32,192 nt of DNA, taken from positions 1 through 32,192 of the forward strand of contig CANRNM010000009.1 of the NCBI GenBank assembly GCA_947631975.1, in the 5' to 3' direction. Source of the DNA: an uncultured Clostridia bacterium (lineage in GTDB: Bacteria > Bacillota > Clostridia > Lachnospirales > CAG-274). Positions within the stretch are counted from its first letter, which is position 1, and each line of letters begins with the position of its first letter. Both the position numbers and the translations under genes were made by a program. Shown here one piece after another: positions 1 through 32,192 of the stretch. The notes beneath the pieces are model-generated. The model was not told the DNA's origin. It did not search any database and was given only the letters and a program-made list of their open reading frames with translations.

Positions 1-562
1 TTCCGGAGCGGGTAACCTTGTCTATATTTTCTATGACCTGAGCCATGACCTTATCCATTGACACAAAGTCATCTCTATTTATATTCTGCGAAATATCCAG
101 TATGCTCTGTTCTGCCTTAACAATGAGCATGTCAGAGCTTTCTCCGCCGTCATATGCCGCGGAGGAGATACCGTCGCCCGCCTTTATAAGCTTTCGGAGT
201 ATGGATTTTTCTTTTACGATATCCACATAAAACCTTGTTTTGGCTGTAGTGGGCGCAAGACTGCTGAGATTGACGAGATATTCTATGCCTCCCACCTGTT
301 CAAGCTGTCCAAGCGATTCGAGCTTATCCTTTGCCACAACAAAGTCAACGGGCTTGTTGTTGTTATAAAGGTCAACAAAAGCGCTGAATATAAGTCTGTG
401 GGCAGGACTGTAGAAATCATCCGCCGAAAGATTTTCAGCCGCTGATCTCACTCCCTCGTCATCGGGATAGAGCATACAGCCCAGCACCATCTGTTCGGCT
501 TCGTTGTCATGAGGCGGTATTCTGTTGATATATGAATTTTCATTGTTATTATCGGGCATCAT
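1..562 (-). CDS. dnaB: Replicative DNA helicase DnaB, N-terminal part (cut by window edge)
   Basis: This is the N-terminal 187 codons of the replicative helicase that unwinds DNA at the fork. Reading the minus strand from 562 gives a protein with PPHDNEAEQMVLGCML, AHRLIFSAF and a GGIEYLVNL stretch, the pattern of the DnaB N-terminal domain that packs hexamers and contacts primase. The RecA-like ATPase half lies outside the window, so completeness cannot be judged. The start is ATGATG behind AAGGAGG. The first ATG is only 4 nt from the site and the second (559) is 7 nt away, so the second may be the real start. It is absent from the ORF track because it is open at the edge. It follows rplI by about 20 nt, as in many Firmicutes, where gdpP, rplI and dnaB form one unit. 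Identification is confident. Confidence 0.93.
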   Translation of the reverse strand, partial: MMPDNNNENSYINRIPPHDNEAEQMVLGCMLYPDDEGVRSAAENLSADDFYSPAHRLIFSAFVDLYNNNKPVDFVVAKDKLESLGQLEQVGGIEYLVNLSSLAPTTAKTRFYVDIVKEKSILRKLIKAGDGISSAAYDGGESSDMLIVKAEQSILDISQNINRDDFVSMDKVMAQVIENIDKVTRSG

Positions 563-581
563 ACTGCCTCCTTAAAGTATA

Positions 582-1025
582 TTACTGCTCGGAAACCGAT
601 ATTTTAAGCTTTGCGCTCACCTGCGGATGGAGCTTTATTACAGCCTCGGAGCTGCCCACATTCTTGATAGGCTCTACGGTTATCTTTTTCTTGTCTATAT
701 CAAGATCAAACTGTTCCTTCAAAGCCGCAGAAATTTCCTTGTTCGTAACGGCGCCGAAGAGCTTGCCGTTTCCACCTACCTTGACCTTTATATCAATGGT
801 TTTGGCTTCTATCTCCGCGCAGAGCTTCTTTGCCTTTTCAAGCTCTTCCGCCGCCTTTGCCGCCTCGTCCGCTTTTTTCCTGTCAAGCTTTTTTATATTG
901 GCGTCCGTAGCCTCCACAGCCAGCTTCTTGGGTATGAGATAGTTCTTTGCATAGCCGTCGCTTGCGTTTATTGTCTGGTCTTTTTTGCCGACATTCTTAA
1001 CATCTTCCAAAAGAATTACTTTCAT
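582..1025 (-). CDS. rplI: 50S ribosomal protein L9
   Basis: L9 is a large-subunit ribosomal protein that binds 23S rRNA and helps hold reading frame. The 147-aa product begins MKVILLEDVKNVGKK and continues with a GYAKNYLIPKKLA segment, the conserved L9 N-terminal rRNA-binding motif. A long charged helix rich in K, A and E follows, and then the C-terminal domain. Length matches the family (about 148). I start at 1025 rather than the track's 1055 because GGAGGAG lies about 9 nt upstream of that ATG and L9 proteins begin MKVIL. The start lies one base past the stop of the upstream phosphodiesterase gene, so translation is probably coupled. Confidence 0.97.
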   Translation of the reverse strand: MKVILLEDVKNVGKKDQTINASDGYAKNYLIPKKLAVEATDANIKKLDRKKADEAAKAAEELEKAKKLCAEIEAKTIDIKVKVGGNGKLFGAVTNKEISAALKEQFDLDIDKKKITVEPIKNVGSSEAVIKLHPQVSAKLKISVSEQ

Positions 1026-1026
1026 A

Positions 1027-2745
1027 TTATTTTTTCTCCTCCAGATATTCTTCAATTTTTTTCTTGAGCATTTCTATGGCTTCATCTATGGTAACGCCCT
1101 CAAGCTGCGCCGCTGCGCCCGCCTGATGACCGCCGCCGCCAAGCTTTTCCATAAGCTTCTGAACATTTATCTTGCCTAAGCTTCTGGCGCTTATATTTAC
1201 GGAGCCCTCAAATTCGCAGAGCACAAAGCTTGCCTCTATGCCAAGTATATTCAAAAGCTCGTCTGCCGCCTGCGCTATGAGCAGAACGGGATTGTCGAGC
1301 TCCGCCTTGCTGTCAAGCACGGAGAGCGCCATATCCTCGTATATTATCACGGCGTTTCTTATGACGCTTGAACGCGCCATATATTCGTCAAATGAGTTCT
1401 TGAATAGTCTTCTGACAGAAACCGTGTCCGCTCCGTTCTTTTTGAGGTATGCAGCAGCCTCGAATGTCTTTATGCCCGTCTTGAAGGCAAAGTTCTTGGT
1501 GTCTACGGTTATTCCCGCAAGAAGTCCGTCTACCTCCGTTCTTGTGAGCCTTATGCCCTTTATATGCATGAGCATTTCTGTAACGAGCTCGCAGGTGGAC
1601 GAAGCGTAAGCCTCATGGTACACAAGAGAACAGTTCTCTATAGCTTCCGTAGCCTTTCTGTGGTGGTCGAGCATGACTATGCTCTTTGCTCTGTCCAGAA
1701 GCTCGGGACATTCCGTGAGGAAGGGTCTGTGCGTGTCTACGACTATAAGCAGAGTGTTGCGCTTTATAAGCTTCTGAGCCTCGTCGTTGTTTATGAATGT
1801 ATCTTCATATCTGCCGTCGTCCGAAAGTCTTTCGTAAAGCGCCTTTATGCTGCTGGTTATTTTGTTGAGCACAATATAGCACTTTTTGTCGTAGAACTTG
1901 GCTATTGCGGATATGCCCGCAGCCGCTCCCAGGCTGTCCAGATCGGGATTTTTATGTCCCATGACTATTACATCCCTTGCCGAGAGCATAAGCTCCACAA
2001 GTCCCTGTGCCTTTACTCTGGCTCTTACTCTCGAGTTTTTGTTGACTTCCTTACCGTCGCCTCCGAAGAATTGATAGCTGTCCTCCGATTCCTTTATTAC
2101 TATCTGGTTGCCGCCTCTGCCCAGAGCAAGGTCGAGAGCGCCCCTTGCATACGCCATGCTCTCGTTTACGGTATTTCCGTTCATGCCTATGCCTATGCTT
2201 AAGGTAGCGGGAACGTCGTTTCCCATGTCCAGCTTGCCAATATTTTCAACAAGTGAAAATTTATCCTCCTTAAGCTGAGCAAGAGTATCCTTGTTGAGTA
2301 CAAAAAGATATTTTCCGCTTTCGTACTTTCTTACAAATCCGCCGAGATTGTTGAAATAGTCGTTTATCTTTCTCTCGATTATGGCGCAGAAATGCGGATA
2401 TCTTATCTCATCCATAGTTTCCTGTATTTCTATGCTGTTGTCAATTATAACCATACCAATAAGAATATTGGTGCAGAGCATACCCTTGCTGTTTATATAG
2501 GGATTTTCAACGAATATTACATTTTTGCCCTCTCCGTCCGCCATGGTATAGAGGTCATAATATTTCTCGCCTATAAGCGCTCTCTGCTCGGCTTTATCCG
2601 CATCAAATTCGGGCATAAGGTCAAAGATGGTCTTTATATCTTTGAAGCCTTCGATCCACTTTTTGTATACAGAATTGTACTCAACTATGTTAAGCGTCTT
2701 ATCCAGCCCCACATAGGGGAAAGGAACGGCAATACGCTCATTCAT
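1027..2745 (-). CDS. gdpP: GdpP-like DHH/DHHA1 phosphodiesterase lacking the usual membrane anchor
   Basis: Family members hydrolyse cyclic di-AMP to pApA. In order the 572-aa protein shows a PAS-like N-terminal region, a degenerate GGDEF-like domain (around LSIGIGMNG and ARGALDLALGRGGNQ), a DHH domain (GHKNPDLDSLG, VVDTHRP, MLDHHRK) and a DHHA1 domain with GGGGHQAGAA. The DHH metal-binding motifs look intact, so catalysis is likely. Canonical GdpP is about 655 aa and opens with two transmembrane helices; those are missing here. No coding space for them exists upstream, since pheA ends at 2814. The ATG at 2745 is chosen because GAGGAG lies about 9 nt away, whereas the ATG at 2754 overlaps that site. 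The gdpP-rplI-dnaB order is the conserved Firmicutes arrangement. Confidence 0.9.
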   Translation of the reverse strand: MNERIAVPFPYVGLDKTLNIVEYNSVYKKWIEGFKDIKTIFDLMPEFDADKAEQRALIGEKYYDLYTMADGEGKNVIFVENPYINSKGMLCTNILIGMVIIDNSIEIQETMDEIRYPHFCAIIERKINDYFNNLGGFVRKYESGKYLFVLNKDTLAQLKEDKFSLVENIGKLDMGNDVPATLSIGIGMNGNTVNESMAYARGALDLALGRGGNQIVIKESEDSYQFFGGDGKEVNKNSRVRARVKAQGLVELMLSARDVIVMGHKNPDLDSLGAAAGISAIAKFYDKKCYIVLNKITSSIKALYERLSDDGRYEDTFINNDEAQKLIKRNTLLIVVDTHRPFLTECPELLDRAKSIVMLDHHRKATEAIENCSLVYHEAYASSTCELVTEMLMHIKGIRLTRTEVDGLLAGITVDTKNFAFKTGIKTFEAAAYLKKNGADTVSVRRLFKNSFDEYMARSSVIRNAVIIYEDMALSVLDSKAELDNPVLLIAQAADELLNILGIEASFVLCEFEGSVNISARSLGKINVQKLMEKLGGGGHQAGAAAQLEGVTIDEAIEMLKKKIEEYLEEKK

Positions 2746-2796
2746 AAATAACATCTCCTCTTAGTACATTTGATCTGTTTTATTGCTGAATAAATT

Positions 2797-2825
2797 ATTA
2801 TATCACATTTCTTTTATTTTTTCAA
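2797..2825 (-). promoter_or_regulatory. Promoter of the gdpP-rplI-dnaB operon
   Basis: On the minus strand TTGAAA (2825-2820) is followed by 17 nt and TATAAT (2802-2797), with a TGA just ahead of the -10 giving an extended -10 look. The -35 overlaps the last codons of pheA. Predicted transcription begins about 45 nt upstream of the gdpP start. Confidence 0.75.
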
Positions 2826-3650
2826 CCTTTTGTCTATTATTGGATAACAGCCTAGGTTCTTGCAGAATGTGGTCTTCCGCTCCAGAAGCCTTAAAGCTTC
2901 CCTTATGTCGTCGGAATTTCCGTCTACATCCAGGTCTATGACAAATACATATTCAAGCGGTCTGTTCCTCATGGGTCTTGAAAATATCTTTGACATATTT
3001 ACATCGAATATTGAAAATATATCAAGCATCTTAAGAAGCTCGCCGGGCTTGTTGGCTGTCGAAAAGCATACCGTAGCCTTATTGCCGTTTGTATAGTTTT
3101 CATTCTTTTTCTTTGAAAGCCTCACAAACTCCGTGAAGTTGTCGTTTGTGTCCTGTATGCCCTCCGCAAGCACATCCAGCCCGTAAAGCTCCGCCGCGCA
3201 CTGCGCGCCTATGCCCGCAATGTTGTTTTCGCCCTCGGCGACGGCTTTTATTGCTCCCGCAGTGGACGCCGTTGTTTCAATTTCGGCATCGGGCAAATTG
3301 GCGTTTATGAAATTTCTGCACTGCGGTATTGCGTGGGAATGGCTCATTATTTTTTTTATATCCGATAGCTTTGTACCCTTGCGGGCTATAAGACACTGCT
3401 CTATAGGCATTATAATAAGCTGCTGTATATATAGTTCCACATCAAATGTAAGACAGTCTATAGCCGCGTTCACAACGCCCTCTATCGAATTTTCTATGGC
3501 TGCTACAGCCTCGTCCGCCTCGCCCGCTTCAACCGCCTTCATGGCTTCGGCAAAGCTGTGATAAGGCACAAAAACGCTGTCCTTGGGGCTAAGAAGTCTT
3601 GCCGCCTGTTCCGTAAAGGTACCCTCGGGTCCCAGATAACCAACTTTCAT
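2814..3650 (-). CDS. pheA: Prephenate dehydratase with C-terminal ACT domain (altered signature motifs)
   Basis: The enzyme converts prephenate to phenylpyruvate in phenylalanine synthesis. The 278-aa length and layout fit a stand-alone dehydratase: GYLGPEGTFTEQAA at the start, AAIENSIEGVVNAA, a SHSHAIPQC segment, then an ACT regulatory domain from about residue 200. Two motifs differ from the family. The near-invariant Thr-Arg-Phe of the active site reads Thr-Glu-Phe (in DNFTEFVRL). The ACT-domain ESRP phenylalanine-binding motif reads FSRP. The codons ACG GAG TTT and TTT TCA AGA CCC are clear in the sequence. I start at 3650 (GGGAGA upstream) rather than at the track's 3836, whose extra 62 residues have no family match. 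Fold assignment is sure; normal activity is not. Confidence 0.88.
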   Translation of the reverse strand: MKVGYLGPEGTFTEQAARLLSPKDSVFVPYHSFAEAMKAVEAGEADEAVAAIENSIEGVVNAAIDCLTFDVELYIQQLIIMPIEQCLIARKGTKLSDIKKIMSHSHAIPQCRNFINANLPDAEIETTASTAGAIKAVAEGENNIAGIGAQCAAELYGLDVLAEGIQDTNDNFTEFVRLSKKKNENYTNGNKATVCFSTANKPGELLKMLDIFSIFDVNMSKIFSRPMRNRPLEYVFVIDLDVDGNSDDIREALRLLERKTTFCKNLGCYPIIDKRLKK

Positions 3651-3756
3651 AATTTTTCTCCCATGTATATTAAACTGATTTATATTATAATACCACAATT
3701 TTACAAGTAATACAATGTTTAATTTACGTATACAAAATAAATTTTTCATATTTACC

Positions 3757-3785
3757 TTTACAAATAAATGTGATATACTTAATAA
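3757..3785 (+). promoter_or_regulatory. Possible promoter for the methionine synthase pair
   Basis: TTTACA (3757-3762), 17 nt, then TAATAA (3780-3785), about 30 nt upstream of the first start codon. Both boxes deviate from consensus, so this is tentative. A good TATAAT (3690-3685) for the divergent pheA also lies in this 166-bp gap, but its -35 is unclear. Confidence 0.4.
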
Positions 3786-3816
3786 AATGTGTTTTAGAAT
3801 ATGCCGGAGGCAGGAT

Positions 3817-4488
3817 ATGGCGAATATAGAGAGCATAAATATAGACGAAGCCTTGAGATATATGGGCTATAAAGACAATATTGACATAGAAAATATAAGG
3901 GATATTATATGTTCCTGCGAAAAAAAGCTTCTTTCCTCTGCCGAGCCAAGATACTGCTATAAAATAGCCGATATAGAACGCTCCGACAAAATAACCGTCA
4001 AAAATACAGACCTTATGCTCGCAGGAAAGAGCATTTCAAGCCATCTTGCAGAATGTCAAAAGGTTATACTGCTTGCCGCAACGCTTTCCGACAAGGCGGA
4101 CAAGCTCATAAGTCTTATGAACGTTACGGATGTTACATCCGCGCTCATAACGGACGCTATGGCAAGCGCCATGACCGAACAGCTCTGCGACATAGCCGAG
4201 GAAGAAATAAGGCGGGAGCACGGCATAAAGCATACCACCTTCAGATTTTCGCCGGGCTACGGTGATTTCCCCATTGATATACAGAGGGATTTCATAAAGA
4301 TATTAAGCGCCGACAAAAAGATAGGACTGACCGCAAACGACAGCAATATTCTCATACCGCGCAAGTCCGTAACGGCAGTAATAGGCATATCGGATAAGCC
4401 CCTGCCCCAAAAGAAAAGAGGCTGTGCGGTATGCAGCATGAACAAAAGCTGTCAATACAAAAAGAGAGGTGCTCACTGTGGATTTTAA
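3817..4488 (+). CDS. Methionine synthase activation-domain protein (stand-alone)
   Basis: This 223-aa protein corresponds to the C-terminal AdoMet-binding reactivation domain of MetH, which reductively methylates oxidised cobalamin back to methylcobalamin. Supporting motifs are FRFSPGYGDFP, the KSVTAVIGIS strand and a cysteine-rich tail (CAVCSMNKSCQYKKRGAHCGF without its fusion partner). In E. coli this domain is fused to MetH; in Thermotoga and many Firmicutes it is a separate gene. I start at 3817 because GGAGG lies 6 nt upstream; the track's earlier start runs through AT-rich leader. The gene overlaps the start of the catalytic subunit by 11 nt, so the two are probably made together. Confidence 0.88.
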   Translation: MANIESINIDEALRYMGYKDNIDIENIRDIICSCEKKLLSSAEPRYCYKIADIERSDKITVKNTDLMLAGKSISSHLAECQKVILLAATLSDKADKLISLMNVTDVTSALITDAMASAMTEQLCDIAEEEIRREHGIKHTTFRFSPGYGDFPIDIQRDFIKILSADKKIGLTANDSNILIPRKSVTAVIGISDKPLPQKKRGCAVCSMNKSCQYKKRGAHCGF

Positions 4489-6832
4489 AAAACTGCTTGA
4501 AAAAGACTACATAATACTTGACGGCGCAATGGGTACCATGCTCCAGAAAATGGGACTTAAGCTTGGAGGGATACCCGAGCTTCTGAGTATAACAGACCCC
4601 GAAAAAATAATAAGCATACACAAGAGCTACATTGAAGCGGGCTCCGACATAGTATATGCCAACACCTTCGGAGCGAACAGATATAAGCTAAAGGATTGCA
4701 AATACAGCGTGAGCGAGGTCATACAGGCATCCGTAAAATGCGCCAAGAAGGCATGCGAAGGAACTGACACGCTCACGGCTCTTGACATAGGGCCTATAGG
4801 TCAGCTTCTGGAGCCTACGGGAACTCTCGGCTTTGAGGACGCCTACGATATATTCAAAGAACAGATACTAACCGGCAGTGATGCGGACATAATCGTGCTT
4901 GAAACAATGACGGACCTCTACGAGGTCAAGGCGGGACTGCTTGCGGCAAAGGAAAACAGCGACAAGCCCGTTATAGTAACAATGACATTTGAAGAAAACA
5001 AGAGGACGTTTACGGGCTGCTGCATACCCTCAATGGCGCTTACTCTGGAAGGACTTGGAGCGGACGCAATAGGCGTTAACTGCTCTTTGGGTCCTAAAGA
5101 GCTTATACCGATAATAGATGAGCTTTCAAAATGGACAAGGCTTCCCATCGCAGTAAAGCCTAACGCAGGACTGCCCGACCCCGTTACAAACGAATACAAT
5201 GTCGGCGCGGATGAATTTGCCGAGTATATAGCCGAAATGAACAAATACGGCATAAATCTTGTAGGGGGATGCTGCGGCACAGACCCGGAATATATAAAAG
5301 CGGCTGTAAAAGCACTTTCGGGACTTGAGCCAGTTAAAAGGGAAAAAAACATTCCCTCCGCAATATGCTCGCCCACCTCGGCGGTCGTCATAGACCAACC
5401 CAGAATAATAGGCGAAAGGATAAATCCCACGGGCAAAAGGCTATTCAAGGAAGCCCTTAAAAACAAAAATATAGAATATATACTCGGTCAGGCTGTGGAG
5501 CAGATACAGGGAGGCGCCGAAATACTCGATATTAATGTCGGTCTTCCCGATATTGACGAAAAAGAAATGATGGTTAAGGTCATAAAGGCTGTTCAGGGTA
5601 TAGCGGAAACGCCTTTGCAGATAGATTCCACAGACCCCGCAGTGTTGGAGGCTGCGCTTAGGGTCTATAACGGAAAACCGCTTGTTAACTCGGTGAACGG
5701 CGAGGATGAAAGTCTTGAAAAAATACTTCCTCTTATCAAAAAATACGGCGCGGCGGTGCTTGGACTTACTCTGGATAAAAACGGCATACCCAAAAAAGCC
5801 GATGAAAGATTTGAAATAGCAAAAAAAATAATGAACAGAGCCCTTGAATACGGCATATCTAAGGAAAATATATTCATAGACTGCCTTACTCTCACTGCCT
5901 CGGCAGAACAGGAGGCGGTTATGGAAACGCTTGACGCTCTTGAAAGAGTTAAAAAGGAATTGGGGCTTAAGACCGTTCTGGGCGTTTCAAATATTTCTTT
6001 CGGACTGCCAAACAGGGGACTTATAAACAGTACATTTCTCACTATGGCGCTCACAAAAGGTCTTGACCTCCCTATAATAAATCCCAATATGGAAGCCATG
6101 ACGGGCGCTGTGAGAGCTTACAGACTGCTTGCCTGTCATGATAAAAATTCAAGCGATTTTATAGAGCACTACGGCTCGGATGTGCATGAAACAACAGAAA
6201 AAAAGGACGCAGACTACAGCCTCGAATACGCCATAGAAAAGGGACTAAAGGAAAAGGCAAGAGAAATAACCACGGCTTTGCTTGAAAAGCATGACGCCAT
6301 GGAGATAATAAACACAATGATAATACCCGCTCTGGACAAAGCGGGCTCGGATTTTGAAACGGGCAGAATATTCCTTCCTCAGCTTATACTCTCGGCAGGA
6401 GTGGCGCAGGAGGCTTTCGACGTGCTAAAGAAAAGCATAGCATCATCGAATGAAAGCTCCGTTGAAAAAGGCAAAATTGTATTGGCGACCGTAAAGGGAG
6501 ATGTGCACGACATAGGCAAAAACATTGTAAGGGTACTGCTTGAAAACTACGGCTACAATGTTATAGACTTGGGCAAGGATGTGGCGTACGAGGAGGTATT
6601 GAGGGCTGTTAACGAAAACGACTGTCATCTCGTGGGGCTGAGCGCGCTTATGACTACAACGCTTGGCTCTATGGCTGATACAATAAAGCTTTTGAGAGAG
6701 AATAACTGCGACTGTAAAATAATGGTGGGCGGAGCCGTGCTCACACCCGAATATGCAGAAAAAATAGGCGCCGACTATTATTCAAAAGACGCAAAGCAGT
6801 CTGTGGACATAGCAAAAGAAGTACTCGGCTGA
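4478..6832 (+). CDS. metH: Cobalamin-dependent methionine synthase, catalytic subunit without activation domain
   Basis: The enzyme transfers a methyl group from methyltetrahydrofolate via cobalamin to homocysteine. The 784-aa protein has the homocysteine domain (LDGAMGTMLQ; zinc cysteines in GVNCSLGP and GGCCGTDP), the pterin-binding barrel (IGERINPTGKRLFKEAL, LDINVGLPD, QIDSTDP), a helical cap, and the cobalamin domain with GDVHDIGKNIV near residue 675 supplying the cobalt-ligating histidine. It ends right after the cobalamin domain, whereas E. coli MetH (about 1227 aa) continues into the activation domain encoded here by the preceding gene. The GTG at 4478 is preferred over the GTG at 4469 because GAGAGG sits 8 nt before it. 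A strong terminator follows. Confidence 0.94.
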   Translation: MDFKKLLEKDYIILDGAMGTMLQKMGLKLGGIPELLSITDPEKIISIHKSYIEAGSDIVYANTFGANRYKLKDCKYSVSEVIQASVKCAKKACEGTDTLTALDIGPIGQLLEPTGTLGFEDAYDIFKEQILTGSDADIIVLETMTDLYEVKAGLLAAKENSDKPVIVTMTFEENKRTFTGCCIPSMALTLEGLGADAIGVNCSLGPKELIPIIDELSKWTRLPIAVKPNAGLPDPVTNEYNVGADEFAEYIAEMNKYGINLVGGCCGTDPEYIKAAVKALSGLEPVKREKNIPSAICSPTSAVVIDQPRIIGERINPTGKRLFKEALKNKNIEYILGQAVEQIQGGAEILDINVGLPDIDEKEMMVKVIKAVQGIAETPLQIDSTDPAVLEAALRVYNGKPLVNSVNGEDESLEKILPLIKKYGAAVLGLTLDKNGIPKKADERFEIAKKIMNRALEYGISKENIFIDCLTLTASAEQEAVMETLDALERVKKELGLKTVLGVSNISFGLPNRGLINSTFLTMALTKGLDLPIINPNMEAMTGAVRAYRLLACHDKNSSDFIEHYGSDVHETTEKKDADYSLEYAIEKGLKEKAREITTALLEKHDAMEIINTMIIPALDKAGSDFETGRIFLPQLILSAGVAQEAFDVLKKSIASSNESSVEKGKIVLATVKGDVHDIGKNIVRVLLENYGYNVIDLGKDVAYEEVLRAVNENDCHLVGLSALMTTTLGSMADTIKLLRENNCDCKIMVGGAVLTPEYAEKIGADYYSKDAKQSVDIAKEVLG

Positions 6833-6835
6833 AAT

Positions 6836-6866
6836 AAAAACCCACCCGTTTTACGGGTGGGTTTTT
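6836..6866. terminator. Bidirectional terminator between metH and htrA
   Basis: AAAAA-CCCACCCG-TTTTA-CGGGTGGG-TTTTT forms a perfect 8-bp GC stem flanked by A and T tracts. It therefore works as an intrinsic terminator on both strands between the convergent genes. Confidence 0.95.
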
Positions 6867-6869
6867 ATT

Positions 6870-8009
6870 TTAGAAATTATCCGCGCTCTCGCGCATCTTT
6901 ACGGAAACTGTCTTTGTCTGACCATTCCTTACGATAGTTATATTTACAGTCTGTCCTATCTTGCACTTCTTGACAGCCGACATAAGCTGTTCGGTATTGA
7001 ATACCGGAGTGCCGTCAAACGACGTTACAAGGTCTCCCGGCTGTATATCGGCATAGCTTGCGCTTCCTCCGGGTATTATCTGTTCTATCTTAACGCCTGC
7101 CTGCGGGAGATTGTTCTGCTGAGCTATCTCCGCGGATACGCTTGTGATATATACTCCGAGGGTGGGCGTGCTCTTGCTGTTCATAAGCTCCTCTATTATG
7201 GGCTTTGCAACATCGGAGGCAATGCTGTAGCCTATGCCCTCAACGGTCGTCATAGATATTTTTGCGGTGTTTATACCTATTACCTGTCCTCTGCTGTTAA
7301 CAAGCGCGCCGCCACTGTTGCCGGGGTTTATAGCCGCATCCGTCTGCAAAACGGTAAGCTCTGTACCCTGAATATTAACATCTCTAGTCTGCGAGCTCAA
7401 TATGCCCTTTGTGGCTGTATTGCCCTCGCCCAGCGCGTTTCCTATGGCTATGACGGTTTCGCCTACCTTGACCTCCTCGGAATTTCCGAATTCGGCAACC
7501 TGAACGTTGCTTACGCCTGCCTTTGCAAGGTCGCTTAATGAAACGGATATTACCGCAAGGTCTGCGTTTGCATCCTTGCCCACAAGCTTGGCGTTTACAA
7601 GGTCGCAGTTGTTAAGCGATATGCTTACAGTTGACGAACCCGAAATAACATGGTTGTTTGTGACGATATAAGCGTTTTCGCTGTCCTTATGGAATACTAC
7701 GCCCGAGCCTGCGCCCTTGCTCTGATAAGCCATATTGAAATAGCTTATGCCTTCCGTAATGGTTGTTATACAAGCTATAGAAGGCTGTACCTTATTTATT
7801 ATCTCAACGGTATTTTTTGACGCCTCGTCCATTGTCGTTTTGACTTCTCCGTCGTTTTCGGAGGGCAGAAGCGCGACATCATCCGATACGGCAGGCTTCC
7901 TGCTGTTTTCTATCACATGCGTTGTTACGGGTATCACCGCGCCTGTGCAAAGTCCTATGACACCGCAGGCAACTACAGCCGCAGCCATTTTTTTGATATA
8001 CTTCATCAT
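6870..8009 (-). CDS. HtrA/DegP-like S1C serine protease, membrane-anchored (shorter paralogue)
   Basis: HtrA proteins are envelope quality-control proteases. The 379-aa protein has one N-terminal membrane segment (MAAAVVACGVIGLCTG), a trypsin-like domain with the full triad (TNNHVIS, the Asp in NADLAVISV, Ser in NPGNSGGALVNS), and one C-terminal PDZ domain (around GDLVTSFDGTPV). The catalytic part should face outside the cell. The start ATGATG follows GGAGGG by 9 nt. It lies 17 nt behind a longer paralogue of the same architecture, so both probably share a transcript. Which numbered HtrA of other Firmicutes each matches cannot be told from sequence reading alone. Confidence 0.92.
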   Translation of the reverse strand: MMKYIKKMAAAVVACGVIGLCTGAVIPVTTHVIENSRKPAVSDDVALLPSENDGEVKTTMDEASKNTVEIINKVQPSIACITTITEGISYFNMAYQSKGAGSGVVFHKDSENAYIVTNNHVISGSSTVSISLNNCDLVNAKLVGKDANADLAVISVSLSDLAKAGVSNVQVAEFGNSEEVKVGETVIAIGNALGEGNTATKGILSSQTRDVNIQGTELTVLQTDAAINPGNSGGALVNSRGQVIGINTAKISMTTVEGIGYSIASDVAKPIIEELMNSKSTPTLGVYITSVSAEIAQQNNLPQAGVKIEQIIPGGSASYADIQPGDLVTSFDGTPVFNTEQLMSAVKKCKIGQTVNITIVRNGQTKTVSVKMRESADNF

Positions 8010-8026
8010 TTTATATCACCCTCCTT

Positions 8027-9451
8027 TCAGAACTGCTCATTCTGATTTTGAAGCACGGCTGTTATAGTCATTTCTTTCATGCCGTCCCTCACTATGGTAA
8101 GCTGTATGCTGTCGCCCGATTTATGCGACGATATGGCTTTTGAAAGAGCATCCACATCCGACACGGCTTTTCCGTCTATGGCGGTTATTATATCGCTGAC
8201 CTGAAGCCCCGCCTTTTCTGCGGCAGAGCCCGATTCAATGCTGTAAACGAATATGCCCGGTATGTCTATGCCGTATATCCTCTCAAAGTTATCGTCTATG
8301 GTATAGCCCGATATGCCGAGATAAGGCTTATCAACGGTGCCGTTCTGCATGAGCGTGTCTATTATGGACTGCGCTGCCGACATAGGTATTGCATAGCCTA
8401 TGCCCTCAACGGCGCTGCTGGAAAGCTTAGCGGTATTAATGCCTATTACCTCGCCCGCGGTATTGATGAGCGCGCCGCCGCTGTTGCCGGGGTTTATTGC
8501 CGCGTCTGTCTGTATGACGGTAAGCTTTTTGCCGTCTATATTTATTTCCTTATTCTGTGCGCTTATTATGCCAAGCGTGGATGTCTTGCCCTGTCCCAGA
8601 GCGTTTCCTATGGCGATCACATTTTCGCCTACCTCCATATTGTCGGAGCTTCCGAACTTAGCCGCCGTAACGTCGTTTACGCCTGCCGCCGCAAGGTCCT
8701 TCTTGGATACGGATATTACTGCCAGATCCGATGTTGCGTCCTTGCCCACAAGCTTGGCGTTGACCTGTTCGTTTCCCGTTATGGAAATGGCAACCGAATT
8801 TGCATCCTCCACAACATGATTGTTTGTAACAATATAAATGGTATCTCCGTCGACCTTATATATTACGCCCGAGCCCGAGCCCTCGCTTTCATATACCTGA
8901 CCGAACCAGTCGGCTGCCGACTGAGCCTTTATTGAAATATTTACAACGGAATTTTTCACGCCGTCTATTACCTTTACAATGCTGTCCTCCGATGCCGTGA
9001 GATTGACTGCGGGAGAAGCGTCCACACCGCTGTCTTCGCTTTCTTCAGCCTTGTTATTGCTGAAGCTGAAGCCGCCTGTAACGGCGTCCGTAAGAGCCTT
9101 TGAGGTGTTGAGCCCAAGCCCCAGGCAATAGCCCAGAGAGCCGCCGCACAAAAGAACTCCCGCAAGCCCTATGGCAATACTCTTTTTGTAAGAATATTTT
9201 TTTGCCGTGTCCTTGGCGTTATCCTCCGCGCCGTTTTCATCGGTCTTATAAGCTTCGGCTTCGTCCTCCGTATTCTGTGCGAACACGGTGTCGCTCCCGC
9301 CGTCATTATTGTATTCAGAGGCTTCTGTTACCGACTCGGCGCTTTCTGCGTTTTCAAAAGAGGTTACATCGGCTTCTGAATTGTCCGGCTTATTATCAAT
9401 AAACTCATTTTCGTTTTCATTTACGTTTGTTTTTTCAAATTCTTCATTCAT
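8027..9451 (-). CDS. HtrA/DegP-like S1C serine protease with acidic cytosolic extension (longer paralogue)
   Basis: The 474-aa protein opens with about 100 residues rich in Glu, Asp, Asn and Ser, followed by a basic KKYSYKKS stretch and a single membrane helix (IGLAGVLLCGGSLGYCLG). Then come a trypsin-like domain with intact triad (TNNHVVED, TSDLAVISV, NPGNSGGALIN) and one PDZ domain (GLQVSDIITAIDG). The topology implies an acidic tail in the cytosol and the protease outside. This matches the layout of Bacillus HtrA-type proteins. I start at 9451 where AAGGAGG lies 7 nt upstream; the track start at 9478 lies upstream of that site. It is the promoter-proximal gene of the pair. Confidence 0.92.
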   Translation of the reverse strand: MNEEFEKTNVNENENEFIDNKPDNSEADVTSFENAESAESVTEASEYNNDGGSDTVFAQNTEDEAEAYKTDENGAEDNAKDTAKKYSYKKSIAIGLAGVLLCGGSLGYCLGLGLNTSKALTDAVTGGFSFSNNKAEESEDSGVDASPAVNLTASEDSIVKVIDGVKNSVVNISIKAQSAADWFGQVYESEGSGSGVIYKVDGDTIYIVTNNHVVEDANSVAISITGNEQVNAKLVGKDATSDLAVISVSKKDLAAAGVNDVTAAKFGSSDNMEVGENVIAIGNALGQGKTSTLGIISAQNKEINIDGKKLTVIQTDAAINPGNSGGALINTAGEVIGINTAKLSSSAVEGIGYAIPMSAAQSIIDTLMQNGTVDKPYLGISGYTIDDNFERIYGIDIPGIFVYSIESGSAAEKAGLQVSDIITAIDGKAVSDVDALSKAISSHKSGDSIQLTIVRDGMKEMTITAVLQNQNEQF

Positions 9452-9672
9452 AATAAAAACCTCCTTTGCTGTTTTCAAACATATTTTATCAGCATTTGAA
9501 GCAAAAAGTGTGAATATTTTGTGAACATTTGCCTGCTTTATGCAATTTTAATGCCTCTTTAATATTTGCTTAATAAATTCATAATCGCTATTTAAGAATT
9601 GTATATAAATTGCGGGGTAACAGCGAGACGGCATACCGCATATAATTAAATATATATTATTTAGGTGATTAT
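9452..9672. other. Divergent intergenic region between htrA pair and amidase
   Basis: About 220 bp of AT-rich sequence without a convincing ORF. A TATAAT lies at about 9640 (in GCATATAATTAA) in the direction of the amidase, but its 17-nt upstream partner (TAACAG) is poor. The promoter may therefore use another sigma factor or an activator. I see no clear sigma-A promoter for the htrA pair. Confidence 0.4.
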
Positions 9673-10203
9673 ATGAGGATATTTTTAGACCCGGGTCATG
9701 GAGGTTCAAATCCCGGCGCAGTGGGAGCAAACGGACTTGAAGAAGCGGATGTAAATCTGGATGTGGCGCTTAAAACGGGCAGACTGCTGCAAGCTGAAGG
9801 CTATACAGTAAACTATTCCAGAACGGACGATAAAAACGTAAGCCTTGCCGAAAGAGCGGCTCTTGCCAATCAATGGGGAGCGGACTATTTTGTGAGCATA
9901 CACTGCAACTCAAATGTAAACCCCATTTACAAGGGCACATCGACATATTTTTACAGAACGGGCACTATAGCCGAAAGTCTTGCACTTACCGTAAACAATG
10001 CTCTTGTTGAGGAGACAGACACAAAGGACTTGGGTATATTTTCCGCTAATTTTGCAGTGCTTAGGCTCACAAGAATGCCCGCGGTGCTTGTGGAGCTTGC
10101 CTTCATAAGCAATCCCGAGGAGGCGGAGCTTCTTGGCACGGAGAGCTTCAGACAAAAATGCGCCATAGGCATTTCAAGAGGAATAATAGCCTTTACAAGC
10201 TGA
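9673..10203 (+). CDS. N-acetylmuramoyl-L-alanine amidase (Amidase_3), no signal peptide
   Basis: The enzyme cuts the bond between N-acetylmuramic acid and the stem peptide of peptidoglycan. The 176-aa protein is essentially a bare Amidase_3 domain with the zinc ligands and catalytic glutamate in place: His in DPGHGG, Glu in LEEADVN, His in SIHCNS, and Glu in VELAFISNPEEAELL. It starts directly at the first strand (MRIFLDPGHGG), with no signal peptide or binding domain. It must reach its substrate by a non-classical route, act after lysis, or work in a special compartment such as the forming spore; the sequence does not decide. AGGTGA lies about 5 nt upstream of the ATG. A terminator follows. 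Confidence 0.9.
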   Translation: MRIFLDPGHGGSNPGAVGANGLEEADVNLDVALKTGRLLQAEGYTVNYSRTDDKNVSLAERAALANQWGADYFVSIHCNSNVNPIYKGTSTYFYRTGTIAESLALTVNNALVEETDTKDLGIFSANFAVLRLTRMPAVLVELAFISNPEEAELLGTESFRQKCAIGISRGIIAFTS

Positions 10204-10209
10204 AACACA

Positions 10210-10236
10210 AAACCACCGACAAAAAATCGGTGGTTT
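10210..10236. terminator. Bidirectional terminator after amidase and cyclophilin genes
   Basis: AAACCACCGA and TCGGTGGTTT form a perfect 10-bp stem around a 7-nt A-rich loop. It sits between two convergent genes with AT-rich flanks on both sides. Confidence 0.85.
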
Positions 10237-10255
10237 ATATAATTTATAATTTTTA

Positions 10256-11071
10256 TTAATATGTTCCAATATCTATGCTGTTTATAATTACATCCTCTAT
10301 GGGCTTGTCGTTTTGAGTCGGTACTGCAGCGATCTCATCTACAATGGTTATGCCCTCGTACACCTGACCGAATACGGTATATGCCAGGTCGAGATAGGGA
10401 TAGCCGCCGCCTGCGTATGCGTCTATTACTTCCTGCGGGAATACATCGCCGTTTGTGAGCGTCTTGCCGTCCTTATTCTTGAACATAAGATTGCCGTTGA
10501 TATAGTCCTCGTCCATATTGAAGCCCTTTATTGCGTTCTGCATTTCCTCTCCCTGCGAATTCTGTACAATATAGAACTGGCTTCCGTTTGTGTCGGGACC
10601 TGCGTTTGCCATGCAAAGCGCGCCTCTTATATTTCTGAGGTCAAGCGACACCTCGTTTTCAAAAGCATCGCCCCATATGCTCTCTCCTCCGGTACCGTTG
10701 CCGTTGGGATCTCCGCCCTGTATCATGAACTGATTTATAACTCTGTGGAATGTAAGACCGTTGTAATAGCCCTCCGTTGCGTGAGTTGTGAAGTTTTCAA
10801 CTGCCTTGGGCGCATACTCGGGGAAAAGACGAACCTTTATGTCGCCGTGATTTGTATGGAAAACCGCTACGGGGTCTCCCTGCTTTACTGCCTCAAGCTG
10901 AGGAAGCGACTTGAAATCATCCAAAACAACAGTGCCGTACTGAGGCTGTTCTTCATCCGCAATGCCCGATTCCTCGGAGCTGCTCGAAGCGGAGCTCTCA
11001 CTCTTTCCGCATGCGCATAAGCTTGTCAAAGCCATTACAAGTGTAAGCGCAATAATAACTTTTTTCTTCAT
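10256..11071 (-). CDS. Cyclophilin-type peptidyl-prolyl isomerase, lipoprotein
   Basis: This is a secreted foldase that interconverts cis and trans proline bonds. The 271-aa precursor has a lipoprotein signal peptide (MKKKVIIALTLVMALTSLCACG) whose cysteine at the LCAC lipobox would be lipidated. A Ser-rich linker follows, then a cyclophilin domain with FHRVINQFMIQGGDPNGNGTGG, NEVSLDLRNIRGALCMANAGPDTN (split here by normal family spacing) and GSQFYIV. The active-site Arg, Phe, Gln and Gly pattern is kept. A 17-18 residue insertion before TLTNGDVF is common in clostridial homologues. Its own consensus promoter lies upstream, so it is probably monocistronic and constitutive. Confidence 0.93.
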   Translation of the reverse strand: MKKKVIIALTLVMALTSLCACGKSESSASSSSEESGIADEEQPQYGTVVLDDFKSLPQLEAVKQGDPVAVFHTNHGDIKVRLFPEYAPKAVENFTTHATEGYYNGLTFHRVINQFMIQGGDPNGNGTGGESIWGDAFENEVSLDLRNIRGALCMANAGPDTNGSQFYIVQNSQGEEMQNAIKGFNMDEDYINGNLMFKNKDGKTLTNGDVFPQEVIDAYAGGGYPYLDLAYTVFGQVYEGITIVDEIAAVPTQNDKPIEDVIINSIDIGTY

Positions 11072-11121
11072 ATCCTTATCCCCTTTACAAAATGATTATA
11101 GGATTTATATCCATTATATCT

Positions 11122-11150
11122 ATAATATTTAATTATCCTTTTTTTGTCAA
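11122..11150 (-). promoter_or_regulatory. Promoter of the cyclophilin gene
   Basis: On the minus strand TTGACA (11150-11145), 17 nt, TATTAT (11127-11122), about 50 nt upstream of the start codon. Near-perfect housekeeping consensus. Confidence 0.8.
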
Positions 11151-11188
11151 GAGATAAATTGAAATTTAATTATTAAATATAGCATATA

Positions 11189-11722
11189 TCAATTAAGAGC
11201 GTCATATATGCTGTCGGCTATCACCTCGGACATATTCATCACTACGGACAATCTGGTGCTCTGGAGCTGATTTATGCCGTTTAGGCTCCATTTATTTACT
11301 ATACCCGTTATTGAAATGTCCCCTATTCTGGAAAGCTTTTTGGATATTCCCGCGCCGGGGCTGAGAGAGCCCTCCCAAATGCTTAGGCTGCCAATGTGGT
11401 CGTATATGCCGAGGCTGGCGTCAATAGCTATTACCATGGGTTTATCGTAGGTATCATAGAGCTGTTTTATTTTTTCATCCATATTGACGGCGTGTACGGG
11501 TCTGTCTATAGTGCCCATTACATTATCCATACCCAAGGACATAAGCCTTGTGCCCACAAGAGGACCCAGCGAGTCGCCCGTCGCCCTGTCGGTGCCGATG
11601 CAGAATATAACTATGCAGTTATGTTTGTCCTTATGGTTTGAGATATGTTTTTTTATACTGCTGCTAAGCATATGCCTGCAGTTGATGTCCGATACAGATA
11701 TATATTCCCTGTCGCTGTACAC
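11189..11722 (-). CDS. yyaC: YyaC-family spore protein (DUF1256, GPR-endopeptidase-like)
   Basis: The 177-aa protein carries CIGTDRATGDSLGPLVG, DRPVHAVN and AIDASLG, the signature of the YyaC/DUF1256 family. This family is related to the germination protease fold and is limited to spore formers. Its exact role is unknown; the family is usually linked to sporulation or germination. The start is GTG at 11722 with GAGGTGG upstream. It sits divergent from the MPN-like/LysM gene across a 177-bp gap. Its presence is the best indication here that the organism sporulates. Confidence 0.85.
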   Translation of the reverse strand: MYSDREYISVSDINCRHMLSSSIKKHISNHKDKHNCIVIFCIGTDRATGDSLGPLVGTRLMSLGMDNVMGTIDRPVHAVNMDEKIKQLYDTYDKPMVIAIDASLGIYDHIGSLSIWEGSLSPGAGISKKLSRIGDISITGIVNKWSLNGINQLQSTRLSVVMNMSEVIADSIYDALN

Positions 11723-11899
11723 TTTACCACCTCTTTTATTAATATAAACAAAATTAAATTAATTATGTATCGGGCGCACCGCACCTAATTTGAAATTATT
11801 TGCGGATAAAAATAACATATGTGCAACAGACTTTGACATAATACTTTTTTGCTATCTGCTATTATTTGTACATAAATCATTAACGAAAGGGTGTCTTGA
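11723..11899. other. Divergent intergenic region (yyaC / LysM gene)
   Basis: 177 bp with no ORF. A TTGACA occurs at about 11836 on the plus strand, but the nearest TATTAT is 21 nt away, outside normal spacing. An alternative TTGCTA-N17-ATAAAT is possible. Control of the downstream pair may not be by the housekeeping sigma factor. Confidence 0.35.
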
Positions 11900-12976
11900 A
11901 TGACGAATGACGAAGCTAACAGCTTACCTAACAATGTTAAACAAATAGGCAGTATCTCGGGAAACGACAGAATATATCTTGAGGACTATGCCGGTACATA
12001 TCTTGAACAATATGCCTCATCACAGAACGGGAGCGAAAAGATTGCCCTGCTCGTGGGCAGAAATCTTACAATAAATAATGACAACGTGCTTTTTATAAGC
12101 GGAGTGATACAGGGAAAATATACCATACAGAAAAACGGTATGCCCGAGCTTACCGAAAAAAGCTGGCAATATGCCGAAAAGCAGATAGAAATGTATTTCA
12201 AGGACTGCGCCGTTGTGGGCTGGGCATATGTACAGCCCGGCTTTGAGGACTATATAAGCGAAAAGCTCTGCAGCTTTCAGAAGCAGTGCATAGCCAAGGG
12301 GCTCCAGGTGCTCTACATAACCGATCCCGCCGAAAAGATATCGGGCTTTTACAGATGGAACAACAACGAAGAAAACTTCGAGGCTATAAACGGATACATA
12401 ATATATTATGAAAAGAACGAGGGCATGCACGAATATATGCTTGAAAACAAAATAAAGGAGGACAAGCCATCGGAGGAAAGCAGAGATGAAGCCACGGATG
12501 CGGGAGCCAGAGCCAGAGCCGTTACATCGGCAAAGAAAAAGAAAAAAGGCAGGCACTATTCGCAGGCAGACCAGACAAGGACTATAAATCTTTTGGGCAG
12601 TCTGAGCTTTGTTATGCTTTTGGTTTGCTTTATAATGGGAGTGGGACTGGTACAAAATGACGAAAGGATAAATTCTTTAGAGCTTCAGCTGGCATCGCTT
12701 GAAAACGAATTTGAGAACACAAAGGAAGTATTTGCGGCGTATACCGCGGCACAGGAAACCACCGCACAGACCACCATCGAAACGACCACAGAGGAAACAA
12801 CGCTTCAGAAAAAAGCCGAAGCCGAACCTGTGAGATATACCGTAAAAACAGGCGATACTCTTATTAAGATAAGCAATACAAAGTACGGAAGCTCCGCAAG
12901 AGTGGACGATATCAAAGAGCTTAACGACCTTAAGAGCGATAAAATTATAGTGGGCAAAACATTGCTTCTGCCCTAG
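11900..12976 (+). CDS. Membrane protein: degenerate MPN/JAMM-like domain, TM helix, coiled coil, LysM
   Basis: No named family is recognised for the whole 358-aa protein. Residues about 20-185 follow the MPN/JAMM pattern: IYLEDYAGTYLEQYA, a strand at ALLVGRN, then VVGWAYVQPGFEDYISEKL and ITDPAEKISGFYRW. In active JAMM peptidases the centre reads H-x-H-P-G-x(6)-S-x-x-D; here both histidines (Tyr, Gln) and the aspartate (Leu) are replaced, so it should be a non-catalytic MPN domain. A basic KKKKKGR stretch precedes one membrane helix (about 230-252). A short coiled coil, a Thr-rich spacer and a C-terminal LysM domain (YTVKTGDTLIKISN...) follow. The N-terminus should be cytosolic and LysM outside, touching peptidoglycan. 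A histidine kinase gene follows after 15 nt. Confidence 0.75.
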   Translation: MTNDEANSLPNNVKQIGSISGNDRIYLEDYAGTYLEQYASSQNGSEKIALLVGRNLTINNDNVLFISGVIQGKYTIQKNGMPELTEKSWQYAEKQIEMYFKDCAVVGWAYVQPGFEDYISEKLCSFQKQCIAKGLQVLYITDPAEKISGFYRWNNNEENFEAINGYIIYYEKNEGMHEYMLENKIKEDKPSEESRDEATDAGARARAVTSAKKKKKGRHYSQADQTRTINLLGSLSFVMLLVCFIMGVGLVQNDERINSLELQLASLENEFENTKEVFAAYTAAQETTAQTTIETTTEETTLQKKAEAEPVRYTVKTGDTLIKISNTKYGSSARVDDIKELNDLKSDKIIVGKTLLLP

Positions 12977-12991
12977 GAGAGTGAAAAAAAT

Positions 12992-13615
12992 ATGAACAAT
13001 GAACTTGCTGCGGCTCTGGCGCATGAAATAAAAAATCCCATAGCGCTTATAAGAGCTAATATAGATTATCTTAAGCTGAGCACAGGACAGGAATACGAAA
13101 GGTATTTTGATATAATAAATAAGGAGCTTAACAAGCTTAACAGCCTTATTTCCGACTACACGGAGATACTTCAGCCGGAGATAAGAAACGAAATAATATA
13201 TCCCGAGGACCTTATATACGATGTTACAGAGGAATTTGCCATACTCGGCAAGAAGGATATAAGCTTTGAGTTTAAAATTGACGGCGATATAAGGCTTAAG
13301 GGCGACTACAAAAAGCTGTCAATACTGCTCTTTAATATTTACAAAAATTCGGCAGAGGCAATAAAGGAAAACGGAGTAATAAGGACAAGCCTATACGGCA
13401 AAGACGGCAATATAATAATAGAAATCGAGGACAACGGAGGAGGAATAGCGCAGGATATAATAAAAAATGTAGGGACGCCTTTTTTTACTACAAAATCGGG
13501 CGGAAGCGGGCTTGGAATAATGATTTGCAGGACCGTTATGGAAGCCCACGGCGGAGAGATACATATTGAGAACACAAAAAACGGCTGTCTTACAAGACTG
13601 ATATTCCACAAATAA
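12992..13615 (+). CDS. Minimal soluble sensor-less histidine kinase
   Basis: The 207-aa protein consists only of a dimerisation/phosphoacceptor domain and an ATPase domain. The H-box ALAHEIKNPIALIRAN places the phospho-histidine at residue 11. The N box (NIYKNSAEAI), G1 (DNGGGI), F (TPFFTTK) and G2 (GSGLGI) boxes are complete, so autophosphorylation is likely. It has no sensor, membrane segment or receiver, and no response regulator gene is nearby. The start ATG follows the upstream LysM gene's stop by 15 nt, with GGAG overlapping that stop. The upstream membrane protein is therefore an attractive sensory partner (inference). In Clostridia such orphan kinases often feed Spo0A, but nothing in the sequence proves this. 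Confidence 0.88.
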   Translation: MNNELAAALAHEIKNPIALIRANIDYLKLSTGQEYERYFDIINKELNKLNSLISDYTEILQPEIRNEIIYPEDLIYDVTEEFAILGKKDISFEFKIDGDIRLKGDYKKLSILLFNIYKNSAEAIKENGVIRTSLYGKDGNIIIEIEDNGGGIAQDIIKNVGTPFFTTKSGGSGLGIMICRTVMEAHGGEIHIENTKNGCLTRLIFHK

Positions 13616-13617
13616 AT

Positions 13618-13646
13618 TTGCTATTTATTTCAAATTGAGTTATACT
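13618..13646 (+). promoter_or_regulatory. Promoter of ligA
   Basis: TTGCTA (13618-13623), 17 nt, TATACT (13641-13646), 35 nt before the ligA start. The -35 abuts the stop of the kinase gene. Confidence 0.6.
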
Positions 13647-13680
13647 AATATAAACGCAATAAAACTCAAGGAGAATAGCT

Positions 13681-15624
13681 ATGGAAAGAATGCAGGAACT
13701 TATAGAAATACTTAACAGGGCGTCAAGAGCCTATTATCAAGAGGACAGAGAGATAATGAGCGACTTTGAATATGACAGGCTCTACGATGAGCTTTGCTCG
13801 CTCGAAAACGAAAGCGGTATAGTGCTTTCGTCAAGCCCTACGCAGAAGGTAGGACATCAGGTCTTGAGCTCCCTGCAAAAGGTCAGACACGAAAGCCGTA
13901 TGCTCTCACTTGACAAAACAAAGAGTATTGAGGCTCTTAAGGACTTCTTAGGGGAGCACAGGGGTATTCTTTCCTACAAAATGGACGGGCTTACCGTGGT
14001 GCTTACCTATCGCGACGGAGAGCTTTATCAGGCTGTTACGAGAGGTAACGGCGAAATTGGCGAGGATATAACGCATAACGCCAGATTTTTCAAAAACATA
14101 CCTCTTAAGATAAGCTTCAAGGGCGAGCTTGTGCTAAGAGGCGAGGCTGTCATTTCATTTGATGACTTCAATATAATAAACGAAAAGCTGGAAGCCGACG
14201 ACAAATATAAAAATCCCAGAAATCTTTGCAGCGGAACGGTAAGACAGCTCAATTCCGAGATTGCGGCAAAGAGAAATGTATGCTTTATAGCCTTCGCCCT
14301 TGTTAAGGCGGACGATATAGACTTCGGCGACGACAAGAACAGCAGATTTAAATGGCTGGAAAAAATGGGCTTTGAGTGCGTTCAGCGCAAAATAGTGGAT
14401 AAGGACAATATAGAAAATGCCGTAAAGGAATTTGAAGCGCAGATACCCGACAATCCCTTCGCTACGGACGGACTTGTGCTCACATTCAGCAGTATGGAAT
14501 ATTCCTCATCCTTGGGCGAAACTGCCAAATTCCCCAGAGATTCCATTGCCTTTAAATGGGCGGACGAGCTTGCCGAAACAAGACTTCTGGCTGTGGAATG
14601 GAGCACATCCAGAACGGGACTTATAAATCCCATAGCTATATTCGAGCCCGTGGAGCTTGAAGGAACGACGGTCGAAAGAGCCTCTCTTCACAATATCAGC
14701 ATAATTGAAGGGCTTGAACTGGGCATAGGCGACAAAATAAAGGTATATAAAGCCAATATGATAATACCGCAGGTCGCCGAAAACATCACAAGAAGCAACA
14801 GCCTTGAAATACCCTCCGTATGCCCCGTATGTAAGGAAGAAGCCGAAATAATAGGCTTAAGGGACGGAAAGGCTCTTAAATGCACAAATCCTAACTGCAG
14901 AGCGCAGAGAGTTTGCTCTCTCGAGCACTTTGTGTCAAGGGACGCAATGAATATAGAGGGTCTTTCGGAAGCTACAATAGAAAAATTCATAGATAAGGGC
15001 TTCTTGGATAATTATACCGATTTTTTCAGGCTTGAAAGATACAAAGACGATATAATCGCTATGGAGGGCTTCGGCGAAAAATCCTATAACAATCTTATAA
15101 ACGCCATAGAAAGAAGCCGTGATGCAGCCCTGCCCAACTTTATATATGCCCTTGGAATAAACAATGTGGGCTTGAGCAATGCAAAGCTTCTTTGCAAAAA
15201 ATACAGAAATTCGCTTGAGGATATAAGGAACGCGGAGTTTGACGAGCTTATTGCCGTTGACGGCTTCGGCGAGGTGATAGCCAGAAACATAATAAAATAT
15301 TTTGATTCGGAGAGCAGTAACAAACTTCTTGACGAGGCTCTTGAATTTATACACTTTAAACAAAGCGACGAAGACGAAGGCGGAACACTACTTGAGGGAA
15401 AGACCTTTGTAATAACGGGCGATGTGCATATATTCAAAAACAGGAAGGAAATGCAGTCAAAAATAGAAGAACTCGGCGGAAAGGTTACAGGAAGTGTGAG
15501 CGCAAAAACAACATACCTTGTAAACAACAACATAAACTCCTCATCCTCAAAGAACAAAAAAGCCAAGGAGCTTGGAATACCCATAATAAGCGAAGAGGAC
15601 TTCATGGAAATGATAAGAGAATAA
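13681..15624 (+). CDS. ligA: NAD-dependent DNA ligase, divergent subtype
   Basis: The enzyme seals nicks using NAD+. The 647-aa protein has the Ia domain (YYQEDREIMSDFEYDRLYDEL), the adenylation domain with active-site lysine in SYKMDGL, an OB fold, a four-cysteine zinc finger (CPVC...CTNPNC), helix-hairpin-helix repeats and a C-terminal BRCT domain (LLEGKTFVITG). Several usually strict motifs differ: the common KIDG reads KMDG, NPRNAAAGSLRQL reads NPRNLCSGTVRQL, and the OB-fold RAGDVIP region reads KANMIIP. The lysine, zinc cysteines and BRCT are intact, so it should be active. It may be a second ligase beside a canonical LigA elsewhere; that cannot be judged from this window. AAGGAGA precedes the ATG. 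Confidence 0.93.
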   Translation: MERMQELIEILNRASRAYYQEDREIMSDFEYDRLYDELCSLENESGIVLSSSPTQKVGHQVLSSLQKVRHESRMLSLDKTKSIEALKDFLGEHRGILSYKMDGLTVVLTYRDGELYQAVTRGNGEIGEDITHNARFFKNIPLKISFKGELVLRGEAVISFDDFNIINEKLEADDKYKNPRNLCSGTVRQLNSEIAAKRNVCFIAFALVKADDIDFGDDKNSRFKWLEKMGFECVQRKIVDKDNIENAVKEFEAQIPDNPFATDGLVLTFSSMEYSSSLGETAKFPRDSIAFKWADELAETRLLAVEWSTSRTGLINPIAIFEPVELEGTTVERASLHNISIIEGLELGIGDKIKVYKANMIIPQVAENITRSNSLEIPSVCPVCKEEAEIIGLRDGKALKCTNPNCRAQRVCSLEHFVSRDAMNIEGLSEATIEKFIDKGFLDNYTDFFRLERYKDDIIAMEGFGEKSYNNLINAIERSRDAALPNFIYALGINNVGLSNAKLLCKKYRNSLEDIRNAEFDELIAVDGFGEVIARNIIKYFDSESSNKLLDEALEFIHFKQSDEDEGGTLLEGKTFVITGDVHIFKNRKEMQSKIEELGGKVTGSVSAKTTYLVNNNINSSSSKNKKAKELGIPIISEEDFMEMIRE

Positions 15625-15628
15625 TAAA

Positions 15629-15652
15629 TATCCCCTGCGTTGGCGGGGGATA
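15629..15652. terminator. Bidirectional terminator between ligA and the methyltransferase
   Basis: TATCCCCTGC-GTTG-GCGGGGGATA makes a 10-bp stem with one T-G wobble. AT-rich flanks (AATAAATA and TATTTATT) extend the pairing, between convergent genes. Confidence 0.85.
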
Positions 15653-15658
15653 TATTTA

Positions 15659-16821
15659 TTATTTATTTCCGTATAATAATTTATACAATGTGGGATTCAG
15701 CTCATATTCCTTGATAAGAGCTTCAAGCTCGGCTTTTTTATGTTCATCGGGCTTTTTGTCTGTCTTGACCGACCTTATCATTATATTTTTGGGCGTATGC
15801 TCCATGTCTATAAATTCCATCACCTTGACATCATAGCCCATAAGCTCGATAAGTCTTGCTCTTATTGCGTCCGTCATGAGAGCCGAAAAGCGTTCTTTTA
15901 TAATACCGTGTTCCAGCATAATATCCATTTTGTCATTTTTTATCTGAGAAAAAAGCTCGTGCTGACAGCAGGGAACATTCATCATTACTTTACAGCCCCA
16001 ACGTATGCCGTGATATATAGCGTAGTCGGTTGCGGTATCGCAGGCATGGAGGGTTATTATCATGGATATTCGCTCATCCTTGTTTTCAATGTCCGCAATG
16101 TCCTCGCAGTAAAACTTAAGATCGTTAAAGCCGAATTTATCCGCAAGCGAATTGCAGTAGTCCACAACATCTTTTTTGAGGTCATAGCCCCTAATTTCAA
16201 TATTTTTGTTATTCAGAATATTGAAATAATGATAAATTGCAAATGTAAGATAGCTTTTTCCGCAGCCCATATCTATAATGACGGAATTATCGGGTATATA
16301 TTCTTCCACATCCCTAAGCATTTCAAGAAATTTATTTATCTGTCTGAATTTCTTTTGCCTGTGGGCGGGCACAATGCCCTTTTATCCATGAGCCCCAGCT
16401 TATAAAGCCAGTCCGTATATTCGCCTTCGGGTATGATATAATTTTTATGCTTGTTGTGCTCTCTTACGGAATGTGAAAAATTTATATTGTCCTTTACTCC
16501 CGTGAGCGTAAACTGCCTTTTCTTATTCATAAGCAGGGTGCACAGCTTATCCGCTCTTATGTTGCACTGCTTGAAATTTGCCTGCATCCTCTCCAGCACA
16601 GCGTCAAACACATCGTCGGGAGATATGTTGCTGTGCACGACCTTATCCTTTGTATATTCGGAAAACTGATAGCAAAGCCCATCTTTTAGCATTATGGCTT
16701 CCGCCTTTATTTTTATGACGGCTTCGCTCTTTTTTATGGGAGAGCTTATTGTTATGCTTTCTATTGAATTTTTGTCTATCAAGCCTTCAAGCTGATTTTT
16801 TACATCTGTAATATCAAGCAT
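15659..16821 (-). pseudogene. SAM-dependent methyltransferase gene split by a one-base frameshift
   Basis: Two minus-strand ORFs make up one protein of about 386 aa. ORF 16821-16336 is an N-terminal region ending YTDWLYKLGLMDKR before drifting out of frame. ORF 16372-15659 resumes with KKFRQINKFLEML and a Rossmann methyltransferase domain (IIDMGCGKSYLTFAIY, LHACDTATD, NVPCCQHEL). The track's start for the second ORF is an internal GTG with no ribosome site. Adding one A to the AAAA run at 16380-16383 gives D-K-K-G-I-V-P-A-H-R-Q-K-K-F without interruption, like the full-length family. It is either a real single-base deletion or a homopolymer sequencing error. The first ORF begins directly after the ylmC stop. 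Substrate unknown. Confidence 0.82.
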
Positions 16822-17094
16822 TTATTCTTCCTCGCAAATTTTTAGACATTTTTCGCGGTCTGTATCCACCAGAATTATGTCCGAACCTATTTTTACAACA
16901 TTGCACCAGTCTATACAGTATTCCTTCTTTTTGCCGAAAAATGAGAAAATACCTTTTACAGCGGGTACAATTATATGCCTTATCTTTCCGTCGCAGCAGT
17001 CAACGCTCACATCGCACTCAGAGCCCAGTCTGCTGCCGTCGCGCACATTTATGACCTCCTTGTCCATAAGTCTTGATGTTTCAAAAGCGTTCAT
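16822..17094 (-). CDS. YlmC/YmxH-family PRC-barrel protein
   Basis: The 90-aa protein (FETSRLMDKEVINVRDGSRLG, DCCDGKIRHIIVPA, DWCNVVKIGSDIILV) matches the small PRC-barrel family annotated YlmC/YmxH, found mainly in spore-forming Firmicutes. The molecular role is not established. GGGGTGAT lies just upstream of the ATG at 17094. Its stop abuts the ATG of the methyltransferase ORF (16821), so the two are co-translated. Confidence 0.85.
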   Translation of the reverse strand: MNAFETSRLMDKEVINVRDGSRLGSECDVSVDCCDGKIRHIIVPAVKGIFSFFGKKKEYCIDWCNVVKIGSDIILVDTDREKCLKICEEE

Positions 17095-17142
17095 ATTATC
17101 ACCCCTAGAAATATATGCGGGGCAAAGAATGTACTAAAACAC

Positions 17143-17937
17143 CTAAAAGCCTATTCTTTCAAGCCAGTTGCAGTAGAGGGAAAACCACTGCTCCGTTCCC
17201 CTTATGCCTTCGGCAAGGTCTATGCCGTGTTTGCCGTCCGGGAAAATATGAAGCTCGAATACACAGCCTTTTTCTTTTAAAGCCGATGCCATTTCAATGG
17301 AATTTCGGCAGTCAACGCCCTTGTCACCTACGGTATGCCATATAAATACCGGAGGCATATCCTCTCTGACAGAATTTTCAAGCGAAAAATCATACTTAAG
17401 TTCTTCGCTTCCCATGCAGAGATTATCGCCCGAACGGAAATGCGACACGGGCTTTGTGAGGCTTATTACGGGATAGCAAAGACAGAGAGCGTCGGGTCTT
17501 GCCGACAATGCGTCCGCGCCGTCTATTGCTTCATAGTCGTATTTGTCATAAAATTCCGTGGTAAGTCCTGCAAGATGAGCGCCTGCACTGAAGCCCATTA
17601 TGCCTATTTTGTCGGCATATATGTTGTATCTATCGGCATTATATCTTATGTAGCGCATAGCTCTTTTGCTGTCCCAAAGCTGAATGGGATGCGCGTAGGG
17701 CGCAATTCTGTAATATAGCACAAAGGCGCTTATGCCCTTTTCGTTGAGTCTTTTTGCAACATTTGCTCCCTCGTGGTCTGCCAGATGGTCATAGCCGCCG
17801 CCCGGAAGTATGAGCACACAGCTGTGCTTTTTGCCGTCGTATATTACAAATTCCTCAAGCTCGGGCTTGTTTATATTTTGTCCGCAGTCATATTCCTCAT
17901 TGTAGCCAAGAGGCTTATCATTCCATATATTCAGCAT
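17143..17937 (-). CDS. Alpha/beta hydrolase, esterase/acetyl-xylan-esterase type
   Basis: The 264-aa protein is a single-domain serine hydrolase. It has the oxyanion strand and loop LILPGGGYDHLADHEG, a nucleophile elbow GFSAGAH, an aspartate near WHTVGDKGVD and the catalytic histidine in DGKHGIDLA. This arrangement is typical of BD-FAE/acetyl-esterase-like enzymes that deacylate sugars or small esters; the substrate cannot be read from sequence. No signal peptide, so cytosolic. I start at 17937 because AAAGGAG lies 6 nt ahead. The track's ATG at 17955 overlaps the map stop as ATGA but has no ribosome site. It lies downstream of map in the same direction. Confidence 0.85.
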   Translation of the reverse strand: MLNIWNDKPLGYNEEYDCGQNINKPELEEFVIYDGKKHSCVLILPGGGYDHLADHEGANVAKRLNEKGISAFVLYYRIAPYAHPIQLWDSKRAMRYIRYNADRYNIYADKIGIMGFSAGAHLAGLTTEFYDKYDYEAIDGADALSARPDALCLCYPVISLTKPVSHFRSGDNLCMGSEELKYDFSLENSVREDMPPVFIWHTVGDKGVDCRNSIEMASALKEKGCVFELHIFPDGKHGIDLAEGIRGTEQWFSLYCNWLERIGF

Positions 17938-17951
17938 TGTTTTCTCCTTTG

Positions 17952-18827
17952 TCATAGCGTGAGTATTTCATATCCGTTTTCGGTAACGAGCACCGTATGC
18001 TCCCACTGCGCCGAAAGGCTTCCGTCCGCCGTTGTAACCGTCCAGCTGTCCTCGGAGGATACCTTGCAGTCCCATGTGCCTTCGTTTATCATAGGCTCTA
18101 CGGTGAACACCATTCCGGGCACCATTATCATTGTTTTTCTGTCCGTTCTGTAGTGATTCACAACGGGGTCCTCGTGAAATTTCAGCCCTACTCCGTGTCC
18201 GCAAAGCGCCCTCACAACGCCGTAGCCGTTTTCATCCGCAATGTCGTTTATAACATTGCCTATGTCCGAAACGGGTCTGTAGGGCTTTATGGCGTCTATT
18301 CCCGAAAGCATACATTTTTTTGTAACCTCCACAAGCTTCTTTGCGTTTTCGGGTACGTCGCCTATCATATACATTCGGCTCATATCCGAATAATAGCCGT
18401 TAAGTATTGTCGTTATGTCCACATTTACAATATCTCCGTTTTTGAGTATTTCCCTCTCCGAAGGTATGCCGTGGCAGACAACATTGTTTATGGATGTACA
18501 GCAGTGCTTGGGGAAGTCCTCATACTTATAGTCTGCGCATATTCCGCCCGCGTCCTCCGTCATTTCATACACAAGCCTGTCTATCGCCTCCGTGGACACC
18601 CCTTCTTTTATAAATCCATCAAGCGCGTCCATGATGGCTATTGATACCCTTGCGCTTTCTCTTATGCCCTGTATCTGTTCGGGAAACAGTATAAGATGTC
18701 TGTCGGGTATGGGATAGCCCTTTTCAACATATTCCTTAAGATTTTCTTCGTCGCTTCTTTCGTGGCACTGCTTGTATTTTTTGCCGCAGCCGCACCAGCA
18801 TTTATCATTTCTGCCTATTTTAAACAA
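17952..18827 (-). CDS. map: Methionine aminopeptidase with N-terminal SEC-C zinc motif
   Basis: The enzyme removes the initiator methionine from new proteins. The 291-aa protein has an N-terminal SEC-C-type zinc motif (NDKCWCGCGKKYKQCH) in residues 1-22 and then a type I M24 peptidase. Metal ligands are visible: two Asp in NVDITTILNGYYSDMSR, His in CGHGVGLKFH, Glu in FTVEPMI and Glu in WEHTVL. The start is TTG at 18827, supported by AAAGGAG 8 nt upstream, and it is the only in-frame start that keeps the zinc motif. It overlaps the end of the upstream nuclease-like gene by 13 nt. Confidence 0.94.
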   Translation of the reverse strand: MFKIGRNDKCWCGCGKKYKQCHERSDEENLKEYVEKGYPIPDRHLILFPEQIQGIRESARVSIAIMDALDGFIKEGVSTEAIDRLVYEMTEDAGGICADYKYEDFPKHCCTSINNVVCHGIPSEREILKNGDIVNVDITTILNGYYSDMSRMYMIGDVPENAKKLVEVTKKCMLSGIDAIKPYRPVSDIGNVINDIADENGYGVVRALCGHGVGLKFHEDPVVNHYRTDRKTMIMVPGMVFTVEPMINEGTWDCKVSSEDSWTVTTADGSLSAQWEHTVLVTENGYEILTL

Positions 18828-19504
18828 AGCTCAGGCTCCTTTCTGTAAAACTCGACTATATCCTCATAGTCCTTTATTTTGAGCGTTTTCATGCCCTCCT
18901 CGCGGGCAGTATACACTCCCCTTTTAATACGCACAAAATAATTGTAGTGGTTTCTGCTCAAAACCTTTTTTATATTTTCCTTACATTCCCTCATGTTTAT
19001 ACTGCCGTATTTCTCTATGTAGCAAAGCGCGGCTATAAGGCTTTCCTTATGCGCCGTAACTATTTTTCGCCTTGACTGACCGCCGAGGTTCAGAGACATT
19101 TTTCTGGCGGAGACCTCTTTTTCTATGCCCCTTCGCCTTGACCGCTTTGCGCTTGTGTCTTCTCCACGGGGCTCCAGCACTATGTCCGCCCTTTTGGTGG
19201 AATTGAGCACAACTATAAGTCCGCAGTCAATCGCCCTTAAGATATCCAGTTTTTTTCTGAACGCCGCCGAACGCATATTCTTGGGTCTTGGTATGACGGC
19301 GTATACATAGGGCGTCATTTTTTTGCGGTTGACAAGCTGATATATGAGCTCTATGGTAAAGCCTCTTTTTAGCTCGCATATCACAGTTATATCATCCCTT
19401 GTAGCCACAACGTCGCAGTTCATGACCTCTGCGTCCACCTTGAAACCCAAGCCTTCAAAGAATTTTTGAACGGGAGCATAAAGCTCTGTTTCGCTTTTTA
19501 TCAT
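18815..19504 (-). CDS. DUF2161-type putative PD-(D/E)XK phosphodiesterase
   Basis: The 229-aa protein resembles the DUF2161 family. The N-terminal half shows a nuclease-like core: an Asp in NCDVVATRDD followed by the strand VICELKRG, giving the D...ExK pattern of PD-(D/E)XK enzymes. The middle is Arg/Lys-rich (SAKRSRRRGIEKE) and the C-terminal half looks like a winged-helix segment (LIAALCYIEKYGSINMRE). A role in DNA or RNA metabolism is possible but no substrate is known. It overlaps pepP by 4 nt (ATGA) and map by 13 nt, so it is embedded in the peptidase operon. Confidence 0.75.
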   Translation of the reverse strand: MIKSETELYAPVQKFFEGLGFKVDAEVMNCDVVATRDDITVICELKRGFTIELIYQLVNRKKMTPYVYAVIPRPKNMRSAAFRKKLDILRAIDCGLIVVLNSTKRADIVLEPRGEDTSAKRSRRRGIEKEVSARKMSLNLGGQSRRKIVTAHKESLIAALCYIEKYGSINMRECKENIKKVLSRNHYNYFVRIKRGVYTAREEGMKTLKIKDYEDIVEFYRKEPELCLK

Positions 19505-20751
19505 ATGAGTTTACCTGCCATAAAGTTTTCTATGTCCTCGGCTTCTTTTATTATGTCGGAAGAAAGCACTCGGCAGCCGTCGCTTGTAACAAGAACGTTG
19601 TCCTCTATTCTTATGCCTATGCCCTCTTCTTCTATATAAAGCCCGGGCTCAACGGTAAACACCATGCCTTCTTCAAGCAAGCCCTCGTTATGTCTGCCCG
19701 CATCGTGGGTCTCAAGTCCGAGGCTATGGCTCACGCCGTGATAATAATATTTGCTTACTTCCGATTTGTCCTTTATAAGTCCCAGCTCTTTAAGAGCTTT
19801 TTCGTAGTATTCGATAAGTATTGTATTGAGAGAACCGAATTCAATGCCGGGTCTTATGGATGAGATCACTTTTTTCTGACCCTCAAGCACTATATTGTAT
19901 ATTTCCTTCTGCCTTTCGGTAAATTTGCCGTTTACGGGAAATGTCCTTGTTATGTCTCCGTTGTAATAATGCCATTGAGCGCCCAAATCGCAGAGTATAA
20001 GGTCGTTTTCGCAGGTTATGCCGTCGTTGGAGCTGTAGTGGAGTACGGTCGCATTTTTACCGCTTGCCGCTATTGTCTTGAAAGCAAAGTCCTTAACGCC
20101 GTTTTTCTTCAGCTCAAAGTCAAAATATGCCTCTATCTCATATTCTGCCATACCCGCCTTGGCGTTTTTCATCATGGAATAAATGCCTTTTTTTGTTATA
20201 TCTATAGCCTTCTCGATTTCCGCTATCTCGCAGGGCTCCTTTATTCTTCTGAAATTTGCAATGGTATCGTATACATTCAGAATATTTACATAGGGATAGC
20301 CCGATTTTATTTTTTCGGCAAGCCTTATGGCTTGTGTTGAGTATGATATATTCCTGTTTTCCAGGTCTAAATATATATTCTTAAGCCTATTGTTGAATAT
20401 TGCGGAGGAAAGAGATTTTTCAAAATTATCCGTATAGCTTACGGACGAAATACCGCTTATTTCCTTAGCTTCATCTATAGTTACGGTTTCACCCGTCCAC
20501 TTTGCCTCCACGGGATCGGGACGCTTTATAAAAAGCGTAGTCTGAATATTTCCCTTGCTTTTGAGCATAAGAAGTATAATATTTTCATCGTCTATGCCCG
20601 TCATATAATAAAAATTTCTTGAAGGCGTGAAGGTATAAAATTCATCGCCCGCCTTGACGGGCGAGGCTCCGCTTAAAAGTATTACCGCCGAATTGTCCTC
20701 TATTTCGGAGCAGAGCTTTTTTCTGTTGTTCAAATAAAAACTGCTTTCCAT
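19501..20751 (-). CDS. pepP: Xaa-Pro aminopeptidase (M24B)
   Basis: This peptidase removes N-terminal residues preceding proline. The 416-aa protein has the AMP_N domain (FYYMTGIDDENIILL) and an M24 catalytic domain. Its metal ligands are LCDLGAQWHYYNGDITR (two Asp), HGVSHSLGLETHD (His), TVEPGLYI (Glu) and GIRIEDNVLVT (Glu). Length fits the family (about 415-440). The ATG at 20751 has an AGGAG-like site in GGAGAAAAC upstream. It heads a tightly packed set with the DUF2161 gene and map, so two M24 peptidases are made from the same transcript. Confidence 0.94.
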   Translation of the reverse strand: MESSFYLNNRKKLCSEIEDNSAVILLSGASPVKAGDEFYTFTPSRNFYYMTGIDDENIILLMLKSKGNIQTTLFIKRPDPVEAKWTGETVTIDEAKEISGISSVSYTDNFEKSLSSAIFNNRLKNIYLDLENRNISYSTQAIRLAEKIKSGYPYVNILNVYDTIANFRRIKEPCEIAEIEKAIDITKKGIYSMMKNAKAGMAEYEIEAYFDFELKKNGVKDFAFKTIAASGKNATVLHYSSNDGITCENDLILCDLGAQWHYYNGDITRTFPVNGKFTERQKEIYNIVLEGQKKVISSIRPGIEFGSLNTILIEYYEKALKELGLIKDKSEVSKYYYHGVSHSLGLETHDAGRHNEGLLEEGMVFTVEPGLYIEEEGIGIRIEDNVLVTSDGCRVLSSDIIKEAEDIENFMAGKLI

Positions 20752-20768
20752 TGTTTTCTCCTATATTA

Positions 20769-20975
20769 TCACAGGCATTTTTTGAGCCTTTTTTCTATAT
20801 TTTTGACTATGTCGTCCAGCCTGAAGCACACATCCACATTTTCTATGCTTTTTATTTCTGCGTTTGTAACAGGTTTTCCGCTGTTGTCTATTCCCAGATC
20901 CGCAATGCTTAGCCATATCTTATTTTCAGCAATCACAGCGAAGGTCAGAAGGGACATATAAATTATTTTTTTCAC
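20769..20975 (-). CDS. Small protein of unknown function
   Basis: A 68-aa product that I do not recognise. The first about 23 residues are hydrophobic (IIYMSLLTFAVIA) and could insert in a membrane; the rest is charged and ends in a Lys-rich helix (IVKNIEKRLKKCL). I use GTG at 20975 because GAGGTG lies 6 nt upstream; the track's GTG at 20984 is inside that site. It precedes pepP by 17 nt in the same direction. The good ribosome site and operon position argue that it is real. Confidence 0.55.
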   Translation of the reverse strand: MKKIIYMSLLTFAVIAENKIWLSIADLGIDNSGKPVTNAEIKSIENVDVCFRLDDIVKNIEKRLKKCL

Positions 20976-21023
20976 AAAAATCACCTCATACGAAGTATTG
21001 ACTCATTTTGTGAATATAATACG

Positions 21024-22070
21024 TCAATCCTCCCTAAGCTTTACGACTCTTGCGGCTTTTCGCCTGTTCTGATCCTGCATCTGAGCATAGTGCCGTCTTG
21101 TGGTGTTTACATCCTTATGTCCCAGAACATCGGCTACAAGATATATATCTCCCGTTTCGTTATAAAGCGTTGTGCCGTATGTGCTCCTAAGCTTATGGGG
21201 CGATATCTTTTTTAACATCGTAACCTTGCCCGCATATTTTTTAACGAGCTTTTCAACGGAACGCACGCCTATCCTCTTGTTTTGCAGGGAGAGAAAAAGA
21301 GCCTTTTCACTGCCTTCCTTGGGTTCTTTTTTGCTTCTTTCCTCCAGATAGTCCTTAAGTGCCTTTTCGACCTCCTCGCCGAAATAGACTACCATTTCGT
21401 TTCCGCCCTTGCGCGTAATTTTAACGCCGTTTATGTCAAAGTCGATATTGTCGATATCTATGCCCACGCACTCCGAAACTCTCATTCCCGTACCGAGCAG
21501 CAGAGATACTATAGCGAGGTCTCTTTTGGATGTGATATCATGAAACTTTTTCTCGCCTTCGGTGAGCCTTTCGCCGTTTTCTATGACATCCAGAAGCTCT
21601 GCCGTTTCGTTAGGCTCAAGCCTTATTATTTCCTTTTCATGCACCTTGGGAGTGATGACAAGTTCCGCGGGATTAGCGGATATCTTCTCCATTCTGTAGA
21701 AGTACTTAAAAAGCGCGCGCACCGCCGCAAGCTTTCTAAGCTTTCCGTTTTCGTGATTTGATTTTTCCTCGCCGTCGGAATTTATATAATATTCCGTATA
21801 GCTCATAAATTCGTTCAAGTCAGTAGCCGTTACCTTTGAAAGGTCATCTATTGTGAGCTCTTTAACGCTTTTGCCCTCGAACTTGGGATTTTCTTCCACC
21901 AGGAAATTAAAAAACACCTTGAGGTCATAGCTGTATGCAACTCTTGTGCGTATCTCCCTGCTGTTTGCAAGCGCAAGAAAAAACTCCCTGCAAAACATGG
22001 GAAGCTCTTTGAGCATATCTCTTAGCTTTAGCGTGAGCTTATTTTTTACTTCCTCGTGATATCCCGGCAT
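21024..22070 (-). CDS. Tyrosine recombinase, XerC/D-like
   Basis: The 348-aa protein has an N-terminal SAM-like core-binding domain (residues about 20-140) and the catalytic domain with all expected residues: Arg in GTGMRVSEC, Lys in TRKGGN, HKLR, HKDVNTTRRHY with the nucleophilic tyrosine. It is slightly longer than classical XerC/XerD (about 300), with an extra N-terminal helix and a longer insertion in the core-binding domain. No attachment sites, phage or conjugation genes surround it, so a chromosomal Xer-type role is more likely than integration of a mobile element. It starts at 22070 in a TGATG overlap with the TtcA-like gene, with GGAGG 8 nt ahead; the track's ATG at 22085 overlaps this site. 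Confidence 0.85.
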   Translation of the reverse strand: MPGYHEEVKNKLTLKLRDMLKELPMFCREFFLALANSREIRTRVAYSYDLKVFFNFLVEENPKFEGKSVKELTIDDLSKVTATDLNEFMSYTEYYINSDGEEKSNHENGKLRKLAAVRALFKYFYRMEKISANPAELVITPKVHEKEIIRLEPNETAELLDVIENGERLTEGEKKFHDITSKRDLAIVSLLLGTGMRVSECVGIDIDNIDFDINGVKITRKGGNEMVVYFGEEVEKALKDYLEERSKKEPKEGSEKALFLSLQNKRIGVRSVEKLVKKYAGKVTMLKKISPHKLRSTYGTTLYNETGDIYLVADVLGHKDVNTTRRHYAQMQDQNRRKAARVVKLRED

Positions 22071-22789
22071 CAGTCTATCCTCCATCCCTCTATGTCCGAA
22101 CGCTTTATAGCGTTGAATGTTCTTTCCTCAAAGTGGTCGTATTTGAGCGAAAACTCCTTTACCATATTTTTTATGTCCTCTCTCGTGGTTTTACCGTCTA
22201 CGGGACACTTGTTTTTTACAATAGGCAGATTTTCTTTGTTTGCAAAGCCTATCACATCCCTTTCGGGAACATATATGAGAGGCCTTATAGATGAGATCTT
22301 GCGTCTGCTGAGATATGTGCATGGGCTGAAGCAGTGTATTCTGCCCTCATATAAAAGCGCCATAAGGAAGGTCTCTATAACGTCATCCCTGTTGTGTCCA
22401 AGCGCCATTTTATTGCATTTAAGCTCATCGGCAAGAGTATTGAGCGCGCCTTTTCGCATCTTGGCGCATAGGGCGCAGGGATTTTTCTCCTCCCTCGCTT
22501 CAAAAACTATGGGCGCTATGTCCGTATCTATGATATGATAATTAACGCCTATTTTATCACAAAACGCCGTAACGGGCGAAAAATCCATGCCCTCAAAGCC
22601 AACATTTACCGTTATGGCTTCCAACTCGTAGCGCTTGGGATAAAACCTCTGCATTGCTTTCAGCACTGACAGGAGCGCAAGGCTGTCCTTGCCTCCCGAT
22701 ATGCCTACGGCGATTCTGTCGCCGTCCTCTATCATATTGTAATCCTGCACTGCCCGTCTGACAAGACTTAGCATTTGCTGCATTTTCAT
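22070..22789 (-). CDS. TtcA-like tRNA thiolation protein (PP-loop ATPase)
   Basis: The 239-aa protein has the PP-loop GISGGKDSLALL that adenylates the tRNA base, a CALCAKMRKG motif and the GHNRDDVIETFLM segment. This is typical of the TtcA/TilS superfamily, and the CxxC places it in the TtcA branch (2-thiocytidine at position 32, iron-sulfur dependent). A second cysteine (IHCFSPC region) is present. Activity on another base cannot be excluded. Start at 22789 with GGAGG 6 nt upstream; the track's 22819 lacks a site. It is the first gene behind a consensus promoter and is translationally coupled to the recombinase. Confidence 0.85.
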   Translation of the reverse strand: MKMQQMLSLVRRAVQDYNMIEDGDRIAVGISGGKDSLALLSVLKAMQRFYPKRYELEAITVNVGFEGMDFSPVTAFCDKIGVNYHIIDTDIAPIVFEAREEKNPCALCAKMRKGALNTLADELKCNKMALGHNRDDVIETFLMALLYEGRIHCFSPCTYLSRRKISSIRPLIYVPERDVIGFANKENLPIVKNKCPVDGKTTREDIKNMVKEFSLKYDHFEERTFNAIKRSDIEGWRID

Positions 22790-22823
22790 ACAATTCCTCC
22801 AACTATTCGTAAAATACAAATAT

Positions 22824-22852
22824 ATTATATAACAACGAAAATATTAAGTCAA
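22824..22852 (-). promoter_or_regulatory. Promoter of the ttcA-like/recombinase operon
   Basis: Minus strand TTGACT (22852-22847), 17 nt, TATAAT (22829-22824), about 35 nt before the start. The -35 lies in the left arm of the inverted repeat shared with the divergent promoter. Confidence 0.8.
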
Positions 22853-22878
22853 CAAAAAACCAAAATATTGACTTAATA
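22842..22878. repeat. 11-bp inverted repeat holding both divergent -35 boxes
   Basis: TATTAAGTCAA (22842-22852) and TTGACTTAATA (22868-22878) are perfect inverted copies separated by 15 nt. Each arm contains the -35 of one of two outward promoters, so a dimeric regulator bound here would affect both. It may instead be only a symmetric back-to-back promoter. Confidence 0.75.
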
Positions 22879-22896
22879 ATAAATTTATTTTATAAT
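22868..22896 (+). promoter_or_regulatory. Promoter of the GNAT gene
   Basis: TTGACT (22868-22873), 17 nt, TATAAT (22891-22896), about 24 nt before the start codon. Same -35 and spacing as the opposite promoter. Confidence 0.8.
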
Positions 22897-22919
22897 GGTG
22901 ATAATAAGGAGAAATGAAT

Positions 22920-23420
22920 ATGAAAAACATACAGTTAAGAAAGGCACGGAAAGATGATGTGCCCGCGATAAACAATATATTGAATTATGCCATAATGAAC
23001 ACAAATTACAATCTGAACGAAAAACCCAGAACGCTTGAGGATGCTTACAAATGGTACGACGAGCACATGACTGAAGGCTATCCCGTATATGTTGCGGAGG
23101 TGGACGGCAAGGTCGAGGGCTGGGCATCGCTTTCGCACTTCAGAGCCTATTCGGGATATGACACTACGGCTGAAGTCTCTGTGTATGTGGACAAGAACTA
23201 CAGACACAAGGGGCTGGGAACACTGCTTGTAACAGAGCTTGAAAGAGATGCATCACGTTTTCACACGCTCATAGCCGTTATAACGGACAACAACACCGCG
23301 AGCATATCTCTGCACAGCAGATGCGGTTTTGTGCCAATGTGCACCATGAGAGAGCTTGCAAAGAAAAATAATGAATATGTGGATATAACATTTATGACAA
23401 AGAGAATAAATAAAAAATAA
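22920..23420 (+). CDS. GNAT N-acetyltransferase, phosphinothricin-acetyltransferase-like
   Basis: The 166-aa protein has the PAT/MnaT-type layout: QLRKARKDDVPAINNILNYAI at the start, YVAEVDGKVEGWASLS, then the acetyl-CoA loop VYVDKNYRHKGLGTLLV (R-x-K-G-x-G type), and ISLHSRCGF late. Close relatives acetylate methionine sulfoximine, phosphinothricin or related amino acids; the true substrate is unknown. I start at 22920 because AAGGAG sits 8 nt ahead, whereas the track's ATG (22914) is only 2 nt from it. It is transcribed from a consensus promoter shared in mirror image with the ttcA-like operon. Confidence 0.87.
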   Translation: MKNIQLRKARKDDVPAINNILNYAIMNTNYNLNEKPRTLEDAYKWYDEHMTEGYPVYVAEVDGKVEGWASLSHFRAYSGYDTTAEVSVYVDKNYRHKGLGTLLVTELERDASRFHTLIAVITDNNTASISLHSRCGFVPMCTMRELAKKNNEYVDITFMTKRINKK

Positions 23421-23446
23421 AAGCGCATAATAATAACGACAAAATG

Positions 23447-23473
23447 AGCAGTACAGAATGAAGTTGTACTGCT
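23447..23473 (+). terminator. Hairpin between GNAT and desulfoferrodoxin genes
   Basis: AGCAGTACA and TGTACTGCT form a perfect 9-bp stem with a 9-nt loop, followed by TGTTTATT. The T tract is weak, so it is either the GNAT terminator or an mRNA leader structure of the next gene. Confidence 0.6.
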
Positions 23474-23504
23474 TGTTTATTAAAAAAAACAGGAGGTCGT
23501 TATT

Positions 23505-23891
23505 GTGGAAAAACCCGAATTTCTTATATGCGAAAAATGCGGTAATCTTGTAGGACTTATACACGACGCAGGCGTTCCTATGTGGTGCTGCAAGCAGCAG
23601 ATGACGGAGCTTAAGGCTAACAGCACGGAAGCGTCGGGAGAAAAGCATCTGCCGGTTGTAAATGTGGAGGGAGATACCGTGAGGGTATGCGTAGGCTCGG
23701 ATATGCATCCCATGGGCGAGGATCATTATATACAGTGGGTATATCTCCTTACCGACAGAGGCGGACACAGAAAGATATTCAAGCCCGGCGACAAGCCCGA
23801 GCTTCTTTTCAACGTAGCGGGCGAAAAACCGTTGAGTGCCTATGCATACTGCAACAACCACGGACTTTGGAAAACGGACATAACAAAATGA
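23505..23891 (+). CDS. Desulfoferrodoxin (superoxide reductase, 2Fe type)
   Basis: The protein reduces superoxide to hydrogen peroxide, an oxygen-defence enzyme of anaerobes. The 128-aa protein has an N-terminal desulforedoxin-like iron site (CEKCGN and WCCKQQ, four cysteines) and a C-terminal superoxide reductase centre: His in EKHLPV, His residues in DMHPMGEDHYIQW, and Cys/His in YCNNHGLW. Both metal sites look complete. GTG start with AGGAGG 9 nt upstream. The stop codon lies inside the terminator stem that follows. Confidence 0.94.
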   Translation: MEKPEFLICEKCGNLVGLIHDAGVPMWCCKQQMTELKANSTEASGEKHLPVVNVEGDTVRVCVGSDMHPMGEDHYIQWVYLLTDRGGHRKIFKPGDKPELLFNVAGEKPLSAYAYCNNHGLWKTDITK

Positions 23892-23915
23892 GCAGGGGCA
23901 AGCCCTGCTCATTTT
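23885..23915. terminator. Bidirectional terminator overlapping the desulfoferrodoxin stop codon
   Basis: AAAATGAGCAGGG-GCAAG-CCCTGCTCATTTT is a perfect 13-bp stem. The TGA of the desulfoferrodoxin gene is within the left arm, and the last bases of trmB reach the right arm. Confidence 0.93.
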
Positions 23916-24576
23916 ATGTTTGTTGCGGTTTTCTGTTGTAATAGCCTTCAAGTCTGTATATGGGCATGCCCTGTTCCGAAAACTTTTTTTCATATTCTGT
24001 CATAATATTGCCCTCGTAATCGCTATTGTGAAGGTCAAGAGTGATATTATGCAGTGTCCATCCCTTATCCGCTATTTCGTTAAGGCTGAACTCAAAGAAA
24101 ATGCGATTGTCGGTTTTGAGGAAAAGCTCCCCGCCCTTCTCACCGAAAAGCTGTTCGTATAAATTGAGAAAATTCCTGTGAGTAAGCCTTCTTTTAGCCC
24201 ACTTCTTTCTTCTGTGCCAGGGATCTGAAAAATTGGAATATATCCTGTCTATCTCGCCCTTTTCAAAAATTTCAAGGCAGTTTGCGACATCCTCGCAGAA
24301 AAACTTTACATTTTCCCCTACTCCCATTTCACGGCTTTTTCTGAGAGCCGAAACAATGACCATATTTTCTCTTTCAATGCCTATATAGTTTATATCGGGG
24401 TGAGCAATACTCATTTCGCTTATGAAATTGCCCTTTCCGCAGCCAATTTCTATATGAATGGGATTATCATTTCCAAAGAGCTCATGCCATTTGCCCTTAT
24501 ATTCTCTTGGGTCGTCTATTATAGTTGTGTTTTGGCTGAACTCCTTATCCGCCCATGATTTTTTTCTTATGCGCAT
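23914..24576 (-). CDS. trmB: tRNA (guanine-N7-)-methyltransferase
   Basis: The enzyme methylates G46 in the variable loop of tRNAs using AdoMet. The 220-aa protein has the TrmB hallmarks: IHIEIGCGKGNFI (AdoMet loop), YIGIERE, and FSDPWHRRKKWAKRRLTH, whose Asp and basic residues bind tRNA. Late motifs LKTDNRIFFEF and TEYEKKF are also present. Length is standard. AAAGGAAA precedes the ATG. It is 21 nt downstream of an uncharacterised gene and probably the last gene of the alaS-rsmA transcript. Confidence 0.95.
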   Translation of the reverse strand: MRIRKKSWADKEFSQNTTIIDDPREYKGKWHELFGNDNPIHIEIGCGKGNFISEMSIAHPDINYIGIERENMVIVSALRKSREMGVGENVKFFCEDVANCLEIFEKGEIDRIYSNFSDPWHRRKKWAKRRLTHRNFLNLYEQLFGEKGGELFLKTDNRIFFEFSLNEIADKGWTLHNITLDLHNSDYEGNIMTEYEKKFSEQGMPIYRLEGYYNRKPQQT

Positions 24577-24597
24577 ATATGTTTCCTTTCCTCTGTG

Positions 24598-25464
24598 TCA
24601 GCATTTCATAATATAATAACAGCTCTTGCCCTGTTCCAAAGGCTCGTTTACGGGCGGTTTTATATCCCTGAAGCCCTGAGCCTGCGCCTCCAGTCTGTAT
24701 TCCCTGTCATATATGCCGGGGACTGCCAGATAACAGCAGTTGTTATCCCTGCCCAGAAGTATATAATGATAATCGCGGCAGCTTTTTATGACAAAGGGAT
24801 TGTTTATGTATTTCCACATTCCCTTGACAAGGCAGAGCTCCTTAAGATTTGCCTTTACCCACTTTATGCCGTCGTCGCCGAACGGCTGCTCGCAGCCCCT
24901 TTCAAACAGAGCGTTTTCGCTCTCCTGCATACTTGTTTTGGTATATTCCTTTATATCGTTTATGTTTTTGTCAAATTCGTTTATTATGCATATAAGCTTT
25001 TCCTTGCTCTCATCTGCGGAAGCTTCTTCAGCCTCGCCGAATGGCGTTTTTGTCTCTGCCGCGCTTACGGACGGCACCCTCGTCTTTGCCATAAGACAGC
25101 GCTGCCAATTATATTCGCCCTCTGTAAAGCCTATGAGCGGGGCTTTATCCCCCGAAAGCACAGCGACAGCCTTTATGTCCGATACCTCTATGCCCGCTTT
25201 CGACGGTATAAACTCCCACCTTATCTCGCTTTTGCCCGACGCATCCACATAAAACGGCTTTGTAACCTCCGTATAGCTGTCTCTTGTGAGCAAACACACT
25301 CTGTAATCGCAGTCGTTTCTCAAGCCCTGCGTCTGAAGAATAAGCCTTCCTACGCCGTTTCTTAGCTCAATTATACACCTGCCTACGGCGCCGCGCGCAT
25401 CCCTTGTGAAATCATTGCAGCCCTGCTTGAGAGCAATAAATATTCTTGAATATGCCATAATCAA
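24598..25464 (-). CDS. Uncharacterised clostridial protein
   Basis: A 288-aa protein of a family I cannot name. The N-terminal about 125 residues look like a beta-rich domain (YSRIFIALKQGCNDFTRDARG, then CIIELRNGVGRLILQTQGL). A variable acidic linker (GEAEEASADESKEK) and a helical stretch follow, then a C-terminal domain with a Trp/Tyr/Cys-rich core (GIKWVKANLKELCLV, NPFVIKSCRDYHYILLGRD). No signal peptide or membrane segment. The start is uncertain: TTG at 25464 is 7 nt from GGAGG, while ATG at 25458 is 13 nt away; I keep TTG. It lies between rsmA and trmB in the same direction. Confidence 0.7.
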   Translation of the reverse strand: MIMAYSRIFIALKQGCNDFTRDARGAVGRCIIELRNGVGRLILQTQGLRNDCDYRVCLLTRDSYTEVTKPFYVDASGKSEIRWEFIPSKAGIEVSDIKAVAVLSGDKAPLIGFTEGEYNWQRCLMAKTRVPSVSAAETKTPFGEAEEASADESKEKLICIINEFDKNINDIKEYTKTSMQESENALFERGCEQPFGDDGIKWVKANLKELCLVKGMWKYINNPFVIKSCRDYHYILLGRDNNCCYLAVPGIYDREYRLEAQAQGFRDIKPPVNEPLEQGKSCYYIMKC

Positions 25465-25532
25465 ATAAGAACCTCCAAAGCATAAGAACTTATTTAATTA
25501 TATGTGATATAAATAATATAAAGAATATATTT

Positions 25533-26393
25533 TTACGCTCTGAATACAAGCATTTTGTCGCTGAGCGCGGCATAGTCGTTTAAACTTAGGCTTTCGCCCC
25601 GCACTCTCTCGTAATAGCCCAGCTCTTTTAAAACCGAGGCTATGCCTTCCTTGTCAAGAGATGTGATGCCGCTGTTGTAAATACAGTTTACAAGAGTTTT
25701 TCTTCTTTGAGCGAAGGCTGCCTTTATAAACAAAAACATGAACTGTTCGTCCTTCACCTCCACCTCGGGCTTATCGAGAACGGTAAGCTTTATGACGGCG
25801 GAGTCTACATTGGGTCTTGGCATAAAGCAGTTCTGCGGTACATTTGCCACAAGATATGGCTTGCAGTAATACTGTGTAACAAGCGAAAGCGAGCCGTAGT
25901 CCTTTGTGGACGGCGAGGCGTTCATTCTGTACGCCACTTCCTTTTGTATCATTACCGTAAGGCTTTCCATGGGAATATGCTTTTCAAGTATATTCATTAT
26001 TATGGGTGTTGTGATATTATAGGGGAGGTTTGCCACCATTTTGACGGTCATGCCGGGGTGAGCCGATATAATATCGTTTAAATCCACCTTAAGTATGTCC
26101 TCGTTTATTATCTCCACATTGTTATGATCGGAGAGAAGCTCCTCCAAAATTGGCACAAGTGTTTTGTCTATCTCTACGGAAATCACCTTACCCGCCTTTT
26201 TTGCCATTGCCTGCGTGAGCGTACCTATGCCGGGGCCCACCTCTATAACAAGGTCGTTTTCGCCTATGTCGGCAGCGGAAATTATTTTGTCCAGAACTCT
26301 CTCATCCACGAGAAAGTTCTGTCCAAAATTTTTTTTGAAATTAAATTCGTAATGCTTTATTATTTGCTTTGTCTTATAAGCCAGACTTTCCAT
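25533..26393 (-). CDS. rsmA: 16S rRNA dimethyladenosine transferase
   Basis: RsmA (KsgA) dimethylates two adjacent adenines in helix 45 of 16S rRNA, a late step of small-subunit assembly. The 286-aa protein has NFKKNFGQNFLVD, the AdoMet motif VIEVGPGIGTLTQ, the catalytic NLPYNITTPI (NLPY) and FMPRPNVDSAVIKL near the C-terminal part. All are intact and the length is normal. The ATG overlaps the alaS stop (TAATG), implying coupled translation. The same transcript likely begins at the T-box leader of alaS. Confidence 0.97.
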   Translation of the reverse strand: MESLAYKTKQIIKHYEFNFKKNFGQNFLVDERVLDKIISAADIGENDLVIEVGPGIGTLTQAMAKKAGKVISVEIDKTLVPILEELLSDHNNVEIINEDILKVDLNDIISAHPGMTVKMVANLPYNITTPIIMNILEKHIPMESLTVMIQKEVAYRMNASPSTKDYGSLSLVTQYYCKPYLVANVPQNCFMPRPNVDSAVIKLTVLDKPEVEVKDEQFMFLFIKAAFAQRRKTLVNCIYNSGITSLDKEGIASVLKELGYYERVRGESLSLNDYAALSDKMLVFRA

Positions 26394-29029
26394 TATTTTA
26401 AACTTTCCTCAACAGTCTTCATTGCGCTTTCGAGTGCCTGCGGTATCTTTGAAGCGTCCTTGCCTCCCGCCTGAGCCATATTGGGGCGTCCGCCTCCGCC
26501 GCCTCCGCATACGGTCGCAGCGGCTTTGACGATATTCCCTGCGTTTGCTCCCGCTTTAACGGCGGACTCGCTGCACATAACAACAAAGCTGCATTTGCTG
26601 CCTTCGCCGCTTGCAAGAACTATTATGCCGTCAAGCTTATCCTTTATCTGGTCGCCCATCGTCCTTAAGCCGTTCATATCAAGACCCTTGGCTTCGGACA
26701 TAACCACATCTATGCCCTTTACATTTACCTTGCTGTTTATTATATCGTCCACGAGAGAACCGCTCATCTTTGCTTTAAGGCTTTCTATCTCCTTTGAAAG
26801 ACGCTTATTTTCATCCACAATGTGAGCTATTCTCTTGGGTATATCCCCCGTTGTGATCTTGAGAAGGTCGCCTATAGACTTAAGAGCAAATTCCTGCTCC
26901 TCGTAATACGAAAGAGCTCCTGCGCCCGTGAGGGCTTCTATTCTTCTGACGCCCGCAGCCACTCCGTTTTCGGAAAGAAGCTTGAATGTACCGCAGTAAG
27001 CGGAGTTTGTAAGGTGTGTGCCTCCGCAGAATTCTATTGAATATCCGCCTATATCCACTACTCTTACTATATCGCCGTATTTTTCACCGAAAAGCGCCGT
27101 TGCTCCCGTCTTCTTAGCCTCGTCTATGGACATTTCCTTTACTGTTACGGGCAGAGCCTCAAGTATTTTTTCATTCACCTTTTTCTCTATAGTACCGAGG
27201 GTCTCCTTGTCTATGGCTTCAAAATGAGTGAAGTCAAATCTAAGTCTTTTATCATTTACGAAAGAACCCGCCTGCTCAACATGGCTTCCAAGCACTTCCT
27301 TTAAAACAGCCTGCAGAATATGCGTTGCGGTGTGGTTTCTGGCTGTGGAAAGTCGCTTTGCGCCGTCTACCTCCAAGGTGAGGGTATCGCCCGTGTTTAC
27401 CGCGCCCGAAACAACTGTGCCGGTATGAACATATTTATTACCGCCGAACTTTGTGCAGTCCTCGATCTCTATTTTAACATTGTCGTTATAGGCTATACCG
27501 CTGTCGCCTGCCTGACCGCCCATTTCTGCATAGAAAGGCGTATTGTCCATGATTATGGAAACCTTATCGCCCTCGGATGCGCTTTCTGTTATTTCATCAT
27601 CCAAAACTATTGCAAGTACCTTTCCGTCTGCCTTAAGATCGTCATAACCGCAGAACTCCGTGGACATTGCGGGATCTAACCTATGGAATACGGTCTCCTC
27701 GGCGCCCATGTAGGTGTCGGTCGCTCTGGCGTTTCTTGCCCTCGTCCTCTGCTTTTCCATTTCAGCCTTAAATGCTTTTTCATCGAGGCTGAAGCCCTCG
27801 TCGGCAAGTATTTCCTCCATAAGGTCAACGGGGAAGCCGTAGGTATCATACATCTTGAAAGAGTCCTCTCCGCCAAGCACCTTTTTGCCGTTTGCTTTAA
27901 GCTCCTCAAGCTTGGAGGCAAGCATTGCCATACCCGTGTCGAGAGTGGCATAAAATCTTTCTTCCTCCGTAGTGAGCACCTTAAGTATCATATCCTGCTT
28001 TTCAACAAGCTCGGGATATGCCTTGCCCGAATTGTCTATAACCACCTTGCAGAGCTCCGCAAGGAATTTTCTGTCTATACCAAGGAGCTTGCCGTGTCTT
28101 GCCGCCCTTCTCAAAAGTCGTCTCAAAACATAGCCCCTGCCCTCGTTTGAGGGAAGAACGCCGTCTGCTGTCATGAATGTAACGGAACGCACATGGTCTG
28201 TTATGACTCTTATTGAAACATCCTTTTTGTAGTCCTCGCCGTATTTTGCTCCGCATATGCTGCATACGGCATCTCTTATGGCTTTCACGGTGTCTACATC
28301 GAATATTGAATTTACACCCTGCATAACGGTGGCTATTCTTTCAAGACCCATGCCCGTGTCTATGTTGGGATGAGAAAGGTCGGAATAAGAGCCGTCCTCC
28401 TCCTTGTTGAACTGGGTGAAAACAAGGTTCCATATCTCCATGTATCTGTCGCAGTCGCAGCCTACGGTACAGTCGGGCTTTCCGCAGCCGAATTCCTCGC
28501 CCTTATCGTAATATATTTCCGAGCAGGGACCGCAGGGACCTACGCCGTGCTCCCAGAAATTGTCCTCCTTGCCCATTCTGAAAATCCTTTCGGGCGCAAG
28601 ACCTATTTCCTTGTTCCATATGTCATAGGCTTCGTCGTCGTCCTGATAGACCGAAACATAGAGTCTGTCCTCGGGAAGCTCCACTACCTTTGTGAAGAAC
28701 TCCCAAGCCCAAGCGATAGCCTCGTGCTTGAAATAGTCTCCGAATGAGAAATTGCCCAGCATCTCAAAGAATGTGCCGTGTCTTGCCGTCTTTCCCACAT
28801 TTTCGATATCGCCCGTTCTTATGCACTTCTGGCATGTGGTTACCCTTTTCCTCGGGGGTATCTGCTGACCCGTAAAAAAGGGCTTTAAAGGCGCCATGCC
28901 CGAATTGATGAGAAGAAGGCTCTTGTCGTTTTGAGGCACCAAAGAGGCGCTTGCCATTCTGAGATGACCCTTGCTCTCAAAAAATGAGAGATATTTTTCT
29001 CTTATTTCGTTTACACCCATGAATTTCAT
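26393..29029 (-). CDS. alaS: Alanyl-tRNA synthetase
   Basis: Charges tRNA-Ala. The 878-aa protein is full length: a class II catalytic core (FFESKGHLRMASASLVP, LLINSGMAPLKPFF, RHGTFFEMLGNFSFGDYF), the helical tRNA-binding part, and the editing domain with HTATHILQAVL and CGGTHL zinc/editing residues. A C-terminal coiled segment and C-Ala domain ending in GGGGGGRPNMAQAGG complete it. GGAGGAAAAC gives the ribosome site. Expression is controlled by a T-box leader upstream. It forms an overlapping unit with rsmA. Confidence 0.98.
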   Translation of the reverse strand: MKFMGVNEIREKYLSFFESKGHLRMASASLVPQNDKSLLLINSGMAPLKPFFTGQQIPPRKRVTTCQKCIRTGDIENVGKTARHGTFFEMLGNFSFGDYFKHEAIAWAWEFFTKVVELPEDRLYVSVYQDDDEAYDIWNKEIGLAPERIFRMGKEDNFWEHGVGPCGPCSEIYYDKGEEFGCGKPDCTVGCDCDRYMEIWNLVFTQFNKEEDGSYSDLSHPNIDTGMGLERIATVMQGVNSIFDVDTVKAIRDAVCSICGAKYGEDYKKDVSIRVITDHVRSVTFMTADGVLPSNEGRGYVLRRLLRRAARHGKLLGIDRKFLAELCKVVIDNSGKAYPELVEKQDMILKVLTTEEERFYATLDTGMAMLASKLEELKANGKKVLGGEDSFKMYDTYGFPVDLMEEILADEGFSLDEKAFKAEMEKQRTRARNARATDTYMGAEETVFHRLDPAMSTEFCGYDDLKADGKVLAIVLDDEITESASEGDKVSIIMDNTPFYAEMGGQAGDSGIAYNDNVKIEIEDCTKFGGNKYVHTGTVVSGAVNTGDTLTLEVDGAKRLSTARNHTATHILQAVLKEVLGSHVEQAGSFVNDKRLRFDFTHFEAIDKETLGTIEKKVNEKILEALPVTVKEMSIDEAKKTGATALFGEKYGDIVRVVDIGGYSIEFCGGTHLTNSAYCGTFKLLSENGVAAGVRRIEALTGAGALSYYEEQEFALKSIGDLLKITTGDIPKRIAHIVDENKRLSKEIESLKAKMSGSLVDDIINSKVNVKGIDVVMSEAKGLDMNGLRTMGDQIKDKLDGIIVLASGEGSKCSFVVMCSESAVKAGANAGNIVKAAATVCGGGGGGRPNMAQAGGKDASKIPQALESAMKTVEESLK

Positions 29030-29049
29030 TTTGTTTTCCTCCTGTAAAT

Positions 29050-29077
29050 TAAAAAGCCCCCGCTAAAGTGCAGGGGC
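29050..29077 (-). terminator. T-box regulated terminator of alaS
   Basis: Minus strand GCCCCTGC-ACTTTA-GCGGGGGC followed by TTTTTAA. The stem has 8 pairs with one wobble, and the antiterminator competes for its 5' flank. Confidence 0.88.
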
Positions 29078-29284
29078 GAAAATATTTTCACGGTACCACC
29101 CTGATTTACGCTAAAAAGCGTATCTCATAGCTATCGTTAACGCCGATAAAACGGCAGAGTATTGGTCTGCGCGGGATAATGAATATCAAAAGGGAGCTTC
29201 GCCTTACACAGCGCAAATGCTTTCACCTGCCGCATTCTCTCTGGAGCTTATGCATAAGACTACTTATCCTTCCGTTTTAAGCTG
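29050..29284 (-). ncRNA. T-box riboswitch (alanine) in the alaS leader
   Basis: Reading the minus strand, the leader contains the T-box core AGGGTGGTACCG (29102-29091), whose TGGT pairs with the ACCA end of uncharged tRNA. An intrinsic terminator follows directly. Upstream are Stem I features: an AGTA-type bulge in GGATAAGTAGTC, a CCAGAGAG segment, and a specifier region GAAGCTCCC in which GCT (29197-29195) is an alanine codon. Uncharged tRNA-Ala should switch the leader from terminator to antiterminator and raise alaS expression. The match to the downstream gene confirms the specifier choice. Confidence 0.92.
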
Positions 29285-29290
29285 TTAAAT

Positions 29291-29319
29291 ATTATATAGT
29301 AAATGCACGGCTTTGTCAA
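29291..29319 (-). promoter_or_regulatory. Promoter of alaS
   Basis: Minus strand TTGACA (29319-29314), exactly 17 nt, TATAAT (29296-29291). Perfect consensus; it starts transcription at about 29284, just upstream of the T-box Stem I. Confidence 0.93.
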
Positions 29320-29326
29320 TCTGTTT

Positions 29327-29791
29327 TTACATTATTTTGTTCAAAATAAAGTATACCACGGTATAGACAAACAGTATAAAACAGGCAAAATAAATGATGG
29401 TGTTGCTTACTGTAATATTAATGGGCAGATAATATACATCCAGAATGAGCGCGGCAATAAATGAAATATTGACGGCAATATACATAGCCTTATTGCTTAG
29501 CATTATATTTCTTTCATCCTTTGAACGAGTGATATACTTCTTTAAAAGTTTTTCATTCTTTAGAAGCTTTAACATACGTAAAATACCGACCGCGCCTATA
29601 ACCGTAAATACCGCCGAAAGGCTCTCATACTGCACAAGCGACCTTCCTTCGAACTTTGCAATGTAGTCTATATTTGTAAACTTAAGCAATATCATTATTA
29701 TGCCTCCCAAAAGATATACCGCATACAGCATATGTTTTAACATATATTCCTTTTTTGCGCCTTCCATATCAAAGTTATTGTTATTTTCCAT
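29327..29791 (-). CDS. Four-helix membrane protein, operon partner of the XRE regulator (separated by the IS)
   Basis: The 154-aa protein is unnamed. It has four predicted membrane helices (LYAVYLLGGIIMILL, a second from SLSAVFTVIGAVGIL, then AMYIAVNISFIAALIL and IIYFACFILFVYTVVYFI), with a cytosolic loop TRSKDERNIMLSNKA. This KDER-loop-between-helices layout is common in small Firmicutes membrane proteins encoded next to a 65-70 aa XRE regulator. That partner is found at 31340-31540, on the other side of the insertion element. The present ribosome site is GAGGAGG; before insertion it would have read AAGGAGG, with the ATG overlapping the regulator's stop. Its original promoter is now about 1.8 kb away, so expression is probably reduced. 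Confidence 0.75.
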   Translation of the reverse strand: MENNNNFDMEGAKKEYMLKHMLYAVYLLGGIIMILLKFTNIDYIAKFEGRSLVQYESLSAVFTVIGAVGILRMLKLLKNEKLLKKYITRSKDERNIMLSNKAMYIAVNISFIAALILDVYYLPINITVSNTIIYFACFILFVYTVVYFILNKIM

Positions 29792-29802
29792 TATTTTTCC
29801 TC

Positions 29803-29804
29803 CT
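29803..29804. repeat. CT core dinucleotide, left junction of the IS
   Basis: Left copy of the two-base core shared by both junctions. The bases on either side differ between left and right, so the shared sequence is exactly CT. Confidence 0.8.
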
Positions 29805-29806
29805 CG

Positions 29807-29812
29807 TATTAT
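29807..29812 (+). promoter_or_regulatory. -10 half of the circle-junction promoter (left end)
   Basis: TATTAT lies 2 nt inside the left end. When the ends join at CT it lies 17 nt from the TTGACT near the right end, giving TTGACT-N17-TATTAT, which would transcribe the bridge RNA from about 29820. Confidence 0.75.
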
Positions 29813-29866
29813 ATAGTTATAGTGTTTAAAGCCCTGAAACAGGACTTATGTTATAATGTATAAGAT

Positions 29867-29927
29867 ACTGTGGATCAGTGAATTCCTCCTACCACATGAT
29901 GGTTTAATATAAGGCTCTGACCACAGT
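29867..29927 (+). ncRNA. Bridge RNA target-binding loop
   Basis: Stem ACTGTGG-(A)-TCAG / CTGA-CCACAGT, 11 pairs with one bulge. On the 5' side TTCCTCCT (29883-29890) is identical to the left flank 29797-29804, including the CT core. On the 3' side TTAATATAAG (29904-29913) pairs with CTTGTATAAA at the right flank (31352-31361): 9 of 10 positions, counting one G-U, with a single A-A mismatch. It therefore still describes the site where the element sits. Confidence 0.88.
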
Positions 29928-29933
29928 CTCTTT

Positions 29934-30003
29934 GTACACTTGTTAATTAGTTAGATACCGCATGACGGTTTATTTAGAACGAGGTTACAATCGCAAGGAG
30001 TAC
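29934..30003 (+). ncRNA. Bridge RNA donor-binding loop
   Basis: Stem GTAC-(A)-CTTG / CAAG-(GA)-GTAC. The 5' side contains TAGTTAG (29948-29954), identical to the right end of the element (31344-31350), stopping one base before the core. The 3' side ACGAG (29979-29983) pairs with CTCGT at the left junction (core plus first element bases, 29803-29807). Pairing continues to 29815 with two mismatches and one wobble. The loop thus recognises the joined ends of the circular form. Confidence 0.83.
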
Positions 30004-30051
30004 CTGTGGCTCTAAACAGTATCAAATTTATTTTAAAAGGAGTTTTTCTGT

Positions 30052-31221
30052 ATGATTTTTGTAGGTATCGATGTTGCTAAGAATAAACATGACTGCTTTA
30101 TTATCAATTCTGATGGTGAAATCCTTTCTGATGTATTCACCATAGAAAACAACAAGGTGGGTTTTGATAAGCTTTATGAGAAAATTACTTCCGTTGCTGT
30201 TGATTTGTCCAATATAAAAGTAGGACTTGAGGCTACGGGACATTACAGCTATAACATTCTGGAGTATCTCCTCAATAAGGGTTTATCTGCGTATGTTATA
30301 AACCCACTACATACTAGTCTTTACAGAAAAAGTCTAAGCCTTAGAAAGACGAAAACCGATAAGGTGGACGCTCGCACTATCGCTATGATGTTAATGTCTG
30401 ATGTAGACCTTAAGTCCTACTCAGATACATTATACCACAACCAAGAGCTAAAGTCACTAACTCGTTATCGTTTTGATAAGGTTTCTGAACGTGCCAAGCT
30501 CAAGCAGTCCGTTTCAAGACTTGTTACCATACTCTTCCCAGAGCTTGAAAAGCTTGTCTCAACTATCCATTCAGCTTCGGTATATGCTTTGCTCTGCGAA
30601 TTTCCCGGTGCTTCCCTTATTGCCAATGCAAATATCACAAGGCTTTCAAACTTATTGATAAAGGCTTCAAAGGGAAGACATACTAAAGACTTTGCTTTGA
30701 CTGTAAAGGAAGCTGCCATAAATTCCATAGGCTCATCTATGCCTGCTAAATCTCTTGAATTAAAGCATACCATAAAGCTTATACAAGAACTAAACAGCGA
30801 AATAGATGAAATAGAAGCCGAAATACTTAATATCATGAATGAGATCGATTCTCCTATTTTAAGCATCCCCGGTATCAACTACCGTATGGGAGCAATGATA
30901 CTTGCCGAAATCGGTGATTTCAACAGATTTGATTCTCCCGATAAGATACTTGCTTATGCAGGTCTTTCTCCCTCTACTTATCAATCGGGACAGCTTATAT
31001 CCTCTCATTCAAAAATGGAGAAAAGAGGTTCCAGATACTTGCGATATGCTCTCTTTAATGCTGCAAAATATGTTTGCATATGGGATCCTACCTTTGCCGC
31101 TTATCTTGCCAAAAAACGTGCCGAAGGTAAGCATTATTATGTTGCAGTATCTCATGCAGCCAAAAAGCTTGTAAGAGTTATTTTTCATCTTGTAAAAACA
31201 GGTGAGCTTTATGCAAAATAA
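30052..31221 (+). CDS. IS110-family DEDD transposase/recombinase
   Basis: The 389-aa protein has the RuvC-like N-terminal domain with catalytic acids D7 (VGIDVAKNKHD), E60 (VGLEATGHYSY), D103 and D106 (KTDKVDARTIA). A coiled region follows, then the C-terminal domain (ILSIPGINYRMGAMILAEIGDF, ILAYAGLSPSTYQSGQ, KRGSRYLRYALFNAAK) with the presumed nucleophile serine in QSG (S312). All key residues are present, so it should be active. IS110 recombinases use a bridge RNA to pair donor and target DNA. AAAAGGAG lies 9 nt before the ATG. Confidence 0.96.
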   Translation: MIFVGIDVAKNKHDCFIINSDGEILSDVFTIENNKVGFDKLYEKITSVAVDLSNIKVGLEATGHYSYNILEYLLNKGLSAYVINPLHTSLYRKSLSLRKTKTDKVDARTIAMMLMSDVDLKSYSDTLYHNQELKSLTRYRFDKVSERAKLKQSVSRLVTILFPELEKLVSTIHSASVYALLCEFPGASLIANANITRLSNLLIKASKGRHTKDFALTVKEAAINSIGSSMPAKSLELKHTIKLIQELNSEIDEIEAEILNIMNEIDSPILSIPGINYRMGAMILAEIGDFNRFDSPDKILAYAGLSPSTYQSGQLISSHSKMEKRGSRYLRYALFNAAKYVCIWDPTFAAYLAKKRAEGKHYYVAVSHAAKKLVRVIFHLVKTGELYAK

Positions 31222-31247
31222 CCGTTAATTTTTAAACTCCTTCTTTC

Positions 31248-31270
31248 GAGCACCTTTTGATGCTCTTTTT
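31248..31270 (+). terminator. Probable terminator of the transposase mRNA
   Basis: GAGCA-CCTTTTGA-TGCTC followed by TTTTTG, 27 nt after the stop. The 5-bp stem is short, so it is tentative. Confidence 0.5.
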
Positions 31271-31332
31271 GTCATGCAGTTTTCAATGTTCTTTTGATTC
31301 AAAATATTTCTTTGGATTTTAATAATTTTGTC

Positions 31333-31361
31333 TTGACTTTTAATAGTTAGTCTTGTATAAA
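31333..31361 (+). promoter_or_regulatory. -35 at the right end; outward promoter with the present flank
   Basis: TTGACT (31333-31338) is the -35 half of the circle-junction promoter. In the integrated form the flank supplies TATAAA (31356-31361) at the same 17-nt distance. This makes an outward promoter that would read antisense into the XRE gene. Confidence 0.6.
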
Positions 31362-31540
31362 AATATTTCCTCTATGGGCAGTTCAAAAAGCCTCGATATT
31401 TTGAAAGCAAGCTCCAGAGAGGCGACATACTTTTCCTTTTCAAGCGATATGACCGTCTGCCTTGTAACTCCAAGAGCCTCTGCCAGCCCTTCCTGAGAAA
31501 GCCCTCTTTGCTTTCTCAGCTCTTGTATTCTTGTTTTCAT
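31340..31540 (-). CDS. Small XRE-family transcriptional regulator, C-terminus altered by IS insertion
   Basis: The 66-aa protein is a bare helix-turn-helix repressor: RIQELRKQRGLSQEGLAEALGVTRQTVISLEKEKY, then ISRLFELPIEEIFLY. The last codons TNY and the stop come from the right end of the IS. Joining the flanks at CT changes the ending from LYKTNY to LYKEEK followed by TAA. That stop would overlap the ATG of the membrane protein gene at 29791. The DNA-binding part is untouched, so the regulator may still work. AAGGAGG precedes the ATG. A palindromic site at the transcription start suggests autoregulation. Confidence 0.9.
   Translation of the reverse strand: MKTRIQELRKQRGLSQEGLAEALGVTRQTVISLEKEKYVASLELAFKISRLFELPIEEIFLYKTNY
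31352..31353. repeat. CT core dinucleotide, right junction of the IS
   Basis: Right copy of the core. With 29803-29804 it marks the exchange point used to rebuild the empty site TTCCTC-CT-TGTATAAA. Confidence 0.8.
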
Positions 31541-31555
31541 AAAACACCTCCTTAT

Positions 31556-31571
31556 GTAAAGTTAACTTTAC
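31556..31571. promoter_or_regulatory. Probable operator of the XRE regulator
   Basis: GTAAAGTTAACTTTAC is a perfect 16-bp palindrome lying over the predicted start of transcription, between promoter and ribosome site. A further GCTTTAC copy of the half-site lies at about 31611-31617, just upstream of the -35 box. This suggests regulator dimers on both sides of the promoter. Confidence 0.7.
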
Positions 31572-31577
31572 AATATC

Positions 31578-31606
31578 AATATATCATATATAATTATAAA
31601 TGTCAA
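31578..31606 (-). promoter_or_regulatory. Promoter of the XRE regulator operon
   Basis: Minus strand TTGACA (31606-31601), 17 nt, TATATT (31583-31578). Transcription should begin at about 31571, at the edge of the palindrome. Confidence 0.8.
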
Positions 31607-31639
31607 GTATGCTTTACATTTTTTATAAAAATTATTAAA

Positions 31640-31668
31640 ATACCCGACAGGCAAGGCCTGTCGGGTAT
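31640..31668 (-). terminator. Terminator of the GyrI-like gene
   Basis: ATACCCGACAGGC and GCCTGTCGGGTAT form a perfect 13-bp stem with a 3-nt loop. On the minus strand it is followed by TTTAATAATTTTT. It separates the GyrI-like gene from the XRE promoter. Confidence 0.88.
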
Positions 31669-31709
31669 ATGAAGCGTTTTTTATGAAAAATATTCTAAAA
31701 TATATTTTA

Positions 31710-32162
31710 TCACTTTACGGGGAAATAAATATCCGTTTCCCATTCGTCAGCGGGAACATTGTCAACATGGGATATGCGATATATCTCATAGGGCGGAGCG
31801 GCAATTTCATAGCCGTTTTCATTTATCCATCTTACAACGGCTGCATAGGCTTCCGTAAGATTGGCGTAAGAGCCTTTATGCATGGTAACCGCGCATTTTC
31901 CGCCCGAAATTATCCTCGTAGCCTTGTTTGCGTCTTTAATGCCTATACCCACTTCAATATCGCTGTCGTTTTCGTCAAACTCGTCATCGTGGTATATGGC
32001 AAGTACATCTCCCGTTGTGGTTATTGCCTCCCTTGCAATTTTTGTAAACAATATGCCGTAGTACTTTCCGAAGTCCTCAACGGACATACTCTGTCTGCTG
32101 CTCAGTATAGGCATATCTTTGGTTGTTGTGATGCTTATTTTGTAATTGTTCTGATAATCCAT
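31710..32162 (-). CDS. Stand-alone GyrI-like / effector-binding domain protein
   Basis: The 150-aa protein matches the GyrI-like small-molecule-binding fold (ligand-binding half of BmrR and some AraC regulators). Evidence is the opening YKISITTTKDMPILSSRQSM, the DIEVGIGI strand, GGKCAVTMHKGSYANLTEAYAAVVRWINENGYE, and the typical late PPYEIYRISHVDN...WETDIYFPVK pattern. No DNA-binding domain is attached. Such stand-alone domains bind, and sometimes hydrolyse, hydrophobic compounds; the ligand here is unknown. ATG at 32162 with AGGACAGG upstream. Whether it is in an operon cannot be seen, since the window ends 30 bp further on. Confidence 0.82.
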   Translation of the reverse strand: MDYQNNYKISITTTKDMPILSSRQSMSVEDFGKYYGILFTKIAREAITTTGDVLAIYHDDEFDENDSDIEVGIGIKDANKATRIISGGKCAVTMHKGSYANLTEAYAAVVRWINENGYEIAAPPYEIYRISHVDNVPADEWETDIYFPVK

Positions 32163-32192
32163 AATTTTACCTGTCCTTTCAAAATTTTTGAT

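Follow-up and report, generated by a model that had tools for sequence, protein, structure and literature searches.

A membrane protein with a predicted pseudo-JAMM domain and LysM is co-inherited with sporulation in an order of Clostridia and adjoins a sensor-less histidine kinase in one clade

It is still an open question how Clostridia perceive their conditions and activate Spo0A, and a 2024 review counted dozens of families in the class as completely uncharacterised (PMC11210211). One locus of an uncultured Clostridia bacterium, from a gut lineage, raises this question in a particular form. In the window, by which we mean the whole stretch of 32,192 nucleotides that was analysed, a membrane protein gene is followed by that of a histidine kinase devoid of a sensor, and a preliminary description had taken both for a two-gene module in which the membrane protein senses the cell wall and gates the kinase. 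What is this membrane protein, and what does the kinase have to do with it? The two open reading frames, their coordinates, the gap of 15 nt between them (12977-12991, both genes on the + strand) and the histidine at residue 11 of the kinase were all confirmed. The genes of the locus are as follows.

11189..11722, - strand: yyaC (DUF1256) spore gene (Pfam PF06866, 9e-50), divergent to the membrane protein gene in 57 of 99 loci
11900..12976, + strand: membrane protein gene, 358 aa (open reading frame, 180 of the 246 genomes searched in the order have orthologues, full-length model)
12992..13615, + strand: sensor-less histidine kinase gene (HisKA-HATPase), 207 aa (Pfam, family-invariant residues)
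13681..15624, + strand: ligA, 3' neighbour of the pair in close relatives only

The membrane protein is present in 36 of 41 relatives, in one copy each, and in its degenerate form in the 180 genomes of the order mentioned above, so it is not a chance reading frame. It was 94% identical in metagenome-assembled genomes of uncultured Clostridia bacterium, and a relative with 68% identity was Candidatus Gallispira edinburgensis. The start codon of the kinase shares the frame of the membrane protein gene, with TAG and five codons between them; this is probably chance, as it is absent in the close relative L014. No response regulator adjoins the pair in the window, and ligA is probably outside the system. 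In another family of the class a divergent MPN-TM protein (L083, 9125-12018; STHP, without LysM) lies 30 nt 5' of ligA, which in the window likewise comes after the pair.

The cytosolic half of the membrane protein had been described as a degenerate MPN/JAMM-like domain with its metal ligands replaced. The following positions were considered.

11933..12448, + strand: MPN (pseudo-JAMM) domain, residues 12-183 (AlphaFold, Foldseek, profile, Pfam JAB in relatives)
12035..12037, + strand: Glu46, JAMM catalytic residue, kept in 86 of 99 order members and the sole catalytic residue kept order-wide
12227..12235, + strand: Tyr110-Val-Gln112, in place of His-x-His (residue comparison); 90 of 99 order members have Gln at the second position
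12257..12268, + strand: Ser120-Glu-Lys-Leu123, in place of Ser-x-x-Asp (residue comparison)

Pfam and NCBIfam missed the domain on the window protein alone, and phmmer of the single domain against PDB sequences returned only one match, meaningless at E 0.49, so that a profile was required. The AlphaFold model, built on an alignment of 24 orthologous domains, reached a pLDDT of 89.8 and a pTM of 0.87. The fold search had been chosen beforehand as a possible refutation, and the fold was that of MPN, not an unrelated one: in Foldseek against the PDB yeast Rpn11 was best (E=1.8e-9), followed by Caldiarchaeum Rpn11, BRISC, BRCC36, CSN5/CSN6 and eIF3 chains, and all of the best 50 matches were MPN proteins or complexes containing them. 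The family profile also matched Caldiarchaeum Rpn11 (6fjv) at 4.1e-6, and eukaryotic Rpn11 and CSN5 more weakly, while Pfam JAB was matched by 6 of the 24 orthologous domains (best 1.8e-6). By its predicted fold the window protein belongs to the MPN/JAB superfamily, in agreement with the preliminary description. It keeps E46 and S120 of the JAMM ligands, with the first histidine (H1) replaced by Y110, the second (H2) by Q112 and the aspartate by L123. Across the order H1 remains in 27 of 99 members and the aspartate in 17 of 99; the clade of the window has lost both, besides H2. Considering that the zinc site E...H-x-H...S-x-x-D is incomplete, the protein is predicted not to be an active JAMM metalloprotease (MPN+).

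Other variants of the architecture were seen. Two MPN-TM-LysM proteins (L079, 704-1867; L080, 8990-10156) have the second His of H-x-H changed to Cys (HTCPG) with Ser and Asp kept, possibly an altered metal site; the L079 gene precedes ethanolamine-utilisation-like genes. Two strongly degenerate MPN-TM-LysM proteins of family f64 (L081, 3176-4189; L082, 8384-9520) lie beside flagellar genes.

After the MPN/JAMM domain, the membrane protein continues with a basic linker, one TM helix, a helical stalk, a T/E-rich linker and LysM.

12590..12649, + strand: TM helix, about residues 231-250, with a conserved MGxGL core (hydropathy, conservation, helix 223-286 in the model)
12728..12736, + strand: Val277-Phe-Ala279, where the extracytoplasmic helical stalk ends (conservation 76-82% per column)
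12836..12973, + strand: LysM domain, residues 313-358 (Pfam PF01476, 5.1e-9)

The full-length model showed the MPN domain, a disordered basic linker, one long helix (223-286) comprising TM and stalk, a disordered T/E-rich linker and LysM; the placement of the domains in it is not to be trusted, as the mean pLDDT was 76. Since KKKKKGRH precedes the TM helix, the positive-inside rule predicts an N-in/C-out topology with LysM outside. This domain scored above the Pfam cut-off and, in that location, would bind peptidoglycan. The helix, the basic stretch and the LysM match therefore agree with the cytosolic MPN-like domain, single helix and external LysM proposed earlier. The motif VF[AS] at the stalk end was found in 67 of 96 members in an otherwise unconserved region, and Val-Phe-Ala looks like a signal-peptidase site (V-x-A) or a binding motif.

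A profile search at class level found relatives in 17 of 291 genomes; when the phylum was searched with the intact type, 30 of 399 genomes gave matches. Several of these relatives have the full H-x-H-P-G...S-x-x-D together with TM and LysM, for instance L076 (GWQHTHPGYGIFLSNYD) and L078 (GWFHTHPGFGIFLSKYD). Three operons were read complete, and in them the closest intact-JAMM relatives (L076, L077, L078), which are JAB-TM-LysM or JAB-TM proteins, stood among YukD/E1/E2/RING genes; those of L078 and L076 were typed as Prok-RING_1, JAB-TM-LysM, UQ_con (E2), ThiF (E1) and YukD (Ubl). All three operons are apparently complete, with Prok-RING, one or two JAB-TM proteins, E2, E1 and YukD, and the E2 of L076 carries a fused FHA domain. 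From this location of the intact relatives it follows that a bacterial ubiquitin-like system was the source of the MPN-TM-LysM architecture. The proteins of the order form one group in the tree (93/62), separate from the intact relatives; the direction from active to dead JAMM is what we infer from a tree rooted by midpoint only. A query that recovers E2 proteins from two other families at about 1e-50 found none in the 246 genomes of the order, and Ubl, E1 and E2 are all absent among the neighbours of the window genes. Judged by neighbours for Ubl and E1 and genome-wide for E2, the window protein is not a component of a bacterial ubiquitin-like conjugation system. PADLOC gave zero matches on both window proteins, and for this reason no defence label was given to them.

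The occurrence of the membrane protein was then compared with that of SpoIVA, which is above cut-off in 178 of the 246 genomes of the order. Both were present in 169 genomes, the membrane protein alone in 11, SpoIVA alone in 9 and neither in 57, and many of the 20 discordant genomes are incomplete. The association has a Fisher p of 8e-35, a value that ignores the relatedness of the genomes, and because of this flagellin and within-family controls were included. Flagellin, also patchy in the order, showed no association with the membrane protein (OR 0.87, p=0.76). In the flagellated genomes of family f6 there were 7 with both, 0 with the membrane protein only, 1 with SpoIVA only and 20 with neither (p=7e-6); the corresponding numbers in family f96 were 9, 0, 0 and 12 (p=3e-6). 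Plain phylogeny was rejected as the cause of the association, given the unassociated flagellin and the persistence of the link within f6 and f96. Occurring in spore-formers and absent from non-formers, the membrane protein ranks among the sporulation genes of the order, and its presence tracks sporulation and not the kinase. Both the fold and the sporulation link are well supported computationally.

The oldest conserved neighbour of the membrane protein gene is yyaC, whose divergent position is found on both sides of the deepest split of the tree. The yyaC1 and yyaC2 genes of C. perfringens belong to sporulation and depend on spo0A and sigE (PMC9332280). A sigE-like pattern was found 5' of yyaC in 9 of 54 loci vs 1.2 expected, figures to be read with the non-independence of relatives and a control that shuffles single bases only. 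The patterns of other sporulation sigma factors in this intergenic region were near chance, with a mild sigA-like excess on the side of the membrane protein. Perfect Spo0A boxes (TGTCGAA) were located 99-119 nt 5' of the membrane protein gene in 6 of 85 upstream regions, against 0.75 expected, none of them in the lineage of the window; they are suggestive only, as a hint at early expression of the membrane protein in some lineages.

The kinase is bare, as first described. Pfam HisKA (4.1e-11) and HATPase_c (1.2e-18) cover nearly the whole protein and no other domain was matched. The phospho-acceptor is His11 (AHEIKNP, codon 13022-13024), and H11, N119 and G171/173/175 of the G2 box are invariant across the adjacent kinase family. 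With this histidine and intact N, G1 and G2 boxes, it belongs by sequence to the histidine kinases of the HisKA type. It is not a classical two-component sensor, since an input domain was found in 0 of 45 adjacent kinases and the pair of the window has no regulator. All 45 are short (two of them run off the contig or locus end), which ruled out that the kinase is a fragment of a longer gene. The genome of the window holds 13 HisKA kinases, and only the paired kinase and one HAMP-type kinase (on contig C64) are without a regulator on their own contig. Among 22 receiver-domain matches, two are within Spo0A-type proteins; the canonical Spo0A (L165, Spo0A_C 1.1e-45) is an orphan regulator. A second Spo0A-type protein (L173, 1099-1851, G000:C4) has Spo0A_C at 9.9e-28 and a weak receiver domain at 4.1e-7.

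Rare adjacency of the two genes had been named as evidence against the module, and the neighbourhood search gave a divided answer. The kinase lies directly 3' of the membrane protein gene in 45 of 99 loci, always on the same strand, and all these pairs belong to one clade of the MPN tree (96/94), where they make up 45 of 62 loci vs 0 of 37 outside it; in this count an f6 row on a long branch, which groups with the clade in the tree, was taken as outside. The clade spans 11 families; the pair is found in nine of them (f1, f5, f10, f11, f16, f92, f93, f97, f99) and is absent in f12 and f15, while in seven loci of a single f1 genus, and in parts of f5 and f93, the membrane protein is kept but no kinase adjoins it. 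A single gain followed by losses is the simplest reading. The module is thus conserved in one clade, but it describes part of the range only, because the membrane protein is older and wider, tracks sporulation, adjoins yyaC and has intact relatives in ubiquitin-like operons. As a whole, the earlier interpretation is partly supported. Similar short sensor-less kinases were observed away from the membrane protein in f7, f8, f14, f95 and f96 (L190-L196), in a conserved neighbourhood with a HIT protein, a MurG-like transferase and mostly also a secreted SH3-CAP protein.

We propose that the membrane protein descends from a JAMM protease that was anchored to the wall and belonged to bacterial ubiquitin-like systems, and that it was domesticated with loss of catalysis. 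Its pseudo-JAMM domain would lie on the cytosolic side of the membrane and its LysM would bind peptidoglycan on the other side; that its presence tracks SpoIVA suggests that it serves sporulation. Eukaryotic pseudo-MPN proteins such as Rpn8 and CSN6 are scaffolds, and the dead MPN domain may be a docking scaffold in the same way; that the protein is a wall-anchored sporulation scaffold is likely. In the clade of the window a sensor-less HisKA-HATPase kinase would have been added downstream, recruited and gated at the membrane by the MPN-LysM protein according to the state of the envelope, and it would phosphorylate or dephosphorylate Spo0A. Here we infer both the gating and the target. Recruitment and gating appear the likeliest arrangement considering that the kinase itself lacks both input and membrane domains, and quite possibly they occur in this clade, although we would not call them probable. 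Since the neighbour of the bare kinase is a membrane protein that has a protein-binding fold in the cytosol and a wall-binding domain outside, and the hosts are spore-formers whose Spo0A is an orphan, the simplest reading is a two-part envelope receptor that gives the kinase its missing input and feeds the state of the cell wall into the sporulation decision of Spo0A; we hold this to be possible but doubtful. The explanation in its entirety, a domesticated pseudo-deubiquitinase that became a wall-anchored sporulation protein and in one clade recruits and gates a kinase, probably towards Spo0A, is tentative and falls a little short of an even chance. Gating cannot be the general function of the protein, which in many families is retained together with sporulation although no kinase lies next to it.

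The main rival of kinase gating is a late structural role, in which the MPN-LysM protein would be a sporulation envelope protein with its MPN domain docking another spore protein, tying for example the membrane to the germ-cell wall or cortex in engulfment or spore maturation, and the kinase would be independent or merely co-expressed. We consider this a possible account that leans to the doubtful side. The co-inheritance with SpoIVA needs no kinase, and the LysM and the long rigid stalk of the model would suit it. It is also favoured by the divergent yyaC with its sigE-like pattern and by the sigE-dependence of this gene in C. perfringens: yyaC is late, and this fits a late structural role equally well as initiation, which counts against gating. 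Moreover, LysM domains are often plain anchors and not sensors, a point against wall sensing. However, a late role leaves unexplained a sensor-less kinase kept directly downstream across nine families, and the excess of Spo0A boxes hints at early expression in some lineages.

It is unlikely that the two genes share the locus and work by separate mechanisms, the kinase being a soluble, free-standing protein under other control that acts on Spo0A as a kinase or phosphatase, or works as a phosphotransferase like Spo0B. Spo0B is derived from HisKA-HATPase and of similar size, and the sequence-close short kinases of five families stand away from the membrane protein in another conserved neighbourhood; against this, the ATPase boxes of the window kinase are intact, unlike those of Spo0B, and adjacency, strand and order have been maintained even between families whose remaining synteny has broken down. 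Far less probable still is that the domain has remained a protease of the JAMM type, or that it holds a metal through altered ligands (Glu/Gln/Asp), in spite of the nearly invariant E46, the members that keep H1 or Asp, and the nearly invariant Gln112, which suggests a kept pocket function. The window protein has lost both His and Asp, and the E2 of a matching system is missing from all 246 genomes of the order.

Whichever account is preferred, roughly three in four of the order's sampled genomes carry the membrane protein gene, whose link with spore formation is about as close as that of a core spore gene. Being widespread, sporulation-tracking and paired with a bare kinase in one clade, it is a concrete candidate for testing. 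It would represent a bacterial ubiquitin-pathway protease repurposed with loss of its active site, in a lineage without a detectable ubiquitin-like E2.

By comparison with known systems, the window protein shares the MPN fold, by structure and profile, with Rpn11, CSN5 and BRCC36 and with the inactive MPN partners (Rpn8, CSN6, eIF3), and like the latter it would keep the fold with the JAMM ligands lost. Unlike the Rpn11/CSN5 family, it is bacterial and predicted to be membrane-bound, fused through a TM helix to LysM, with no proteasome or signalosome. The bacterial YukD/E1/E2/RING/JAB operons are predicted prokaryotic ubiquitin-like systems (Iyer 2006, PMC1779556; further PMC7159879) and the home of its closest intact relatives (L076, L077, L078), whereas the window protein has no H-x-H and Asp, its neighbours are yyaC, the kinase and ligA, and E2 was not found in its order. 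The main texts of both articles are silent on LysM. In relation to the ubiquitin-like defence systems BilABCD and type II CBASS, the E1 of a related operon gave weak PADLOC E1-E2 and BilD matches and its JAB matched the PADLOC JAB models, in contrast to the window proteins, which have neither PADLOC matches nor conjugation genes nearby. In the mainly open literature we found no description of MPN-TM-LysM, of its sporulation link or of the kinase pairing; the subscription-only Burroughs papers of 2011-2012 on prokaryotic RING and E2 may list JAB-LysM fusions.

In Clostridia, orphan kinases phosphorylate Spo0A directly (PMC11210211). The kinase of the window resembles the orphan sporulation kinases (KinA-E, PtpA-C, Clo1313_0268; PMC11210211) in having HisKA-HATPase, no adjacent regulator and a Spo0A in the genome. 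Similarly bare is Clo1313_0268 of A. thermocellus, a HisKA-HATPase protein of 239 aa marked as a truncated product and listed with a Spo- mutant phenotype (PMC11210211). The window kinase differs from this group in its lack of PAS, TM or other input, in its conserved MPN-LysM neighbour and in its putative Spo0A target. The YyaC/DUF1256 spore genes (PMC9332280) are a neighbour of the membrane protein gene and not its homologue. The component parts are of known kinds; new here are the location of the closest intact relatives in ubiquitin-like operons, the co-inheritance with sporulation together with the divergent yyaC, and the confinement of kinase adjacency to one subclade.

What the first reader, a model, noticed from the sequence alone, without database searches (positions are those of the whole stretch)
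29820..30024. An IS110 bridge RNA whose target and donor guides can be read from this one locus
Seen in sequence: the non-coding left end of the IS110 element folds into two stem-loops, each with an internal loop capped by a CATGA hairpin whose stem differs by a compensatory change (ACCA/TGGT versus ACCG/CGGT). In loop 1 TTCCTCCT equals the left flank through the CT core, and TTAATATAAG pairs with the right flank at 9 of 10 positions. In loop 2 TAGTTAG equals the right end of the element, and ACGAG pairs with the left junction CTCGT. Known: IS110 recombinases use bridge RNAs with a target loop and a donor loop meeting at a core dinucleotide (IS621, core CT). Inference: this is an intact, self-consistent bridge RNA system with its own guide set.
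Basis: partly seen in the sequence, partly recalled or inferred. Interest (0 to 1): 0.92.

Follow-up and report, generated by a model that had tools for sequence, protein, structure and literature searches.

The report
Bridge RNA of ribosome-site-targeting IS110
The stretch encodes the guide RNA of a jumping gene (IS110 family) that steers it to the ribosome-binding site in front of other genes; the element itself is a new example of a known kind, but close relatives appear to have twice become RNA-guided switches that flip pairs of pilin genes.

Summary
The observation and the reading both hold. Window 29803-31351 is an IS110-group element with a CT core, a DEDD/Ser recombinase (30052-31221) and a two-loop bridge RNA in its left end. 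An uninterrupted target in a congener gives its exact ends. Over 49 unique insertions of homologues, both target guides track both flanks (LTG 267/343 matches against 168 permuted, RTG 212/343 against 129; none of 20,000 permutations comes near), and a two-hairpin structure shows strong covariation. The donor guides match the element's ends. This is a new member of a known kind (IS621-type bridge RNA). The clade's target guide resembles the anti-Shine-Dalgarno sequence: 37 of 49 insertions lie next to the start of an oppositely oriented gene, against 17% of random positions. IS900 is a precedent for such targeting.

The surprise lies in relatives. In three genomes, from at least two origins, an intact recombinase of this clade has a guide RNA with only the target loop, no donor loop and no element ends. 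The two best guide matches near it are inverted sites at the Shine-Dalgarno of two pilin genes, present exactly twice per genome. I infer natural RNA-guided pilin invertases with a one-loop guide (probability about 0.7). Inversion itself was not seen.

The parts
29803..31351 (+). IS110-group element, 1549 bp counting one copy of the CT core
   Evidence: Uninterrupted target in congener G005 (L003) equals the joined window flanks with one CT; single copy in its own genome
29803..29804 (+). left CT core dinucleotide
   Evidence: empty-site comparison; conserved in relatives
31352..31353 (+). right CT core dinucleotide
   Evidence: empty-site comparison
29820..30024 (+). predicted two-loop bridge RNA; the 5' end is inferred from the junction promoter, the 3' end is not determined
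   Evidence: covariation of two hairpins in 35 relatives; fold z = -2.5
29864..29930 (+). target-binding hairpin (cap ACCA-CATGA-TGGT at 29891-29903)
   Evidence: helices 1 and 2: 96.6% and 100% paired, 9 pairs with double changes
29883..29890 (+). left target guide TTCCTCCT, ending in CT
   Evidence: equals the left flank; tracks flanks of 49 insertions
29904..29913 (+). right target guide TTAATATAAG
   Evidence: pairs with the right flank 31352-31361; tracks flanks of 49 insertions
29931..30002 (+). donor-binding hairpin (cap ACCG-CATGA-CGGT at 29957-29969)
   Evidence: helices 3-5, 8 pairs with double changes
29948..29954 (+). left donor guide TAGTTAG
   Evidence: equals the right end of the element 31344-31350
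29979..29983 (+). right donor guide ACGAG
   Evidence: pairs with left junction CTCGT 29803-29807; covaries in relatives
30052..31221 (+). IS110 recombinase, 389 aa; catalytic D7, E60, D103, D106 and S312
   Evidence: Pfam PF01548 and PF02371; IS621 8wt6 E=5.8e-22; catalytic residues invariant in 60 homologues
31333..31338 (+). -35 box TTGACT in the right end; 17 nt from the -10 when the ends are joined in a circle
   Evidence: RE-CT-LE junction rebuilt
29807..29812 (+). -10 box TATTAT in the left end
   Evidence: conserved in 35 relatives as TATTAT or TATAAT
29797..29804 (+). left half of target, TTCCTCCT; on the minus strand the Shine-Dalgarno AGGAGGAA of gene 29327-29791
31352..31361 (+). 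right half of target, CTTGTATAAA
29327..29791 (-). target gene, 154 aa, weak DUF6442-like; cut off from its operon partner by the element
31340..31540 (-). 66-aa HTH regulator; the insertion changes its C-terminus from KEEK to KTNY
   Evidence: uninterrupted reading in G005

Best explanation
This is the bridge RNA of an intact IS110-group insertion sequence. Shown by sequence: exact element ends, a two-loop RNA in the left end, guides that match target and donor, and an intact DEDD/Ser recombinase. Inferred from IS621: when the element is circular, the joined ends form a promoter (TTGACT-N17-TATTAT) that drives the RNA; the target loop pairs with both strands of a target around CT and the donor loop with the joined ends; two recombinase dimers exchange strands at CT. 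The left target guide carries an anti-Shine-Dalgarno-like sequence (CCTCCT), so the element goes in beside the ribosome-binding site of a gene facing the other way and leaves that site intact. Here it separated an HTH regulator from its operon partner.
For: Precise uninterrupted target in a congener. Guide-flank covariation over 49 insertions, beyond all 20,000 permutations. Two-hairpin covariation. Donor-end covariation. Catalytic residues of IS621 conserved. In the window without the element, the guide's best match is the real site. 37 of 49 insertions have an oppositely oriented ORF start 8-21 nt from the core (33 ATG), against 17% (8% ATG) of random positions.
Against: No transcript or activity data. 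The window guide matches its site at 13 of 16 positions, not all. The donor hairpin does not fold well on its own (z = +0.8); it rests on covariation. Only one copy in the genome, so recent mobility is shown by relatives (copies at several sites in G015, G304, G336, G568), not by this genome.
Confidence: 0.94

Rival explanations
1. The element is a dead copy: the bridge RNA is a relic whose guides no longer work.
For: Single copy in the genome; RTG is imperfect against its own flank.
Against: Open reading frame with all catalytic residues; near-identical RNA in copies at other sites in G015; mismatches of this size occur in many relatives.
Confidence: 0.15
2. The paired stem-loops are a cis-acting leader of the transposase gene (attenuator or translational control), not a guide RNA.
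For: It lies just upstream of the gene.
Against: The loop letters track external flanks of each copy, which a leader would not do; the two-loop arrangement matches that published for IS621 bridge RNAs.
Confidence: 0.02
3. The Shine-Dalgarno preference is only a by-product of a CT core and AT-rich intergenic DNA, not of the guide.
For: The core CT and usually a preceding C are shared by nearly all copies; part of the match is therefore constant.
Against: Guide variants without CCTCC (TTTCCT in L019, ATTTCCT in L067, CCCACCT in L083) have flanks with the same letters. SD-type guides prevail, and most insertions lie 8-21 nt from a start codon, well above random positions.
Confidence: 0.15

Closest known systems
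IS621 bridge RNA (IS110 group; Durrant 2024 PMC11208160, Hiraizumi 2024 PMC11208158)
   Same: Bridge RNA in the left end with a target loop followed by a donor loop, CT core, promoter formed by joined ends, DEDD plus Ser recombinase
   Different: Recombinase 389 aa against about 326; target is a Shine-Dalgarno region, not REP elements; the left donor guide stops short of the core
seekRNA of IS1111/IS110 elements (Siddiquee 2024 PMC11187229)
   Same: RNA from the non-coding region guides target choice of a DEDD transposase
   Different: Here the non-coding region is upstream; no long subterminal inverted repeats were seen
IS900 (IS110 family; Doran 1997, cited in PMC8141618)
   Same: Reported by title to target translation initiation signals; from my own memory, it lies opposite to the target gene
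   Different: From memory, IS900 inserts between Shine-Dalgarno and start codon; here the insertion is just upstream of the Shine-Dalgarno, and the guide that explains it is visible
Piv invertase of Moraxella (Piv/MooV family)
   Same: IS110-related DEDD recombinase that inverts a segment with two type IV pilin genes; same layout as the one-loop relatives L118 and L119
   Different: No guide RNA for Piv in the papers I could search; the one-loop relatives descend from this Clostridia IS clade

Membership tests
IS110 family, IS110 group | DEDD (RuvC-like) domain plus Tnp domain with catalytic Ser | tested here: met
   PF01548 and PF02371; D7, E60, D103, D106, S312 align with IS621 D11, E60, D102, D105, S241
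IS110 family, IS110 group | bridge RNA in the left end, upstream of the gene | tested here: met
IS110 family, IS110 group | target-loop guides match both flanks around a dinucleotide core | tested here: met
IS110 family, IS110 group | donor-loop guides match the element's own ends | tested here: met
   the left donor guide is out of register with the core by one base
IS110 family, IS110 group | joined ends form a sigma70-type promoter | tested here: met
   TTGACT-N17-TATTAT when the ends are joined; sequence only
IS110 family, IS110 group | RNA is expressed, binds the recombinase and directs recombination | not testable with these tools
   needs experiment
IS1111 group | bridge RNA in the right end and long subterminal inverted repeats | tested here: not met
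   covarying two-loop RNA lies in the left end; the right end is about 130 nt; subterminal repeats were judged by eye only
Piv-type pilin invertase (for the one-loop relatives L118, L119, L111, not the window) | IS110-like recombinase beside two pilin genes flanked by inverted recombination sites | tested here: met
Piv-type pilin invertase (for the one-loop relatives L118, L119, L111, not the window) | inversion of the segment occurs | tested here: inconclusive
   both type IV pilin loci are held in the same orientation; only one genome per species

The most novel reading that the evidence does not exclude
The clade of the window element has at least twice been turned into a natural RNA-guided DNA invertase. 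A full-length recombinase keeps a guide RNA of about 70 nt with only the target loop, loses the donor loop and the element ends, and joins two inverted copies of one guide-matched site at the Shine-Dalgarno of two pilin genes, so that inversion changes which pilin has the promoter. A recombinase served by one loop acting on two equal sites would be a simpler form of bridge-RNA recombination than any in the papers I could search.
Probability: 0.7. Interest if true: 0.9.

Novelty: new member of a known kind. Interest (0 to 1): 0.62.

Why it matters
The window element adds a well-tested bridge RNA with exact ends and a large natural set of guide-target pairs. It gives a plain reason why an IS110 element lands at ribosome-binding sites: its guide looks like the anti-Shine-Dalgarno sequence. 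The one-loop relatives, if they work as inferred, show that half a bridge RNA is enough for recombination between two equal sites. That would link bridge RNAs to pilin phase variation of the Piv kind, raise the question whether Piv itself has a guide, and suggest a very small programmable inversion system.

Tried and rejected
Rfam: no family matches the RNA. Searching for more one-loop cases by a pattern (guide hairpin 18-48 nt from the start codon): only the already known genome in 397 genomes of family f6, none in viral contigs, and in 399 genomes of the phylum one hit whose matched sequence is that of the 3' end of a two-loop RNA like L038's. Relatives of the L111 recombinase in 329 genomes of its order: those whose left end could be read all had two loops. 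An outward promoter in the left end that could drive the target gene: a -10 is there because TATTATA is nearly its own complement, but I saw no -35 by eye; not claimed. The 1563-bp circular plasmid record L108 as proof of a circular intermediate: the junction has 5 extra bases (CACCT), so it is only suggestive. Partial matches in congener G001: contigs that break inside related multi-copy elements, not short derivatives.

Full report
1. The element. The window holds a recombinase gene at 30052-31221 (+) with both IS110 Pfam domains and a phmmer match to the solved IS621 structure. Congeners G005 and G006 match the two flanks next to each other. In G005 (L003) the uninterrupted site reads ATTATTTTTCCTCCTTGTATAAAAATATTTCC, which equals the joined window flanks with one CT. 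The element is therefore 29803-31351 with CT as the exchanged core. It is a single copy in its own genome. It split an operon: the 66-aa HTH gene (31340-31540, minus strand) ended in KEEK overlapping the next start codon and now ends in KTNY. Its partner 29327-29791 keeps its Shine-Dalgarno but lost its upstream DNA.

2. The RNA. Thirty-five non-redundant homologues align over the left end. RNAalifold finds 13 of 34 pairs with changes on both sides. A two-hairpin structure that I wrote from the window sequence is paired in 96.5% of cells. Seventeen pairs have double changes against 5.4 in shuffles, and slid controls fall to 32-44% paired. Joined ends give TTGACT-N17-TATTAT, the kind of promoter reported for IS621 circles, and its start point would be near 29820.

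3. Guides and flanks. I extracted guides and flanks from 49 unique insertions. Seven bases of left guide against seven of left flank match at 267 of 343 positions; permuted pairs give 168 (sd 7.5, highest of 20,000: 201). The right guide matches at 212 of 343; permuted 129 (sd 7.4, highest 165). Copies of one element share guides, which makes the permutation conservative; the insertion sites differ. Examples: L017 right flank CTAACTTAAA and guide complement CTAACTTAA; L109 CTCCCGAAA on both; L033 left TTTTATCACCT on both. Donor guides covary too: LE CTCG with CGAG, CTTG with CAAG in L023, L024, L028 and L038 (L021 keeps a G-U pair), CTACT with AGTAG in L040, and a CA core throughout in L050. 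Removing the element from the window in a script, the window guide's best CT among 3692 is the true site.

4. Target. The left guide usually ends in CTCCT, the complement of a Shine-Dalgarno. In 37 of 49 insertions an ORF on the opposite strand starts 8-21 nt from the core (33 with ATG); random positions in the same flanks give 17% (8% ATG). So this clade lands next to ribosome-binding sites because its guide says so. IS900 was reported in 1997 to target translation initiation signals (cited in PMC8141618), so the habit has a precedent; the guide explanation is new to me.

5. Mechanism. Shown: ends, RNA structure by covariation, guide matches, intact catalytic residues. Inferred by family: expression from the circle, binding, synapsis of two dimers, strand exchange at CT.

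6. One-loop relatives. L029/L118 (G1069), L115/L119 (G1090, same genus) and L088/L111 (G646) encode recombinases of this clade with all catalytic residues, but the RNA before the gene has only the target hairpin (the L111 hairpin folds less convincingly by energy, z = -1.0). Donor loop, LE and RE were not found. In each locus I scored every CT for match to the guide. The two best of 1153, 1725 and 2326 are two inverted sites, each at the Shine-Dalgarno of a pilin gene. In G1069 and G1090 they are convergent type IV pilins (N_methyl tested in G1069, where an O-antigen-ligase-like gene lies between), in G646 TrbC/VirB2 pilins pointing away from a segment with the recombinase and a PDDEXK_2 gene. 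The 20-21-bp site occurs exactly twice, inverted, in each genome. In G646 the identity of the two sites stops just past the guide-matched part, which argues against mere gene duplication; in the type IV pilin loci identity also continues into the coding part. The tree puts L029 and L115 together beside two-loop elements (98/94) and L088 elsewhere, so probably two origins at least (L088 has a long branch). I infer guide-directed inversion that swaps pilins behind a promoter, as Piv does in Moraxella. A repressor that only binds is the main rival; intact catalytic residues and paired inverted sites speak against it. I have not seen both orientations, and all three loci are from unnamed or metagenome-assembled genomes.

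7. Novelty. The window element is a new member of a known kind. The anti-Shine-Dalgarno-like guide is a useful detail. The one-loop invertases, if real, would be a new kind of RNA-guided recombinase; nothing like them turned up in the papers I could search, but bioRxiv is not held.

Noticed in passing
L118 (G1069:C74) 4296-8184; same locus as L029: Recombinase of this clade with a one-loop guide RNA just upstream (about 5500-5570, minus strand) beside two convergent type IV pilin genes; the guide's two best matches are inverted sites at both pilin Shine-Dalgarnos. Likely RNA-guided pilin inversion.
   Followed up: yes
L119 (G1090:C45) 7672-10432: Second species of the genus with the same one-loop RNA, recombinase (87% identical) and inverted pilin sites; the distal pilin start is interrupted by N in the record.
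   Followed up: yes
L111 (G646:C3) 8066-11584: Probably independent one-loop case: recombinase and a PDDEXK_2 gene between two inverted sites (26 bp alike) at the starts of TrbC/VirB2-like pilin genes, one heading an operon that looks like a type IV secretion system.
   Followed up: yes
L108 (NZ_OY725734.1), 1563 bp: A circular 'plasmid' record is one element of this clade and nothing else; it looks like a captured circular form, but the junction carries 5 extra bases CACCT.
   Followed up: partly
L054 (G350:C11): A two-loop element of the clade sits at the start of a gene beginning MKNNNK, as the type IV pilins of L118 do; a possible starting point for domestication.
   Followed up: no
L131, L133-L138 and L140: A subclade whose guide is CAAATTACT rather than anti-Shine-Dalgarno; several insertions still lie shortly upstream of what looks like a gene start.
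   Followed up: no
L050: Relative with a CA core: element ends, target flank and both right-hand guides all show CA in place of CT.
   Followed up: partly
L109, phage Roos 20447-25607: A copy of the clade inserted in the genome of a Faecalibacterium phage, directly before orf26.
   Followed up: no
window 29069-29285, minus strand: T-box leader, just above Rfam's threshold, upstream of an 878-aa gene at 26393-29029.
   Followed up: no
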